64,000 bases of DNA from an uncultured Lachnospiraceae bacterium (GTDB lineage Bacteria > Bacillota > Clostridia > Lachnospirales > Lachnospiraceae), in contig CAMWFQ010000008.1 of the NCBI GenBank assembly GCA_947173495.1, forward strand, positions 1 through 64,000. Direction: 5' to 3'. Both the position numbers and the translations under genes were made by a program. The notes beneath the pieces are model-generated. The model had not been told where the DNA came from. It ran no database searches and saw nothing but the letters and a program-made list of their open reading frames with translations. Positions 1 to 64,000 of the stretch are shown one piece after another (positions within the stretch are counted from its first letter, which is position 1; every line of letters begins with the position of its first letter).

Positions 1-196
1 ACTTCCTTACAGCCACAGTCCGAGCGTTAAGAGCGTCGCAGGCAATGGGTAGGGCTGCATGAGAACCATGCCGGGGTGAAATTCCCATGAGGTTATGCTA
101 ATAACCGTCCGATTAAAGCCTTTGTTTTATTGAATAGTGGACTTGCTGCTATTCATAGACTGTATTATATGTTTGCGAAAGAAAGGGGGATTTTCT
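1..196. other. Left-edge non-coding stretch of a mobile element
   Basis: I see no convincing reading frame before the TnpW-like gene. The stretch has short GC-rich inverted segments around positions 60-110 but nothing I can name. It lies on the same side as the serine recombinase of the inserted element, so it probably belongs to that element, whose remaining genes would lie left of the window. Confidence 0.4.
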
Positions 197-364
197 TTGA
201 CGCAAAACCAAACGCCCGTTACCACAACGGAGCATAAAATCGGAAAAGTTACTTACCTTGTATGTTCGTCCGCAAGTGAACACGCGACGGACACACTGGA
301 TAAAAAGATAAAAAAGCTCATTCGCAAAGACATGGAGCTGAACCCCGCAAACGCCCGAAAATAG
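197..364 (+). CDS. TnpW-like transposon-encoded small protein
   Basis: A protein of about 55 residues resembling the TnpW family, small proteins found beside large serine recombinases in clostridial transposons and conjugative elements; their function is not established. The pattern seen is a short Thr-rich start, a beta-hairpin-like IGKVTYLVCSSASEHA segment, then a basic helix LDKKIKKLIRKDM. The preferred start is TTG at 197 because GAAAGGGGG lies just upstream at 181-189. An in-frame ATG at 137 would add a hydrophobic tail without its own ribosome site. It lies 100 bp upstream of the recombinase in the same direction, as expected for this family. Identification is by remembered family pattern only. 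Confidence 0.7.
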   Translation: MTQNQTPVTTTEHKIGKVTYLVCSSASEHATDTLDKKIKKLIRKDMELNPANARK

Positions 365-386
365 GGCGTTTCTTCACATTTTATAC

Positions 387-415
387 ATGACACAGGCAGC
401 GGTATGTGGTATAAT
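387..415 (+). promoter_or_regulatory. Promoter of the serine recombinase gene
   Basis: ATGACA at 387-392 and a perfect TATAAT at 410-415 are separated by 17 bp, about 50 bp upstream of the recombinase ribosome site. Confidence 0.6.
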
Positions 416-419
416 ATAG

Positions 420-2141
<1,722 letters not shown>

Positions 2142-2155
2142 CATACATCAAAAAG

Positions 2156-2444
<289 letters not shown>

Positions 2445-2478
2445 TTATAGCGCATTGTATTCCTTTTTTCAGCGGCTT

Positions 2479-2718
2479 TCATTCTGTTTCCTCCAGATTT
2501 CCCGCCATGATACGGCGTAGCTTGTCCAATACACTTTCTGCCCCGTCCTCCGCATAATGGGGAATGGTGTGGTAGACCGTGTTCCCTTCGATAGCAATGG
2601 ATTCTTCCGTACTAAGGTCAAACTCAAAAACCCCGTCCCTGAAATGCTCCGCGACACGTTCCGCAATCTCTGGTTTCAGATATTTCGGGAGATTATTCAA
2701 ATCTTTTTTCTCACTCAT
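2479..2718 (-). CDS. TnpW-like small protein of the older element
   Basis: A 79-residue protein. Its C-terminal half (IEGNTVYHTIPHYAED then a helix VLDKLRRIMAGN) follows the same hairpin-plus-basic-helix pattern as the TnpW-like protein at 197-364, with a longer acidic N-terminus. Its ATG overlaps the end of the upstream RepA-like gene by 8 bp, so the two are translationally coupled. It sits directly upstream of the truncated recombinase, the same order seen in the intact element. The family assignment is tentative and no function can be stated. Confidence 0.6.
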   Translation of the reverse strand: MSEKKDLNNLPKYLKPEIAERVAEHFRDGVFEFDLSTEESIAIEGNTVYHTIPHYAEDGAESVLDKLRRIMAGNLEETE

Positions 2719-3076
2719 GCAGGCTGCCCTCCCTATTTGACGAAAAAATATTCAGCGTAATTACCGCCGGTCTGCCAAGCCCCTGTTTCCTGCGGATAAT
2801 CAGGCCGCTCCTTTCCAGTTCCTGAAAAGCGCGGGTGGCTGCCTGCCGGCTCCTGCGCAGTTTTTCTTTTGCTTCTTCCAGCGTGAAGTAAAGACGAATC
2901 CGTCCGTCTGGCTCTATGTATCCGTTTTCCCTGGATATTCCCGCCCGGTCAAAGAGAAGGGCATACAATATTTTTGCGTCATTGGATAAATCCATTGATA
3001 CAAGAAAACGGGGAAGCGGGAGATATGCCGGTACAACAGTATCGCTTTTGTAAGGAATCAGATCATGATCGTGCAT
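2711..3076 (-). CDS. Replication initiator RepA-like winged-helix protein
   Basis: A 121-residue protein resembling the N-terminal domain of RepA-type replication initiators carried by Firmicutes plasmids and conjugative elements. Features seen: PLPRFLVSMDLSNDAKILYALLFDRA (given here as the region near residues 20-45), a polar stretch GYIEPDGRIRLYFTLEEA, and a winged-helix segment SRQAATRAFQELERSGLIIRRKQGLGRP. Family members often have a further C-terminal domain that is absent here, so it may be a short regulator-like form. It is followed with an 8-bp overlap by the TnpW-like gene. Confidence 0.7.
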   Translation of the reverse strand: MHDHDLIPYKSDTVVPAYLPLPRFLVSMDLSNDAKILYALLFDRAGISRENGYIEPDGRIRLYFTLEEAKEKLRRSRQAATRAFQELERSGLIIRRKQGLGRPAVITLNIFSSNREGSLHE

Positions 3077-3447
3077 ATATCTTCCTTTCCATCAATCCAT
3101 CCACGGATTGATTTGATTGATATTGATTATCTTGTAATTAACTTATTTCTCTTTAATTTCCGTCTAAATATGGGCTGTCAGAAGCGGCAGAAAACCCACT
3201 GTCTGAAATACCGGATTCGGTCCGCCTGGAATGTCTGCTTTTCCAGCCTCTGAAAAACCAATCCTGGATTTCCCCATACTGGCGGAGCTTCTGCCAGCAG
3301 TAAAAACAGCGTAATGAAAAACATACCTGTCCGGGAAAATCCCTTTCAGGTCTGGCAGGCGTTACAGACAGTTAAAAACCTGTTTTCAGATGGAATAAGG
3401 GATTTATCCGTCATACCCGCCGACCACCCACGGCAAAGCCTGCAAAA
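3077..3447. other. 371-bp non-coding gap within the mobile element
   Basis: No credible gene on either strand. The part next to the RepA-like gene (3100-3150) is AT-rich with several TTGAT/GATTG steps and probably carries its promoter. The remainder has short inverted pieces only. In related elements a transfer or replication origin can lie near the initiator gene, but I see no definable origin motif. Confidence 0.4.
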
Positions 3448-3810
3448 TCAAGCCTTTTCTGTTTCTAATTGTCCACACAGGAGCCTTTGTTTCCGGGCGC
3501 TTTCTGTTTTCTGCTTTCTGTGGATTTTTGCCGAACAGGGCTTACAGTATTTTGCCCGGTTAGAGCCTGGGAGAAATGGCTGCCCGCAGACAGCGCACCG
3601 TTTCATGTTGTCCCGGTAGAGCAGTTCTGTTTCCAATGGCCTGTCCAGCGGCAGGACGGCTATGCGGAACCATCTGCAGAGCAGGGTGTAGGAAATACTC
3701 TGGACACAGACACATCCGTCCCCATCATCCAGTGCAATGCAATTTCCATTATCGTAGTTGCAGCACTCGTGTACTAATTTTCTGGTTCTTCGGTATTGTG
3801 AGTAGGTCAT
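3448..3810 (-). CDS. Cysteine-rich VLP-domain protein of integrative elements
   Basis: A protein of about 120 residues found beside conjugation modules of clostridial elements; its function is unknown. It has two cysteine clusters: HECCNYDNGNC...CVCVQ near residues 16-40, and a zinc-ribbon-like CAVCGQPF...RAKYCKPC near residues 76-97, followed by a basic tail. The start is uncertain. The conserved core begins at MTYSQYRRTRK (ATG 3810), but the best ribosome site (AAGGAGG) lies about 29 nt further upstream, so a non-standard start a few codons earlier is possible. Confidence 0.75.
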   Translation of the reverse strand: MTYSQYRRTRKLVHECCNYDNGNCIALDDGDGCVCVQSISYTLLCRWFRIAVLPLDRPLETELLYRDNMKRCAVCGQPFLPGSNRAKYCKPCSAKIHRKQKTESARKQRLLCGQLETEKA

Positions 3811-4092
3811 GGTTGGTATTTTCTTTTGGATAGGTACGCCTCCTTTCTGACGGTCTGAAATATATCCCTCTACTATTCCGTACATTTTTGGGCAAAAACA
3901 GATGTCCACAATGCAAAAGTTCACAAAAAATTTACAAATAGGCTGTCCAATGCTATCATTGATCTTGATTTGGCAATTAAAAGTTCTTCTCATATAACAA
4001 TTCATTTTTAGGCGAAAAGTTGCCGCCTGATTTGAAATTTATAAAATTCTTTTCCTCATTATTCGTCCGGGAAACATTTTGAGGGGATAAAA
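3811..4092. other. Upstream region of the cysteine-rich protein gene
   Basis: AT-rich and without a credible gene. It holds the AAGGAGG site near 3838-3846 used by the cysteine-rich protein, and presumably its promoter, although no hexamer pair stands out. Confidence 0.35.
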
Positions 4093-4123
4093 ATGTCCAC
4101 CGCAGGTCTCTTGCGGTGGACAT
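4093..4123 (-). terminator. Terminator after the winged-helix gene
   Basis: A perfect 12-bp stem (ATGTCCACCGCA / TGCGGTGGACAT) with a 7-nt loop, followed on the minus strand by TTTTATCCC. It lies 16 bp after the winged-helix gene stop. Confidence 0.75.
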
Positions 4124-4138
4124 ATGAGCAGAATCGTT

Positions 4139-4525
4139 TCATGGGGCAAAGCGGTATCCAATACCATGAATGCTTTTGATATAATTTGGGCTGTCAGAAC
4201 AGGTTCTGAGTTTCTTACGCAAGTTGCTGATATGGTTGCAGATCGTCTTTCGGTAATAGAAGTCGTATTCATTCTGCCAGATAAGGTCTGCAATTACCTT
4301 ATAAGTAAATACATTCATGGGATGGGTTATCAGTATCGTAAGCAGGTCAAATTCTTTTGCGGTCAGAGTGATTTCCTGCCCCTGTATGCTGACCAGCCGG
4401 TATTCCTTGCAAAAATATATATCGTCCACATAGATTTCTGTCAGAGGTTGTTTTGCCGGGAAATCCGAACATGGAGTGGGGAATTTTTCTGCCGTATCTG
4501 TCTGTTCGAGAACAAATTGCTTCAT
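4139..4525 (-). CDS. OmpR/PhoB-type winged-helix DNA-binding protein, possibly 5'-frameshifted
   Basis: A 128-residue protein whose residues from about 30 onward form a response-regulator output domain: YVDDIYFCKEYRLV, then ITLTAKEFDLLTILITHP, a recognition-helix region with NHISNLRKKLR, and the closing wing YIKSIHGIGYRF. There is no receiver domain. The open frame continues about 30 codons upstream of ATG 4525 without a start. At 4617 an ATG with a GGAGGTGA site starts a frame that stops after three codons, and one added G in the following GGG would join the two. It lies 26 bp beyond the cyclophilin-like lipoprotein gene, so it may be co-transcribed with the redox cluster. Confidence 0.7.
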   Translation of the reverse strand: MKQFVLEQTDTAEKFPTPCSDFPAKQPLTEIYVDDIYFCKEYRLVSIQGQEITLTAKEFDLLTILITHPMNVFTYKVIADLIWQNEYDFYYRKTICNHISNLRKKLRTCSDSPNYIKSIHGIGYRFAP

Positions 4526-4643
4526 TTCTTTTTTCTGTTTTGCATTCAGAAATACGAACAGCTTTTCTCCTATCTGCCCGCCTGTTTCTGATATGTCCAG
4601 TACAGCTAATTTCCCATTGAAATCACCTCCCTACTTCTCATAA

Positions 4644-5624
4644 TCACGGCTCATCAACAACTTCAAACGTAACATCCACATCCCCAATATTTTCAAAAAC
4701 CTCTACACCGGAATCAATATGGCCCAAGTGCTGCCGTTCAAACTGCTCGCCGTTCTGCTTATAAAGAATAACCAGACTGCCGCCCGGAGCCCAATATGCA
4801 ATATCGCCAACCTCATAGCCATCCGATTGCAGATTGTCTGTCGGAAGGGCGTAAGCACCGTATCTATAACACATTTCCCGCCCGTACAAATCCATCATGG
4901 GCAGCGTCATAGGCATCTGCTCTATGATAGCCTGCGTTGTTGCATTGTCCTCCAATGTTGCGAACAGCTCCGTGTCACCCACCGTAACTTTAATCTTCAC
5001 TTCTGATACCTCCGTTTCGCTTTCTGTTTCAATTTCTTCACTATTTTCTGTTCCCTCAGATACAGGCGTTTCCATTTCTCCTGCCAGCGCTATTGTTACA
5101 TCAATCGTTCCTTCCAAAGCGTCAAGTGCTGCCTGCGGTTCCGTGATTTTCCCCAAGATAACCAGATTTCCGGTATTAGCGGAATTTTCCTCGTCATCCA
5201 CAAAAATCACAAAGTTACTTGCAGGCGGCCAAAAGGCCAGATCTCCATTCTTATAACCGCTTTGCACGTCATCCTCGCTGTATTCAATATCAAGGTTGTC
5301 GCCGCAAAAATCATTATCAGAATCATTTAATGTAACGGTCAAAGGAAGCATAGCAATCAAACTTTTTGCCGGGTCTGAATCATTCAGGTATCCATTCAGA
5401 ACGGTATCTCCGATTGTCAGCGTTATGGGCGTTGTTTCTCCTGCGGAATTATCTGCAGCCTCATTATCGCCATTTTCCGTGTCCGGCACCGAGGTTTCCG
5501 GCTGTACCTCGCTGGATGTAGCAGAGGTATTTTCGTTCTGTCCGGCAGTCTGGTTGTTCCCCCCGCAGGCGCAGAGCGACAATGTCAAAATTACGGCAAG
5601 AGCCAAAATAATATATTTTTTCAT
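4644..5624 (-). CDS. Lipoprotein with two cyclophilin-like domains
   Basis: A protein of about 326 residues, exported and lipid-anchored: MKKYIILALAVILTLSLCAC gives the signal and lipobox, with the Cys followed by GG. A Thr/Ser/Glu-rich linker comes next. Two tandem domains then show the cyclophilin-like fold pattern of the TM1367 type: a first with LTIGDTVLNGYL...DLAFWPP, and a second with VTVGDTELFATL...YEVGDIAYWAPGGSLVILY. Such domains often occur beside flavodoxins and reductases; their substrate is unknown. The start at 5624 rather than further upstream is set by the signal peptide. It is the last gene of the redox cluster, 20 bp after the flavodoxin-like gene. Confidence 0.78.
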   Translation of the reverse strand: MKKYIILALAVILTLSLCACGGNNQTAGQNENTSATSSEVQPETSVPDTENGDNEAADNSAGETTPITLTIGDTVLNGYLNDSDPAKSLIAMLPLTVTLNDSDNDFCGDNLDIEYSEDDVQSGYKNGDLAFWPPASNFVIFVDDEENSANTGNLVILGKITEPQAALDALEGTIDVTIALAGEMETPVSEGTENSEEIETESETEVSEVKIKVTVGDTELFATLEDNATTQAIIEQMPMTLPMMDLYGREMCYRYGAYALPTDNLQSDGYEVGDIAYWAPGGSLVILYKQNGEQFERQHLGHIDSGVEVFENIGDVDVTFEVVDEP

Positions 5625-5644
5625 ATTCTTGTCCTTTCTATGGT

Positions 5645-6388
5645 TTATTCCGTTACTCCTATGTCTGCCAGCCATTCCGAAATCGGATCGGCAAAACTGT
5701 CGCGTCCGGTATGGAGGGTCAGTCCATCAAGTACGGTTGAATCCGGGCAAAGTGATTTCATATTATCTTCACTTTCTTCTACACCTGCTCCTAATGTAGT
5801 ACAAAAAGGAATAACGGTCTTTCCTGAAAGATCATATTCTTCCAAAAAAGTTCGGACGGCCATCGGTTCGATATACCACCAAATCGGATAACCAATATAG
5901 ATTGTATCGTAATCGGCCATGTTCTCCACATGGGTAGAAAGCTCAGGCCGCGCATCCGAACGCATTTCTTCTTCTGCTATGGCGGAACACTCGCGGTGGC
6001 TCACCGGATAAGTCTGCACTGTTTTGATTGCAAATAAATCTCCGCCCACCTGCCTTTGAATTTCCATTGCCGCCGCTTCCGTATTTCCAATAGCAGGTGT
6101 TGCATGGGCAGAAGCGTCAGCTCCTTCCGGCACTATATCTACCAACGAAAAATAAGCAATCAGTATTTTACTTTCGCCTTCTACTGTATTGGAAACTGTT
6201 TCTCCGGGTTGTTGCATAGTATCATCTTCCTCCTTCTCCGGTTCTGTTTCTTCGGGCTGTTCTGCCTGTACCGGTTCGGAAGAAGCAGGAGGCGTTTCCG
6301 ACATTTCCGGCAAAGCCTCCTGCTTTCCGCAAGCCGAAAGTGCGAAAAGCAAAAGCACCGACAGGCAGAAAGATAACATTCGTTTCAT
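5645..6388 (-). CDS. Flavodoxin-like lipoprotein
   Basis: A 247-residue exported flavodoxin-fold protein. The signal ends in the lipobox ALSAC, followed by a Pro/Glu-rich linker to about residue 70. The flavodoxin domain begins at SKILIAYFSLVD (first strand and phosphate-loop region) and contains YDTIYIGYPIWWY, typical of the flavodoxin_4 group, and later TVIPFCTTLGAG. It should bind FMN and act in electron transfer outside the membrane. It is one of two such paralogues in the cluster, separated by the DUF4405-like membrane protein, which it follows by 4 bp. The redox partner cannot be told from the sequence. Confidence 0.82.
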   Translation of the reverse strand: MKRMLSFCLSVLLLFALSACGKQEALPEMSETPPASSEPVQAEQPEETEPEKEEDDTMQQPGETVSNTVEGESKILIAYFSLVDIVPEGADASAHATPAIGNTEAAAMEIQRQVGGDLFAIKTVQTYPVSHRECSAIAEEEMRSDARPELSTHVENMADYDTIYIGYPIWWYIEPMAVRTFLEEYDLSGKTVIPFCTTLGAGVEESEDNMKSLCPDSTVLDGLTLHTGRDSFADPISEWLADIGVTE

Positions 6389-6392
6389 AATT

Positions 6393-7058
6393 TCACACTC
6401 CTCTCTTTTTCCGCAGCAGTTTTGCTAAATAATAAGAAAGTGCCGCGAAAAAAATTAAAATGCTGATATAGTCTGCAAAGAAAAGCACAGCAGGCTCCTC
6501 ATAGTCAAAGAAAGCATATTCCATGAGCAGGAACATCCGCTCCATAATCTGCCGGGAGCAAAAGGCATAAACACCATAACATGAAAGTATAACCGCTATT
6601 CCCCGCGCAAGAATTACAGTCCATTTTCCTTGTACCGGGATTTTTTTCGCCGCTCTTACAGCCATCCCGAGGTGTAGCCCAAGATGTACCGCCATGAAAC
6701 AAAAGCCCCAAGCGGTAGATACCATGTGCAACCTGCGTCCAAACATTCCGGCCCGAAGGTTTAAGAAGCCGAATACCTCGCGGGAAAGCAAAACTCCGCT
6801 TATCATCATGCCTGCCATAGAAGCAAACAGAAGGAAATGTATTGCTGTCATAAGAACGCGGGAAGCTGTATATTTTCCTTTGAAAATCCCGCCATACCAT
6901 TTTAGGTTCAAAATATGATGGATGATAAAAAGGAGAAAGAGCGTTGCTCCAAGCCATTCATGCAGCTTATTTCCTGTAACGTGATACGCCATCAAAACAA
7001 TAAAGAGAACCGTCATGGCAATATCGACCGCTATTTTAAGTATTTGTTTCGGTTTCAT
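6393..7058 (-). CDS. DUF4405-like polytopic membrane protein
   Basis: A 221-residue protein with about six membrane segments. Histidines lie in or near them (HEWLGATLFLLFIIHH, RLHMVSTAWGFCFMAVHLGLH), the pattern of DUF4405/cytochrome-b-like membrane proteins that may bind haem. This suggests a membrane electron carrier serving the neighbouring exported flavodoxins, which is inference. The start has a near-perfect AAGGAGGTGA site. It lies between the two flavodoxin-like lipoprotein genes with gaps of 4 and 38 bp. Confidence 0.72.
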   Translation of the reverse strand: MKPKQILKIAVDIAMTVLFIVLMAYHVTGNKLHEWLGATLFLLFIIHHILNLKWYGGIFKGKYTASRVLMTAIHFLLFASMAGMMISGVLLSREVFGFLNLRAGMFGRRLHMVSTAWGFCFMAVHLGLHLGMAVRAAKKIPVQGKWTVILARGIAVILSCYGVYAFCSRQIMERMFLLMEYAFFDYEEPAVLFFADYISILIFFAALSYYLAKLLRKKRGV

Positions 7059-7096
7059 AAGTCACCTCCTTCCTGCAATGTTTTCACAAAATTGAT

Positions 7097-7909
7097 TCAG
7101 TATGATAATTCCAGACCAGCCAGCCAATCAAGCAGTTTATCCTGAGAGCTTGCCACTTCCGGGCGATAAGCACCAAATTCCGTAAGTATGACGCAATCAT
7201 CAGGAAGAACCGCTCCAATATCCCGCAGGCTTGCTGCAAATCCTCCCGTTCCGTGTGAGCAGAAGGGTACAATCGTTTTACCGGATAAGTCATGTTCTTC
7301 GATAAAGGTTAATATCGCCATAGGGCAGGAATACCACCAGTTCGGAAAGCCCAAGAAAACAATATCGTAGTCCTCCATGTTATCAACATGGCCTGTAATG
7401 GCCGGACGCGCACCGGAATCATGCTCTTCAATCGCCCGGTTTAAGCAAGTATCATAATCGCTGGAATAGGCTTCTTCCGTAATAATGGAGAATGTATCTC
7501 CACCCGTTTCTTCCTGTATCCACTTCGCCAGCAAGCCCACATTCCCCGGTATCAAAACACTCGCCGAGGTAGTAGCATCCACATCCACGGAATCCGGATC
7601 AGCGACATAGGTATTCTCCGCCCATGTAAAATAGGCAATCAGGATATTACTGTTTCCCTCTGCTTCGGGCGGCTCAGATACATCCTCCGGTTCCTGCGGC
7701 ATATCCTCTGTTTCCGTATCTTTCTGCGATATATCCTCCGTTTCTTCCTGCGGAGAAGTGATAGCAGCAGGCGGCTCCGACACAATGGGCGGAGATTCGG
7801 TTTTTTCAGGAATATCTATCTGCTCAGACTGTTTTCCACAGCCTGTTACAGCAATCAATAATCCAAGAATGAGGGCCGCACCTGCCATCTTTTTTACACA
7901 ACATTTCAA
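7097..7909 (-). CDS. Second flavodoxin-like lipoprotein
   Basis: A protein of about 270 residues with a lipobox (LIAVTGC), a long Glu/Pro/Thr linker to about residue 90, then a flavodoxin domain: SNILIAYFTWAEN, YDIVFLGFPNWWY, TIVPFCSHGTGGF. It is a paralogue of the protein at 5645-6388 with a different phosphate-loop region (FTWAEN versus FSLVD), so the two may differ in cofactor or partner use. The preferred start is TTG 7909, six bases after GGAGGTG. An ATG at 7924 overlaps that ribosome site and is unlikely. Confidence 0.8.
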   Translation of the reverse strand: MKCCVKKMAGAALILGLLIAVTGCGKQSEQIDIPEKTESPPIVSEPPAAITSPQEETEDISQKDTETEDMPQEPEDVSEPPEAEGNSNILIAYFTWAENTYVADPDSVDVDATTSASVLIPGNVGLLAKWIQEETGGDTFSIITEEAYSSDYDTCLNRAIEEHDSGARPAITGHVDNMEDYDIVFLGFPNWWYSCPMAILTFIEEHDLSGKTIVPFCSHGTGGFAASLRDIGAVLPDDCVILTEFGAYRPEVASSQDKLLDWLAGLELSY

Positions 7910-7931
7910 AATGTTCACCTCCATTTCCGAT

Positions 7932-8993
7932 TTACCGCCTTATGATATGAATAGGTAAATCCCGATAGTTTTCTGCGGCAGTAAAGCAATTTTCCAAGCC
8001 TTCTGTCAAATAGATTTCTCCATCCTCTGTCATAAGGAGCAGTTCAAATCCCTCATGTTCAAAGAGCAGTTCAGAATCATACTGCTCTTGGTAATACTGT
8101 ACCGCACCATCTAAACCTTTCACAAAAAGAGCTGTGGAAAGTGCGTCGCACAGTTTCCCTTCTTTGCCGACTACCGTTACGGAGGTAAGGTCACTTATCA
8201 TAGGCCTGCCAGTTTTCGGATCAAGGATATGTCCGTATTGCTGTCCGTCCTCCCCGATAAAATACCGCTCGTAAGTACCAGAAGTAGAAATACTGCTGTC
8301 TGATAAAGATAAAATTCCTAAAGAATCCCGATTCCCCGGATGCTGGACGGATATTCTAAAATCGCTTCCATCCGGTTTATTTCCGATTACCTGAATATTT
8401 CCACCAAGACTGAAAACAGCGGAAGTAACACCATTTTCCTTCAATAATTCGGTAATAAGGTCGCTGGCATAGCCTTTTGCCACCGCACCAAAATCAAGCT
8501 GCATACCGGATTGCATTGACAGGATATTACCGGAAAGAGAAATTTTATCTGCGCCTATAAGCTGCATTTTTTCAGAAAGCAATTCCTCCGAAGGTATTTG
8601 ATAACTGCCGGTTGTAAATCCCCATGCAGTCAAAACGGGGTATATTGTGACATCCAGTGCGCCATCTGTCTGCTCGAACATTTTCAGCGAAAAGTTCAGA
8701 AGCTCTGCCGTTTTTTCACTGATTGTAATAGGCGTTCCCTCTGCATGATTGATCCGATAGACCTCGCTGCCTTCGTCCGTAACAGACCAGAGGCTTTCCA
8801 AGTCCTTTATTTCTGCCTCAACCGTGTCCAGCACACTTTCCGACACATCTGTGCAAATGGTAAATGAAATATAAGTATTCATGGCAAAACAATCTCTATT
8901 CATAGGTTCAGGCTCCTGCACAGGTTGAGAAGAACATCCGCTTAGTAATAACATACCAAGCAGCCAAACGCCAAAACGCTTTACTGACTTCAA
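7932..8993 (-). CDS. apbE: ApbE-type FAD:protein FMN transferase lipoprotein
   Basis: A protein of about 353 residues that attaches FMN covalently to a Thr/Ser of exported flavoproteins, using FAD. Features: a signal with lipobox LLLSGC, the start motif FAMNTYISF, DFGAVAKGYASD near the middle, FSLGGNI, the SGTYERYF region, HILDPKTGRP, and CDALSTALFV, all typical of ApbE. The start is TTG 8993 with GGGAGGAG five bases upstream; an upstream ATG at 9056 would overlap the cupin gene and spoil the signal. No FMN-binding acceptor domain with an S/T-G-A-S/T motif is evident in this cluster, so its target may lie elsewhere. Confidence 0.9.
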   Translation of the reverse strand: MKSVKRFGVWLLGMLLLSGCSSQPVQEPEPMNRDCFAMNTYISFTICTDVSESVLDTVEAEIKDLESLWSVTDEGSEVYRINHAEGTPITISEKTAELLNFSLKMFEQTDGALDVTIYPVLTAWGFTTGSYQIPSEELLSEKMQLIGADKISLSGNILSMQSGMQLDFGAVAKGYASDLITELLKENGVTSAVFSLGGNIQVIGNKPDGSDFRISVQHPGNRDSLGILSLSDSSISTSGTYERYFIGEDGQQYGHILDPKTGRPMISDLTSVTVVGKEGKLCDALSTALFVKGLDGAVQYYQEQYDSELLFEHEGFELLLMTEDGEIYLTEGLENCFTAAENYRDLPIHIIRR

Positions 8994-9010
8994 GAATACT
9001 CCTCCCGTCT

Positions 9011-9418
9011 TTATAAAAGTGAATTGTATTCCTCGTCCGAAACCGGCTCCATCCACCTGCAGGGGCCGTTCTGCGGATTTGTAACAATGTAGATATGCAC
9101 AAACCAGCTATCTTTCGCAGCTCCATGCCAGTGTTTCACATTCGCCGGAATCCTCACTATATCCCCGGCATGAAGCTCCTGTGCCGGTTTTCCTTCTTCC
9201 TGATACCAGCCACGTCCGGCAGTTATCAAAAGGATTTGTCCGCCCGGATGGGAGTGCCAGCTATTTCTTGCACCGGGCGCAAAGGTCACATTTCCAATCG
9301 GGCAGTTCCACTCTGATTGCATAGGAACCAGCCGTTCCTGCCATGCTTCTCCTTTGAAATTCTCTCCTTCGACCTTATCCCCTTTGGGAAAAATGAAGCT
9401 GTTGCTTAAATCAATCAC
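9011..9418 (-). CDS. Cupin-domain protein
   Basis: A 135-residue single-domain cupin. The metal-binding motif 1 is seen as SWHSHPGGQILLITAGRGWYQEEG (only its HxH...E core matters), and motif 2 as GDIVRIPANVKHWHGA. The GTG start at 9418 follows GGAGGAAAAACC. Related proteins are often annotated as carboxymuconolactone-decarboxylase-associated or quercetinase-like cupins, but the substrate cannot be assigned. It lies 17 bp upstream of apbE and 14 bp downstream of the aldo/keto reductase, in one transcription direction. Confidence 0.82.
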   Translation of the reverse strand: MIDLSNSFIFPKGDKVEGENFKGEAWQERLVPMQSEWNCPIGNVTFAPGARNSWHSHPGGQILLITAGRGWYQEEGKPAQELHAGDIVRIPANVKHWHGAAKDSWFVHIYIVTNPQNGPCRWMEPVSDEEYNSLL

Positions 9419-9432
9419 GGTTTTTCCTCCTT

Positions 9433-10299
9433 TTATTTTCTTCCTCCGAATACAGGGAAACGGCTATATTCCCCGTAGTCCTTGATTTTCTCCATATTCA
9501 TCAGCGTGTTCATATCCTCGTCCGAAATTGTAAAATCAATCTCGGCATTTGTCCTCATGTGTTCCGGGTTCGCCGTTTTCGGAAGGACAATCATTCCAAG
9601 CTGCAAATCATAGCGGATACAGAGCTGCGGGATAGACACATCATATTTCTCCGCCATCGCCTTGATATTCTCGTTCTTTAACGCTTCTCCATGAGCCATG
9701 GGGGAATAAGCCTTCATCACAATCCCTTTGCTCTGGCAATACGAAATGAGAGCAGCAGGTGTATTTGAAATATGGCAAAGCACCTGATTCACCATCGGCT
9801 TTATCTCCGCCGCTTCCCACAGGCTGTCAATATCTTCTTTCAAAAAATTAGATACTCCGATAGCCCTTACTTTACCGGTGGCCAGAGCAGCCTCCAACGC
9901 TTTCCACACCTGCCTGTTTTCTTCATAATAGCGATTTGAAGATTGGTTTACTTCCGTCCACGGCTGGGGGCTGTGAATAATCATCATGTCGAGGTAGGAA
10001 AGTCCCATCTTCACAAGGCTTTCGTCAATGGATTTTGCAGCAGCCTCATAGGTCTTGTGTTCCGCTGCCACCTTACTGGTAACGAAAATTTCTTCCCGTG
10101 GAACACCACAGCTTTTTACTCCGGCTCCGATACCTGCTTCATTCCCATAAGCCTGCGCGGTATCAATATGACGATAACCAACAGATACAGCCTGCCGTAC
10201 CGCCTCGGCTGCCTGATTATCCTGAATAAACCATGTGCCAAGCCCTAACTTTGGGATTGTCACTCCGTTTGGTAGTGTATAGCTTTCATTCAAAATCAT
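9433..10299 (-). CDS. Aldo/keto reductase
   Basis: A 288-residue NADPH-dependent aldo/keto reductase of the AKR5-like type. Motifs: PKLGLGTW, YRHIDTAQAYGNEAGIG with catalytic Asp and Tyr, VTSKV with the Lys, MMIIHSPQPW with the His, and AIGVSNF. The C-terminal cofactor region IVLPKTANPEHMRTN is present. The chosen start is ATG 10299, after AAAAGGAGCG; it overlaps the MerR-like gene stop by 4 bp, implying translational coupling. It probably reduces small aldehydes or ketones; the substrate is unknown. Confidence 0.9.
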   Translation of the reverse strand: MILNESYTLPNGVTIPKLGLGTWFIQDNQAAEAVRQAVSVGYRHIDTAQAYGNEAGIGAGVKSCGVPREEIFVTSKVAAEHKTYEAAAKSIDESLVKMGLSYLDMMIIHSPQPWTEVNQSSNRYYEENRQVWKALEAALATGKVRAIGVSNFLKEDIDSLWEAAEIKPMVNQVLCHISNTPAALISYCQSKGIVMKAYSPMAHGEALKNENIKAMAEKYDVSIPQLCIRYDLQLGMIVLPKTANPEHMRTNAEIDFTISDEDMNTLMNMEKIKDYGEYSRFPVFGGRK

Positions 10300-10664
10300 A
10301 ATTGCGCTCCTTTTCCTAATAAACATGATTTCCCGCCGCCCTTTTTCGACCAGATTATATAATCAAGGCTGTCAAGAAATTTCTGTTTTTTATGAATATC
10401 ATTCAGAAGTGATCTGCGCCCCCTTTTCAACATATTGATTTGCTGTTCATCTGTCCCCGTTTCTTCTGTAAGCAATAAATACCTTTTTGCTTCTTCCGGT
10501 ACAAAACCAGAGCCGAGGAGCGTATCTATCAATCCCAGCCGCTCAAAATCTTCATCCCGGTAATTCTCCGGTATATTGCTCTCTCTGATTAAGCCAAAAG
10601 AAACATATTTCTCCAGAATGTTGTAGGGCAGGCCAAACTTTTTTTCAGCTTCTTTTAATGTCAT
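10296..10664 (-). CDS. MerR-type helix-turn-helix regulator
   Basis: A 122-residue protein beginning with a MerR-like winged helix (LKEAEKKFGLPYNILEKYVSFGLI, with YRDEDFERLGLIDTLLGSGF as the wing and second helix), followed by a helical dimer region. There is no cysteine-rich effector site. It is the first gene of the redox cluster on the minus strand and is coupled to the aldo/keto reductase by a 4-bp overlap, so it is the likely local regulator. Confidence 0.75.
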   Translation of the reverse strand: MTLKEAEKKFGLPYNILEKYVSFGLIRESNIPENYRDEDFERLGLIDTLLGSGFVPEEAKRYLLLTEETGTDEQQINMLKRGRRSLLNDIHKKQKFLDSLDYIIWSKKGGGKSCLLGKGAQL

Positions 10665-10687
10665 GGCTTCCTCTCTTTCATCTGAAC

Positions 10688-10738
10688 AAAAAAATAAGTG
10701 CCGCCGGATTTCGTTTTTTACGTTTTCCGGTTACACTT
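10688..10738 (-). terminator. Terminator after the LysR gene or leader terminator of the redox cluster
   Basis: On the minus strand, AAGTG-N3-CCGGA pairs with TCCGG-N3-CACTT across a loop and is followed by ATTTTTTTG. It lies 60 bp after the LysR stop and 23 bp before the MerR-like start. A weak promoter-like pair (TTGGAC at 10765-10770, TAAAAT at 10741-10746, both read on the minus strand) would start RNA inside it. It could therefore be an attenuator rather than a simple terminator. Confidence 0.6.
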
Positions 10739-10798
10739 ATATTTTACGCATTTTCCTTCTATATGTCCAATACCTATGTTTTATAGAAAAGTATACGC

Positions 10799-11668
10799 CT
10801 ATTGCATACTTTTGAGATATTCCAAAAAGCGGCCTGCCGCCCCAAAGTTCGGTTGAAACTTCTTCCACGCAAGTACCGAAGTCATGGACAGCTCTGGATA
10901 AAGCGGCCTGAATACCATACGCTCACTGCCGAATAAATTAACGGCTCCTTCTATCGTAAGTGCAGAAGCCACACCGCTGTCAACCAGCATAGCCACATTT
11001 GTAATAATATTATAGGTTGCAAAAATATCTAACTGTGAAAAGGAGCCACCCAGCCAATTCTCCAATTCCTTCTGTATGGACTGGCGATTTGTTGTTATCA
11101 ATGGCTCTCCAATTAAATCCTCCTTTGTAATGGTTTCCTTTTTAGCCAACGGATGCCCCGCCCGTAGGAGCAGCCCCCACTTTTCCTCTTTTTTCATACG
11201 GATATAATCAAACTTCGTTACATCTATCGGCTCTAATAAAAGGCCAAAATCCAACAGTCCCTGATCCAAGCGCTCTTTGATGTACTCCGCACTATTTGTA
11301 TAAAGTTGAAATTGTATTTTCGGATATTTCTTCCGAAATCCCGCCATAATGGCAGGCAACATCTGAGAAGCATTAAGTCCTCCGCTGCCAATCGAGATAA
11401 TGCCGCCAAGCTCCCCATGATTTTCAAATTCATTCTCGATTTTATCCATTAAAGCCACAACTTCCTCCGCACGACGGCGAAGCATAACACCGGCATCCGT
11501 CAATGCCAAGTGACGGCCCCGGATAAAAAGCTGTGTTCCAAGTTCTTCTTCTAATTGTGCCATCTGACGGCTAAGTGTGGGCTGTGTAACATGAAGCACA
11601 TCTGCTGCCCGTGATATATTTTCTTCCCGGACTACTGCCAGAAAGTATTGCAAAACTCGTAATTCCAT
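10799..11668 (-). CDS. LysR-family transcriptional regulator
   Basis: A 289-residue regulator. The N-terminal winged helix MELRVLQYFLAVVREENISR with ADVLHVTQPTLSRQMAQLEEELG is standard for LysR, and a substrate-binding-like effector domain follows (ISIGSGGLNASQMLPAI...). The ATG at 11668 follows ACGGAGGA; upstream in-frame ATGs lack a ribosome site. It reads in the same direction as the redox cluster and precedes it. Many LysR proteins in clostridia control neighbouring aldo/keto reductase and flavodoxin genes, so it may act here, but the gene is not divergent from its presumed target. Confidence 0.9.
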   Translation of the reverse strand: MELRVLQYFLAVVREENISRAADVLHVTQPTLSRQMAQLEEELGTQLFIRGRHLALTDAGVMLRRRAEEVVALMDKIENEFENHGELGGIISIGSGGLNASQMLPAIMAGFRKKYPKIQFQLYTNSAEYIKERLDQGLLDFGLLLEPIDVTKFDYIRMKKEEKWGLLLRAGHPLAKKETITKEDLIGEPLITTNRQSIQKELENWLGGSFSQLDIFATYNIITNVAMLVDSGVASALTIEGAVNLFGSERMVFRPLYPELSMTSVLAWKKFQPNFGAAGRFLEYLKSMQ

Positions 11669-12046
11669 GAGAAATCCTCCGTTTTTTCTATATTCATAGC
11701 CATTATAATAAAAGTATTCCAAATGGGCAAGCATTTGGCAAAAATATAGCTGAAACGCATAGAAATGTACCTTTTCCTTAAGCGTATGGAAATTCGCAAG
11801 CAATGCAAACTGCCACAAGTTTGCGTATTTTCACAGTTTATTCACAAATGAAAAACTGTAAAATTGCTTGTTGGTGACATATCCCCAAGCCCCTAAAGAT
11901 CGTCACCTTTGGTGACGTCTACGCGTCCGTTGGACACTGAAAAATTTAGATGGATAATTTTCAAAAAACAAAAAAATGCTATGCAGCCGAATAACTTCTT
12001 GCATAGCATTTTTTGTTTTTCCATTTACCTGGCATTAGTCGTGATT
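11669..12046. other. 378-bp gap between the accessory cluster and the next genes
   Basis: It holds the LysR promoter region, a small perfect hairpin (CGTCACC-TTT-GGTGACG, 11903-11919) followed by a short GTCC-GTT-GGAC hairpin, and the terminator listed separately. No gene is seen. This is one possible right border of the accessory block, but no flanking direct repeat could be recognised. Confidence 0.45.
11970..12016. terminator. Bidirectional-type terminator
   Basis: AAAAAATGCTATGCA and TGCATAGCATTTTTT form a long stem with A- and T-tracts on both sides. It lies 31 bp after the AraC gene stop (minus strand) and can stop transcription from either side. Confidence 0.85.
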
Positions 12047-12970
12047 TTATGAATGTTTCCTTATGGCTCCTTGCCTTTGCAGCGGGGTTGTTGACCTATC
12101 GTCAAGAGAGTCCCCATACTTTTTATTCAGCCGGTAAAAATTGGACATATTAGAAAATCCACAGTCCATGGCAATCTGAAACATATTCAGATCGGTAGTC
12201 TTTTCCAGTTCTTTTACTTTTTTCAGACGGAGCTTTGTCACGTATTCGCTGAATCCGTAGTGAGTGACTGATTTGAAATAAGTGCTGAAATAGGCGGGGC
12301 TCATGCAGGCAACGGCCGCCGCTTTTTCCAGAGAGAGCTTCTCTGTATAGTGAGAATTAATATAGTAAAGAGCTGTTTCAATGCGTTTCATGGATCGGTT
12401 TTTGTCGCTTAAAAGCATCGATTCTTCTTTGCCGGTACCACATTTCTGGTAGTGCCGTATAAGCAGGGTGAGAATACGCAGGATCTGGGATTTGATCATG
12501 AGACGATAGCCGACTCCTGCACATTTCCATTCTCTGCTGATATCCTGGATGATGTCCACGATCTGATCTGCATTTTCTTCATCTGCGCCTATTTTATTCC
12601 GGAAATTGCTTCCTCTGGACATGAACGGGCGCAGATAGTCATTGTCAAACATGGTAAGGGGCATGGAGACAAATTCTGCAGGAAAGATCATGACGACCAC
12701 TTCCATCTGATCATCTTCTATCTGCCAGCCGTGGAGCTCTACATTATTAAAAATGATCAGATCTTTTTCGTGAACTTCATATCGCCTGCCATTTACATAG
12801 TAGTATCCATGTCCCTTTTTAATGTAAGTGATTTCACAGTAGCTGTGCCAATGAAAGAAGTCCTCCTGATTATCTTTTTCATACAGAACCTGTTCCATAA
12901 TCAGAAACGGGAATTCCGGATTGAGTTCGATCGCATCTCTTGTAATAATCATAATTATCGTCCATTTCAT
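12047..12970 (-). CDS. AraC-family regulator with cupin sensor domain
   Basis: A protein of about 301-307 residues. The N-terminal AraC cupin domain has FFHWHSYCEITYIKKG and the GR.YEVHEKDLIIFNN strand. The C-terminal double helix-turn-helix begins near residue 195 (IETALYYINSHYTEKLSLEKAA, given as a region), with MSPAYFSTYFK and a second helix FQIAMDCGFSNMSNFYRLNKKYG. It lies 33 bp after the fucose-isomerase-like gene on the same strand, so it is probably its own operon's regulator responding to a sugar. The start may be ATG 12970 or 12952; neither has a strong ribosome site. Confidence 0.88.
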   Translation of the reverse strand: MKWTIIMIITRDAIELNPEFPFLIMEQVLYEKDNQEDFFHWHSYCEITYIKKGHGYYYVNGRRYEVHEKDLIIFNNVELHGWQIEDDQMEVVVMIFPAEFVSMPLTMFDNDYLRPFMSRGSNFRNKIGADEENADQIVDIIQDISREWKCAGVGYRLMIKSQILRILTLLIRHYQKCGTGKEESMLLSDKNRSMKRIETALYYINSHYTEKLSLEKAAAVACMSPAYFSTYFKSVTHYGFSEYVTKLRLKKVKELEKTTDLNMFQIAMDCGFSNMSNFYRLNKKYGDSLDDRSTTPLQRQGAIRKHS

Positions 12971-13003
12971 ACCCGGAATATGCGGAAGGCATGTAAAAGC
13001 CTG

Positions 13004-14371
13004 TTATCCTTCAAGCACGTGAAAGCCCATAATCCGGGACAACTCTTTGATCTTCTTTCTATAGTCCCCGAAGATAAGTACCTGGTGATGCCCAAAGCCG
13101 GCCAGATTGTGCATATAAGTCCTTGCATCATCCATCTTAATAAAATAGTATGGACTGCAATAGACGCTGTCATACTCGGAACGGATAACTTCGCCTGTTT
13201 TCAGACAAATGGTATCTCCCGCAGGATTAAACCTTCCCAGTGTCACTGTATTTGCATGGTTCTCAGCGAAATCAACCTGGAGTTTGCCTCCAAACCCCTG
13301 GCCGGTAAATGCCCACAACTTATAGTTTAAGGGCTTGGTGCCATATCCGTTCATGCACAGGGCCGGTACTGCATGATGCAGGCGCAGCAGTTCGTCTGTC
13401 TCGTGATTGGGGTTTCCCATAAAAGCGGGACGCTCTGCAAGGTACTGCATGATGCACATGGCCATCAGTGCATTCAGATCCTCCTCGCAGCCGCTGGGGA
13501 TTCCTTCGTCCTTCATGAGAGAGTGGCACATACAGGGAGTAAATTTACGCTCCTGAGGAATTTCCGATGTGCACAGCTCATGGCAGGCGGTAGAGAAAGC
13601 GTTGCAGTCATATACGTCCATCATTTTTCTGGCTGCCAGATAATATTTAATATCATTCAGGAACCAGTCCGTGTTTACCTTTGTCTCCAGAGATCCGCCT
13701 AAAATTTTGTCGGCAAGAGGACGTGCCTGCTCGTCAGTAATCTGATCCATATAGGAGAAAATTTCGCGGAAGGGAAGCTTGACCACCTCGAAACCGTACT
13801 TCTGCCGCAGAATTTCAGGATCCCGGATCAGGCTCTGAATCCCGAAGGTGGGCTGACCGCCGGCAGTCAGTATCAGAGCGCGGGTGTTACGAACGGCCTT
13901 TCTCACCCAGAGAAGCTGCACAATCTCATTCAGATCCTGCAGGTCCATGGCAACATAAGCTTCCACTCCGATATTTCTGCAGTATGCGGCAAAGTCAATT
14001 CCCTCATTTCCATTCTGCATGATCACCACAGGCTTATGATAGCGTTCCAACTTGGGAATCCGCCAGTTCATGCAAAGGAAAAAGTCGATTTGATCAATGT
14101 CCTCTTCGATCTGGCTCCACATCTGGCCTGACACTACGAACTTTTCGTCATATCTGGCGTCAATGGCGGGCAGAAGCTTAACTTTGTCAGAGACGCCCTT
14201 CAGTGTTTCACGGGCAGCAGCAAAGGCAGCATCTGCAGCCTGAGTTTCGGCCTCCCTGGTCATATCTTCTCTGCGGCCCGCACGGCAGGGGCCTTCCCAG
14301 AAATGAGAGTGTGTAAGGCAGCCCACAACAGGACGGGCGATTAGTTTGGTATCCATTGCTTTTTGCTTCAT
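13004..14371 (-). CDS. L-fucose isomerase-like sugar isomerase family protein
   Basis: A 455-residue cytoplasmic protein resembling the L-fucose/L-arabinose isomerase superfamily, with N-terminal Rossmann-like domains (VVGCLTHSHFWEG, DQIDFFLCMNWRIPKLERY) and a C-terminal isomerase-like part with TACHELCTSE, CEEDLNALMAMCIMQYL and MGNPNHETDELLRLHHA. The paired acidic residues (E in CEEDLNA, D in the HETDELL area) and His fit metal-binding positions of the family, but the exact substrate is unclear. Start ATG 14371 has GGAGGG 8 bases upstream; the ATG at 14386 overlaps that site. It is transcribed with the downstream AraC regulator. Confidence 0.75.
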   Translation of the reverse strand: MKQKAMDTKLIARPVVGCLTHSHFWEGPCRAGRREDMTREAETQAADAAFAAARETLKGVSDKVKLLPAIDARYDEKFVVSGQMWSQIEEDIDQIDFFLCMNWRIPKLERYHKPVVIMQNGNEGIDFAAYCRNIGVEAYVAMDLQDLNEIVQLLWVRKAVRNTRALILTAGGQPTFGIQSLIRDPEILRQKYGFEVVKLPFREIFSYMDQITDEQARPLADKILGGSLETKVNTDWFLNDIKYYLAARKMMDVYDCNAFSTACHELCTSEIPQERKFTPCMCHSLMKDEGIPSGCEEDLNALMAMCIMQYLAERPAFMGNPNHETDELLRLHHAVPALCMNGYGTKPLNYKLWAFTGQGFGGKLQVDFAENHANTVTLGRFNPAGDTICLKTGEVIRSEYDSVYCSPYYFIKMDDARTYMHNLAGFGHHQVLIFGDYRKKIKELSRIMGFHVLEG

Positions 14372-14560
14372 ATAAGTTCCCTCCAATACCTGATTTTAAC
14401 TGATAAGTTTATTTTATCGGCATTAAGGGGAAAAAGCGTCTCTCTTTTTTGGAATTTTATGTACTTTCTTAAGATTCCTCTCTGACAGGGTTCTTAATTT
14501 ATTATAACAGAACGAAATATAAAAGAGTACAGAAAGAAATGATTTGTTCGAGGTGTTGAG

Positions 14561-15703
14561 ATGATTTACTTAAATAATGCGGCGACTACCTGGCCGAAGC
14601 CGCAATGTGTGCAGAACGCCTGCATTGATTTTTTTCATCAGCTGCCGGCAGGGCAGTTCAGGAGTTCTGTCGATACAGGAAAGACGGATGTTTTTGAAAA
14701 CTGTCAGAAGAAGCTGGGAATGCTTTTGGGGATTCGCGAAACAGAGAGGATTCATTTCACCTCCGGTTCCACAGAAGCGTTTAATAAGCTTCTGTATGGT
14801 CTTGGGATTCCGGCGTCTCAGATTATTGTGACAGCTACGGAACACAACAGTGTGCTCAGACCGCTTTATAACATCCCATCTATTCAGGGGAAGCCGGTGA
14901 TTGTGCCCTGCAACGGAAACGGCAGGGTACTGCCGGAGGAACTGGAAAAATGTATTACGCCGGCGACCAGGGCAGTAGTAGTCAATCATTGTTCTAATGT
15001 AACAGGCTGCATTCAGGATATGGAAAAAATCGGAAGGATCGCAAAGGAGCATCATCTGTTGCTGATAGCAGACATTTCCCAGAGCGCAGGCTGTATTCCG
15101 GTAGATGTGGATGGCTGGATGGCTGATGCCGTGGCCTTTACCGGACATAAAAGTCTGTTCGGTATCCAGGGAAGCGGCGGGTATTATGTCAGGAGCGCGG
15201 TTCCGTTCCGGCCTATGATGTTTGGAGGAAGCGGCAGAGACAGCAGCAGACTGATCTACCAGGAAGAGAATTATGAGTATGACACAGGTACGCAGAACGG
15301 AATTGGCGTCGCCGCGCTGGATGCGGGCCTGACCTATCTTCTGGAAAAAGGGGTAGAAACCATTCACAGAGAGGAACAGGAGAAAATGCGCTGGCTGTAT
15401 GAGAAGCTCGCCTGTCTTGAATCGGTTATCCTTTATGGAAATTTAGAGGAAAACAAGGGGCCGGTGCTGAGCTTTCGTGTAAAAGGGATAGAGGCGTCAG
15501 ATACTGCCTACATTCTCCAGAATGGTTATGGGATCGTCACCAGAGCCGGCCTGCACTGTGCGCCTCTCATCCATCCCTGGCTGGGGTCCGGGCGGGGAGG
15601 AACCGTAAGGATCAGCATTTCAGATCAAAATACCTGGGAGGAACTGGAGCAGTTCGCAGCCGCGATGGAGGAGATTGACCGGATGGCAGCTGCGGAACTG
15701 TAG
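14561..15703 (+). CDS. Class V aminotransferase / cysteine desulfurase-like enzyme
   Basis: A 380-residue PLP enzyme of the cysteine desulfurase type. It begins MIYLNNAATTWPKP, has the HxSN-like stretch VNHCSNVTGC, the cofactor Asp/Gln region LLIADISQSAG, and the PLP lysine in TGHKSLFGIQG (Lys197). A cysteine in AGLHCAPLIHPWLG (Cys333) matches the active-site cysteine position of this group. It could supply sulfur or selenium; no iron-sulfur assembly genes are adjacent, so the role is open. The gene reads divergently from the isomerase gene, and its last 16 bases are the first copy of the tandem repeat that follows. Confidence 0.87.
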   Translation: MIYLNNAATTWPKPQCVQNACIDFFHQLPAGQFRSSVDTGKTDVFENCQKKLGMLLGIRETERIHFTSGSTEAFNKLLYGLGIPASQIIVTATEHNSVLRPLYNIPSIQGKPVIVPCNGNGRVLPEELEKCITPATRAVVVNHCSNVTGCIQDMEKIGRIAKEHHLLLIADISQSAGCIPVDVDGWMADAVAFTGHKSLFGIQGSGGYYVRSAVPFRPMMFGGSGRDSSRLIYQEENYEYDTGTQNGIGVAALDAGLTYLLEKGVETIHREEQEKMRWLYEKLACLESVILYGNLEENKGPVLSFRVKGIEASDTAYILQNGYGIVTRAGLHCAPLIHPWLGSGRGGTVRISISDQNTWEELEQFAAAMEEIDRMAAAEL

Positions 15704-15910
15704 TAAATCAGCAGTTGCCAGGAAATGCAGGGAATGATATTCCGTCTGCGAAAGCAGAAGGAAATCATTCCAGATCAGAGAGCATTGGAGGGCAGCTGCG
15801 GAACTGGAAAATCAGCAGAAGCCAGGAAATGCAGGGAATGATATTCCGTCTGCGAAAGCAGAAGGAAATCATTCCAGATCAGAGAGCATTGGAGGGCAGC
15901 TGCGGAACTG
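15685..15910. repeat. Tandem 104-106-bp repeat with a 41-nt hairpin in each copy
   Basis: GGCAGCTGCGGAACTG occurs at 15685, 15791 and 15895, and the sequence between is nearly identical in the two intervals. Each interval holds a long hairpin (15731-15771 and 15835-15875): outer stem GGAATGAT/ATCATTCC, then TTCC/GGAA, then TCTGC/GCAGA closed by a GAAA tetraloop. The first repeat begins inside the end of the aminotransferase gene, so the array arose by duplication of that gene's end plus its downstream region. Confidence 0.9.
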
Positions 15911-15929
15911 GAATAGGAGAGATAAGATT

Positions 15930-16250
15930 ATGGCAAAAGTTACGTCAGTAGTAGAATCCAGAGAACGCTGTGCAGAAGCAGGATGGTTTGCATATGATCT
16001 TCTGCTGGATCAGCCAATGGACAGGGCATTTATCAGAAGTCTTAAAGGGATAGGAGGCTCCTTTGTGTTTTTGGAGATGCTGAAAAATCCTTTTTTTAAG
16101 CTGGAGGCGGATCACTATCTGCTAAAGGGGGTCCAGGGGAATGATTTCTTCCGGCTGGCGATGCACGGGGATCATCTGCAGGAGCTGGAGAGGGTGAAGA
16201 CGTATCTTTCAGAATTAGCCGGTGAATCAGCCGGTGGTCCTGAACCATAA
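15930..16250 (+). CDS. Small conserved-looking protein of unknown function
   Basis: A 106-residue soluble protein with a clear ribosome site (AGGAGAG before ATG 15930). It has mixed alpha/beta character, with a central hydrophobic helix GSFVFLEMLKNPFFKLEADH and a C-terminal helix LQELERVKTYLSEL. There is no signal, membrane segment or cysteine pair. It follows the class V aminotransferase gene after the tandem repeat and may form an operon with it. I do not recognise the family. Confidence 0.65.
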   Translation: MAKVTSVVESRERCAEAGWFAYDLLLDQPMDRAFIRSLKGIGGSFVFLEMLKNPFFKLEADHYLLKGVQGNDFFRLAMHGDHLQELERVKTYLSELAGESAGGPEP

Positions 16251-16364
16251 TTTCCCGAAGGATTCCGAACTGCCGTCTGGTCTGGCTGAAAGACTGCTCG
16301 ATGGGCATATAAGCTGCCGGGTTAATAGATATGCCGAAAAAAATGAAAAAAATAAATTTAGGGC

Positions 16365-16393
16365 TTGCCAAATGGAAAACTATCGGGTATAAT
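16365..16393 (+). promoter_or_regulatory. Promoter of tRNA-Gln
   Basis: TTGCCA at 16365-16370 and perfect TATAAT at 16388-16393 are 17 bp apart and end 18 bp before the tRNA. Confidence 0.8.
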
Positions 16394-16411
16394 AGCTAAG
16401 GTACTTGAGAT

Positions 16412-16483
16412 TGGGCTATCGCCAAACGGTAAGGCAACGGACTCTGACTCCGTCATTTCAAGGTTCGAATCCTTGTAGCCCAG
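16412..16483 (+). tRNA. tRNA-Gln (anticodon CUG)
   Basis: The 72-nt gene starts TGGGCTATCGCC, has the 7-bp acceptor TGGGCTA/TAGCCCA with discriminator G, an anticodon stem ACGGA/TCCGT with loop CTCTGAC (anticodon CTG at 16444-16446), and a GGTTCGAATCC T-arm. The leading T is characteristic of bacterial tRNA-Gln. CCA is not encoded. Confidence 0.95.
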
Positions 16484-16490
16484 CGAATGT

Positions 16491-16522
16491 GACCCAGTGG
16501 AGAAATCTGTTGGGTCTTTTTT
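16491..16522 (+). terminator. Terminator of tRNA-Gln
   Basis: GACCCA at 16491-16496 pairs with TGGGTC at 16511-16516, followed by six T. It lies 7 bp after the tRNA end. Confidence 0.75.
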
Positions 16523-16529
16523 ATGCACA

Positions 16530-16574
16530 CGGGCACCCAGAGGGAAAATGTCAGCAGAAGCTGACGGGTGCCCG
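16530..16574. repeat. Two-part hairpin downstream of tRNA-Gln
   Basis: CGGGCACCC (16530-16538) pairs with GGGTGCCCG (16566-16574), and inside it GTCAGC-AGAA-GCTGAC (16550-16565) forms a second perfect stem directly abutting the right arm. It is not followed by a T-tract. It is immediately upstream of a partial copy of the palindromic repeat family. Confidence 0.7.
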
Positions 16575-16591
16575 GTGCGTAAGGAAAATTG

Positions 16592-16620
16592 TGTCTGCGT
16601 AGCACGCACCCCACGCGCGA
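16592..16620. repeat. Partial copy of the palindromic repeat family
   Basis: The motif TGCGTAGCACGCACCCCACG followed by CGCGAG matches the opening half of the copies at 22.7 and 37.6 kb, then breaks off at the truncated nucleotidyltransferase gene. It supplies the junction where the 5' end of that gene is lost. Confidence 0.6.
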
Positions 16621-16853
16621 GAGGTGACTATACAGATGATTCGGATATAGATATTGCGTTGCTTGTGAAATGCGATTGTTTGGAAGCAAAGAAATTTGAT
16701 GATGCTTTGGCTGAAATTGGAACCAAACTTGCCATGAAATATTTTGCTGTTGTTAACTTTGTCAGCTTGCCATATGGTGAATTTGCTGAGAAGAGGACAT
16801 GGTACAGCCATTTTAAAAATATTGACATGGAAGGGGAGGCGCTATATGGATAG
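16617..16853 (+). pseudogene. 5'-truncated MNT-type nucleotidyltransferase (antitoxin of MNT/HEPN pair)
   Basis: The remaining 79 residues start within the active-site motif: ARGDYTDDSDIDIALLV retains the two catalytic aspartates, but the preceding Gly-Ser of the family GSxxRG motif and about 30 N-terminal residues are missing. They are replaced by repeat sequence. The frame is technically open back to 16497 across the tRNA terminator, but that stretch has no homology to the family. The stop overlaps the HEPN start (16846) as in intact pairs. It is probably not functional. Confidence 0.75.
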
Positions 16854-17064
16854 AGAATATTATGTAGATCTTGTCAAACTCCGATTGGAAAGGGCCAAGG
16901 AAATTTTGGAAGATTTGCAGGAGCTGTTTGCCAGAGGATCTTTTAAATCGGCAAATAACAGGGCGTTTTATGCAGTGGAAAAAAGCATTAAAGCATTGCT
17001 GGCAACCCGGGAAATAGAAGTGGCCACACATACTGTGAAAAGCAAGTTGGTGAAAGCCGGATAA
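16846..17064 (+). pseudogene. 3'-truncated HEPN-domain toxin remnant
   Basis: The 72 residues correspond to the first half of a HepT-like HEPN protein: a helix LVKLRLERAKEILEDLQELF, then FKSANNRAFYAVEKSIKALLATREI. Intact relatives have about 120-130 residues with a catalytic R-x4-6-H motif in the C-terminal half; here the protein ends in KSKLVKAG within an inverted repeat, so the ribonuclease motif is lost. It begins ATG 16846 overlapping the nucleotidyltransferase frame, preceded by AAGGGGAGG. Confidence 0.75.
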
Positions 17065-17091
17065 GAGCGACATTCTCTTATCCGGCTTTCA
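17051..17091. repeat. 17-bp perfect inverted repeat ending the HEPN remnant
   Basis: TGAAAGCCGGATAAGAG (17051-17067) is repeated inverted at 17075-17091 around a 7-nt loop. The HEPN remnant stops inside the left arm, and the alpha-glucosidase gene on the other strand ends 9 bp beyond the right arm. It can act as a terminator for both, but lacks a T-tract directly after it. Confidence 0.8.
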
Positions 17092-17099
17092 GCATCTCA

Positions 17100-18806
17100 T
17101 CACTTTTTATACAGAACAAATGCTTCATAAGGTTTCACGGTAAGGTTTGGCCTGTCATAGGTATTTTCCAGATTGGAAATAAGACAGGGCGCTCCAATGA
17201 ACTCGTCAGGGAGGGTAAAGTCTGTTTCATGGTCGCAGAAGCTGCATACCACAAGCAGCTTTTCGCTTTTTAAAGATCCGGTCTGAGGAGCAGGCTGACC
17301 GTCGTCTTCCAGAGTCCTGGTGTAAACAAAAAGCGCTTCGCTCTCTTCAAAAAGCAGTTCATATTTTCCATATACCATGACAGGCAGCTCTTTTCTGAGC
17401 GCAATCAATTTTTTATAGAAATGAAACACGGAATCAGAGTCTTTTGTCTGCGCATCGGCATTTATTTCTTTATAATTGGGGTTCACTGCAATCCAGGGCG
17501 TTCCGGAGGTGAATCCGGCCTGAAGGCTGTCATCCCACTGCATGGGAGTTCTGGCGTTGTCGCGGCTTTTGAAAAGCATACAGGGCCAGAAGACTTCATG
17601 AGAAAGAGGGCCTTCTGCGCACCATTCCCGATAAGCGTTGATACTTTCAATGTCTCTGAAATCATCAGGGCTCTTAAAAGGATAGTTGGTCATGCCCAGC
17701 TCTTCTCCCTGATAAATATAGGGTGTGCCCTGCAGCATATGCAGGCAGATGGCAAGCATTTTGGCGGAAACTTCCCTGTAGGCCGGCCGGTCGTCGCCGA
17801 AACGGGAAACGGCTCTGGGCTGGTCGTGATTATCCCAGAACAGACTGTTCCAGGCTTTGCCGTATAATTCGTTCTGCCAGCGGGAAAGTGTTTTCTTCAA
17901 GGTGGTGAGCGGAATCTTCTCGTCTGTCCATTTCCCATATTTTCCGTCGCCCTCTACGTGTTCGAACTGGAACACCATATTCAGCTCACGGGTGTCTTCT
18001 CCGGCATACTGTTTTGCCTGCTGAGTCGTTACGCCGGCGGTTTCACCTACCGTCATAATGTCATATTTTGAAAGTACTTTTTCGTTCATTTCCTGCAGAT
18101 ATCTGTGGACATTGGGGCCGTGAACACAGTAAGGCGCAAAATCTCCATAAAGGTCATGAACCTCACCGTCGGGCATATCCGCTGTCTTTGATATCATACT
18201 GATAACATCCATGCGGAACCCATCGATGCCCTTGTCGCACCACCATGTCATCATATCAAAAACTTCCTGCCGCACCTTCGGATTATCCCAGTTTAAGTCC
18301 GGCTGCTTTCTGGAAAAGAGATGCAGATAGTACATACCGGTAATTTCGTCATACTGCCAGGCGGAACCGCCGAAGCAGGCGCCCCAGTTGTTGGGCGGCG
18401 TATTTGCGTCTTTGCCCTCGCGCCAGATATAGTAATCACGGTATTCATTGTCTTTGGACTTGCGGCTTTCCATAAACCATTTGTGCTCGTCGGAGGTATG
18501 GTTTACCACCAGATCCATGACGATGCGAATGCCCCGTTCATGGGCCTTTGCAAGTAATTCGTCAAAATCATCCATGGTGCCGAATTCCTTCATGACAGCC
18601 TGATAATCGCTGATATCGTAGCCATTATCATCATTAGGGGACTGATAGATAGGGGAGAGCCAGATAACGTCGATCCCCAGATATTTCAGGTAATCCAGAC
18701 GACTGATAATTCCCTGTAAATCGCCGATTCCATCCCCATTGCTGTCCATAAAGCTACGGGGGTAGATCTGATAAATAACTGCTTCTTTCCACCAGGTTTT
18801 AATCAT
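17100..18806 (-). CDS. malL: GH13 oligo-1,6-glucosidase / alpha-glucosidase
   Basis: A 568-residue cytoplasmic alpha-glucosidase of the GH13 oligo-1,6-glucosidase type. The catalytic set is seen as GFRMDVISM (nucleophile Asp200), TVGETAG (acid/base Glu255) and WDNHDQPR (Asp328), with the first-region VVNHTSDEH and the family marker QPDLNWDNP. Val follows the nucleophile, which in yeast isomaltase-type enzymes goes with alpha-1,6 preference. The start ATG 18806 has AAAGGAG upstream. It follows a paralogous GH13 gene by 42 bp, and both follow an AraC gene in the same direction, so it is probably part of one starch or isomalto-oligosaccharide use operon. Confidence 0.92.
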   Translation of the reverse strand: MIKTWWKEAVIYQIYPRSFMDSNGDGIGDLQGIISRLDYLKYLGIDVIWLSPIYQSPNDDNGYDISDYQAVMKEFGTMDDFDELLAKAHERGIRIVMDLVVNHTSDEHKWFMESRKSKDNEYRDYYIWREGKDANTPPNNWGACFGGSAWQYDEITGMYYLHLFSRKQPDLNWDNPKVRQEVFDMMTWWCDKGIDGFRMDVISMISKTADMPDGEVHDLYGDFAPYCVHGPNVHRYLQEMNEKVLSKYDIMTVGETAGVTTQQAKQYAGEDTRELNMVFQFEHVEGDGKYGKWTDEKIPLTTLKKTLSRWQNELYGKAWNSLFWDNHDQPRAVSRFGDDRPAYREVSAKMLAICLHMLQGTPYIYQGEELGMTNYPFKSPDDFRDIESINAYREWCAEGPLSHEVFWPCMLFKSRDNARTPMQWDDSLQAGFTSGTPWIAVNPNYKEINADAQTKDSDSVFHFYKKLIALRKELPVMVYGKYELLFEESEALFVYTRTLEDDGQPAPQTGSLKSEKLLVVCSFCDHETDFTLPDEFIGAPCLISNLENTYDRPNLTVKPYEAFVLYKK

Positions 18807-18848
18807 AATAATTAATCTCCTTTTTCATATAATTGTTCTGCCCGCTTC

Positions 18849-20513
18849 TTACAGTTCCAGAATCAATACCTGATATCCATAGAGCCGGAGCGTTCCGTTC
18901 TCAAGCGCAATATCAGGATAATTGTTTAAAAGTACATTCCGGCACACTCCCGGAAGAGTAACAGACTGCTCTTCCCATTGATAGTTGCCGACTACCAGCA
19001 GTGTCTTATCGCCTTTTCTGTAATAAGCCATCAGATTATGGCGGTCTTCCCATACCGGTTCCAGTGTGCCATATACAATGGTTTCTTTATAGGAAGGATT
19101 CTTGCGAAGCGCAATCATCTTTTTATAAAAATTCCACACAGAATCGGGATCTGAGAGCTGTGCCGCCGCATTGATTGCGGTGTAGTTGGGATTGACTTTA
19201 AGCCAGGGAGTACCGGTGGTAAATCCTGCGTTTGCCTCGTCCGACCACTGCATGGGGGTGCGGGCATTGTCTCTGCTGAATCTGGAAACCGCTTTTAGCG
19301 CTTCATCAGGGGACAGCCCGGCTCTTCGTGCGACATCGTACTGATCCAGGGAGGAAATATCATCCACTTCGTCAATGGAGGAGAAGGACACATTTTCCAT
19401 TCCCAGCTCCTGTCCCTGATAAATAAAGGGAATGCCGCGCAGCATGAAATTCAGGGCTGCCAGCATTTTTTTGCTTTCCAGGCAGCAGTCGCCTGCAGGA
19501 ATATAGCGCGAAACACCCCGGGGCTCGTCGTGATTTTCTATTATATTAGATAAAAATCCGATTTTGCCGACTTTCCGCTGCGATTCAAAACAGCAGTTCC
19601 TGTAATCATCCGGCGTAATTGGCGCCGCATCGTACCAGCCTTTGCCGCTTGCGCCGAAAATCGTTTCGTTGAAATCAAACATGCTGGAGAAATAACCGTC
19701 TTCACCAATAAAATCCGGGATTTCCTCCGGCTTTTCATTGAATACTTCTCCCACAGAAAAGGCGTCGTATTTCCTGAATGTGCGGTCCCGCATCTCGCCC
19801 AGAAATGTGCCAATCCCGCTGGCATCTTTGAGCATTTCATGGATGCTGCAGAGCCCGTCTTCTCTGTCGGGAGCATAATTGCGGAAAGGCAGCGCCTTTT
19901 TGATATTGATAATTGCATCAATCCTGAAACCTGCAAGTCCTTTGTCAAGCCACCAGTTGATGTTCTTGTAGACTTCCTCGCGGACCTCAGGATTTTCCCA
20001 GTTTAAATCGGGCTGTTTTTTATGAAATACATGCAGATACTGCTTATTGGTTCCCGGCAGATCTTCCCACACGGAACCGCCGAAGTAGGAACGCCAGTTG
20101 GTGGGGAGTTTCCCTTCTTCTTTGTCCCGCAGGTAAAAGAAATTTCCATACTTGCCATCCGGATCCTGGCAGGCTTTCTGAAACCATTCATGTTCGTCAG
20201 AGCAATGGTTTACCACCAGATCCATCAGGATATACATATTTCTTTTTTTAGCTTCGGCAATCAGTTCTTCCATATCTTTCATAGTGCCAAAACGCGGATC
20301 AATACTGTAATAATCCGATATATCATATCCCTGGTCAGCCAGGGGAGACTGATAACAGGGAGAGAGCCACAGGATATCTATGCCCAGATCATGCAGATAG
20401 TCCAGTTTGCTGATGATACCCGGAATATCTCCGATGCCGTCTCCATTTGAGTCATAAAAGCTTTTGGGATAAATTTGATATGCTACTTTGTCATGCCACC
20501 ATTTTTTGATCAT
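18849..20513 (-). CDS. GH13 glucan alpha-glucosidase (second paralogue)
   Basis: A 554-residue GH13 enzyme closely related to its downstream neighbour. Catalytic motifs: GFRIDAIIN (Asp199), SVGEVFN (Glu256), IENHDEPR (Asp329), and VVNHCSDEH. Ala rather than Val follows the nucleophile, so linkage preference may differ from the neighbour; oligo-1,6-, dextran- or trehalose-related activity cannot be separated from sequence alone. The preferred start is ATG 20513 after GAGGAGAGGTG; an ATG at 20579 adds a Cys/Lys-rich tail without homology. There is no signal peptide, so substrates must be imported. Confidence 0.88.
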   Translation of the reverse strand: MIKKWWHDKVAYQIYPKSFYDSNGDGIGDIPGIISKLDYLHDLGIDILWLSPCYQSPLADQGYDISDYYSIDPRFGTMKDMEELIAEAKKRNMYILMDLVVNHCSDEHEWFQKACQDPDGKYGNFFYLRDKEEGKLPTNWRSYFGGSVWEDLPGTNKQYLHVFHKKQPDLNWENPEVREEVYKNINWWLDKGLAGFRIDAIINIKKALPFRNYAPDREDGLCSIHEMLKDASGIGTFLGEMRDRTFRKYDAFSVGEVFNEKPEEIPDFIGEDGYFSSMFDFNETIFGASGKGWYDAAPITPDDYRNCCFESQRKVGKIGFLSNIIENHDEPRGVSRYIPAGDCCLESKKMLAALNFMLRGIPFIYQGQELGMENVSFSSIDEVDDISSLDQYDVARRAGLSPDEALKAVSRFSRDNARTPMQWSDEANAGFTTGTPWLKVNPNYTAINAAAQLSDPDSVWNFYKKMIALRKNPSYKETIVYGTLEPVWEDRHNLMAYYRKGDKTLLVVGNYQWEEQSVTLPGVCRNVLLNNYPDIALENGTLRLYGYQVLILEL

Positions 20514-20679
20514 TGCCGCACCTCTCCTCGCAGGTTTTTTGTTTATATATATTTTCTGCCAGCGGCAGGCCGGGCACATACATGCTTACGCGTCCTTTTG
20601 ACGACTGCCGCTCCGTTAAATTCATTTTAATGACCTGTAAAGTGAAAGTCTTACCTTTATTTGATTAAAAACTACGGTA

Positions 20680-21591
20680 TTATGACTTTTTCCTGTACTG
20701 CAGGGGAGTGGTGCCTGTCAACTTACGAAACTCCTTCATAAAGTTTCCGAGATGATTAAACCCGCATTCCAGACAGACATCCGTCACGGCGATATCCGTA
20801 TTTTCCAGCAGACGCATTGACTGTTTGATTCGATATTCGTTGATATAAGCAATTGGCGGACGGCCGATTGCCTTTTTAAACAGGCGGCAGAAATATTGTT
20901 CGTTTAAATTAACCTGTCTTGCCAAATCCGATATATAGATTTTATTCTGATAGTTATCGCTTATATAGGTCAGAACTGTTTTGATGCTTTCCACACGCTT
21001 GTCCAGGTTTTTTTCGGTAGGCGTAAAGAGCCGGCTGCCGGAAAGCGCAGCGAGAATAAGAAGTAAGGAAGCCTTGATGGTAAGCTGACTGGTAAAATTT
21101 TCGGTAACAAGCCCGCAGTCCGGAAGGCCCTCTGACGGGAGCTGTCCGAAAGACCGCATGATATCTCTAAACGCGTTTCTGACGGGAAGGAAGGCAGGAT
21201 GCTGCGGCGTGAGGCAGCGGGGGAAAAGAAGCTTTCCGTTTTGGATAGGCTTGATCAGGTGAATCTGCGCTTCGTCACGGGAGTCAAGGCTTAAGATATC
21301 CGGGGAAAAAACCACGGCATCCTCGAAGTGGCTGTCTGAGGTTTCCGTGATAATACTGTGCAGTTCTCCCGGATTAATAAAACAAAAGCATTCATCCGGA
21401 ACAGGGAAAGATTCCATATTTATTTCCAGCCGGAATTTTCCGCCGGAAAAGTACAGTATTTCCACCTCCTCATGCCAGTGATGCTTAACAAGAGTTCCTT
21501 TTCCGATAGAGTGGGTGCGGTAAATAGCACAGGGAAAGGATTGAGTGCCGTGGGGGCGGATTTCTTTTAAAAGGGAGGGCTGCTGTTCCAT
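20680..21591 (-). CDS. AraC-family regulator of the GH13 operon
   Basis: A 303-residue regulator with an N-terminal cupin sensor (LVKHHWHEEVEILYFSGG, CFINPGELHSI) and a C-terminal AraC domain beginning near residue 205: VLTYISDNYQNKIYISDLAR, VNLNEQYFCRLFKKAIG and VCLECGFNHLGNFMKEFRKLTG. The start ATG 21591 follows AAAGGAG; upstream ATGs have no ribosome site. It lies 166 bp upstream of the GH13 genes on the same strand and probably senses a glucan oligosaccharide to control them. The gene is divergent from the ArsR-type regulator. Confidence 0.9.
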   Translation of the reverse strand: MEQQPSLLKEIRPHGTQSFPCAIYRTHSIGKGTLVKHHWHEEVEILYFSGGKFRLEINMESFPVPDECFCFINPGELHSIITETSDSHFEDAVVFSPDILSLDSRDEAQIHLIKPIQNGKLLFPRCLTPQHPAFLPVRNAFRDIMRSFGQLPSEGLPDCGLVTENFTSQLTIKASLLLILAALSGSRLFTPTEKNLDKRVESIKTVLTYISDNYQNKIYISDLARQVNLNEQYFCRLFKKAIGRPPIAYINEYRIKQSMRLLENTDIAVTDVCLECGFNHLGNFMKEFRKLTGTTPLQYRKKS

Positions 21592-21762
21592 TAGACTGCT
21601 CCTTTGCATAATCGTTGTAAAAAAGCTATCATTATATAGAGGGAAAGTCAAGAAAACAGATGTTGATTTATTGTAATTTACAGGGAAGCTGTGTATAATA
21701 ATGGAGGTAAAACCTGTCAATTAAATGATGAAATATCATTTTTCTGAAAAGAGAAATTTGCC

Positions 21763-22686
21763 ATGGCTAAAATTAAAGAATATTTATTGGAAGATACGGA
21801 AGCGATCTGCGAGCTGGGCAGAGCAATATCATCTCCCGTCAGGCTGGAGATCCTGAGACTGCTTGTTGAGAGTAATCTGAATATAGGGGAGATTGCAAGG
21901 AAAATGGATCTTCCCCAGTCCAGCACGGCGTTTCATTTAAAGCTCCTTGAAAAGGCGGGGCTGGCACGGATGGAAGAACGTCCGGGAAATCACGGGACCA
22001 TGAAGGTATACAGCCGGAAAACAGATTTTGCCAATATTTGTCTTGTGCCCAGAAATATGGATATTAATGAGATAACAAGGGTCGAAATGCCGGTGGGCGC
22101 ATATGTGGACTGTTCTGTCTGGCCGACCTGTGGACTCTGTGCTCCGGATGGGGTGATCGGGATGGAAGACAAGGAATACAGCTTTTATCTGGGAGAGAGA
22201 AGCCGGGCCGGACTGCTGTGGACTTCCGGAGGTTATGTGAAGTATCGATTCCCGAATTACCTTCCTCCCAATCGATGTCCGGTCAGCTTAAAGCTCAGCA
22301 TGGAGATCTGTTCAGAGGCGCCGGGATATGCGGAAGGATGGAAATCGGATATCACCATGTGGGTAAACGAAAAGGAGTGTGCCATGTGGACAAGCACGGA
22401 TGACTACGGTTCCCGGCGGGGGCGCCTGACTCCTGATTTCTGGGGAACCGGCTCCACCCAGTTCGGGGTTCTGGTGGTCTGGGAAATCAGGGAGGACGGA
22501 AGTTATGTGAATCGTGTGAAGGTGTCGGATATCAATATTCAGGACTTAAAGCTGGAAGAATATCCGTATATTGAAATGATGATTGGAAATAAGGAAGATG
22601 CAAAATATGTGGGAGGATTTAATCTGTTTGGCAAAACCTTCGGGGATTATGAGCAGGATATCCTCCTGGAACTGGAATATCGTTAA
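21763..22686 (+). CDS. ArsR-type winged-helix regulator with large C-terminal domain
   Basis: A 307-residue protein. Residues about 12-85 form an ArsR-type winged helix (ISSPVRLEILRLLVESNLN, IGEIARKMDLPQSSTAFHLK as recognition helix, and a wing near GTMKVYS). The remaining 200 residues are beta-rich with conserved Trp/Gly positions and three cysteines in CSVWPTCGLC; I take this as an effector domain, probably for a sugar, because the gene sits before an ABC sugar importer operon. A palindromic stretch AAATGAT-N5-ATCATTT at 21723-21741 just upstream may be its own operator. The two palindromes around the importer promoter are its likely targets. Confidence 0.8.
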   Translation: MAKIKEYLLEDTEAICELGRAISSPVRLEILRLLVESNLNIGEIARKMDLPQSSTAFHLKLLEKAGLARMEERPGNHGTMKVYSRKTDFANICLVPRNMDINEITRVEMPVGAYVDCSVWPTCGLCAPDGVIGMEDKEYSFYLGERSRAGLLWTSGGYVKYRFPNYLPPNRCPVSLKLSMEICSEAPGYAEGWKSDITMWVNEKECAMWTSTDDYGSRRGRLTPDFWGTGSTQFGVLVVWEIREDGSYVNRVKVSDINIQDLKLEEYPYIEMMIGNKEDAKYVGGFNLFGKTFGDYEQDILLELEYR

Positions 22687-22689
22687 AGC

Positions 22690-22727
22690 GAGAACCGCCG
22701 GAAGAAACTTAATTCTTTCGGCGGTTC
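22690..22727 (+). terminator. Terminator of the ArsR-type gene
   Basis: AGAACCGCCGGAAGAA and TTCTTTCGGCGGTTCT pair with a single mismatch around a 6-nt loop, 4 bp after the stop codon. The T-tract is weak. Confidence 0.65.
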
Positions 22728-22730
22728 TCT

Positions 22731-22885
22731 GTATGCGCAGCACACACCCCGCGCGTGAGCAGGGGAAGATAGCTCTTCCCTGCTCGGTTGTGCAGAGGCG
22801 CACAGGAAGATTTGCTGCTTACGCAGCATGCGTCCCGCACGCGAGCAGGGAGAAAACCTCTCCTGCTCGATTTTAACAGCAGAAC
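22731..22885. repeat. Two copies of a palindromic repeat family
   Basis: Copy one (about 22731-22795) opens TATGCGCAGCACACACCCCG and has a stem GAGCAGGGGAAG/CTTCCCTGCTC. Copy two (about 22820-22885) opens CTTACGCAGCATGCGTCCCG and has a stem GAGCAGG/CCTGCTC around GAGAAAACCTCT. They lie between a terminator and the importer promoter region. Related copies are at 16.59 and 37.58 kb. The stem sequences vary while pairing is kept, suggesting selection on RNA or DNA structure. Confidence 0.75.
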
Positions 22886-22920
22886 TGGTCGGAGGCTTGG
22901 AAGGAAATAAGCATATTTAA

Positions 22921-22935
22921 AACAATAATATTGTT
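22921..22935. promoter_or_regulatory. Upstream copy of a 15-bp palindromic operator
   Basis: AACAATAATATTGTT, a palindrome apart from its central base, lies 49 bp upstream of the importer -35 box. A one-mismatch copy begins exactly 105 bp downstream. Confidence 0.65.
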
Positions 22936-22984
22936 ATAAATATAAAATTATACTACATAAAGCATAAAAAATAATTGAAAAATA

Positions 22985-23013
22985 TTGACCAGATATTATT
23001 TTTGCTATATACT
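22985..23013 (+). promoter_or_regulatory. Promoter of the ABC sugar importer operon
   Basis: TTGACC at 22985-22990 and TATACT at 23008-23013 are 17 bp apart. The predicted start of RNA is about 23020, directly before the downstream palindrome. Confidence 0.8.
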
Positions 23014-23025
23014 TTATAAATAAAT

Positions 23026-23040
23026 AACAATAATACTGTT
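23026..23040. promoter_or_regulatory. Downstream copy of the 15-bp palindromic operator
   Basis: AACAATAATACTGTT differs by one base from the upstream copy and covers the start of the transcribed region, a position typical for a repressor site. Confidence 0.65.
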
Positions 23041-23089
23041 ATTATTTTGGAACATAGGAGAATGGCAAAAAGAATCAGGAGGAAAAATC

Positions 23090-24410
23090 ATGAAGAAAAG
23101 AAAATTATATGTTGCAGCAGCTTTGGCAGGTCTGGCGTTAGGATTAGCTGCCTGCGGCAAGACGGCGGATACCCCGAAAACATCAGAAGGAGCCGGGGGG
23201 GGGTAAAAGTGAATCGACTCAGACAGAGACGGCAGTATCTCAGAACGAATCCGGAGAGGTGGTGGAAGTAAATTTCTGGTCGCTGTTTACCGGAGATGAC
23301 GGCGTGACCATGGATGCCATTGTGAAGCAGTTTAATGACGAGCACCCGGATATCAAGGTGACTCATATTGCCATGGAGGCTACATCCGACTTATATGTAA
23401 AGCTCCCTATGGTGGCGGGGGATGACAACCAGGCGCCGGATCTTGCCGTGACACACAATAACTATATTCCTTATCTCGCAGAAAAAGGAGCCATCCAGCC
23501 CATTGACCCTCTGGTGGAGGGATTTGACAATCTCACCAGGGATCACTTCAACAGCGTTGATATGGCGGATTACGATGGGAAGCGCTATGGCGTGATCCTT
23601 GACTTCCCGTCGGCTGTGGTTTACGGCAACAAGGCCCTGATCGAGCAGTATTATCCGGAAATGATAGAAGATTATGTTGTGACCTGGGATGAGATTTATG
23701 AACTGGGCGACCGCCTGGCAGCGGATAATGTGATTGATCAGATCAAGCCTCTGGTGGGAAGCTTTGCAAGAAACGATGTGTTGCAGACCTTTGTGACACA
23801 GGGAGGAACCTATTCGGAAGACGGCAAGACGCTGGCACTTGATAAGGAAATATTAAAGAAAGCACAGGGAGAATGGAAAAATCTGTATGACAAGGGATAC
23901 TTCATGGAGGAGGATTCCGACGCTATGGGCATGTTCGCTATGGGAGAAAGCGTGTTTGTAACGGGCGGAACCTGGAACCTGAATATGGTCAATACCTACG
24001 GACTGGATTATATTATGCTCCCCTGCGTTCAGTATGATACGAATAATGTGATAACCTATGCGGCAGCCCATACCTTTGTAATGCCGCAGAGAAATTATAC
24101 AGATGAGAAAAAACAGGCTGTGGGAGAATTTATCAGCTGGTTTGAAGATCATGCCATGCTGTGGGCGGAGGCTGGTTCCATTGTCGCCTATAAAGAGGTG
24201 GCTGAGAGCGAAGCCTTTGCAAATCTTCCCCAGGCTATGGTGGACAAAGTAGATACCAGACACTGGTGTCCTACCTTCCTGTACAGCAGTGTCTGTGATG
24301 CAACCATAAGCTCTTTTGGGTTCCAGAGCGTGTATGGCCATATGACGCTTGACGAGTATGCGGACGCTGTGATGTCCAAAATTGAAGCAGAGATAGAAGC
24401 CCAGAAATAA
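23090..24410 (+). CDS. ABC sugar importer binding lipoprotein, frameshifted at a nine-G run
   Basis: A solute-binding protein for a CUT1-type sugar importer. The start ATG 23090 (AGGAGGAAAAATC upstream) gives a signal peptide with lipobox GLAACG. At 23195-23203 nine consecutive G put the frame onto TAA. With eight G the frame would continue through GKSESTQTETAV into EVNFWSLFTGDDG and a normal binding-protein domain (GDDNQAPDLAVTHNNYIPYL, YPEMIEDYVVTWDEIYELGD as recognisable parts) to 24410, giving about 439 residues. The downstream part alone is open from GTG 23259 but would lack export. The operon continues with two permeases. No ATPase gene is nearby, as is common when a shared MsmK-type ATPase serves several importers. 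Confidence 0.85.
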
Positions 24411-24459
24411 GGGCTTCTTATCAGACATCAGTTTGGACATAGGGAAGGAGGATAAGACA

Positions 24460-25392
24460 GTGCAGGAGATGAAAAAGAAAAATCGAAAAAGAATGCGGCA
24501 CTGGTATGTTCCATTTTTGTTTTTGCTGCCGCATCTCATAGTGTTTGTCTGTTTCAATCTGTTTCCGTCTCTGGCAGGCATCTATGCCGCTTTTACAAAA
24601 TGGGATCTGGGAAAGGCTCCTCAATGGATAGGGCTTGAGAACTTAAAAACAATTTTTACTGATCAGAGTTCTCTGTTTTACTGGGAACTCAGGTGGGGAC
24701 TGCGGAATACCTGTCTGTTTGTACTGATCGCAGTTCCGTTTCGAATTATTGTGCCTTTGCTTCTGGCAGCGGCTTTAAACAGCAAATGTCCGGGTTATAA
24801 GCTTTATCAGACGATTTTTTATCTGCCTGCACTGTTGTCCTTGTCCGTTGTTATGGGAGCATGGAATTACATGTTTAACACCAATTATGGGATTATCAAT
24901 AATTTCCTGGGACTCGGAAATCTTTCCTGGACAAAGACGGTTCCCCTGAACTGGGCGGCAATCATCATTATAACGGTCTGGTGGGGAACAGGAAGCAATA
25001 TGGTGATCTATCAGGCTGCTCTGGCCGGAATACCTGCGGACATACTGGAGGCTTCCAGGGTGGACGGCGCGAATTGTGTACAGAGATTTTTCCGAATTGT
25101 TCTTCCGGCTATGAAATACCCGATTTCCTATACGCTTGCCATGAGCATGATTGCGGAGTTTAATGTATGGGGACAGCCGGGGATGTTTAATAAAGGCGGT
25201 CCTGTAGTGGAAATTGTCAATGGATTTGCACGTAACTCCAATATGATGCTGATGCAGTATATCAGAGATGCAGGATTCCAGGGAGCGTACGGCTCTAACC
25301 CGGGGATAGCGTCCGCAATGGCATTGATTCTGGGATGTATCATGGTAGTGGTGTCCCTGATTCAGGTACATCTGATGCAGAAGAACAGCTAG
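24460..25392 (+). CDS. ABC sugar importer permease, MalF type
   Basis: A protein of about 310 residues with six predicted membrane segments. The first is VPFLFLLPHLIVFVCF, and the ATPase-contact loop is EASRVDGANCVQRFFRIVLP, matching the EAA motif of importer permeases. The chosen start is GTG 24460, eight bases after GGAGG; an ATG at 24469 is too far from it. It lies 49 bp after the binding-protein gene and 12 bp before the second permease start. It should form the translocation pore with that protein. Confidence 0.92.
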   Translation: MQEMKKKNRKRMRHWYVPFLFLLPHLIVFVCFNLFPSLAGIYAAFTKWDLGKAPQWIGLENLKTIFTDQSSLFYWELRWGLRNTCLFVLIAVPFRIIVPLLLAAALNSKCPGYKLYQTIFYLPALLSLSVVMGAWNYMFNTNYGIINNFLGLGNLSWTKTVPLNWAAIIIITVWWGTGSNMVIYQAALAGIPADILEASRVDGANCVQRFFRIVLPAMKYPISYTLAMSMIAEFNVWGQPGMFNKGGPVVEIVNGFARNSNMMLMQYIRDAGFQGAYGSNPGIASAMALILGCIMVVVSLIQVHLMQKNS

Positions 25393-25404
25393 GGGGTGGT
25401 TAAG

Positions 25405-26268
25405 ATGGAAAAACGAAGAACAAAGATGTTACAGAAAAGAAATCTGTCCGCCTGGCTGTTGAGCATGGTTCTGGCTGTGATTGCCGTATGCTGGATCATG
25501 CCTGTAGTGGCAGGAGCGTTTACCAGCTTTAAATCGAATCTTGAGGTAAAGATGTTTGCAAGGGATCTGAATCTGATTCCGCATAACTGGACGCTGGAAA
25601 ACTATGAATATGTGGTAAATTATCCGACTCTTTCGATTTACAAAGCAATGGGAAACACGGTTATTGTCTGTATCGTAAGTATTGTTTTGACATTGCTTTT
25701 GTGTACCATGTCGGCTTATGGATTTGAGCGGTTTGAATTTAAGGGGAAGGAGACCCTGTTCTGGACCCTGTTTACCCTGAGCAGTATTCCCAATGTGGTA
25801 GCCCTTGTTCCCCAGTATACGTTTTATACCTGGCTGGGATGGATCGACCGGCTTCCCTCCATCATTGCACCTACTGTTGCGGATGTGTTTTATATTTTCC
25901 TGATCCGTAATTTCATGAAGGGAATTCCGAAGGAGCTGGAGGAAGCGGCCAGAATCGATGGGGCCGGCGAACTGAAGATATTAGCGCTGGTGGAGGCGCC
26001 GCTGCTGAAACCGGTGCTGACGATTGTGGGAATTTTCAAATTCAGCGGTGCCTGGAATGACTTCCTCTGGCCTTCTATTGCCATCACCACACCGACCCAT
26101 TCCACCATCACACCGGCGATCAGACTGCTGAATGATTCTTATGGAGGAATGCCGGAGAGGCTTTTGGCGGGATGTATGCTGGCCATGCTCCCCACGCTGG
26201 TCGTCTATCTTGTTTTCAGAAAGCAGTTTTTGAAGGGTCTTGATGTGGGCTCGGGAGTGAAAGGATAA
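25405..26268 (+). CDS. ABC sugar importer permease, MalG type
   Basis: A 287-residue inner-membrane protein with six segments (first near SAWLLSMVLAVIAVCWIMPV). The EAA loop ELEEAARIDGAGELKILALV contacts the ATPase. The start ATG 25405 follows AGGGGGTGG; the GTG at 25396 lies within that site. It pairs with the MalF-type permease just upstream. The substrate is probably an oligosaccharide handled by the esterase and GH2 enzyme encoded next. Confidence 0.92.
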   Translation: MEKRRTKMLQKRNLSAWLLSMVLAVIAVCWIMPVVAGAFTSFKSNLEVKMFARDLNLIPHNWTLENYEYVVNYPTLSIYKAMGNTVIVCIVSIVLTLLLCTMSAYGFERFEFKGKETLFWTLFTLSSIPNVVALVPQYTFYTWLGWIDRLPSIIAPTVADVFYIFLIRNFMKGIPKELEEAARIDGAGELKILALVEAPLLKPVLTIVGIFKFSGAWNDFLWPSIAITTPTHSTITPAIRLLNDSYGGMPERLLAGCMLAMLPTLVVYLVFRKQFLKGLDVGSGVKG

Positions 26269-26289
26269 GGTGGAAGAGAGGGTAAAAGA

Positions 26290-27138
26290 ATGAGTCTGGT
26301 AAGAATGAATTTTTTTGCAAAATCACTGAATATGCGCACAGATGTCACAGCAGTTTTACCGGAGTATCCTCTCCAGAGAGCGTGCGGGGAAGACTATAAG
26401 GCAAAATTCCCGGCAGAGAGTAAATTTCCGGTACTTTATTTTCTGAACGGTTTTACAGGCGATTATACGGATGGACTTACCATGATGCCTGTCGAGCGGT
26501 TTGTCCAGGAAACGGGGATCGCCGTAGTGATGCCTTCCGGGCTGAATTCCTGGTATGAGGATATTCCGGGCGGTGTTCACATGAAAACATTTATAGCCAG
26601 GGAGCTTCCGGCGGCTATGGAGGCTTTGCTGCCGGTGTCAGACAGGGCGGACCGGCGTTTCCTGGGAGGAATTTCCATGGGGGCAAGGGGAGCGGCTCTG
26701 ATCAGCGCCTGCTATTCTGATTATTACAGAGCAACAGTATGCCTTTCAGCTCCGCTAAATTTGCCGGGACTCTTGATGGATCCTGCGGAGCATGATAAAA
26801 AAATGATAGAACAGAGTCTTCAGCTCGCTTTCGGCGGGCTGGAGAATATTGAAACAGAAGCGGGTGATTATTATGCGCTCACAGAAAAACTTGTAAAAGA
26901 AGGGAGGAAAATTCCAGAGATATTATTTCTGTTTGGAAAGGACGATCCGCTGTATCCTTATCAGTATAACAGATTTGTGCGCTTTGCTGAAAGGCATGAA
27001 TTACCTGCAGTCTGTGAAGCATGGGAAAAGGGCAGGCATGATTTTGATTTCTGGGAACCTGCCATGAAAAAGGCCATGACATGGCTTAACTCAAAAATAA
27101 AGATTGAGGAAAGGACAGAATATGAACACATACAGTAA
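26290..27138 (+). CDS. Esterase of the esterase D / feruloyl-esterase-like family
   Basis: A 282-residue alpha/beta hydrolase without signal peptide. The nucleophile elbow is GGISMGARGA (Ser129), the acid is probably in LFGKDDPLY, and the His in KGRHDFDFW. Family members remove acetyl or feruloyl groups from carbohydrate or act on small esters. Being between the importer and a GH2 glycosidase, it may deacylate imported oligosaccharides. Its end overlaps the GH2 gene start by 17 bp, so the two are translated together. Confidence 0.85.
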   Translation: MSLVRMNFFAKSLNMRTDVTAVLPEYPLQRACGEDYKAKFPAESKFPVLYFLNGFTGDYTDGLTMMPVERFVQETGIAVVMPSGLNSWYEDIPGGVHMKTFIARELPAAMEALLPVSDRADRRFLGGISMGARGAALISACYSDYYRATVCLSAPLNLPGLLMDPAEHDKKMIEQSLQLAFGGLENIETEAGDYYALTEKLVKEGRKIPEILFLFGKDDPLYPYQYNRFVRFAERHELPAVCEAWEKGRHDFDFWEPAMKKAMTWLNSKIKIEERTEYEHIQ

Positions 27139-28924
27139 GGACTATCCGCGCCCTCAGTTCATCCGGAAGGAATGGACGAACCTGAACGGGGAATGGGAAT
27201 TCAGAATGGATGATGAGAACAGGGGAGAACAGGAGGGGTGGTTTAACGGATTTGATCAGTGCCGCAGGATTCGTGTTCCCTTTACTTATGAGACTGAGAT
27301 GAGCGGAATCGGAGAGGAGGAAATTCATCCCTGTATCTGGTATCAGAGAGAGATTACCATTGAAGGAGCAAAAAAGACAGACCATAAGGTAATTCTTCAC
27401 TTTGAGGGCAGTGATTTTCTGACAAAGGTGTGGGTGAACGGGCAGCTGGTCGGTTCTCACAAGGGGGGATACAGTCGTTTCTCTTTTGATATTACAGATC
27501 TGTCCACAGAGGGGGCAAATCGGATCTGCGTGAAGGCAGAAGATTTTCCTGAGGCGGAACAGCCCCGGGGCAAGCAGCGATGGGTGAAAAACAGCTTCGG
27601 CTGCTGGTATGTTCAGACCACCGGGATATGGAAAACCGTGTGGATGGAGTATGTGCCGGCGATAAGCCTTGCCGCTGTGAAGATGACGCCTGATCTGCCG
27701 AATAAGTGTCTGCGGGTGGAATATCAGGTGGATGCTCCCGACGGTCCGTTATTCTCCGGAGCGGGTGGATGCAATCTGGGAGCGGAAATATCCTTTGAGG
27801 GACGGCTGATTGCAAGGACAATAACCGCAGTGACAAAGAAGTCCATTACTGTGGAAATCGACCTTGACAGGTCCGAGGAGGATGAACCCTGGGGAATCTA
27901 TACATGGAGCCCGGAAAGACCGCAGCTTTACGATATTTGTTTTCTCCTGTTCAGGGGAGATGAGCTGCTGGATGAGGTGCGGTCCTACTTTGGCATGAGG
28001 GAGATCAGAATCGAAGGAGATCATATTCTGCTGAACGGAGAGCCTCTTTATCAACGACTGATTCTGGATCAGGGGTACTGGGAAAAATCTCACCTCACAC
28101 CTCCGGATGAGCAGGCGCTGATCGAAGACATTGATAAAATTCACGCCCTGGGTTATAACGGTGTGAGAAAGCATCAGAAAACAGAGGATGAAAGATTCCT
28201 TTACTGGTGTGATGTGAAGGGAATGCTGGTATGGGGCGAGGCGCCTGCCACCTACCGTTTTTCAGATGAGGCAGTCTCCCATTTTACGGGAGAATGGATG
28301 GACATAGTCCGACAGAATTATAACCATCCCTGTATCATTACCTGGGTTCCCTTTAATGAATCCTGGGGAATTCCGCAGATAAAGACAAACAGGCAGCAAC
28401 AGCATTTTACGGAAGGCGTCTATCATCTGACGAAAAGTATAGACAGATACCGGCCGGTAATCGTCAATGATGGGTGGGAGCATACCATTTCGGATATTAT
28501 TACTCTGCATGATTATGAAGAGTGCGGAGAGGTGTTTAAAAGCCGTTATATTCAATACGCAGACGGAATCATGGCAGGGGAGGTGTATCATTCCCGCTAC
28601 AGGTCTGCCTTCGCCAACGGATATTCCTACCGCGGTCAGCCGGTCATCATCAGTGAATTTGGCGGGATCGCATTTGACGGACAACCCGAAGGCTGGGGAT
28701 ATGGAAATACAGTGGCCGGCGAGGAAGAGTTTTTGAAACGGTTTGACAGCATTACAACGGCGATTAAGGAGATCCCTTATGTGTGCGGCTATTGCTATAC
28801 CCAGGTTACCGACGTTCAGCAGGAGATCAACGGTCTTATGGATATCAGGCGGGAATTTAAGGTAGATCCCGATAAAATCAAAGAGATCAATGAGCGTCAG
28901 GTGGGATTTTTGAGAAAAATGTAA
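27122..28924 (+). CDS. GH2 family glycoside hydrolase (beta-galactosidase/glucuronidase-like)
   Basis: A 600-residue cytoplasmic exo-glycosidase of family GH2. The N-terminal sugar-binding domain shows VILHFEGSDFLTKVWVNGQL, followed by an immunoglobulin-like domain and a TIM barrel. The acid/base Glu413 lies in VPFNESWG and the nucleophile Glu512 in IISEFGG. The start ATG 27122 follows GAGGAAAGG. Length near 600 fits short GH2 members such as beta-glucuronidase or beta-galactosidase types; the specific sugar cannot be decided. It is the last gene of the importer operon. Confidence 0.9.
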   Translation: MNTYSKDYPRPQFIRKEWTNLNGEWEFRMDDENRGEQEGWFNGFDQCRRIRVPFTYETEMSGIGEEEIHPCIWYQREITIEGAKKTDHKVILHFEGSDFLTKVWVNGQLVGSHKGGYSRFSFDITDLSTEGANRICVKAEDFPEAEQPRGKQRWVKNSFGCWYVQTTGIWKTVWMEYVPAISLAAVKMTPDLPNKCLRVEYQVDAPDGPLFSGAGGCNLGAEISFEGRLIARTITAVTKKSITVEIDLDRSEEDEPWGIYTWSPERPQLYDICFLLFRGDELLDEVRSYFGMREIRIEGDHILLNGEPLYQRLILDQGYWEKSHLTPPDEQALIEDIDKIHALGYNGVRKHQKTEDERFLYWCDVKGMLVWGEAPATYRFSDEAVSHFTGEWMDIVRQNYNHPCIITWVPFNESWGIPQIKTNRQQQHFTEGVYHLTKSIDRYRPVIVNDGWEHTISDIITLHDYEECGEVFKSRYIQYADGIMAGEVYHSRYRSAFANGYSYRGQPVIISEFGGIAFDGQPEGWGYGNTVAGEEEFLKRFDSITTAIKEIPYVCGYCYTQVTDVQQEINGLMDIRREFKVDPDKIKEINERQVGFLRKM

Positions 28925-29054
28925 CAAAACAGGCCCTTATCCTGACAATCTCCGGATCAGAAAATGAGCGTCTCGACTTCGCGGATACTCTTAAGCTGCC
29001 GGCAGTTGTCAGGGAGGGGCTGAATTCTTTCAGGGGACTTTCCTTTCACCCGTC

Positions 29055-32000
29055 TTATCCGAGATATTTACCGAGGATTTCGATAAACAGATCCATATTA
29101 ATAGGCTTTGCCAGATGGGCGTTCATTCCGTTCTTCAGAGCAGCTTCTTTGTCCTCATCCATTGCATTGGCTGTCATGGCAATGATAGGCAGACTCTTTA
29201 CATCATCCCGGGGAAGCGCCCGTATGGTTCTGGTTGCCTCGTAACCATCCATGATAGGCATCTGAACATCCATTAATACAGCATCATAGTAATTTTCAGG
29301 CGCCTCCTTCATCATGGCAACCGCATCTGTTCCATCCGGTGCTGTTTCCACCATAAATCCGGTTTCAGTGAGAATTTCCTGGGCGATTTCACGATTCAGC
29401 TCATTGTCCTCTACAAGCAGAATGCGCTTCCCGCTGAAGTCGGCCATTGTCCATGAGGCGGCTTCCTCTTCTTTTTCGATGAGATTGTTTGCGGCAAGCA
29501 GCGCGGATTTCAGGTCGGACATGAACAGAGGCTTTGCACAGAAAGCGGTGATACCTGCAGAGCGGGCCTCTTCTTCAATATCTGTCCAGTCATAGGCGGT
29601 CAGAATAATGATAGGAGCATCTTCCCCCACCGCCTTTCGAATTCGCCTTGCGGTTTCAATTCCGCTGGTTTCCGGCATCTGCCAGTCGATAATGTAGGTA
29701 TGGAAGGAATCCCCTTCATTATGAGCAATCTCGGCACGATATACAGCTTCTCTTCCGGAGGTGGTCCACTCGGGACGCATACCGATCTGCTTTAACATTT
29801 TGCTTACGCTGTCACAGGTATGGAAGTCGTCGTCTACAACCAGCGCGCGCAGGCCTTCCAGCTCCTTGATCTGCGCTGCATTTTTTTCGATATCCTGAAG
29901 CTTCAAAGTAAGCTCTACCTTAAACTCGCTTCCCTTTCCAGGCTCGCTTTGAACAGTGATGGTGCCGTTCATCATATCGATAATATTTTTGGTGATGGCC
30001 ATACCAAGGCCTGTGCCCTCGATTCCGGTCTTGGTAGTCGTCGCTTCCCGTTCAAAGGGTTCGAAGATGTGCTTCACGAATTCGGCAGTCATGCCGATGC
30101 CGTTATCCTTTACAATAAAAGTATAATCGCCATAACCGTGCCGGAAAGTTGTTTTCTGGAGGATACGAAAACTGATGGTTCCTCCGGCAGGTGTATATTT
30201 TACAGCATTGCTCAGAAGGTTGATAAAAATCTGATTCAATTTCAGAGAATCAGCAATGACATCTTCATTTGCGATATCAAAGGTATCGATAAACAGTTCC
30301 AGCTGCTTCGCCTTTACCTGGGGCTGTATGATGTTGACCAGATTGTGCATAACTTCGGAAATGTTGCATTCCTGCTCCTTGATCTGCACTTTCCCGCTTT
30401 CGATCCGGCTCATATCAAGAATATCGTTGATCAGGCTGAGAAGATGATTACTGGAGGAAAGCACCTTCTGAAGGCAGTCTCTGACCTGGTCTTTGTTGTC
30501 AATATGGCTGAATGCAATGGTTGCAAAGCCGATAATAGCATTCATGGGTGTGCGGATGTCATGGGACATATTGGAGAGGAAGGTGGTTTTGGCGTTGTTG
30601 GCGTGCTGCGCCTGCATTAACGCATCCTGCAGAGCCTGTGTCTGTTCCCGCTGTTTCCGGATCTGACTGGTTATTTCCTTTATCACGACCATGACCATGA
30701 TATCGCCGGTTTCATCATCCTGAGTCATGATAGAAGAGCGTCTGACGCAGATGTCTTCCCCGTCGGGATTGTTGATCCAGTACTCCGTATTTACCTCAGC
30801 GTCTCCCCGGGCAAAGGATTTTTTCAGATATTCCAAATCGGTGGTAAGGCAATACGCTTCCCGGGATTCTTCCGCAACAAACTGCTTCCAGGCATGGAAC
30901 AGTTCGGAGGCTTTGCATGGAGCTTTGAGTCCCGTCAGCTGAAGCAGAGACTGTTCCTGGATGTCGGTTTTCCAGACAACGTCTTCTTCGATACAGTCGC
31001 GGGTCAGATTAAAGTCATAGGTGCAGATAGAATTCGAGGTGATCGCGATCCTGTACTGTCTCTCCTTGCGGTTGGCAAGAGAAATCTCAGCCTGGATACG
31101 CAGTTCCTTTTCTTTGGTTTCAGTAGTATTCTGGCGGATAAACAGGGCTGTGACTGCTTTACCCTCTGTTCGTTTCAGCGGAATGATGCTCATATGCTCC
31201 CACTGCGCGTTTCCATCTCTTAAAACACGGTACTCATAACAGGCATCCGGATTACTTTCCCCTAATGCTTCAATGACGGCTTCCTTATGAAAGCGTTCGG
31301 CGAACAGCTCCCTGTCGCTGTCCTCGATCAGGAACGTACACAGGTATGAGATAAAGTCCTCATAGCGGCCTTTATCGGCAAAATCAGGCCGCTCCGGCCG
31401 GGTGCCGGCCAGGTAGCGGTAAGTGTCAGAACTGAAATCTACCATAACAAAGCGGGAAAACAGAGTGTTGACGCCGGCTATTACATACCCCATTTCTTTA
31501 TTTTTCTGTTCCAGAAGCTTCTTTTCGTGTCTGGACTGAAGAAGTAAAGCGACAATATAGCAGAAAAATAACGCGACAAGAAATCCATCCAGAATGAGAC
31601 CGGTCCGGTTGGCGCCCCGGAGCATATGCTGGGAAATGCTTTTGGGAAAGATCTGAACAAGAACATATTGGTATTCGGGAAGATGGAGAACGCAGACGTT
31701 ACCTGCCTGACTGTCTGAACTGCAGATAAAAGCCCCCTCCTCGCCGTTTTGAAGCATTCCGGCGGCTTTTTCCTGAGAGGCTGTGTCGATCATGCCGGAT
31801 CCCGACATGATTTCCAGAAAATTCTGCCCGTAAATCTGATCGTTTGAACTTGCAATTACAGTTCCATCCTGTGCGCAGAGAAATACATCCGCATTTTCGC
31901 CGAAACAGCTGGTGGAAAGGATATCCTGCAGGTATTTATCCGCCCAGTAGGCCCCTCTCAGTACGCCGATGATTTGATCCCGGAAATAAACAGGAGTATA

Positions 32001-32447
32001 AAATCCTACCATGGTATTATCGGTAATCCTTGAATGGAGGACGAGAGAGATGCCGCTCTCTCCATTCATGCCGTTTAAATAGTAATCCCGGTCCGACGCA
32101 TCGGATGTCTTCCCATCCGAGGTCAGATTTATGCCTTCCGCATTTACATATCTGAAAACGTCAAACAGGGAATTCTTCTCCATATCCTGCAGCATGGTGG
32201 CAGTGACTGTGGGATCGGAGAGACTCTGGGAGAGAAAGTGCGCGTAGGTGCTGACCCGGTTCAGCGCATTTTCAAATTCTCCTTCCACATGCCTGGCGGT
32301 CCGCCTGGCACAATCCAATGCATAGTTGAGATTCTGATTTTCAATCCGCTTGCTGTTTTGCGCAGAATACCAGTGAAATAAAGCAAGGATAGCGGCCAGG
32401 AGAATCAGGACAAGAGCTGCCTGCAGAGTTTTCTTTTTGCGGTACAT
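29055..32447 (-). CDS. Hybrid sensor histidine kinase with two receiver domains
   Basis: A protein of about 1130 residues. A membrane segment near residue 10-28 and a second near 290-310 (LVALFFCYIVALLL) bracket an extracellular sensor of dCache type. After PAS-like sequence come the dimerisation domain with the phosphorylated His629 (SHDIRTPMNAIIGFA), an ATPase domain (NLLSNAVKYTPAGG, GTGLGMAITKNI), a receiver with Asp921 (YIIDWQMPE) and a second with Asp1060 (VLMDVQMPIMDG). No DNA-binding domain or final transfer domain follows. The start 32447 has GGAGG six bases upstream. A GTG at 32540, also with GGGGAGG, would add 31 residues. It is divergent from the lipoprotein gene. Confidence 0.93.
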   Translation of the reverse strand: MYRKKKTLQAALVLILLAAILALFHWYSAQNSKRIENQNLNYALDCARRTARHVEGEFENALNRVSTYAHFLSQSLSDPTVTATMLQDMEKNSLFDVFRYVNAEGINLTSDGKTSDASDRDYYLNGMNGESGISLVLHSRITDNTMVGFYTPVYFRDQIIGVLRGAYWADKYLQDILSTSCFGENADVFLCAQDGTVIASSNDQIYGQNFLEIMSGSGMIDTASQEKAAGMLQNGEEGAFICSSDSQAGNVCVLHLPEYQYVLVQIFPKSISQHMLRGANRTGLILDGFLVALFFCYIVALLLQSRHEKKLLEQKNKEMGYVIAGVNTLFSRFVMVDFSSDTYRYLAGTRPERPDFADKGRYEDFISYLCTFLIEDSDRELFAERFHKEAVIEALGESNPDACYEYRVLRDGNAQWEHMSIIPLKRTEGKAVTALFIRQNTTETKEKELRIQAEISLANRKERQYRIAITSNSICTYDFNLTRDCIEEDVVWKTDIQEQSLLQLTGLKAPCKASELFHAWKQFVAEESREAYCLTTDLEYLKKSFARGDAEVNTEYWINNPDGEDICVRRSSIMTQDDETGDIMVMVVIKEITSQIRKQREQTQALQDALMQAQHANNAKTTFLSNMSHDIRTPMNAIIGFATIAFSHIDNKDQVRDCLQKVLSSSNHLLSLINDILDMSRIESGKVQIKEQECNISEVMHNLVNIIQPQVKAKQLELFIDTFDIANEDVIADSLKLNQIFINLLSNAVKYTPAGGTISFRILQKTTFRHGYGDYTFIVKDNGIGMTAEFVKHIFEPFEREATTTKTGIEGTGLGMAITKNIIDMMNGTITVQSEPGKGSEFKVELTLKLQDIEKNAAQIKELEGLRALVVDDDFHTCDSVSKMLKQIGMRPEWTTSGREAVYRAEIAHNEGDSFHTYIIDWQMPETSGIETARRIRKAVGEDAPIIILTAYDWTDIEEEARSAGITAFCAKPLFMSDLKSALLAANNLIEKEEEAASWTMADFSGKRILLVEDNELNREIAQEILTETGFMVETAPDGTDAVAMMKEAPENYYDAVLMDVQMPIMDGYEATRTIRALPRDDVKSLPIIAMTANAMDEDKEAALKNGMNAHLAKPINMDLFIEILGKYLG

Positions 32448-32502
32448 AATAACCTCCATGCTGCCGACACCTGTAAATTTGGGCGTCGGCACAATATTTG
32501 CA

Positions 32503-32566
32503 AAACGAACAAGTTCGTTTGTAAAAAATTCATTTTTCACAGTAACCTCCCCATACAAGTATGGGG
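32503..32566. repeat. Pair of AA-centred palindromes in the kinase leader
   Basis: AAACGAAC-AA-GTTCGTTT (32503-32520) and CCCCATAC-AA-GTATGGGG (32549-32566) are both perfect 8-bp inverted repeats with an AA centre. They lie between the kinase promoter and its start and may be regulator-binding sites or leader hairpins. Confidence 0.65.
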
Positions 32567-32579
32567 AAAGTACAAAATA

Positions 32580-32608
32580 ATACTATCACTTTCATATCGT
32601 TTTATCAA
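32580..32608 (-). promoter_or_regulatory. Promoter of the histidine kinase gene
   Basis: Read on the minus strand, TTGATA (32608-32603) and TAGTAT (32585-32580) are separated by 17 bp. Confidence 0.6.
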
Positions 32609-32619
32609 TCTATTGAGCC

Positions 32620-32648
32620 TTGCTTTTTCCTCTCTTTTTTCTTATACT
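32620..32648 (+). promoter_or_regulatory. Promoter of the lipoprotein-AraC group
   Basis: TTGCTT at 32620-32625 and TATACT at 32643-32648 are 17 bp apart; the lipoprotein starts 58 bp downstream. It is divergent from the kinase promoter. Confidence 0.6.
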
Positions 32649-32705
32649 GAAATGGAGTGATAAAACAATCAGACAGATGAAAGAGATTTTAAGCAGAGGG
32701 TATTT

Positions 32706-33359
32706 ATGTATAGAAGAGTGTTTCCGATTTTGATCCTGTGTATGCTGTGTCTTTGTTCAGCCTGTGGCACATCCGATGAAAAAATAGCACAGGCGCAGCA
32801 GAAATATGCAGAACTTGCGAATATTCATAATCAGGTGGTAGAAGCGCATAAGGAGATTTCAGACGCATCCCTGGATCAGGAGCTTGTGGAACTGAAAGAG
32901 GAGGTTTCCGGGCTGGAATCCTATAACCTTGCGGAGATGAAGAATGAGGAAATCGACCGGCTGATTCAGACAATGGACGAGCTGATCGCCTCTTATGGAG
33001 ATTATCTGGAACTTCTTTCCGATATTAAAGGAGAGGAGGAGGCAGCAGTTCTTACTCCGATTACGATAGCGATTACAAATCATACAACATTTTCCTTTTC
33101 TGGCATTAAGCTGTATGAAAAAGGGCAGACAGGGAGCCATGCCAACGCGCTGGAAGGGCTGGAACCCCTGGCGCCGGAGCAGTCGATGACCGGCCTTGCG
33201 TTGCAGCGGGATGCGGACGATACGCCGTGGATCCTCATTTTGACGGATTTAAATGATCATGAATATGAACTGGAGCTGCCGGTAAAGGAATATGAAAAAG
33301 AGGGTGTTTCTCTGAATCTGGTCTATGATGCAGAACAGGATGAAATAAGAATAGAGTAA
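32706..33359 (+). CDS. Lipoprotein with N-terminal coiled coil
   Basis: A 217-residue exported lipoprotein. The signal ends with lipobox LCSACG near residue 20. Residues about 25-105 are Glu/Gln/Lys-rich and helical, probably a coiled coil. The rest is a small beta domain (ITIAITNHTTFSFSGIKLYE, then LILTDLNDHEYELELPV). No enzymatic motif is seen. It is divergent from the histidine kinase and 13 bp upstream of an AraC gene, so it may be an accessory sensor component, which is inference. I do not recognise the family. Confidence 0.8.
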   Translation: MYRRVFPILILCMLCLCSACGTSDEKIAQAQQKYAELANIHNQVVEAHKEISDASLDQELVELKEEVSGLESYNLAEMKNEEIDRLIQTMDELIASYGDYLELLSDIKGEEEAAVLTPITIAITNHTTFSFSGIKLYEKGQTGSHANALEGLEPLAPEQSMTGLALQRDADDTPWILILTDLNDHEYELELPVKEYEKEGVSLNLVYDAEQDEIRIE

Positions 33360-33372
33360 AAGGGGAGACGAA

Positions 33373-34299
33373 ATGGAAAAAGCATATGAGCTGGAATTTT
33401 TCGGTGAAAAGAAAGGAAGTCTGTTTTTGAATTGCTGCGGAATATCAAGAACGGAACCCTTCCACAGCTTTGGACCGGCAATTAAGCCTCACTATGTGAT
33501 TCATTTTGTTTTAAACGGAAATGGAAGGTTTTCCATAGGCGGTAAAGAATACTTTTTGGAGCAGGGCTGCGGATTTTTCATACCACCGGAAGAACTGGTT
33601 TTTTATCAGGCGGATGGGGAAAATCCCTGGACCTATGTCTGGGTGGGATTTAACGGTGGGATGGCGGGGGACGTGATAGAGTCTATCGGGCTTTCTCTGA
33701 CCAATCCTGTTTTCAGGTCGGATAAGGATCAGGAGCTTTCCCAGGCAGTGATAGATATGATGGAGCATAACAAGTCGGGGATGGACGGCGGCATAGCGTC
33801 AGGTATTGCCAATGACCTTCGAAGAAACGGACAGCTCCATCTTTTTTTGTCTCTGATAGCAGAAAGCGCTTATATTGAGGAAAAGGGCGGAGAAGATAAG
33901 GCAGGCCATTATGTGAGACGTGCGGTGGAGTTTATGGTAAACAATTACTGTAACCCCATTAAGATTACAGATGTGGCGGATTATGTGTGTATTAACAGGA
34001 GCTACCTGTATACGCTGTTCAGAAGGGCAATGGATATGTCGCCTCAGAAATTTCTCTCTACCTTTCGCATTACCAAAGCGGCGGAGCTTCTGCAGATGAC
34101 AGATCTTTCAGTGGAGAGTGTGGCGCTTTCCTGCGGATATTCGGATCCGCTGGTATTTGCAAAATCATTCCGTCAGATGAAAAAAATGTCTCCTTCCTCT
34201 TACCGAAGGGAAATGCAGAAAGGAGAAACCAGAAAAAGCAGGGAGTATCTCAGGCAGATAGAGGATTTTATTAATCAGGTGAATCAGATAAACAGTTAA
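33373..34299 (+). CDS. AraC-family regulator
   Basis: A 308-residue regulator. The N-terminal cupin domain has PHYVIHFVLNGNGRFSIGG and FFIPPEELVFYQAD with WTYVWVGFNG, typical of alpha-galactoside or galactose operon AraC proteins in clostridia. The DNA-binding part starts near residue 185: EFMVNNYCNPIKITDVADYV, INRSYLYTLFRRAMD and VALSCGYSDPLVFAKSFRQM. It lies upstream of galK and galT on the same strand with a 117-bp gap, so a role in galactose control is likely but not proven. Confidence 0.9.
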   Translation: MEKAYELEFFGEKKGSLFLNCCGISRTEPFHSFGPAIKPHYVIHFVLNGNGRFSIGGKEYFLEQGCGFFIPPEELVFYQADGENPWTYVWVGFNGGMAGDVIESIGLSLTNPVFRSDKDQELSQAVIDMMEHNKSGMDGGIASGIANDLRRNGQLHLFLSLIAESAYIEEKGGEDKAGHYVRRAVEFMVNNYCNPIKITDVADYVCINRSYLYTLFRRAMDMSPQKFLSTFRITKAAELLQMTDLSVESVALSCGYSDPLVFAKSFRQMKKMSPSSYRREMQKGETRKSREYLRQIEDFINQVNQINS

Positions 34300-34416
34300 C
34301 ATTTTGACAGGCTTTCATAACAAAGCAGTATAGCGGCGAAAAGCTGCTTTCACATATAATGAAACCAGAAAACAATAAGATACTTACCGTGGATGCGGGA
34401 GAATGGGAGGCAGAAA

Positions 34417-35580
34417 ATGGTCGAAACAATCACAAAAAAATTTGAAGAAGTGTATGGGGATGCGAAGGGGGTAAAGGTATTTTTTGCACCGGGCCGGGTG
34501 AATCTGATAGGCGAGCATACGGATTATAACGGAGGGCATGTATTTCCCTGCGCGCTGACCATCGGAACCTATGGGGTTGCGAGAGAAAGACAGGATCGTA
34601 AGCTTCGTTTTTATTCTATGAATTTTTCTCATCTGGGTATCATTGAGTCCAGCCTCGACGATTTGGAGCCTCATAAAGAGGCAGGATGGACGAACTATCC
34701 AAAGGGTGTAATGTGGGCGTTTGAGAAAAGAGGATTTCAGATTCCCAGAGGGATGGATATTCTTTTAAACGGAAATATTCCCAACGGGTCAGGCCTTTCT
34801 TCTTCTGCCTCCATAGAGGTGCTGACAGGCTATATTCTGAGAGCTTTTTTTGGATTTGAAGTGAGTAACCAGGATCTTGCCCTGATCGGTCAGTACTCTG
34901 AAAATAACTTTAATGGGGTCAACTGCGGCATTATGGATCAGTTTGCGATTGCCATGGGCAAAAAGGAGCATGCCATCTTTCTGGACACGGCAGATCTGTC
35001 CTATGTCTATGCACCAGTTAAGCTTGAAGGCGCAAAAATTGTGATTGCCTGCAGTAACAAAAAGAGAGGTCTGGGAGATTCCAAATATAATGAGAGAAGA
35101 AGCGAGTGTGAGACGGCGCTTGCAGAGCTGCAGCAGGTAGTGGACATCAAAGGCCTGGGCGATTTGAGCGAGGAACAGTTTGAGGAGTACAAATCAGCGA
35201 TCAAGGATCCTGTGAGGGTAAGAAGAGCAAAGCACGCCGTGTATGAGAACCAGAGGACCATCAAGGCTGTGGAAGCTTTAAAGGCCAATAACATTGTACA
35301 GTTCGGGCAGATGATGAACGCATCCCATGTGTCTTTGAGGGACGACTATGAGGTGACGGGCATTGAACTGGATACCCTGGTGGAAGAGGCATGGAAGGTG
35401 GAAGGCGTAATCGGCTCCCGTATGACAGGCGCAGGCTTCGGCGGGTGTACGGTCAGCCTTGTGAAAGATGAGGCGATCGATACCTTTATCAAACAGGTGG
35501 GAGAGGCTTACTGTGCAAAAATTGGCTACAATGCAGACTTTTATGTGGTTGAGGTAGGGGATGGCCCGTGCGAATTATAA
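34417..35580 (+). CDS. galK: Galactokinase
   Basis: A 387-residue GHMP kinase that phosphorylates alpha-D-galactose at C1, the entry step of the Leloir pathway. Motifs: the galactokinase signature GRVNLIGEHTDYNGG near the N-terminus, the ATP-binding PNGSGLSSSASIEV stretch, the catalytic region CGIMDQFAIAMG, and GAGFGGCTVSLV near the C-terminus. The start ATG 34417 follows GGGAGG; an ATG at 34393 lacks one. galT follows after 21 bp, so they form an operon. galE is not in the window. Confidence 0.95.
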   Translation: MVETITKKFEEVYGDAKGVKVFFAPGRVNLIGEHTDYNGGHVFPCALTIGTYGVARERQDRKLRFYSMNFSHLGIIESSLDDLEPHKEAGWTNYPKGVMWAFEKRGFQIPRGMDILLNGNIPNGSGLSSSASIEVLTGYILRAFFGFEVSNQDLALIGQYSENNFNGVNCGIMDQFAIAMGKKEHAIFLDTADLSYVYAPVKLEGAKIVIACSNKKRGLGDSKYNERRSECETALAELQQVVDIKGLGDLSEEQFEEYKSAIKDPVRVRRAKHAVYENQRTIKAVEALKANNIVQFGQMMNASHVSLRDDYEVTGIELDTLVEEAWKVEGVIGSRMTGAGFGGCTVSLVKDEAIDTFIKQVGEAYCAKIGYNADFYVVEVGDGPCEL

Positions 35581-35601
35581 GAGATAGATAGGGGATGAGA
35601 A

Positions 35602-37131
35602 ATGATGATACAGACAGAGATCAGAAAATTGGTGGAATACGGTCTCAAAACAGGATTGCTTACAGAAGAGGACAGGATATATACAACGAACCGGCTGCTT
35701 GAGCTGTTTGAATTAGATGAGCTTGCAGAGATTACCGATGAAGGGGTGCTGGCGGAGATAAAAGAGACAGATGCGGAGGATCTGGAAGAGATTCTGGATC
35801 ATATGCTGGATTATGCTTTTGAAAAAGGGATTATGAAAGAGAACGGTGTTGTTTACCGTGATCTGTTCGATACAAAGATCATGAGCCTTTTAATGCCCCG
35901 CCCCAGCGAGGTGATCAGCCGCTTTCAGGATTATTATGAGCAGGATCCTCAGAAGGCAACGGATTTCTATTACAAGTTCAGCTGCGACTCTGATTATATC
36001 AGACGATATCGGATCAGGAAGGATATGAAATGGGTCACTTCTACGGAATACGGAGACCTGGATATTACGATTAATCTTTCCAAACCGGAGAAGGATCCCA
36101 AGGCCATTGCGGCTGCCAGAACAGCGAAGCAGTCAGGGTATCCCAAGTGTCTCCTGTGTAAAGAAAACGAAGGATATGCGGGCAGAATTAATCATCCGGC
36201 GAGGCAGAATCACAGAATTATTCCGGTCACGATACAGGGAGATGCATGGGGATTTCAGTATTCGCCCTATGTCTACTATAACGAGCATTGCATTGTATTT
36301 AATGGGCAGCATATTCCCATGAAGATCGACAGAAATGCGTTTTGTAAGCTGTTTGACTTTGTGAAGCAGTTCCCGCATTATTTCGTGGGATCCAATGCGG
36401 ATCTTCCGATTGTGGGCGGATCTATCCTGAGTCATGACCATTTTCAGGGCGGAAATTACGAATTTGCCATGGCAAAAGCGCCGGTGGAGAAGCAGATTAC
36501 GGTAAAGGGATTTGAGGATGTGGAGGCAGGGATCGTGAAGTGGCCCATGTCCGTTATCCGGCTGAAAGCGAAGGACACGGAGCGTATCATAGAGATGGCG
36601 GACAGGATCCTGAAGCACTGGAGAGGATATACGGATGAGGCGGCGTTTATTTTTGCCGAGACGGATGGGGAGCCCCATAATACCATCACGCCGATTGCCC
36701 GCAAGAGAGGAGAGTACTTCGAACTGGATCTGGTGCTGAGAAACAACATTACCACACAGGAACATCCTCTGGGCGTTTATCACCCTCATGCAAACCTTCA
36801 TCACATCAAGAAGGAGAATATTGGTCTGATCGAGGTTATGGGTCTGGCAGTTCTCCCGGCCCGTCTGAAGGATGAAATGGAAGCGCTGAAAGCGGCTATA
36901 CTGGACGGAAGAGATCTCCGCGGGGATGAATTGCTTGATAAGCATGCCGCCTGGGTGGATGAATTCAGGACAAAATATGAGAGCATCGATGCCTCTAATA
37001 TCGAAGAAATCCTGCGCAGGGAGATCGGCCTCGTATTTATGCAGGTACTTACCGATTCCGGTGTATATAAGCGTACGCCGGAAGGGCAGATGGCCTTTGA
37101 CAGGTTTATTGAAAGTCTGAACCGCAGCTGA
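35602..37131 (+). CDS. galT: UDP-glucose--hexose-1-phosphate uridylyltransferase (class II)
   Basis: A 509-residue enzyme that exchanges UMP between UDP-glucose and galactose-1-phosphate. It belongs to the Firmicutes-specific class II GalT group by length and sequence: ETRKLVEYGL-like start, PRPSEVISRFQDYYEQDPQKA (conserved region), CLLCKENEGYAGR, and the catalytic area SILSHDHFQGG. GVYHPHANLHHIKKENIGLI is also typical. It is in one operon with galK. Two ATGs lie in tandem at 35602 and 35605. Confidence 0.95.
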   Translation: MMIQTEIRKLVEYGLKTGLLTEEDRIYTTNRLLELFELDELAEITDEGVLAEIKETDAEDLEEILDHMLDYAFEKGIMKENGVVYRDLFDTKIMSLLMPRPSEVISRFQDYYEQDPQKATDFYYKFSCDSDYIRRYRIRKDMKWVTSTEYGDLDITINLSKPEKDPKAIAAARTAKQSGYPKCLLCKENEGYAGRINHPARQNHRIIPVTIQGDAWGFQYSPYVYYNEHCIVFNGQHIPMKIDRNAFCKLFDFVKQFPHYFVGSNADLPIVGGSILSHDHFQGGNYEFAMAKAPVEKQITVKGFEDVEAGIVKWPMSVIRLKAKDTERIIEMADRILKHWRGYTDEAAFIFAETDGEPHNTITPIARKRGEYFELDLVLRNNITTQEHPLGVYHPHANLHHIKKENIGLIEVMGLAVLPARLKDEMEALKAAILDGRDLRGDELLDKHAAWVDEFRTKYESIDASNIEEILRREIGLVFMQVLTDSGVYKRTPEGQMAFDRFIESLNRS

Positions 37132-37199
37132 TTTGGGGCGAAGCCCCCGGAGACCAGGGAAACTGACGCAAAGGGAACCGAAGGGAGAAAGGAAGAGCC

Positions 37200-39011
37200 A
37201 TGCAATTTCTACTGACGGCTGTAAATGCCAAGTATATTCATTCCAATCCGGCTATTTACAGCCTCAGGGCGTATGCGGGGGAAGAACTGCAGCCCTGTAT
37301 TGCGCTGGCGGAATATACCATTAACCAGCGGCCGGAGGATATTCTGGAAGATTTATACAAAAGGCAGCCGGAGGTTATCGGCTTTTCGTGCTATATCTGG
37401 AACTGGCGTCTGATAACGGAGCTCCTGGCGGAGCTCCCCAAAATCCTGCCGCATACGGACCTGTGGCTGGGCGGTCCGGAGGTTTCCTTTGAGTCAGAAA
37501 AGCTTTTGCAGGAATATCCCATGGTGAAGGGGATTATGGCAGGGGAGGGTGAAGAGACGTTCAGGGAACTCCTTGCCTTTTATGCACAGCGCGCACCCCG
37601 TGCGCGGGCAGAGGAAAAAAACGCCCTCTGTCCGACCGTGCAGGGGAGTACAGAGAAACTTGCTGCGATACGGGGGCTGGTGCTCAGAGAAGGGAGTGCG
37701 CATGAGAGAGCGCCTGTGGATTTAAATCGTATACCCTTTCTTTATACATGCGGGGCAGAAGGGCATACACTTCAGGAATTCGAAAACAGAATCCTGTATT
37801 ATGAAACAGGCAGGGGCTGTCCCTTCAGATGCAGCTACTGCCTGTCTTCCGTTGACAAAAAAGTGCGTCTGAAGAATTTGGAGACAGTGAAAAAAGAGCT
37901 GCAGTTTTTTCTGGATCATAAAGTCCATCAGGTAAAGCTGATTGACAGAACCTTTAACTGCAACCATGATCATGCCATGGCAGTCTGGCAGTATATCAAA
38001 GATCATGACAATGGTGTCACAAATTTCCACTTCGAGATTGCAGCAGATCTTTTGAGAGAGGATGAGCTTGCCCTGCTGAACAGTATGCGCCCGGGGCTGG
38101 TTCAGCTGGAGATCGGGGTGCAGTCTGTAAATCCCGGTACACTAAAGGAGATCAATCGCCCGGGGAACCTGGAACTTCTGCAAAGGAATGTTAAAATACT
38201 CCGTGAGGGTCATAAGGTTCATATTCATCTGGACCTGATTGCCGGGCTCCCCTTTGAGGATTATGAGAGCTTTAAAAACTCTTTTAATGTTGTATATATG
38301 ATGAAACCGCATCAGCTTCAACTGGGATTTTTAAAGGTGCTGAAAGGAACGCAGATCCGGGAGAAAGCAGAAAGCTATGGACTTGTGTATCAGAACAATC
38401 CGCCGTATGAAGTACTTTATACAAAATGGATTTCTTATGAAGAGATTCGCAGGCTGAAAGGGATAGAGGAGATGGTGGAACTTTATTATAATTCGGGACA
38501 GTTTACGGCTGTTCTTCCTGCACTGGGGCAGGACTTTTCAGATCCCTTTACTTTTTTTGAAAAACTGGCGGATTACTATGAGGAAAAGGGGTATACCACG
38601 GCATCTCCTGCCCGTAGCAGACGATATCAGATTCTGCTGGAGTTTGCCGCCGGAGAGAGGCCGGAAAAGGAAGAAGCGTATCGGGAGCTTCTGACCTTTG
38701 ATTATTACCGCAGAGAAAATGCAAAGAGCCGTCCGGATTTTTGCCGGGATAATTCCGGATGGCGCGAAAAGATATGGGATTTCTACCAACAGGAAGAAAA
38801 GAAACCGCAGTTTCTGAAGGAGTACAGAGAATTCCATGCCAGGCAGACGATGAAGATGACCCATGTGGAAGTATTTTTTTATCCTGTATGGGAGAATGAA
38901 AAGCGGGATGATTTACAGCGAAGGAGAGAGCCGCAGTTTGTGCTGTTTGATTACCGGAAACGGGATGCTGTTACTGGAAATGCCTCCGTTACTCTTATTC
39001 CCCGGCGGTAA
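37200..39011 (+). CDS. B12-binding radical SAM protein (DUF4080 type) with repeat-derived insert
   Basis: A 603-residue enzyme. The N-terminal half is a cobalamin-binding Rossmann domain (IGFSCYIWNWRLITELLAEL, LWLGGPEVSFE), followed by a radical SAM domain with CPFRCSYC (Cys207, Cys211, Cys214) binding a 4Fe-4S cluster, and a C-terminal DUF4080-like region. The substrate is unknown. Residues about 128-150 (QRAPRARAEEKNALCPTVQG) are encoded by a copy of the palindromic repeat family and lie between the B12 and radical SAM domains, where an insert would be tolerated. It follows galT by 68 bp, and spmB follows. Confidence 0.88.
   Translation: MQFLLTAVNAKYIHSNPAIYSLRAYAGEELQPCIALAEYTINQRPEDILEDLYKRQPEVIGFSCYIWNWRLITELLAELPKILPHTDLWLGGPEVSFESEKLLQEYPMVKGIMAGEGEETFRELLAFYAQRAPRARAEEKNALCPTVQGSTEKLAAIRGLVLREGSAHERAPVDLNRIPFLYTCGAEGHTLQEFENRILYYETGRGCPFRCSYCLSSVDKKVRLKNLETVKKELQFFLDHKVHQVKLIDRTFNCNHDHAMAVWQYIKDHDNGVTNFHFEIAADLLREDELALLNSMRPGLVQLEIGVQSVNPGTLKEINRPGNLELLQRNVKILREGHKVHIHLDLIAGLPFEDYESFKNSFNVVYMMKPHQLQLGFLKVLKGTQIREKAESYGLVYQNNPPYEVLYTKWISYEEIRRLKGIEEMVELYYNSGQFTAVLPALGQDFSDPFTFFEKLADYYEEKGYTTASPARSRRYQILLEFAAGERPEKEEAYRELLTFDYYRRENAKSRPDFCRDNSGWREKIWDFYQQEEKKPQFLKEYREFHARQTMKMTHVEVFFYPVWENEKRDDLQRRREPQFVLFDYRKRDAVTGNASVTLIPRR
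37581..37646. repeat. In-frame copy of the palindromic repeat family inside a gene
   Basis: The copy opens TATGCACAGCGCGCACCCCG and GTGCGCGGG, then GCAGAGG and CCTCTGT form a stem around an A-rich loop, followed by CCGACCGTGCAGGGG. This matches the order of elements in the 22.73-kb copy. It is translated as part of the radical SAM protein. Confidence 0.7.
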
Positions 39012-39116
39012 GCCGGGAAAAAGCAGCCGGAAATACTTCGGTGCGAGATAAATGAATAGGGAGAGAAATCAGGCCATATATTGTAAAGAACGCAGGAAAG
39101 GCGCGGTTTATACTAT

Positions 39117-39644
39117 ATGGCCTCCGTTTTATCCAATATTTCCAACATCATCATACCGGTTATCATTTTTTATATTGTTGCTTATGGCTTGCTGAACAAA
39201 ACCAATGTCTATGAAGACTTCGTCAGAGGGGCAAAAGAGGGACTTAAGACAGTGGTGGGTATTTTGCCTACCCTTGCCGCCCTTATGACAGCAGTGGGAG
39301 TGCTGCGTGCCTCTGGCTTTCTCGGCTTTCTGGGAGATTTGGTACGCCCTTTAAGTGAAAAAGCGGGATTCCCGGCGGAACTGGTGCCTCTGGCTTTTGT
39401 GAAAATGTTTTCTTCTTCCGCCGCCACAGGGCTGGTGATGGATATTTTTAAAAACTATGGAACGGATTCCCCTATCGGCCTCATCACTTCCATAATGATG
39501 AGCTGCACGGAAACCATTTTTTATACCATGAGTGTATATTTTCTGGCAGCTAAGGTGACGAAGACACGATATACGCTGGCAGGGGCGCTCCTGGCGACAG
39601 TGGCAGGAATTATCGCAAGCGTGGTGCTGGCGGGGATGATGTGA
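39117..39644 (+). CDS. spmB: Spore maturation protein B
   Basis: A 175-residue membrane protein of the SpmB/nucleoside-recognition (Gate domain) type, with four or five membrane segments: ISNIIIPVIIFYIVAYGLL, then GVLRASGFLGFLGDLV and PLAFVKMFSSSAATGL. In Bacillus it is needed with SpmA for spore-core dehydration. Length matches the family. The usual partner spmA is not adjacent; the upstream gene is the radical SAM protein. The presence of spmB supports a spore-forming lineage. Confidence 0.9.
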   Translation: MASVLSNISNIIIPVIIFYIVAYGLLNKTNVYEDFVRGAKEGLKTVVGILPTLAALMTAVGVLRASGFLGFLGDLVRPLSEKAGFPAELVPLAFVKMFSSSAATGLVMDIFKNYGTDSPIGLITSIMMSCTETIFYTMSVYFLAAKVTKTRYTLAGALLATVAGIIASVVLAGMM

Positions 39645-39664
39645 ATCTCCGCTTCGAAATCATT

Positions 39665-41611
39665 TTATGAGATGCGCATTTCAACCATGTTTCCGGATGC
39701 AGTGACCACAATCCTGTAAATATCATGTTTCCAGGCTGTCTGCAGACGCTGGTCAGTGATGGGAATGGTTTCGATGATCGGCTCCCTGGCACCGGTAATG
39801 TGCAAATATCCCAGGCTGCCCAGAAGGAAGGACAGACCTTCCGTGCTCTGCTGCAGAGAAGGCGTTTCGCTGGTCATGATACTCAGAGTTACAAAAGGAG
39901 ATTTGCATGTATATTCGTCGCGGAAGGCGAAGCTGTCCTGTATGAGGATCTCTCCGTTGCTGCGGGCAGAGGCGCTTTTCAGAAGAGAAGCGTTTCTTCT
40001 ATAATAAAGCAGACCTGCTTCAGACGGATAGGCAGGGGAGATATCCATTGAAATTTCACATTTTGAATCGGAAAAGCTGTGGGTTATGTCTGTGGCTTTG
40101 TATTGTTCGCCATCTTTTTGCATGACAGCCTCCGGGCTGCCGCTGTCATTGCGGATATAAATAGTGGGCAGATTGTGGTAGGCGGACTGCATAGTCCAGA
40201 TTTCATATCGCCTGGATGAGAAGGTTTTCCGGGTATAGCTCTCCACGCCCACGTCAATCAGCAGGGGACGTCCATTTTTGTAAACGGTAAAACTTCCGGT
40301 ATCGTTGTGATTATGGCTGTCTGCGTTATCTCCCGCTTTTACGGCAAGGTACAGGGAGCTTTTCGCATGGGAAGTATCCCCGGACAGGCTGTCACCGGGG
40401 GCAGGAACTTGTGAGCAGGAATCTCTTGCAATGAAAAGCCCGACACTGGGGTAAAAAAGGTCAGGGTGCGCTACAGAGCCGGTATTTTGGGAGGCAAAGT
40501 CTCTGATCTTTCGAAGAGTAAAACCATTCTGCAGACGGTAATACAGATTGTTTTCGGAAGGCAGAAGCAGAGTATCGGGCATACCGGCGATAAAGTCCGC
40601 GGCAGCAAAGGCCGCCATAGATCTGTTATCTGTCCGCAGGGCAAACAGAAATTCTCTGGCGCTGCATCTTCCGGCGACCGGGGAACAGTCTGCAAAGTTT
40701 ACATAATATTTGTCTTCAATATGTACGTTTAAGATATAAGAAGCGATATTCCGGATTTTGGGCTCCCGGTAAAGTTCTGAAAAATGACCGCCGGTAACAG
40801 CGTTAAGCGTCTCCATAATATTAAAAAGACATAAGCCGGCATGGCGATAGTATTGGGCCCCTTCGTCGCAACAGCCGTCGATACCATAACCGGCAAGAAA
40901 ATAGTCGGTACTTTTACAGGCTTTTTTGAGGACAGAAGTTTTGAGATCCGCTTTGGTATCGGTGAGAAAAACGGAAAGGAGTACATTCTGGGTGCACCAT
41001 ACGGTCCAGTTGTTTGTGGCTTCCGTTTCGTTTCCCATCCACCAGAAATAACAGTTCAGATAAGGTGTAAAAATTCTGTGTTCAAGCTCAGACATGATTC
41101 TACTGGTGATAAAGGGGCTGACGGCATCCAGAGCATCTTTCAACAGATAAAACGCCGTACCGAGAACAGCGCCGGTCTCGCAGGCAAATAAATCCAGCAC
41201 AGGGGCCGTCGCATCCGGAAGCGGATACTGCACGCCATCTCTTTCATAGGAATTGTGCGGAGGGAGCTGCCAGGCGCTTTCTTCACATATGGAGAAGATC
41301 CCGTTTATAATGTCATCCATAAATCTGCCCTGGTTTTCCACACATTCCGCCAGCACAAGGGCACTGAGCGCATGTCTTTTGGAAAATAATTTATTCTCAT
41401 AGCGGACACGGTTTCCGGTCCGGGTAAAATCCATAAAATCAGTTGCGGATAAAGAAGGATAAGAAAAGTTCAGATACTTTTCTCCCAGCGAAAGGGAAGC
41501 GGTTTTCCATTCCGCATCCAGAGTCTCCCATGACGTCCGGTCTGCGGCAGGCGGATAGAGGGAGAACGGGGTAAAAGACAAATGATAATCAGCAGCTTTT
41601 TCATAAAACAT
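39665..41611 (-). CDS. Heparinase II/III-like polysaccharide lyase
   Basis: A 648-residue cytoplasmic protein with an alpha/alpha-toroid N-terminal part (NNWTVWCTQNVLLSVFL, CDEGAQYYRHAGLCLFNIME) and a beta-sandwich part beginning near residue 390 that holds DSHNHNDTGSFTVYKNGRPL, the signature of heparinase II/III-like lyases. It would cleave uronic-acid-containing oligosaccharides by elimination. There is no signal peptide, so it should act on imported fragments. The GH88 gene that would process the unsaturated product lies divergently just upstream. The start ATG 41611 follows AGGAGGAG. Confidence 0.87.
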   Translation of the reverse strand: MFYEKAADYHLSFTPFSLYPPAADRTSWETLDAEWKTASLSLGEKYLNFSYPSLSATDFMDFTRTGNRVRYENKLFSKRHALSALVLAECVENQGRFMDDIINGIFSICEESAWQLPPHNSYERDGVQYPLPDATAPVLDLFACETGAVLGTAFYLLKDALDAVSPFITSRIMSELEHRIFTPYLNCYFWWMGNETEATNNWTVWCTQNVLLSVFLTDTKADLKTSVLKKACKSTDYFLAGYGIDGCCDEGAQYYRHAGLCLFNIMETLNAVTGGHFSELYREPKIRNIASYILNVHIEDKYYVNFADCSPVAGRCSAREFLFALRTDNRSMAAFAAADFIAGMPDTLLLPSENNLYYRLQNGFTLRKIRDFASQNTGSVAHPDLFYPSVGLFIARDSCSQVPAPGDSLSGDTSHAKSSLYLAVKAGDNADSHNHNDTGSFTVYKNGRPLLIDVGVESYTRKTFSSRRYEIWTMQSAYHNLPTIYIRNDSGSPEAVMQKDGEQYKATDITHSFSDSKCEISMDISPAYPSEAGLLYYRRNASLLKSASARSNGEILIQDSFAFRDEYTCKSPFVTLSIMTSETPSLQQSTEGLSFLLGSLGYLHITGAREPIIETIPITDQRLQTAWKHDIYRIVVTASGNMVEMRIS

Positions 41612-41788
41612 AGGGCAGCTCCTCCTGAAATACTTTTTTCTTATTCTATCATAGATATCAGAACGGCAAAAGGGAGTTCCGGTATCTGAGACGATTTATT
41701 TTATAGAAATTGTTGCATATAAAAGCGGGAAGAGGTAAAGTAAAATTCAGATACAGGATATACAATCATTGTAAAAGAAAGGGAAGCT

Positions 41789-42997
41789 ATGGAGAGATTG
41801 TTTGAAGAAAAGGAAATGATCACAGAGCGGGAGATTGAGGCGGCTCTGGAGTTTTCCATGAAGCAGATTCTGCGGAATCTGCCGGAGTTTACGGATAAAT
41901 TCCAGAAGGCCTACAGTGAGGGGAATTTCTACCAGCCGATAGAGAACAATGACTGGACCACCGGATTCTGGACGGGAGAAATATGGCTTGCATATGAATA
42001 TGCCCTTGGACTGGAACAGAAGGGCCGGAAGGAAGAGGGAGAAGCTGCTGCCGGGAAGCTGAGAGAGGCGGGTGAGATCCAGGTAGAGAGCTTTTTGGAC
42101 CGGATTAACAGAAAGTTCGAAGTAGATCACCATGACATGGGATTCCTTTATTCGCCATCCTGTGTGGCTGCTTACAAGCTGACGGGAAATGAAAAAGGAA
42201 AAGAAGCTGCCATAAAGGCAGCCGATCAGCTGATCAGCAGATATCATCCGGTGGGCGAATTTATCCAGGCATGGGGGCCGATGAACGCGCCGGAAAACTA
42301 CCGTCTGATTATAGACTGTCTCCTGAATCTGCCATTGTTATACTGGGCATCTGAAGAGACAGGAGATAAGAAATACAGAGAGATCGCGGAAAAGCATATT
42401 CATACGGCGATCAGGAATGTGATCAGGGAGGATTATTCCACCTGGCACACCTTCTTTTTCAATATGGAGACCGGGGAACCGGATCATGGCGCCACCTGCC
42501 AGGGATACAGAGATGGATCCGCCTGGGCCCGTGGACAGGCCTGGGGGATTTATGGCTGTGCGCTGGCTTATAAATATACAGAAAGAAAAGAATATATTAC
42601 GATTTTCAAAAACGTGACCAGATATTTCCTGGAGCATCTGCCCAAAGATATGATTCCCTTCTGGGATCTGGAGTTTACGGATGGGGATGATCAGCCGAGG
42701 GATTCTTCCGCAGCCTCCATAGCGGCCTGTGGAATGCTGGAAATGGTAAAATATCTGAACGAAGAGGGAATCGTTTATGAAAAATACGCCCGGCAGATTA
42801 TGAAATCTCTGTATGATAATTATGCGGTGAAGGACTTTGAGACCTCCAACGGTCTGGTGCTTCACAGCACCTATTCCAATCATTCGCCCTATAATACCTG
42901 CAATCATTGCGGGGTGGACGAGTGTAACGCATGGGGGGATTATTTTTATATGGAAGCTCTTACGAGGTTGGACAGGAACTGGAAATTATACTGGTAA
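41789..42997 (+). CDS. GH88 unsaturated glucuronyl hydrolase
   Basis: A 402-residue enzyme that removes the 4,5-unsaturated uronic acid left by polysaccharide lyases. It has the (alpha/alpha)6 barrel pattern with DWTTGFWTGEIWLAYE, VDHHDMGFLYSP (likely catalytic Asp), DHGATCQGYRDGSAWARGQAW (given as region; second Asp) and DSSAASIAACGML. There is no signal peptide, so it acts in the cytoplasm. It is divergent from the heparinase-like lyase, matching a two-step breakdown of glycosaminoglycan-like material. The start follows AAGGGAAG. Confidence 0.93.
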   Translation: MERLFEEKEMITEREIEAALEFSMKQILRNLPEFTDKFQKAYSEGNFYQPIENNDWTTGFWTGEIWLAYEYALGLEQKGRKEEGEAAAGKLREAGEIQVESFLDRINRKFEVDHHDMGFLYSPSCVAAYKLTGNEKGKEAAIKAADQLISRYHPVGEFIQAWGPMNAPENYRLIIDCLLNLPLLYWASEETGDKKYREIAEKHIHTAIRNVIREDYSTWHTFFFNMETGEPDHGATCQGYRDGSAWARGQAWGIYGCALAYKYTERKEYITIFKNVTRYFLEHLPKDMIPFWDLEFTDGDDQPRDSSAASIAACGMLEMVKYLNEEGIVYEKYARQIMKSLYDNYAVKDFETSNGLVLHSTYSNHSPYNTCNHCGVDECNAWGDYFYMEALTRLDRNWKLYW

Positions 42998-43013
42998 AAA
43001 AGAAAAGGGGGAA

Positions 43014-43128
43014 GATTGAAAATTAAAATTTTCAATCGCGAGATTTGTGTCTGCGCGTTGCTTGCCACAAATCGGTTAAGCCATTCATGGCTTTGCGCAA
43101 CAAAGCAGCGCGGAAATGGAGTAAAAAT
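43014..43128. repeat. Intergenic repeat placed directly before a start codon (copy 1)
   Basis: It begins with an AT-rich palindrome (43014-43037, arms GATTGAAAATT/AATTTTCAATC), continues CGAGATTTGTGTCTGCGCG and TTGCTTGCCACAAA, and ends with a GCGC...GCGC stem and GGAAATGGAGTAAAA before the ATG. The first 58 bp match the copy at 52572 with one difference. It also contains AAGCCAT-TC-ATGGCTT, which the other copy lacks. Confidence 0.85.
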
Positions 43129-43920
43129 ATGGCTACATTATCGATCAAGGTTCTGGATAAGAACGGAAAAACAATCTGTGTCAGCAGCGGGGAGGATTTT
43201 GTAAGTCTGGTCTGCACGGCAGAATATAAAGAGGGAGATATGGTGGTACTGGAGACCTCTCAAAAAAATATCCATGTGTTTTTGCAGGTAGACGATGCTC
43301 TGGGACAGGCTTTCTGCTTCATCACAGATCATGTTCACTACAGGATTCCGTTTGGCGAGAAGCGAATCAGCTATTCGCCGAAGGCATTTTTAGGAAACAG
43401 ACATTACATATTTGCAAGAGCAGCTTCAGAAGAAGAGATCTGCGCTTACAGAAATCTGGCGCTGAATGTGTGTGACCAGCACGGGGATACGCATTGCTTT
43501 CCTCATGCATCCGCCAATGTGGAAACCAGAGGAGAGGCGGTGTTTGCCGCCCGCAATGCCATTGATGGCGTATGTGAAAACCGCTCTCACGGGGAATGGC
43601 CTTATGAATCCTGGGGAATTAATATGAGGGATGATGCGGAAATGACTGTGGATTTCGGCAGAGAAGTGGAAGCCGACAGAATCGTACTGTACACCCGTTC
43701 GGATTTCCCGCATGATAACTGGTGGAGGCAGGTAACGCTTACCTTTTCCGATGGAACTTCTGTGGACTGGGAAATGGAAAAGAGCAGCCAGGCTCATGTA
43801 CTTTCGGTGGAAAAGAAAAAAATCACATGGGTGAAGCTGAGCAATCTGATCAAGGCGGATGATCCGTCGCCGTTCCCGGCACTCAGTCAGATTGAGGTAT
43901 ACGGCAGGGTGGTTTTATGA
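43129..43920 (+). CDS. Protein with a discoidin-like (F5/8 type C) C-terminal domain
   Basis: A 263-residue protein without signal peptide. The C-terminal half (from about residue 135) resembles a discoidin-like carbohydrate-binding fold: NAIDGVCENRSHGEWPYESWG, VDFGREVEADRIVLYTRSD, and DNWWRQVTLTFSDGTSVDW. The N-terminal half is beta-rich and unassigned. It follows the GH88 gene by 131 bp, most of which is the repeat, and overlaps the next gene by 4 bp. A role in handling glycosaminoglycan fragments is suggested by context only. Confidence 0.72.
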   Translation: MATLSIKVLDKNGKTICVSSGEDFVSLVCTAEYKEGDMVVLETSQKNIHVFLQVDDALGQAFCFITDHVHYRIPFGEKRISYSPKAFLGNRHYIFARAASEEEICAYRNLALNVCDQHGDTHCFPHASANVETRGEAVFAARNAIDGVCENRSHGEWPYESWGINMRDDAEMTVDFGREVEADRIVLYTRSDFPHDNWWRQVTLTFSDGTSVDWEMEKSSQAHVLSVEKKKITWVKLSNLIKADDPSPFPALSQIEVYGRVVL

Positions 43921-44384
43921 TACCAGCGGCCCTGGCCGGACTGCTCCTGGCCGGAATTTTGTGGTGGCTTGCGAGGTGCTTTTTCCGGGGAAGGAGACGC
44001 AGATCGGAGGCCTTTGAGGACATGGAGGGCCATGAGTTTGAAGCTTTCTGTGCAGATCTGCTGGAGCGCAGCGGATTCAGGGACGTTGAGGTGACAAGGG
44101 GAAGCGGTGATTATGGGATCGACATTCTGGCGGAGAAAGATGGCGTGACCTACGCGGTTCAATGTAAACGTTACTCGGCCCCGGTGGGTGTAAAAGCGGT
44201 GCAGGAGGCGTATGCCGGCCGGGATTTTTACGACCGGATGGTGGGCGCAGTGATGACCAATCAATATTTTACGTCGCCTGCAGTGGAAGCCGCGGAAAAG
44301 CTTAAGATTCTTCTCTGGGATGGCGGTTATGTGGAGAGTATGATGGAAGAGGCGGGGGAGCCCTTTATGGTTTCCAGGAGGTAA
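43917..44384 (+). CDS. Membrane-anchored Mrr-type restriction endonuclease-like protein
   Basis: A 155-residue protein with one N-terminal membrane helix (ALAGLLLAGILWWLARCFF) followed by a basic stretch and an Mrr-type PD-(D/E)xK nuclease domain: GHEFEAFCADLLERSGF, then GSGDYGIDILAEKDG and YAVQCKRYSAPVG give the catalytic Asp, Gln and Lys. Similar small membrane-anchored Mrr-like proteins are common in Firmicutes; their role, defence or housekeeping, is unresolved. Its start overlaps the discoidin-like gene (ATGA), and its end overlaps the convergent DUF885 gene by 20 bp. Confidence 0.85.
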   Translation: MIPAALAGLLLAGILWWLARCFFRGRRRRSEAFEDMEGHEFEAFCADLLERSGFRDVEVTRGSGDYGIDILAEKDGVTYAVQCKRYSAPVGVKAVQEAYAGRDFYDRMVGAVMTNQYFTSPAVEAAEKLKILLWDGGYVESMMEEAGEPFMVSRR

Positions 44385-46233
44385 GACGTTCGGACAGTCC
44401 CTGAAAATCGGAAGGACCCGTTTCCAGGACAAATCGGTGAAAGTTCTGCAGACTGAAATCTTCCCCCCACAGTTTTTCCGCCTGGTTTTTCAGGGATAAA
44501 AATTCCAGAAAACCGAGATAGTATTTCGGATAATTGGCAGGCTCTTCCACAATATACTGATAAATGGAGGCAGCGATTTCGGGGTCGTTAATTCCTGTCT
44601 GCTTCAGGATTGCCTGTACCTGTGCGGGGGAAGCGCCTTCAAAGTGTATGGCGATGTCAAGCAAAGAGTACAGGCAAAGCAGAAGATTCCGGTTCAGGCG
44701 GCATGCTTCAAACCAGGCGCTTTCCACAGGACTTTCAGCCTCCGCCAGGGACCGGGCATAACGATAGGACAGATCTTCCGCATAAAGCGCCCACCCTTCC
44801 GTGTAGCCTCCGTAATGCAGCAAATAGCGGACAGGGGATACTTTGTGCTGATTGAAGTAAAGCTGACTGTAAACAGTCTGGTAAAGGTGCCCCGGATATC
44901 CCTCATGGGCCAGAGTGGTGTACAGAGTAAGAGGGTCGGGCTCGTTCCTGTGATTAATATAAATGATGTTACTGCTCATATCATCAACAGGCGGCGTCAG
45001 ATAATAAGCGGGGCTGCTATAGCTTTCCATGGAGGGAGATACGCTTTTTACCGTATAAGAAGGAGTAAAGTCGTCTCTGGTTTCAGGAAAAGGGGGAAAA
45101 TCAGCTTTTATGCGTGTCTGAAGATCCTCCAGCATTTCTTCAGGTGAGGAAACTGCTGTACCTGCGGAGGAGCCGCCTTTAGAAGAAGGAAGGAAGTTGT
45201 GGGAGGTTCCCGGACTTCTCAGGGCCAGCTCAGGATATTTCTGGAGTAACAGAACCAGAGAAGAGAGATTTTGCTGAAAATCTTTCCAGAGCATGGTTTT
45301 GATTTCAGAAACACTGCGACTTGAGCCGGTAGTCGATGAAAGCAGATATTCATAATAATCCTGCCCTTCAGGAAAATGGCACAGACCCATGGAATTGACA
45401 CCGCTGCCTTTCAGAACAGTGAAAGCGTCGGCAATTTTTTCATAGGCAGGCGCAGTTACGGTAGTGAGGATACGATCATTTTCCCAGATCCACTGCTGCT
45501 TTTGCTCTGCAGTGATAAGACCCTGCTGTTCCAGGGAATCAAGCCGTTCTTTGAAGGTGGTATGAAGGAAATGAGTGCCCTGAGAAAGAGACTCCGGGTC
45601 CATTAAGGAGCTGCACTGACGGATGATTTTGTCTGCAGCTTCATCTGACATAAAAAGTCCTTTTTCGGCTTTTTCTTTTTCAAACCGGAGCAGCCCCTCA
45701 AAATAAGTATCGGTCTGGTCCAGAATATGCAGATAATCCTCCACGTCCTTTGGGGAACGGAAGGTATAGTCGGCAAGGAGAATAGGCAGCCCTGACTGCA
45801 TCCCCAGAGAAGGGGAGAGAGGCTCGTCATAATACTGAAAAGCTGTGCCGGTAAGGCGAAGCTTAAGGTAACGGGTCAGGAGTTCGCAGGTGTAAGCATC
45901 GTCTTTTTCAAGATGTTCGGGTGAAATATGAGAAAGAACTTCCAAAGTGGAGAGAATGCCATCTCTGCCGCTTTCTTCCTCCGGTTCATAGGAGGGGAGA
46001 AGAACGTCTCCTGTAAAGCCCCATTCTTCCGGGAAGGCCAGCGTGTAGTGGAGATTTAAGGTGTTTCCGGAAAGCTCAGAGTAAAACAGCTCTTTGGCCA
46101 GCGCATGGAACCTGCGGCTGTCATTGGTCAGAAAGTACAGAGACAGCAGGAGCGCAGGTAAAATAAGGAACAGGAGCAGGCAATAGATTTTCTGTTTTCG
46201 AGTAGTTTTTTTTCTGGATGGCAAAGTTCTCAC
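44365..46233 (-). CDS. DUF885-family putative metallo-hydrolase, membrane-anchored
   Basis: A 622-residue protein with an N-terminal basic stretch and a hydrophobic segment (IYCLLLFLILPALLLSLYFL), so it is exported or anchored. The large remainder matches DUF885, with the zinc-site motif TLAHEGYPGHLYQTVY near residue 440 and GGYTEGWALYAEDL downstream. Some relatives are carboxypeptidases or aminopeptidases. The start is GTG 46233 or TTG 46224 (a GTGAGGTGAG stretch serves both). It converges with the Mrr-like gene. Confidence 0.85.
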   Translation of the reverse strand: MRTLPSRKKTTRKQKIYCLLLFLILPALLLSLYFLTNDSRRFHALAKELFYSELSGNTLNLHYTLAFPEEWGFTGDVLLPSYEPEEESGRDGILSTLEVLSHISPEHLEKDDAYTCELLTRYLKLRLTGTAFQYYDEPLSPSLGMQSGLPILLADYTFRSPKDVEDYLHILDQTDTYFEGLLRFEKEKAEKGLFMSDEAADKIIRQCSSLMDPESLSQGTHFLHTTFKERLDSLEQQGLITAEQKQQWIWENDRILTTVTAPAYEKIADAFTVLKGSGVNSMGLCHFPEGQDYYEYLLSSTTGSSRSVSEIKTMLWKDFQQNLSSLVLLLQKYPELALRSPGTSHNFLPSSKGGSSAGTAVSSPEEMLEDLQTRIKADFPPFPETRDDFTPSYTVKSVSPSMESYSSPAYYLTPPVDDMSSNIIYINHRNEPDPLTLYTTLAHEGYPGHLYQTVYSQLYFNQHKVSPVRYLLHYGGYTEGWALYAEDLSYRYARSLAEAESPVESAWFEACRLNRNLLLCLYSLLDIAIHFEGASPAQVQAILKQTGINDPEIAASIYQYIVEEPANYPKYYLGFLEFLSLKNQAEKLWGEDFSLQNFHRFVLETGPSDFQGLSERLTSWKP

Positions 46234-46360
46234 CTCACAGGACTATTCGTTTGATTATATGAGACTGTTGTGATAAAATATTACCTGGTTCGTTTTTGAC
46301 AGGCGGTTAGCAACTATAGTAAAGGACACAATCTTTGCCGTTTACTATAAATGGATCGCA

Positions 46361-46402
46361 CGTCCGCATGGGGAATTTTGCTGCATTGACAGCATGCGGA
46401 CG
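46361..46402 (+). promoter_or_regulatory. Hairpin in the rpe leader
   Basis: CGTCCGCATG at 46361-46370 pairs perfectly with CATGCGGACG at 46393-46402, ending 24 bp before the rpe start and partly before its ribosome site. A weaker pair TATAGTAAA/TTTACTATA lies just upstream. It could be a leader control element; it has no T-tract. Confidence 0.5.
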
Positions 46403-46425
46403 GCGCTTACTATGGAGAACACATT

Positions 46426-47115
46426 ATGCATATTTTAGCGCCATCTCTGCTGGCGGCGGATTTTAATATATTGGGACAGCAGATCAGGGAGACACAGGCA
46501 GCGGGTGCAGAGTATCTGCACATTGATGTTATGGATGGCATTTTTGTCCCCAGCATTTCGTTCGGCATGCCGGTGATCAGGTCTATCAGAGAAACCAGCC
46601 GTCAGTTTTTTGACGTTCATTTAATGATCGTGGATCCTGAAAGGTATGTGGCTGAATTTGTGGAATGCGGCGCTGACAGCATTACCTTCCATTTTGAGGC
46701 GGTCCGGTATGTGGACCGGTTGATTGATAAAATTCACGAAGCCGGCGCGCAGGCCGGTATTGCCATTAAGCCGGGGACTCCGATAGAGGCGGTTTATCCC
46801 TATTTATCCAAAGTGGAGATGGTTCTTGTGATGAGCGTAGAGCCGGGGTTTGGAGGACAGCCTTTTATGCCTGAGGCTTATGAACGGATCAGACGGATGC
46901 GCCAGTATATCGACAGGAACCATCTGCCGGTAAAGCTGGAGGTGGATGGCGGCGTGGGAAAAAAGAACGTCAGAAAGGTCATTGAGGCCGGCGCCCAGGT
47001 TTGCGTGGCAGGGTCAGCGGTATTTAAAAAGCGAAGCATCAGCGACAATATTTCACAGTTTATGACAGCATTTAAAGAAAAAGAAGATATGATGAAAAAT
47101 GGAAAAGATAAGTAG
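46426..47115 (+). CDS. rpe: Ribulose-phosphate 3-epimerase
   Basis: A 229-residue TIM-barrel enzyme converting ribulose-5-phosphate and xylulose-5-phosphate in the pentose phosphate pathway. Motifs: ILAPSLLAADFNILG, EYLHIDVMDGIFVPSISFG with the metal-binding His and Asp, DVHLMIVDPERYV, VLVMSVEPGFGGQ, and KLEVDGGV. Length is normal. It overlaps the methionine aminopeptidase gene by 17 bp, an unusual pairing that implies coupled translation. Confidence 0.95.
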   Translation: MHILAPSLLAADFNILGQQIRETQAAGAEYLHIDVMDGIFVPSISFGMPVIRSIRETSRQFFDVHLMIVDPERYVAEFVECGADSITFHFEAVRYVDRLIDKIHEAGAQAGIAIKPGTPIEAVYPYLSKVEMVLVMSVEPGFGGQPFMPEAYERIRRMRQYIDRNHLPVKLEVDGGVGKKNVRKVIEAGAQVCVAGSAVFKKRSISDNISQFMTAFKEKEDMMKNGKDK

Positions 47116-47971
47116 AAATGCACCCTGTTGGTGCGGAAGCGGAAAAAAATACAAAATATGTCATATGGCGCTGGATGAAAAAATCCATCATTATGAGCTG
47201 GAAGGACATATTGTTCCGGACAGGTCGATCTTAAAGACAGAGCGGCAGCTGGAGGGAATCAGGGCCAGCAGTGTCCTGAACATTGCAGTTCTGGATGCAG
47301 TAGAGAAAATGATAGGCCCCGGTGTGACCACTCAGCAGATCGATGATCTGGTACATCACATGACGATTGAGATGGGAGGAATTCCCGCGCCATTAAATTA
47401 TGAAGGATATCCCAAAAGTGTGTGTACCTCCATCAATGAAGTGGTTTGCCATGGTATACCTTCCAGGGACAGAGTCCTTCAGGAGGGGGATATTATCAAT
47501 GTGGACGTATCTACTTTATATAAAGGATTTTTCTCGGATTCCTCTAGGATGTACTGTATCGGAGAGGTGAGTGAAGAGAAGAAAAGGCTGGTACAGGTTA
47601 CAAAGGAGTGCATGGAAAAGGGAATTGCGATGGTAAAGCCCTGGAATTTTCTGGGAGACATGGCGCAGGCAGTCAACGACCATGCAAAGGCAAACGGATA
47701 CAGTGTGGTGGTGGATATCGGAGGACACGGCATCGGACTGGAATTCCATGAGGAACCTTTTGTGAGCTATGTCACCAGATCCGGAACAGAGATGCTGATG
47801 GTTCCGGGAATGGTATTTACCATTGAGCCCATGGTTAACATGGGAAGCAGCGAGATCTATGTGGATGATGCGGATGGGTGGACAGTCTATACGGAAGATG
47901 GAAAGCCTTCCGCCCAGTGGGAGGTCACGGTAGCAGTGACGGAAGAGGGCTGTGAGATTCTTACCTGGTAG
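47099..47971 (+). CDS. map: Type I methionine aminopeptidase with SEC-C zinc motif
   Basis: A 290-residue enzyme that removes the starting Met from new proteins. Residues 1-25 form a SEC-C zinc motif (RNAPCWCGSGKKYKICH), then the pita-bread peptidase fold follows with metal ligands in GDIINVDVSTLYKGFFSD, DIGGHGIGLEFHEEP, FTIEPMV and QWEVTVAV. The SEC-C fused form occurs in many clostridia beside shorter Map enzymes encoded with ribosomal proteins, so this may be a second copy. Its start lies inside the rpe end. Confidence 0.95.
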   Translation: MEKISRNAPCWCGSGKKYKICHMALDEKIHHYELEGHIVPDRSILKTERQLEGIRASSVLNIAVLDAVEKMIGPGVTTQQIDDLVHHMTIEMGGIPAPLNYEGYPKSVCTSINEVVCHGIPSRDRVLQEGDIINVDVSTLYKGFFSDSSRMYCIGEVSEEKKRLVQVTKECMEKGIAMVKPWNFLGDMAQAVNDHAKANGYSVVVDIGGHGIGLEFHEEPFVSYVTRSGTEMLMVPGMVFTIEPMVNMGSSEIYVDDADGWTVYTEDGKPSAQWEVTVAVTEEGCEILTW

Positions 47972-47983
47972 CAGCGCGAACGA

Positions 47984-48012
47984 TTGAGAAAAACTGAATC
48001 ATCTGTTATACT
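47984..48012 (+). promoter_or_regulatory. Promoter of the glycerol operon
   Basis: TTGAGA at 47984-47989 and TATACT at 48007-48012 are 17 bp apart. RNA would start near 48019, right before the leader terminator. Confidence 0.65.
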
Positions 48013-48021
48013 GATAAGTGA

Positions 48022-48072
48022 GAGCAGCCATACAAGAAATAAAATATTATGCTTTGTATGGCTGCTCGTTTT
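48022..48072 (+). terminator. Leader terminator (possible attenuator) of the glycerol operon
   Basis: GAGCAGCCATACAA (48022-48035) pairs perfectly with TTGTATGGCTGCTC (48054-48067), followed by GTTTT. It lies between the promoter and the first gene (start 48099), so it can be bypassed only by readthrough, as in GlpP-controlled glpD leaders of Bacillus. It could also serve map, whose stop is 50 bp upstream. Confidence 0.75.
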
Positions 48073-48098
48073 AAAAAATGCGGGGAAAGGAAAGGCTT

Positions 48099-49568
48099 AT
48101 GTATGATGTGATCATTATCGGAGCGGGAGTGAGCGGATGCGCTGTCGCAAGAGAGTTGTCCCGTCTGGAGCTGAAGATTGGAGTTCTGGAAAGAGCTTCC
48201 GACGTATGTGAGGGTACATCCAAGGCAAACAGCGGGATCGTCCATGCAGGGTATGATGCCAGGGAGGGTTCCCTGAAAGCCAGGCTTAATGTGGCGGGAA
48301 GCCGGAAAATGGAGGCGCTTTCAAGGGAACTGGATTTTCCTTACAGAAGGAACGGCTCTCTGGTGCTCTGTTTTGACGAGAAGGACCGGGACAGGCTGGA
48401 GGAGCTGAAAAGAAGAGGCGAAGCCAACGGAGTAGAGGGGCTTTCAATTTTAACCGGGCAGGCGCTTTTTGAGATAGAACCGGCTGTGGCGAAGGATGTG
48501 GCGGCAGCGCTTTATGCGCCTTCGGGAGCCATTGTTTGTCCTTTTGGGCTTACTATTGCGCTGGCGGAAAATGCCGCGGCAAATGGAGTGGAATTTTGGT
48601 TTAACAGAAAAGTGACGGAGATCCGGAAGAAAAAAGAGGGCTATCTGATCCGGACGCAGGGGCAGGAGTATGAGGCCAGAGCAGTGGTTAATGCGGCCGG
48701 TGTCTATGCCGATGAGATCCATAATATGGTCAGCAGCCATAAAATGAAGATTACGCCCAGGAAGGGAGAGTATCTTCTTTTTGACAAAAAGACGGGCAAA
48801 ATGGTGAACCATACGCTGTTCCAGCTTCCCACCGCTCTGGGAAAAGGAATTCTGGTGACGCCTACCGTACACGGTAATCTTCTGCTGGGGCCCACGGCCA
48901 GGGATATTCCGGAAAAGGAGGAAGTCAGTACATCGCGGGAAGGGATGCAGCAGGTTTTGAAACAGGCATCCATGAGTGTGAGCCATATACCGGAAAGAGA
49001 AGTGATCACTTCTTTTGCAGGGCTGAGAGCGCATATTTCTCAGATGCCCGGACTGGAAGAAGGAAAAGGGGAGGAAGACTTTATTATTGAGGAGGTAAAG
49101 GATGCTCCCGGATTTATTGATGTTGCGGGAATAGAATCTCCGGGGCTTTCCTGCGCACCGGTCACAGGGGAATATGTGGCGGAGCTGGTCCGGAAGATGT
49201 TGAATCCCCGGTGGAAGGAGAACTTTATCAGCACCAGGAAGGGGATTCCCAATATGGCGCTCGCTTCCGGGGAGGAACGGGAGAGACTGGTCAGGGAGAA
49301 CCCCGCCTACGCAAATGTGATCTGCCGCTGCGAGATGGTTACGGAAGGCGAGATCCTGGACGCCATACACAGACCGCTGGGAGCTGCCACGACAGATGGC
49401 ATTAAGCGGAGAACAAGAGCCGGAATGGGGCGGTGCCAGTCGGGCTTCTGTAATCCAAAAGTGGTGGAGATTCTGGCAAGAGAGCTGCAGGTAGACGAGA
49501 GCGAAATAAAGAAGGCGGGAGACGGTTCTTTTTATCTTCTGCCATTGGACGAAGAGGGACAGCCATGA
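48099..49568 (+). CDS. FAD-dependent glycerol-3-phosphate dehydrogenase-like protein with BFD-type [2Fe-2S] domain
   Basis: A 489-residue protein. The N-terminal FAD site is VIIIGAGVSGCAVARELSRL; a DAO-type oxidoreductase domain follows (ANSGIVHAGYD, AVVNAAGVYAD). The C-terminal part has cysteines CRCEMVTEGEI and MGRCQSGFCNP that match a BFD-like [2Fe-2S] domain. With glpK downstream it should oxidise glycerol-3-phosphate to dihydroxyacetone phosphate, like GlpA of anaerobic GlpABC. The start ATG 48099 follows GGAAAGGC. It overlaps the next gene by 4 bp. Confidence 0.87.
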   Translation: MYDVIIIGAGVSGCAVARELSRLELKIGVLERASDVCEGTSKANSGIVHAGYDAREGSLKARLNVAGSRKMEALSRELDFPYRRNGSLVLCFDEKDRDRLEELKRRGEANGVEGLSILTGQALFEIEPAVAKDVAAALYAPSGAIVCPFGLTIALAENAAANGVEFWFNRKVTEIRKKKEGYLIRTQGQEYEARAVVNAAGVYADEIHNMVSSHKMKITPRKGEYLLFDKKTGKMVNHTLFQLPTALGKGILVTPTVHGNLLLGPTARDIPEKEEVSTSREGMQQVLKQASMSVSHIPEREVITSFAGLRAHISQMPGLEEGKGEEDFIIEEVKDAPGFIDVAGIESPGLSCAPVTGEYVAELVRKMLNPRWKENFISTRKGIPNMALASGEERERLVRENPAYANVICRCEMVTEGEILDAIHRPLGAATTDGIKRRTRAGMGRCQSGFCNPKVVEILARELQVDESEIKKAGDGSFYLLPLDEEGQP

Positions 49569-50974
49569 AAAAAACAGATTTAGTCATAGTGGGAGGAGGA
49601 CCGGCGGGACTGGCGGCGGCGCTGTCAGCTTTTGAGAAGGGAATCAGGGATATCCTGATCCTGGAGAGAGACAGGGAGCTGGGAGGGATCTTAAATCAGT
49701 GTATTCACAACGGATTCGGTCTGCATACGTTCAAAGAAGAGCTGACAGGTCCGGAATATGCCGCCCGTTATGTAGATATGGTCCGGGAAAAGAGGATCCC
49801 CAGCCTGCTGAACACCATGGCAGTGGATGTGCAGGGGGGCTCACCCTGTACGGTAACGGCCATGAACAGAGAACAGGGAATCTTTCAGATCGCCGCCAAA
49901 GCGGTGATCCTGGCCATGGGGTGCCGGGAGAGGCCCCGGGGGGCCATGAATATCCCGGGATATCGCCCGGCGGGAATCTACTCTGCCGGTACCGCGCAGA
50001 GATATGTCAATATAGAGGGAAGAATGCCGGGAAAGGAGATCGTGGTCCTGGGTTCCGGAGACATTGGCCTGATCATGGCAAGGCGCATGACGCTTCAGGG
50101 AGCAAAGGTAAAAATGGTGGCGGAGATCATGCCTTATTCCGGAGGTTTAAAGAGAAATATTGTACAGTGTCTGGACGATTTTGACATTCCCTTAAAGCTC
50201 AGCCATACTGTCACAGGGATCCATGGCAGGGAGAGAGTGGAAGGCGTGACGGTAAGCAGAGTGGATGAAAACCTGAATCCTGTTCCGGGAACAGAGCAGT
50301 TCGTGAAATGCGATACCCTGCTTTTATCCTGTGGACTGATTCCAGAGAACGAGCTGAGCCAGCAGGCCGGCGCGCAGATGGATGATACGACTCAGGGACC
50401 GGTGGTGAACGCAAGGCTGGAAACCACTGTAAGGGGGATTTTTGCCTGCGGGAATGTGCTGCACGTGCATGATCTGGTGGATAATGTATCCAGGGAGGCG
50501 GAAGAAGCCGGAGCCTTTGCGGCAGATTATATTCTGAATGGGGAGAAGGACTGGGGGGAGGCTGTGCGGCCTGAAATCCCGGCCAAGACCAAGTGCACGC
50601 TCCCTCAGAACCGGGATGCCAGAAGCCAGCTGATCTGCATCGGATGCCCTGTGGGATGCCTGATCACGGTGGGAACAAGGGAGGATGGCAGCCTTTCCAT
50701 TACCGGGAATACCTGCGCAAAGGGCGAACATTACGCCCGCAGTGAGATGACGGCTCCTGTACGCGCAGTGACCTCTGTTATACGGATTAAGGGGGGAGGC
50801 GGGAGCGTGGTTCCGGTAAAGACCGCCTCGGAAATTCCGAAAGAAAAGATAGGGGCGTGTATGGATCAGATACGGGAGCGGCAGGTAAACGCGCCTGTCA
50901 GAGTAGGGGATGTATTGATCGAAAATGTGGCAGGGACATCGGTTCCGGTAGTTGCCACCGGAAATTACGAGTGA
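49565..50974 (+). CDS. FAD oxidoreductase fused to a DUF1667 domain (GlpB-like partner)
   Basis: A 469-residue protein. Residues 1-340 are a pyridine-nucleotide-disulphide-type oxidoreductase with FAD site LVIVGGGPAGLAAALSAF and second nucleotide site IVVLGSGDIGLIMARRM, ending in GIFACGNVLHVHDLVDN. Residues from about 355 form DUF1667 with CIGCPVGC and a following CAKG, which may carry a metal or cluster. In many clostridia these are two genes; here they are one. It should pass electrons from the upstream dehydrogenase. Its start overlaps that gene (ATGA) and glpK follows after 38 bp. Confidence 0.87.
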   Translation: MKKTDLVIVGGGPAGLAAALSAFEKGIRDILILERDRELGGILNQCIHNGFGLHTFKEELTGPEYAARYVDMVREKRIPSLLNTMAVDVQGGSPCTVTAMNREQGIFQIAAKAVILAMGCRERPRGAMNIPGYRPAGIYSAGTAQRYVNIEGRMPGKEIVVLGSGDIGLIMARRMTLQGAKVKMVAEIMPYSGGLKRNIVQCLDDFDIPLKLSHTVTGIHGRERVEGVTVSRVDENLNPVPGTEQFVKCDTLLLSCGLIPENELSQQAGAQMDDTTQGPVVNARLETTVRGIFACGNVLHVHDLVDNVSREAEEAGAFAADYILNGEKDWGEAVRPEIPAKTKCTLPQNRDARSQLICIGCPVGCLITVGTREDGSLSITGNTCAKGEHYARSEMTAPVRAVTSVIRIKGGGGSVVPVKTASEIPKEKIGACMDQIRERQVNAPVRVGDVLIENVAGTSVPVVATGNYE

Positions 50975-51012
50975 TGAGAGCGGGCATCGGATGAAAGGAA
51001 AGGGTATCGGGG

Positions 51013-52515
51013 ATGAGCAAATATATTATGGCACTGGATCAGGGGACAACAAGTTCACGCTGTATTCTTTTTAACAAAAAGGGAGAAATACAAAGCATTG
51101 CTCAGAAAGAGTTCGGGCAGATCTATCCCAGACCGGGCTGGGTGGAACATGATCCCAGGGAAATCTGGTCTTCCCAGCTGGCGGTGACCATGGAGGCCAT
51201 GGCAAAGGTGGGGGCGGGGCCTGAGGATATTGCAGGCATTGGCATTACGAACCAGAGGGAGACTACGATCGTATGGGATAAGGAGAGTGGAGAACCGGTT
51301 TACAATGCCATAGTCTGGCAGTGCCGCAGGACGGCGCAGAAAGTGGACGAACTTGTGGCGACAGGAAGCGGGGAGATGATCCGGGAAAAGACCGGGCTGG
51401 TTCCGGACGCTTATTTCAGTGCCACCAAGATTGCCTGGATTCTGGAGCATGTGGATGGGGCGAGGCAGAAGGCTGAGAGAGGAGAGCTTGCCTTCGGTAC
51501 CGTGGACAGCTGGCTGATCTGGAATCTTACCAGAGGAGAGATTCATGTGACGGATTACACCAACGCCTCCCGCACCATGCTTTATGACATTCATAACCTG
51601 TGCTGGGATAAGGAGCTGCTGAAGCTGTTCGGTATCCCGGCCTGCATGCTGCCGGAAGTGAAGCCCTCCAGTTGTGTCTATGGATATGCGGACAGTTCGG
51701 TGCTGGGCGGCCGTATTCCCATTGCGGGTATTGCAGGGGATCAGCAGGCGGCACTTTTCGGGCAGTGCTGCTTTTCCAAAGGACAGGTAAAAAATACATA
51801 CGGAACAGGCTGCTTTCTCCTGATGAATACCGGAAAGGAGGCCATTCGATCCGGCAGCGGACTGATCACCACCATCGCGGCAAGCGTGGGGGATCAGGTG
51901 GAATATGCGCTGGAGGGAAGTATTTTTGTGGCGGGAGCGGCAGTACAGTGGCTGCGGGATGAGATGCGCATGGTGAAGAATGCCGCGCAGACCCGGGAGT
52001 ATGCGGAAAAGGTAGAGGATACAGAGGGAGTATATGTAGTTCCTGCCTTTGCAGGGATGGGAGCGCCCTACTGGAATCCCTATGCCAGGGGATGTGTGGT
52101 GGGAATCACCAGAGGCTGCGGAAAGGAGCATTTTATCAGAGCAACACTTGAATCTATCGCTTATCAGACTTATGATGTATTAAAGGCCATGGAGGAGGAT
52201 GCGGAGGTTTCCATTGCCGGACTGAAAGTGGATGGAGGCGCCAGTGCAAATGATTTTCTGATGCAGTTCCAGGCGGATATTCTGGGGGCAAGAGTATACC
52301 GGCCACAGTGTATCGAGACCACTGCGCTGGGGGCAGCATATCTGGCAGGACTTGCCTGCGGTTACTGGAAAAGCCGGGAGGAAATATGTGAGAACTGGCA
52401 GCTGGGCAGAGAGTTTGTCCATGAGATGAGCGAGGGACGCCGCGGACAGCTTCTGAAAGGGTGGAAGAGAGCTGTGAAATGTGCCCTTGACTGGACAGAA
52501 GAACAGCGCGTTTAG
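51013..52515 (+). CDS. glpK: Glycerol kinase
   Basis: A 500-residue FGGY-family kinase phosphorylating glycerol to glycerol-3-phosphate. Motifs: [15 protein letters not shown] at the N-terminus, [35 protein letters not shown], and the FGGY signature region with [20 protein letters not shown]. Length is standard. No His equivalent to the PTS-phosphorylated residue was checked. It is the third gene of the glycerol operon; a GlpF-type facilitator is not in the window. Confidence 0.96.
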
Positions 52516-52571
52516 CCGGCAAAACCTGCCTGCTGTTTGGGGTAAGGGTTTCCGGGAGGAGAAAGGATAAA

Positions 52572-52669
52572 GATTGAAAATTAAAATTTTCAATCACGAG
52601 ATTTGTGTCTGCGCGTTGCTTGCCACAAACTCGATATGCGCAAAAAGCAGCGCAGAAATGGTGTAAAAA
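52572..52669. repeat. Intergenic repeat placed directly before a start codon (copy 2)
   Basis: It opens with the same AT-rich palindrome as copy 1 (52572-52595), continues with the same CGAGATTTGTGTCTGCGCG and TTGCTTGCCACAAA, then a short TGCGC/GCGCA stem and CAGAAATGGTGTAAAAA, and ends at the ATG of the NUDIX gene. It is about 17 bp shorter than copy 1 in the middle. Confidence 0.85.
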
Positions 52670-53287
52670 ATGGGAAAAAAGTATACGGCGGTCAGAAAAC
52701 TGACGGATAACCGGCATTTAAATCTTTACGAGATGGATGCTCTGACCAATAAGGGAGAGCCTTATCACTATTATTTTGCATCCAGAAACAGCCAGGAGGA
52801 CCTGCCGCTTTTAACGGGAAAGCTCTGCTCCAATGGGATCGTGATCTATCCGTTATGGCGGGAGGATCCGGAAAAGCTGGTGATGATCAGACAGTACCGA
52901 TATCCGCTCGATCAATGGCTTTATGAGCTGCCGGCCGGGCTGATTGATCCGGGAGAAAACGCAGAGGAGGCGGCAGTCCGTGAAATGAAGGAGGAAACGG
53001 GACTGGACTTTTTCCCCTATAAAGGAGGAAACTCATCCCTGCGGCGTCCTTTCTATCTGGGAGCAGGCATGACAGACGAGACCAGTACATCTGTTTTCGG
53101 CCTGGCCGGCGGTCAGATATCCGGCAGGCTGCGGGAGGATACGGAGAGCATAGAGGTGCTTTTAGTGGATAAGGAAGAAGCGAAAAGAATTCTTAAGGAG
53201 GAAAGAGTTTCCCTGCGGGCGGCATTTCTCCTAATGGAATTTCTGCAGATGGATAAGGAGCATCCGTTTGCATTTCTGGATTTATAA
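52670..53287 (+). CDS. NUDIX hydrolase (ADP-ribose pyrophosphatase-like)
   Basis: A 205-residue cytoplasmic hydrolase. The NUDIX box is complete: GLIDPGENAEEAAVREMKEETGL contains the G-x5-E-x7-REVxEExG residues in order (only spacing is claimed). The upstream LPAGLI and the following LGAGMTDETSTSVFGLA fit ADP-ribose pyrophosphatase-like members. It probably clears nucleotide-sugar or ADP-ribose compounds. The ribosome site is unusual because the repeat runs up to the start codon and gives only AATGGTG. manA follows after 45 bp. Confidence 0.88.
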   Translation: MGKKYTAVRKLTDNRHLNLYEMDALTNKGEPYHYYFASRNSQEDLPLLTGKLCSNGIVIYPLWREDPEKLVMIRQYRYPLDQWLYELPAGLIDPGENAEEAAVREMKEETGLDFFPYKGGNSSLRRPFYLGAGMTDETSTSVFGLAGGQISGRLREDTESIEVLLVDKEEAKRILKEERVSLRAAFLLMEFLQMDKEHPFAFLDL

Positions 53288-53332
53288 GTGACATTATCAG
53301 TGTGCCGGAGAAGGCGCGGAAAGGGAGGAAAG

Positions 53333-54271
53333 ATGAAACCAATCTTATTTTTAGATCCTGTTTTCAAGCAGATGATCTGGGGAGGAAACCGCCTGAGAGG
53401 TCAGTTCGGCTATGAGATTCCGGGGGAAGATACCGGTGAGTGCTGGGCAGTGAGCGCCCATCCCAACGGTGACTGCGTAGTCAGAGAAGGAATGTATACG
53501 GGAGAGAAGTTGTCGGAACTGTGGAAATCCCACAGGGAACTGTTTGGAAATTCCGATCTGGACCGATTTCCGCTTTTGGTCAAGATCATTGATGCCAAAG
53601 ACGATCTGAGTATTCAGGTTCATCCGGATGACGCCTACGCCAGGGAACATGAAAACGGTTCGCTGGGAAAGACGGAATGCTGGTATATTCTTGACTGTCC
53701 GGAAGACGCGGCTTTGGTGATAGGGCATAATGCCGCGTCCCGCCAGGAACTTGAGGAGATGATCAGGCAGGGACGGTGGTCTGAGCTGATTCGGCAGATA
53801 CCTGTAAAGAAAGGAGATTTTATTCAGATCGATCCGGGAACCGTACATGCTATCAAAGGCGGTATGATGATCCTGGAAACGCAGCAGAACAGCGATATCA
53901 CCTACCGGGTATATGACTATGACAGACTCACAGGAGGAAAGCCGCGTCAGCTCCATGTGGAACAGAGCATTGACGTGATCACGGTGCCGGCAGCCTCCGC
54001 GGCAGAGAGCGTGAAGCCGGCGGCAGATCTTCCGAAGAACACTATGAATGAGCTGATCACATGTGATTATTACAGGGTCTGGAAACTGGAGACAGATCAG
54101 CCGTTTTCCTTTGAACAGTCCCATCCTTTCCTGATCATGAGCGTGACAGAGGGAGCAGGCACCATCAACGGACACCCCATCAAAAAGGGAGAGCATTTCA
54201 TCCTGCCGGACGGCTTCGGAAGCGTAAAACTGGAAGGCAAAATGCAGCTGATCGCATCATCCATACGATAA
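53333..54271 (+). CDS. manA: Mannose-6-phosphate isomerase, class I
   Basis: A 312-residue zinc enzyme interconverting mannose-6-phosphate and fructose-6-phosphate. Motifs: MIWGGNRLRGQFGYEIP, GECWAVSAHPNG, LSIQVHPDDAYA with metal ligands, and KTECWYILDCPEDA with the next ligand; GTVHAIKGGMMILETQQNSD (region) holds the last His. Length of about 310 fits the short Firmicutes form. The start ATG 53333 follows GGGAGGAAAG; an ATG-less upstream frame is not supported. It precedes the GH112 phosphorylase gene by 37 bp. Confidence 0.94.
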   Translation: MKPILFLDPVFKQMIWGGNRLRGQFGYEIPGEDTGECWAVSAHPNGDCVVREGMYTGEKLSELWKSHRELFGNSDLDRFPLLVKIIDAKDDLSIQVHPDDAYAREHENGSLGKTECWYILDCPEDAALVIGHNAASRQELEEMIRQGRWSELIRQIPVKKGDFIQIDPGTVHAIKGGMMILETQQNSDITYRVYDYDRLTGGKPRQLHVEQSIDVITVPAASAAESVKPAADLPKNTMNELITCDYYRVWKLETDQPFSFEQSHPFLIMSVTEGAGTINGHPIKKGEHFILPDGFGSVKLEGKMQLIASSIR

Positions 54272-54308
54272 AAACAGCAGCGAAACTGGAATCAGGAGGT
54301 ATTTTTAA

Positions 54309-56477
54309 ATGAGTAAAAAGCAGGGCGGATTCACGCTTCCGGGTGAATCGGGGTACGAAGATCTGACATTAAAGCTGGCGCAGAAGTGGGGAGCGGACGT
54401 GATCAGAGACAGTGACGGAACAGAACTTTCGGAGGACATTATTCATGCGGGATATGGAATTTATTCCACGATCTGCATCATTCGTGATCACAATGAATGG
54501 GCGAAGGAAAACACAGATAAGCTGCAGCAGACCTTTTTGTGTACGCAGCCGGTAGTGGCGACAGAGGATGGAGAAGGATCAGATACCTTAACCATAGCTC
54601 TTATGAAGGATTTTTTCAGAGAGCAGTTTAAGATCAATGACTGTGAAAACGCCATGAAATATTGGCAGGTATGGGACAGAACGTCCAATGTGCTGCTTCA
54701 GGCTTCTGACTGGCGTTACCAGGGGCAGGAGGAGAAGGTGGAAATTCTCCATCCGGTGGCATGGCATAAGTATACAGTAAGCTTTCTGGCCTATCGGATC
54801 TGGGAAGAGATTTCCATGTATAATCACACCACCAACAATTGGGATAAAGAACATCTGATGCAGATTGATCCCCGTTATCCGGAGGCAAGAGCTTATATGA
54901 CAGACTGGATGAAAAAATGGTGTGAGACGCATCCGGATACTACAGTAGTGCGGTTTACATCGTTATTTTATAATTTTGTCTGGATATGGGGGAGCGATCC
55001 TGCCTGCAGAAACCTGTTTACTGACTGGGGCTCCTATGATTTTACGGTGAGTGAGCGTGCGCTGGATGAATTTTATGAGAAATACGGCTATCAGATGAGC
55101 GCGGAAGATTTTATCAATCAGGGAAAACTTCATGTGACTCATATGCCGGGAGATGAGCGTAAAAAGGACTGGATGAGATTTATCAATGACTTTGTGATTG
55201 ATTTTGGCAGACAGCTTGTGGATATTGTACATTCCTATGGCAAAAAGGCCTATGTTTTTTACGACGACAGCTGGGTGGGTCTGGAGCCTTATAATGGAAG
55301 ATTTCAGGAGTTTGGATTTGACGGACTGATTAAGTGTGTATTTTCCGGCTATGAAGCCAGACTGTGCTCCGGTGTGGATGTGCCGGTGCATGAACTGCGG
55401 CTTCATCCCTACCTTTTTCCGGTGGGACTTGGAGGAGCGCCTACCTTTATGGAGGGCGGGGATCCCACCACAGAGGCAAAACGCTTCTGGAATAATATCA
55501 GGAGGGCTCTTCTGCGCAGCCCGGTAGACCGGATTGGTCTGGGCGGTTACCTGCATCTGACAGAAGGGTTCCCGGATTTTTGCGATTACATTGAGCAGGT
55601 ATCTGATGAGTTTAGAATGATCCGGGATCTTCATAAGGAAGGCAGACCTTATACTATAAAAACACGTGTGGGTGTTCTGCATGCCTGGGGTGCTCTGAGG
55701 TCATGGACACTGTCAGGCCATTTTCATGAAACATGGCAGCACGACCTTATTCATATCAATGAGGCGCTGGCCGGCCTGCCGGTTCAGGTATCCTTCCTTT
55801 CTTTTGAGGATGTAAAGGCAGGAAGGCTTTCAGAGGTGGATGTGCTGATCAATGCCGGCTATGCAGGAAGCGCCTGGAGCGGGGGCGATGCATGGAAAGA
55901 TGATGATCTGGTGGAAAAACTGACCAAATGGGTGTATGAAGGCGGTACCTTCCTGGGAGTAAATGAACCCTCTGCAGTGGAGGGATATGATACTTATTTC
56001 AGGATGGCACATGTGCTGGGTGTGGATGAGGATACCGGTGCAAGGATCTGCCATGGCAGATGGGAGTTTACGGCGGAGGATAAAGAAGGAATTGTGCCCG
56101 AAGGCGTATCCCTTGCGGCAAAAGAAAACAGGTTCCTTACAGATGGAAAGGCGGATGTACTCCTTTCCAAAGAAAACCAGCCGGTTCTTAGCCTGAATTC
56201 TTTTGGAAAAGGATTGGGAATTTATCTTTCTTCTTTCCAGGTGGGCGCGGAAAATACCAGACTGCTGTATCAGCTGATCCGCTATGCCGGAAAAGAAGGG
56301 ATCACAGGCCCGTATATGACAGATAATCTCTACACAGAGTGCGCATTTTATCCGGACAGCGGTATGCTTGCGGTGATCAACAACAGTGCCGGTCTGCAGA
56401 GCACAGTGGTGGAGACAGAGTCAGGGAAAACAACAGTAGAATTAAAGCCATATGAAACGGTGTTTCTTGCGATATAA
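54309..56477 (+). CDS. GH112 1,3-beta-galactosyl-N-acetylhexosamine phosphorylase-type enzyme
   Basis: A 722-residue cytoplasmic phosphorylase of family GH112. Such enzymes split beta-galactosides with phosphate to give alpha-galactose-1-phosphate: the substrates are lacto-N-biose and galacto-N-biose from milk and mucin glycans, or galactosyl-rhamnose in one clade. Recognisable parts are GGFTLPGESGYEDLTLKLAQ at the start, HAGYGIYSTICIIRDHNEWA, MYNHTTNNWDKEHLMQIDPR, and the AYVFYDDSWVGLEPYNGRFQ region with acidic residues. The released galactose-1-phosphate can feed galT at 35.6 kb. The subgroup was not resolved. The start follows AGGAGG. Confidence 0.9.
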   Translation: MSKKQGGFTLPGESGYEDLTLKLAQKWGADVIRDSDGTELSEDIIHAGYGIYSTICIIRDHNEWAKENTDKLQQTFLCTQPVVATEDGEGSDTLTIALMKDFFREQFKINDCENAMKYWQVWDRTSNVLLQASDWRYQGQEEKVEILHPVAWHKYTVSFLAYRIWEEISMYNHTTNNWDKEHLMQIDPRYPEARAYMTDWMKKWCETHPDTTVVRFTSLFYNFVWIWGSDPACRNLFTDWGSYDFTVSERALDEFYEKYGYQMSAEDFINQGKLHVTHMPGDERKKDWMRFINDFVIDFGRQLVDIVHSYGKKAYVFYDDSWVGLEPYNGRFQEFGFDGLIKCVFSGYEARLCSGVDVPVHELRLHPYLFPVGLGGAPTFMEGGDPTTEAKRFWNNIRRALLRSPVDRIGLGGYLHLTEGFPDFCDYIEQVSDEFRMIRDLHKEGRPYTIKTRVGVLHAWGALRSWTLSGHFHETWQHDLIHINEALAGLPVQVSFLSFEDVKAGRLSEVDVLINAGYAGSAWSGGDAWKDDDLVEKLTKWVYEGGTFLGVNEPSAVEGYDTYFRMAHVLGVDEDTGARICHGRWEFTAEDKEGIVPEGVSLAAKENRFLTDGKADVLLSKENQPVLSLNSFGKGLGIYLSSFQVGAENTRLLYQLIRYAGKEGITGPYMTDNLYTECAFYPDSGMLAVINNSAGLQSTVVETESGKTTVELKPYETVFLAI

Positions 56478-56502
56478 AGAAAGGTTTCGAAAAAAGGCAA
56501 CG

Positions 56503-56536
56503 ATACGCACAAAAGCTGTGCAGAAATGAGGGAAAA
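56503..56536. repeat. Short stem related to the start-codon repeat (third occurrence)
   Basis: TACGCACAAAAGCTGTGCAG with AAATGAGGGAAAA before the ATG resembles the final part of the repeats at 43.0 and 52.6 kb (TGCGCAAAAAGCAGCGCAG, AAATGGTGTAAAAA). The AT-rich palindrome is absent here. Confidence 0.55.
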
Positions 56537-57724
56537 ATGATCAATGAGCAGTATAAAAAGATGCTGGAGGAAAAGTCTGTAATCAGGCAGCTTTCTGAGT
56601 TTGCAACTGCAAGAGGCGGGCAGATCGGTTACGAAAATGTGTTTGATTACAGTCTTGGCAATCCGTCTGTGCCGGTCCCGGAGAAATTCACGGAGGTTAT
56701 GATAGACCTGTTAAAAACAAAGAGTTCCATGGAGCTTCATGGATACAGTCCCAGTGTTGGGATATCTTCTGTGAAGAGCAAAATTGCCGACTCTTTAAAT
56801 GAGAGATTTGGGATGAACTATACGGGAAATCACATTTTTCCAACGACAGGCGCAGCGGGCGCGCTGGCACATGCACTGCGCTGCGTTACAAAGCCCGGAG
56901 ATGAAGTGCTGGTTATTGCGCCGTATTTTCCTGAATATAATTTCTATGTGAATATGACCGGGGCAAAGCTGAAAGTGGTTTCTGCGGACACAGAAGGCTT
57001 TCAGATCAATTTTGAGAAGCTGGAAGAGATGCTGTCGGAAGAGGTGACGGCGATGCTGATTAATACGCCGAATAACCCTTCCGGGGCAGTGTATAATGAA
57101 CGGACTCTCCGGGAACTTGCGGATCTGCTTTATCGGAAGCAGAGAGAGTACAGACACGATATTTTCCTTATTTCGGATGAGCCTTACAGAGAGATTGTGT
57201 TTGAGGGGGTGGAGGCGCCTTATGTTTCGAAGTACTATGATAACACCCTTTCCTGCTATTCTTACTCGAAATCCTTATCGCTTCCCGGAGAAAGGATCGG
57301 TTATGTGGCAGCGAATCCGAGATGCAGGGATGCGGAGCTGATCAGCGCGATTTGCTCTCAGATCTCCAGAGGGATCGGGCATAACTGTCCGCCTTCTATT
57401 ATTCAGCTTGCAGTGGCGGAGGTGGGGGCTCTCACAGGAGAGCTGTCAGTTTATGAGACCAATATGAATATCCTCTACAAGGAGCTTACTGCATTGGGAT
57501 TTGAGGTGGTGAAGCCAGGAGGAACATTTTATATCTTCCCGAAGGCTCTGGAGGAGGACGCAACGGCTTTCTGCCGCAAAGCGCTGAATTATGACCTGAT
57601 ACTGGTACCATCTGAGAGCTTTGGAACACCGGGGTATTTCCGAATGGCATATTGTATTGATACGGAAAAAGTGGAAAGGTCGCTTCCGGCCCTTCGAAAA
57701 TTTGTAGAGGAAAATTATCGGTAA
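56537..57724 (+). CDS. PLP-dependent aminotransferase (class I/II, aspartate aminotransferase-like)
   Basis: A 395-residue PLP enzyme. Motifs: a Gly-rich GAAGALAHALRC cofactor site, NTPNNPSGAVY, ISDEPYREIVF with the PLP-binding Asp and Tyr, SYSKSLSLPGERIGY with the Schiff-base Lys, and the C-terminal FRMAYCID with the carboxylate-binding Arg. It transfers amino groups between an amino acid and 2-oxo acid; the specific substrate is unresolved. uppP follows after 25 bp. Confidence 0.9.
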   Translation: MINEQYKKMLEEKSVIRQLSEFATARGGQIGYENVFDYSLGNPSVPVPEKFTEVMIDLLKTKSSMELHGYSPSVGISSVKSKIADSLNERFGMNYTGNHIFPTTGAAGALAHALRCVTKPGDEVLVIAPYFPEYNFYVNMTGAKLKVVSADTEGFQINFEKLEEMLSEEVTAMLINTPNNPSGAVYNERTLRELADLLYRKQREYRHDIFLISDEPYREIVFEGVEAPYVSKYYDNTLSCYSYSKSLSLPGERIGYVAANPRCRDAELISAICSQISRGIGHNCPPSIIQLAVAEVGALTGELSVYETNMNILYKELTALGFEVVKPGGTFYIFPKALEEDATAFCRKALNYDLILVPSESFGTPGYFRMAYCIDTEKVERSLPALRKFVEENYR

Positions 57725-57749
57725 AAGGATGAATCTGGAGGAAAAATAA

Positions 57750-58601
57750 ATGGTCGAATTTTTGAAAGCCGTATTATTCGGAGTGGTGGAGGGTATTACG
57801 GAATGGCTTCCTATAAGCAGTACGGGACATATGATTCTGCTGGATGAATTTGTGAAGCTGGATGTATCAGAGCAGTTTTGGGAAATGTTTCTGGTAGTGA
57901 TCCAGCTGGGAGCCATTCTGGCTGTAGTGGTGCTGTTCTGGAATCAGATCTGGCCCTTCGGCAGAAGAAACAACGGAAACCCGGTACGGAAGTCAGGATT
58001 TCTTTCCTGGTGCAAAAAAGATATCTGGATGATGTGGTTTAAGATTATTGTGGCCTGTCTGCCGGCAGCAGTGGTGGGAATCCTGTTTGATGAGTTTTTT
58101 GAGAGCCTTTTTTATAATGGCGTGTGTGTGGCTGTTGCACTGATCGTATTTGGCGTGGGTTTTCTGTTGATAGAAAACAGGAACAGAGGAATGGCAGTCA
58201 GAATAAATTCACTTTCAGCCATTACGTTTCAAACGGCGCTTATCATAGGACTGTTTCAGCTGATCGCTGCCATTTTCCCGGGAACTTCCCGTTCGGGAGC
58301 TACGATACTGGGGGCCCTTCTGATAGGGGTGTCAAGAACAGTGGCGGCAGAATTTACTTTTTTTCTTGCCATACCGGTTATGCTGGGGGCGAGCCTTCTC
58401 AAAATTCTGAAGTTTGGATTTGCCTTCACGGAGAACGAACTGATGGTGCTTCTGACAGGAATGATTACGGCATTTCTGGTTTCTGTGGCAGTGATTCGTT
58501 TCCTGATGGGATATATTAAAAAGCATGATTTTAAGGTGTTTGGCTGGTACAGGATCGTGCTGGGAATCATTGTACTGCTGTACTTTGGTCTGTCTGTATA
58601 A
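57750..58601 (+). CDS. uppP: Undecaprenyl-diphosphate phosphatase
   Basis: A 283-residue membrane enzyme that recycles undecaprenyl diphosphate for cell-wall synthesis and gives bacitracin tolerance. Motifs: VVEGITEWLPISSTGHMIL near the N-terminus with the catalytic Glu and Ser, and the second signature PGTSRSGATILGALLIGVSR with the active Arg. About eight membrane segments are seen. The start follows CTGGAGGAAAAATAA. No bacitracin-type regulator is adjacent. Confidence 0.96.
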   Translation: MVEFLKAVLFGVVEGITEWLPISSTGHMILLDEFVKLDVSEQFWEMFLVVIQLGAILAVVVLFWNQIWPFGRRNNGNPVRKSGFLSWCKKDIWMMWFKIIVACLPAAVVGILFDEFFESLFYNGVCVAVALIVFGVGFLLIENRNRGMAVRINSLSAITFQTALIIGLFQLIAAIFPGTSRSGATILGALLIGVSRTVAAEFTFFLAIPVMLGASLLKILKFGFAFTENELMVLLTGMITAFLVSVAVIRFLMGYIKKHDFKVFGWYRIVLGIIVLLYFGLSV

Positions 58602-58725
58602 CGATTCGCGGGGCAATCTGCATAGAAATCAGAATAAAATATTGGTGAAAATGTATGGTTTCTGTCGCAAATCGTAGAAAATAACCAAAAGTATATGAAA
58701 TGTTTTACGAAAAAGCTGTTCATTA

Positions 58726-58754
58726 TTGACAGAATACAAAAGATAAGGTATACT
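58726..58754 (+). promoter_or_regulatory. Strong promoter of the DUF6465-like gene
   Basis: A perfect TTGACA at 58726-58731 and TATACT at 58749-58754 are 17 bp apart, about 80 bp upstream of the GTG start. It looks like one of the strongest promoters of the window. Confidence 0.85.
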
Positions 58755-58833
58755 GCTTTGGAATGAAAAAGTTAACTGATTGTTTTGTTACATGTCAGAG
58801 GGTTTATTGCTCTGCGTGAAAGGAGTTTATATC

Positions 58834-59271
58834 GTGTCAGAAACAAAGAAAACGACAGCCAGGAGTAAGACATCATCGGTTAAAAAAGTAAGCAAGCCTG
58901 TGGAAAAGGCATCTGAGGTTAAAGCAGAGGTTGAGGCTGTTCCAGTAGAAACAGCAGAGAAGGAAGCTGTAAAGAAGACAAGAAAGACAGCAGCCGGAAC
59001 CACAGAGACAACGAAAGCACCTGCCAAAAAAGCCGCAAAAGCTGAAGTAAAAAAAGAAGTGAAGGCTCAGGTAAAGGAAGCTGTCCATGTGGAATTCAGC
59101 GGAAAGTCCTATACAAGCGAAGATCTGATCAAGATCTGCAGAGATGTATGGAAGTATGATCTGAATGGAAAAGATGAAGATATTAAGAGCATTGAACTGT
59201 ATGTAAAACCGGAAGAAAGCGTTACATATTATGTGATCAACGGTGATGTGCAGGGAAGCTTCAATATTTAA
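58834..59271 (+). CDS. DUF6465-like protein with histone-like Lys/Ala-rich N-terminus
   Basis: A 145-residue protein. Residues 1-85 are Lys/Ala/Thr/Glu-rich (KKTTARSKTSSVKKVSKPVE, APAKKAAKAEVKKEVKAQ), resembling histone-H1-like tails. The last 60 residues form a small domain (VEFSGKSYTSEDLIKICRDV, SIELYVKPEESVTYYVINGD) that I associate with DUF6465 of Lachnospiraceae. The function is unknown. The start is GTG 58834, eight bases after AAAGGAG; the ATG at 58780 lies before that site. It has its own strong promoter and terminator, so it is probably abundant. Confidence 0.85.
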   Translation: MSETKKTTARSKTSSVKKVSKPVEKASEVKAEVEAVPVETAEKEAVKKTRKTAAGTTETTKAPAKKAAKAEVKKEVKAQVKEAVHVEFSGKSYTSEDLIKICRDVWKYDLNGKDEDIKSIELYVKPEESVTYYVINGDVQGSFNI

Positions 59272-59309
59272 TTGTTTACAGTTTTATAGTTTGTGACAGC
59301 GCGGATGAG

Positions 59310-59345
59310 AATGGATACTGCTTTTGCAGTGTCCATTTTTCTTTT
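59310..59345 (+). terminator. Terminator of the DUF6465-like gene
   Basis: ATGGATACTGC pairs with GCAGTGTCCAT (one mismatch) around a short loop, followed by TTTTTCTTTT. Confidence 0.8.
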
Positions 59346-59379
59346 AGAATTTTTTAATAATTATTTTTAATTATATGTG

Positions 59380-59408
59380 TTGACAATAAATAGGGTAAGT
59401 GATATTTT
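59380..59408 (+). promoter_or_regulatory. Promoter of the hrcA heat-shock operon
   Basis: TTGACA at 59380-59385 and TATTTT at 59403-59408 are 17 bp apart, directly before the CIRCE operator. Confidence 0.75.
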
Positions 59409-59422
59409 AGGTTAAGAAGATG

Positions 59423-59449
59423 TTAGCACTCCATTCAATCGAGTGCTAA
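59423..59449 (+). promoter_or_regulatory. CIRCE operator
   Basis: TTAGCACTC-N9-GAGTGCTAA, a perfect match to the consensus bound by HrcA, lies 14 bp after the -10 box and 55 bp before hrcA. Confidence 0.97.
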
Positions 59450-59503
59450 CAAAACAAAAATCAAATATTCCTGAAAATATTTTGAGCAAAGAGGATGATG
59501 GAA

Positions 59504-60535
59504 ATGCAGTTAAGCGAGAGAAAGATCAAGATATTGCAGGCCATTATCCGCAATTATCTTGAAACGGGAGAGCCGGTCGGCAGCAGGACCATTTCCAAAT
59601 ATACAGATTTGAATTTAAGCTCGGCAACCATTCGAAACGAGATGTCAGATCTGGAGGAAATGGGATATATTCTGCAGCCCCATACCTCCGCGGGAAGGAT
59701 CCCCTCTGATAAAGGGTACCGTTTGTATGTCGATACCATGATGGAGGAGAAGGATAAGGAGCTGGAAGAATTAAAGGAAATGATGCTCGAACGGGAAGAT
59801 AAGATGGAGCATCTTCTCAAACAGGTGGCAAAGCTTCTGGCCACGAATACCAATTATGCATCTATGATTTCAGCGCCTACGATCCATACAAATAAGATCA
59901 AATTTATACAGCTTTCCAGAGTGGATGCAGAGCAGCTCCTGGCAGTGGTGGTGATAGAGGGAAATGTGATCAAGAACAACATTATTTCCATTTCCGAGGA
60001 GCTGAATGACGAGACATTGCTGAAACTGAATATTCTTTTGAATACACACCTAAACGGGCTGGCATTAGAAGAAATCAATCTGGGTATGATCTCCGCCATG
60101 AAGCAGCAGGCAGGTATCCACAGTTCCATTGTATCAAATGTGATAGACGCGATTGCCGTATCCCTGAAGGCGGAAGAGGATCTGGAGATCTATACAAGCG
60201 GAGCCAATAATATCTTCAGGTATCCGGAGCTTGCGGATCAGCAGAAGGCCAGTGAGATCATTAATACGTTTGAAGAAAAACAGATGCTTACGGAGCTGGT
60301 GCAGGAAACACTTTCAGATGAGAAAAATACAGGTATCCAGGTTTATATTGGAAATGAGACGCCGATCCGGACCATGAAGGACTGTAGTGTAGTGACAGCT
60401 ACCTATGAACTGGGAGAGGGGATGCGCGGAACCATCGGCATTATCGGGCCAAAGCGAATGGATTATGACAAGGTGGTAGGAGCACTGAAAACCATTACCC
60501 ATCAGCTGGATGAATTATACAGAAACAAGACATAG
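59504..60535 (+). CDS. hrcA: Heat-inducible transcription repressor HrcA
   Basis: A 343-residue repressor that binds CIRCE and is kept active by the GroE chaperonin. The winged-helix start is MQLSERKIKILQAIIRNYLE then GEPVGSRTISKYTDLNLSSA, with TIRNEMSDLEEMGYI and HTSAGRIPSDKGYRLYVD as the family signature. The middle and C-terminal GAF-like region are complete. The start is chosen at ATG 59504 because GAGG ends at 59494; ATGs at 59495 and 59498 are too close. It autoregulates its operon through the CIRCE upstream. Confidence 0.96.
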   Translation: MQLSERKIKILQAIIRNYLETGEPVGSRTISKYTDLNLSSATIRNEMSDLEEMGYILQPHTSAGRIPSDKGYRLYVDTMMEEKDKELEELKEMMLEREDKMEHLLKQVAKLLATNTNYASMISAPTIHTNKIKFIQLSRVDAEQLLAVVVIEGNVIKNNIISISEELNDETLLKLNILLNTHLNGLALEEINLGMISAMKQQAGIHSSIVSNVIDAIAVSLKAEEDLEIYTSGANNIFRYPELADQQKASEIINTFEEKQMLTELVQETLSDEKNTGIQVYIGNETPIRTMKDCSVVTATYELGEGMRGTIGIIGPKRMDYDKVVGALKTITHQLDELYRNKT

Positions 60536-60555
60536 AATGGAAAGGGATGAAGCGG

Positions 60556-61248
60556 ATGAATGAAGAAATGAAAAATTTACAGAATAATCCGGATACAGAG
60601 GAAACGGAAAAGGAGACACACGAAGAGCCGGATACGGAGCAGGTGCAGGAGTCCGAAAATTCAGAAGAGAAAGAAAATACAGAATCCGATGACAAATCGG
60701 AGGCCTCAGAAACAGAGGAGAGGGCGGAGGATTCCGCTGAGGAAGCAGCAGGCGAAAGCTGGGCGGAAAAGAGAGCCGCCAAAAAAAAGCTGAAGGCGGA
60801 TAAGAAACAGGATGCCCTGAAAGAAAAGATCGATGAGCTGGAGGACAGAGTAAAGCGCCAGATGGCGGAGTTTGATAATTTCAGGAAACGCACGGAAAAA
60901 GAGAAGAGCACCATGTTTGAAATGGGAGCCAAAAGTGTGATCGAAAAGATCCTGCCGGTGGTCGATAATTTTGAGAGAGGACTGTCCGCTATTCCCGAGG
61001 AAGAGAAAAGTTCGGCTTTTGCTGAGGGAATGGAAATGATATATAAGCAGCTTCTTACGGAGCTGGAAAAAATGGAAGTGAAGCCTATTGCGGCGGTGGG
61101 AGAAGAATTTAATCCGGATTTCCACAATGCCGTGATGCAGGTGGAAAGCGACGAGTATGAATCCGGCGTGATCGCTCAGGAACTGCAGAAAGGCTATACT
61201 TACAGGGACAGTGTGGTTAGACACAGCATGGTGGCAGTCGTAAGCTGA
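60556..61248 (+). CDS. grpE: Nucleotide exchange factor GrpE
   Basis: A 230-residue co-chaperone that releases ADP from DnaK. The N-terminal 75 residues are very acidic (Glu/Thr/Asp-rich), longer than in many GrpE proteins. A coiled coil follows (KEKIDELEDRVKRQMAEFDN), then FRKRTEKEKSTMFEMGAKS, LPVVDNFERGL and the beta domain with FNPDFHNAVMQVES and GYTYRDSVVRHSMVAV. The start ATG 60556 follows GGAAAGGG. It lies 20 bp after hrcA and 59 bp before dnaK. Confidence 0.96.
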   Translation: MNEEMKNLQNNPDTEETEKETHEEPDTEQVQESENSEEKENTESDDKSEASETEERAEDSAEEAAGESWAEKRAAKKKLKADKKQDALKEKIDELEDRVKRQMAEFDNFRKRTEKEKSTMFEMGAKSVIEKILPVVDNFERGLSAIPEEEKSSAFAEGMEMIYKQLLTELEKMEVKPIAAVGEEFNPDFHNAVMQVESDEYESGVIAQELQKGYTYRDSVVRHSMVAVVS

Positions 61249-61307
61249 CATCCAAACAACAAAAACAAAGAACTTAACAGCAATATAAAAATCAGGAGGA
61301 GTTCATT

Positions 61308-63185
61308 ATGAGTAAGATAATTGGTATTGACTTGGGTACAACAAACAGTTGTGTAGCAGTTATGGAGGGCGGCAAGCCCACCGTCATTGCAAATGCAGAG
61401 GGCGCAAGGACCACACCTTCCGTAGTGGCATTCACTAAAACAGGCGAAAGACTGATCGGTGAGCCTGCAAAGCGTCAGGCAGTGACGAATGCAGAGAAGA
61501 CGATTTCTTCTATCAAGAGAGATATGGGTACAGACAGAGGACGTACCATCGATGATAAGAGATATTCACCTCAGCAGATTTCAGCAATGATCCTTCAGAA
61601 GCTGAAAGCAGATGCAGAAAGCTATCTGGGAGAAAAGGTGACAGAAGCGGTGATCACCGTTCCGGCTTATTTCAATGATGCGCAGCGTCAGGCAACCAAG
61701 GATGCAGGTAAGATTGCGGGACTGGATGTAAAGCGTATTATCAACGAGCCTACCGCAGCAGCCCTTGCTTATGGACTTGACAATGAGAAGGAACAGAAGA
61801 TCATGGTATATGATCTTGGAGGCGGTACTTTTGACGTATCGATTATTGAAATCGGAGACGGCGTTATTGAGGTTCTGGCAACCAACGGCGATACGCACCT
61901 TGGCGGTGATGATTTTGATAATAAGCTGACTCAGTGGATGATCAGTGAATTCAAGAAAGCAGAAGGCGTTGATCTCTCCAATGATAAGATGGCTCTTCAG
62001 AGGTTAAAGGAAGCGGCTGAAAAGGCAAAGAAGGAACTGTCTTCAGCGACAACAACCAACATCAATCTGCCGTTTATTACCGCAACTGCTGAGGGACCGA
62101 AGCATTTTGATATGAATCTGAGCAGAGCAAAATTTGACGAACTTACCCATGATCTGGTGGAAAAGACAGCGATTCCGGTTCAGAATGCAATGAGGGATGC
62201 CGGACTTACCAATGGCGATCTGGGCCAGGTACTTTTGGTAGGCGGATCTACCCGTATTCCGGCAGTACAGGATAAGGTAAAGCAGCTTACAGGACATGAA
62301 CCCAGCAAGAGCCTGAATCCGGATGAGTGTGTTGCACTGGGAGCGTCTATTCAGGGCGGTAAGCTGGCAGGCGATGCTGGCGCAGGCGAGATTCTTCTTC
62401 TGGATGTTACACCGCTTTCTCTGTCTATTGAGACCATGGGCGGCATTGCAACCAGACTGATTGAGAGAAATACTACGATTCCCACAAAGAAGAGCCAGAT
62501 TTTCTCCACTGCAGCAGATAACCAGACAGCGGTTGACATCAATGTTCTGCAGGGCGAAAGACAGTTTGCAAGAGATAACAAGTCTCTGGGACAGTTCAGA
62601 CTGGATGGAATTCCTCCGGCAATGCGTGGAGTTCCGCAGATTGAGGTTACTTTTGATATTGATGCCAACGGTATTGTAAATGTTTCCGCCAAGGATCTGG
62701 GAACAGGTAAGGAACAGCATATTACCATCACGGCAAGCTCGAATATGTCTGATGACGAAATCGACAAGGCGGTAAAAGAAGCTGCCGAATTTGAGGCACA
62801 GGATAAGAAGAGGAAAGAAGCTATTGACACAAGAAACGAGGCGGATTCCTTTGTATTCCAGACAGAAAAAGCGTTAAGTGAAGTAGGGGATAAGATCGAT
62901 GCTTCCGAGAAGGCTGCAGTGGAAGCCGATGTGCAGGCAGTAAAGGATATTCTGGAGAGAACCAAAGATCAGGAAATGTCTGATTCCGATCTGGATGCGT
63001 TAAAAGCGGCCAGAGAAAAGCTTACGTCAAGCGCACAGGCTTTGTTTACCAAGATGTATGAAAACATGCAGCAGGCAGGAGGGGCAGCAGGTCCCGATAT
63101 GGGAGCAGGTGCAGGTCCTGACATGGGCGGAGCCGATACAGGAGCAGCAGATGACGTAGTTGACGGAGATTACCGCGAGGTATAG
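61308..63185 (+). CDS. dnaK: Chaperone DnaK (Hsp70)
   Basis: A 625-residue ATP-driven chaperone. Motifs: [19 protein letters not shown] (phosphate 1), [53 protein letters not shown] (phosphate 2) and [13 protein letters not shown]. The linker [11 protein letters not shown] leads to the substrate-binding domain and a helical lid. The tail is Gly/Ala/Asp-rich ([16 protein letters not shown]) as usual in Firmicutes. The start follows AGGAGGAG. Third gene of the HrcA operon. Confidence 0.98.
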
Positions 63186-63346
63186 TGCAAAAGCAGAAAG
63201 AAGATTTGGGAAACTGAATGATTTGCGGAAGGATGGCTCTCTGGAGTCATTCTTTCCGTCAATTGATATTATGCCGTCTCAGGCGGTGCACCGGATGGTG
63301 CCCCGGGCGGTATATTGTGCGTCAAAGGGCACGGGAGGAATTTGTA

Positions 63347-64000
63347 ATGGCAGAACAGAAACGCGACTATTATGAGGTGCTTGGCATTGATAAGAACGCA
63401 GATGATGCCGCCATAAAAAAAGCATACAGGGCGCTTGCTAAAAAGTATCATCCTGATATGAATCCCGGAGATGCAGAAGCGGAGAAAAAGTTTAAAGAGG
63501 CTTCTGAAGCTTATGCAATTCTGAGTGATCCGGAGAAGAAAAAACAGTACGACCAGTTTGGCCATGCCGCTTTTGAGGGCGGAGCCGGCGGATTTGGCGG
63601 TTTTGATTTTAACAGTGCGGATTTCAGTGATATTTTCGGAGATATTTTCGGAGACTTCTTTGGAGGAGGACGCAGAAGCCGGGGAAATAATGGTCCGATG
63701 AAGGGGGCCAACATCAGAACCAGTGTAAGGATTACTTTCGAGGAGGCTGTGTTTGGTGTTGAGAAAGAAATTGAGCTGACCCTAAAGGATGAATGTAAGA
63801 CCTGTCACGGAAGCGGTGCGAAGCCGGGAACCAGTCCGGAAACCTGTCAGAAGTGCGGTGGGAAGGGCCAGGTGGTATTTACCCAGCAGTCTTTCTTTGG
63901 AACGGTGCGGAATGTGCAGACCTGTCCCGAATGTAACGGTACAGGGAAAGTGATCAGGGAAAAATGCGGGGACTGCCACGGATCGGGCTATATCGCCAGC
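63347..64000 (+). CDS. dnaJ: Chaperone DnaJ (Hsp40), cut by window end
   Basis: The first 218 residues of the DnaK partner. The J domain ([20 protein letters not shown], with HPD in [11 protein letters not shown]) is followed by a Gly/Phe-rich region ([20 protein letters not shown]), and the zinc domain with all four repeats: [32 protein letters not shown]. The gene continues past 64000. The start ATG 63347 follows GGGAGGAA. The 161-bp gap after dnaK contains only short GC-rich inverted repeats. Confidence 0.97.

Follow-up and report, generated by a model that had tools for sequence, protein, structure and literature searches.

A binding-lipoprotein gene that opens a putative sugar-uptake operon in an uncultured Lachnospiraceae bacterium is divided into two reading frames by a run of nine guanines (G9). 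The run lies early in the gene, at 23195-23203 on the + strand of the 64,000-nucleotide stretch of DNA analysed here (the window). We think it rather probable that this G9 is a real, slippage-prone contingency tract that gives phase variation by slipped-strand mispairing, and that it is one of a set of G tracts found across the genus. Related species carry comparable G runs in genes for the surface coat and for uptake, a pattern that suggests random on/off switching more than a sequencing mistake.

The initial annotation held that the signal peptide and the mature domain are in different frames joined at the G9, and a position-by-position reading of the sequence bears this out: a frame of 38 codons is followed by 401 codons at a one-base offset. 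The 5' frame begins with the ATG at 23090, its product starts MKKRKLYVAAALAGLALGLAACGKTADTPKTSEGAGGG, and the TAA immediately 3' of the run closes it in the linker. The downstream frame stays open until the stop at 24408-24410, free of any second lesion, and the part from 23259 matches the Pfam families SBP_bac_8 (E 1e-24) and SBP_bac_1 (E 6.5e-14). The features of the locus are as follows.

21763..22686, + strand: ArsR-type winged-helix regulator (Pfam HTH_5, E 6.7e-11)
22921..22935, no strand assigned: perfect palindrome AACAATAATATTGTT, possible operator by putative function (script scan)
22985..23013, + strand: sigma-70-like promoter, TTGACC-17-TATACT (consensus scan, 10/12 matches)
23077..23082, + strand: Shine-Dalgarno sequence AGGAGG (seen in the sequence)
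23090..23206, + strand: 5' fragment with lipoprotein signal peptide, lipobox LAAC, and start of the linker (sequence and lipobox screen)
23205..24410, + strand: remainder of the linker and mature solute-binding domain, 401 open codons (SBP_bac_8, SBP_bac_1; open frame)
24433..25392, + strand: ABC transporter permease (BPD_transp_1, E 4.3e-12)
25396..26268, + strand: ABC transporter permease (BPD_transp_1, E 1.8e-13)
26290..27138, + strand: putative esterase (PF00756, E 1.4e-10)
27104..28924, + strand: glycoside hydrolase family 2 (PF02837, E 3.4e-21; PF02836, E 6.1e-11)

The lipobox signal peptide, the solute-binding domain, and the adjoining BPD_transp_1 permeases are those of a carbohydrate ABC transporter binding lipoprotein, and the GH2 neighbor and the protein family point to a sugar as the substrate. 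The gene is otherwise intact and predicted to be expressible, given its Shine-Dalgarno sequence, a promoter-like site, and the 401 open codons. A gap of 76 bases separates the promoter-like site from the start codon; the site is weak evidence for a promoter because six such sites were found in the region versus 3.3 expected. From its position, the ArsR-type regulator possibly controls the operon. A second, AT-rich inverted repeat (AATAACA-7-TGTTATT, 23023-23043) was noted by eye. This repeat and the palindrome, which is AT-rich as well, lie around the promoter-like site, and they may be operators of the regulator.

Two other ways of supplying the function were considered and rejected. Internal restart at the GTG codons at 23259 or 23262 is implausible because these overlap GGAGAGG (23253-23259) or lie only 2 bases behind it, a spacing shorter than that of a usual site; a protein started there would also be without a lipid anchor. 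No second copy of the gene was found in the 4.58 Mb, 52-contig genome, which rules out a duplicate; unrelated to copy number, other binding proteins might handle this substrate too.

As in contingency loci generally, this is an in-gene repeat tract whose length decides the reading frame. Slipped-strand mispairing at replication would alter the length of the run by one base, and cells would alternate between an on state, with the full lipid-anchored sugar-binding protein, and an off state, with a 38-residue fragment. The assembled G9 sequence would represent the off state, in which the permeases, with start sites of their own, may still be produced and uptake of the substrate would presumably fail or weaken. 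Slippage would thus switch at random the first gene of an operon for uptake and hydrolysis, and the promoter and regulator would add ordinary control on top. Changes in linker length are plausibly harmless. We infer that cells of the strain differ in the length of this tract, that switching goes both ways, and that the tract is there through selection rather than incidentally.

The run is the sole G or C run of at least 8 on either strand of the window, where overlapping G8 matches number two versus a mean of 3.16 in shuffles. Genome-wide, seven G runs of at least 9 were seen versus a few expected by rough extrapolation from the fall-off in run length. Composition thus predicts about as many G runs as are seen, and this run is not beyond chance by count. 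What is odd is the location of the G runs and their breaking of frames, not their number. A survey of the 30 best-scoring of 71 PF01547 matches in the same genome found a lipobox in 28, and in none of these 28 is there a G run longer than 7 in the 40 codons that start at the cysteine.

Near-chance counts favor the view that the run is incidental: born of base composition in the glycine stretch of the linker, it would have slipped once and left the gene off in this lineage, unselected. The growth of G runs before T by T to G change, as described in a published report (PMC12344412), fits such births. Against this, a downstream frame of 401 codons persists without a second lesion. On this and the comparative evidence given below, we judge the incidental origin unlikely.

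Within the genome, all four coding G runs of at least 9 are out of frame, and all in the same direction (the frame of the fourth, at C17:13906, was judged by eye); the remaining three of the seven fall outside callable genes. The four broken genes encode the window's lipoprotein, a GH3 glycosidase, a probable methyltransferase (26.6 bits, slightly below the Pfam cut-off of 27), and a signal-peptide protein with no Pfam match. The run in the GH3 gene (C3:66118, at about 9919 of locus L077) lies inside the N-terminal domain. There it looks less like a tuned switch, a point in favor of incidental runs. On the strand of this gene, a binding-protein match lies some 1.2 kb away.

Four of four coding runs broken in one direction is also the pattern expected if long G runs were systematically miscounted, and Illumina sequencing is troubled by G tracts (PMC9187656). 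If the assembly is in error, the true length is in frame and the protein is always made. Homopolymers of the other type argue otherwise. In a 368 kb sample, coding A/T runs of at least 8 were in frame in 26 cases and out of frame in one, with six not callable and one at an edge; by eye, the sole exception is the junction of two epimerase-like genes. The frame states of G runs of at least 9 and A/T runs of at least 8 differ (Fisher p 3.6e-5, or 1.6e-4 with the gene-boundary case kept). Most coding G8 runs of the sample keep the frame as well: eight do, three do not, and two are not callable (a shorter-window pass gave 9 in and 4 out). An earlier shorter-window pass called 16/129 coding A/T 7-runs and 4/24 longer ones shifted. 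Nine of the shifted A/T calls were rechecked: three proved to be in frame or not two-sided, and six resemble gene ends or starts by eye.

Because the callable A/T runs of at least 8 are nearly all in frame, the assembly appears to be without general homopolymer frame breakage; other homopolymers do not also break frames, as they would if homopolymer errors were widespread. The sequencing error raised by the initial annotation is thus unlikely in its general form, and a fault confined to long G runs of this single assembly is made less likely by the G9 runs of other species, which are in frame about as often as out (34 versus 36 of 98). Overall, we regard an error as quite improbable. A mutator strain is likewise unsupported: mutS and mutL, the two repair genes examined, are both open, each with one match above the curated cut-off and no internal stop.

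Among 15 scanned pieces of this genome with runs of at least 8, the window gene aside, three match methyltransferases and three match acyltransferase-3, one match of each kind being only below the curated cut-off. The 5.4 kb contig C49 (locus L091) carries a G13 run outside callable genes; it also has an acyltransferase-3 gene with a G8 run, scored as out of frame by the script.

G9 runs are widespread in the genus. They occur in 28 of 37 genomes, with 0-14 per genome and 104 in total, 99 of them outside this genome. Frames were called heuristically, with hexamer scores from this genome and the upstream frame chosen by coding score, and the counts quoted are uncorrected script output. By these calls, 98 of the 99 G9 runs of other species were read, of which 34 are in frame, 36 out, and 28 not callable. 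For the genus and this genome together, runs of at least 9 coding on the G strand are in frame in 31 cases, out in 41, and not callable in 29, after exclusion of seven runs assigned to the C strand. The 41 include gene boundaries; 22 of them remain under a stricter criterion, which asks for at least 40 open codons and for the absence of Met from the 20 codons that follow. Of seven tracts checked by eye, the calls were wrong in two, in opposite directions, with short signal peptides misjudged. The corrections by eye move L096 from in to out of frame, L050 (one of the 22) from out to in, and L067 from not callable to in.

Control loci were taken one per genome from 30 of the 37 genomes, and their windows are slightly unlike those of the G9 set. 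At 30 loci with an interrupted run (G4HG4), 26 were in frame, two out, and two not callable, so that runs of at least 9 show an excess of broken frames (p 3.2e-6). At 30 A9 loci, 10 were in frame, four out, and 16 not callable, and the excess over these was not significant (p 0.08).

We obtained 83 tract pieces of other species from 101 runs of at least 9 that were read, the others being too short or not coding by score. Among the matches listed (the best 25 of 80 families, with overlapping members), the commonest Pfam families are hexapeptide transferase and Methyltransf_23, with four each. DUF2142, GT2, acyltransferase-3, and radical SAM follow with three each, and Caps_synth, sugar-binding GT, epimerase, SBP_bac_5, short-chain dehydrogenase, and AraC, among others, with two each. 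Surface-glycan-type transferases make up the commonest tract families. Across 49 control pieces, the domains seen twice or more among the best 25 of 97 families are GGDEF, MatE, cache, and sigma-70, and no glycan-type family reached two hits among the matches listed. One locus of another genome (L054, G009:C54) holds three G9 runs inside 1.2 kb, in a region that by eye resembles a DNA cytosine methyltransferase.

Some tracts have been kept in place. In five families the run occupies the homologous site in two or three species, with identities of 37-77%.

The C17:13906 protein of this genome, L110, and L130: 37%
L062 and L123: 77%
L072 and L108: 53%
L050 and L067: 58%
L046 and L138: 37%

Altogether 17 downstream pairs were matched; seven of these, from the five families, have the run in the same place, and 10 have it elsewhere or fall within one locus. 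The tracts of conserved place are pure G9 flanked by diverged DNA. Because glycine codons are free to vary at the third base, yet the G9 stays pure, selection for the run is suggested, in opposition to an incidental origin. In one family (C17:13906, at about 9907 of locus L087, with L110 and L130), the G9 sits at the end of the signal peptide and is out of frame in all three species. By eye the three frame breaks share a direction, and none of the three pieces matched Pfam when scanned.

Two further binding lipoproteins share the layout of the window's gene, also against an incidental run. In another species, L096 encodes an SBP_bac_5 lipoprotein whose linker carries an out-of-frame G9 placed 24 residues after the lipid cysteine; by eye, the signal frame closes just past the run and the domain resumes in another frame. 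In a third species, the SBP_bac_5 lipoprotein of L109 has a G9 directly after the cysteine, and its frame is intact. The window's case is therefore not alone among uptake lipoproteins. Taken together, the tracts in surface and uptake genes across the genus, their split frame states, and their kept places lend indirect support to the contingency reading offered in the initial annotation.

Close relatives of the window's lipoprotein are scarce. A search of the 36 other genus genomes (E 1e-40) returned one relative at 31% identity, and an order-level sample of 392 genomes, this one included (E 1e-60), returned one besides the gene itself, at 32%; named genomes gave relatives at 28% and 24%. No close ortholog was found in either the genus or the order set. 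None of the four homologs examined (24-32% identity) has a G run longer than 6 in its 5' region. Their lack of a tract would favor an incidental run, and the initial annotation had taken relatives with no G run there as grounds to abandon the switch; at such identities these homologs are too distant to decide. A search of viral contigs with the flanking pattern and a free gap gave no match, as expected for a chromosomal gene.

The stop codon directly behind the run recalls shifty stops, of which prfB is an example. Accordingly, RNA polymerase slippage, or a ribosomal shift at GGG-UAA, could allow the G9 gene to yield some full-length product. In the other tract genes inspected in full, the run is not followed at once by a stop, so recoding would not explain the set. 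Moreover, predicted folding of the RNA surrounding the run is no stronger than that of shuffled sequences (z -0.84). We consider rescue by recoding very improbable.

Random switching in gut clostridia is known mainly via DNA inversion, as in C. difficile. In Campylobacter, tract genes are concentrated in surface-glycan genes. The original paper on p78 of Mycoplasma fermentans is reportedly that of Theiss and Wise in 1997. As described in PMC2831843, p78 is a lipoprotein of an ABC transporter operon that switches via a 5' poly-A tract; the same paper notes that poly-A and poly-T runs are over-represented in many prokaryotes and lie near the 5' ends of genes. Like the window's gene, p78 has a homopolymer at the 5' end of an ABC-operon lipoprotein gene, where a one-base change inactivates it; unlike it, p78 has a poly-A of 7, belongs to a mycoplasma, and had its switching reported from experiment, whereas the window's gene is known from sequence alone (PMC2831843). 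G tracts in the sortase-dependent pilus genes of Bifidobacterium breve shift in length in the mouse gut, as stated in PMC9187656. There, too, coding runs (G10 and G11) split a gene into two frames and slippage sets the on/off state in a gut commensal, whereas those tracts are in actinobacterial pilus genes and their lengths were measured by deep sequencing (PMC9187656). The genus also resembles Campylobacter, with its poly-G phasome, (PMC6321876), in having many repeat-tract genes in one genus, here as putative switches, and differs in that its G9 runs are few, at 0-14 per genome, and known from assemblies.

Among the matches listed from open-licence papers, by title and start of abstract, there was no report of slippage tracts in Lachnospiraceae, Clostridia, Clostridium, or Blautia, nor was there one in a wider search of this literature on such tracts. 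The mode of switching is already known, and the possible genus-wide set merits its own study. Tentatively, the genus may possess a G-tract phasome: one and the same slippage process would switch enzymes for coat glycans as well as lipoproteins that bind nutrients, leaving one clone mixed in both surface sugar and nutrient uptake. If so, slippage tracts in surface-glycan and uptake genes would add a source of cell-to-cell difference across the genus. Assemblies would record such switched genes as broken, and annotation would discard them. It would also become testable whether random switching of nutrient-binding lipoproteins is selected.
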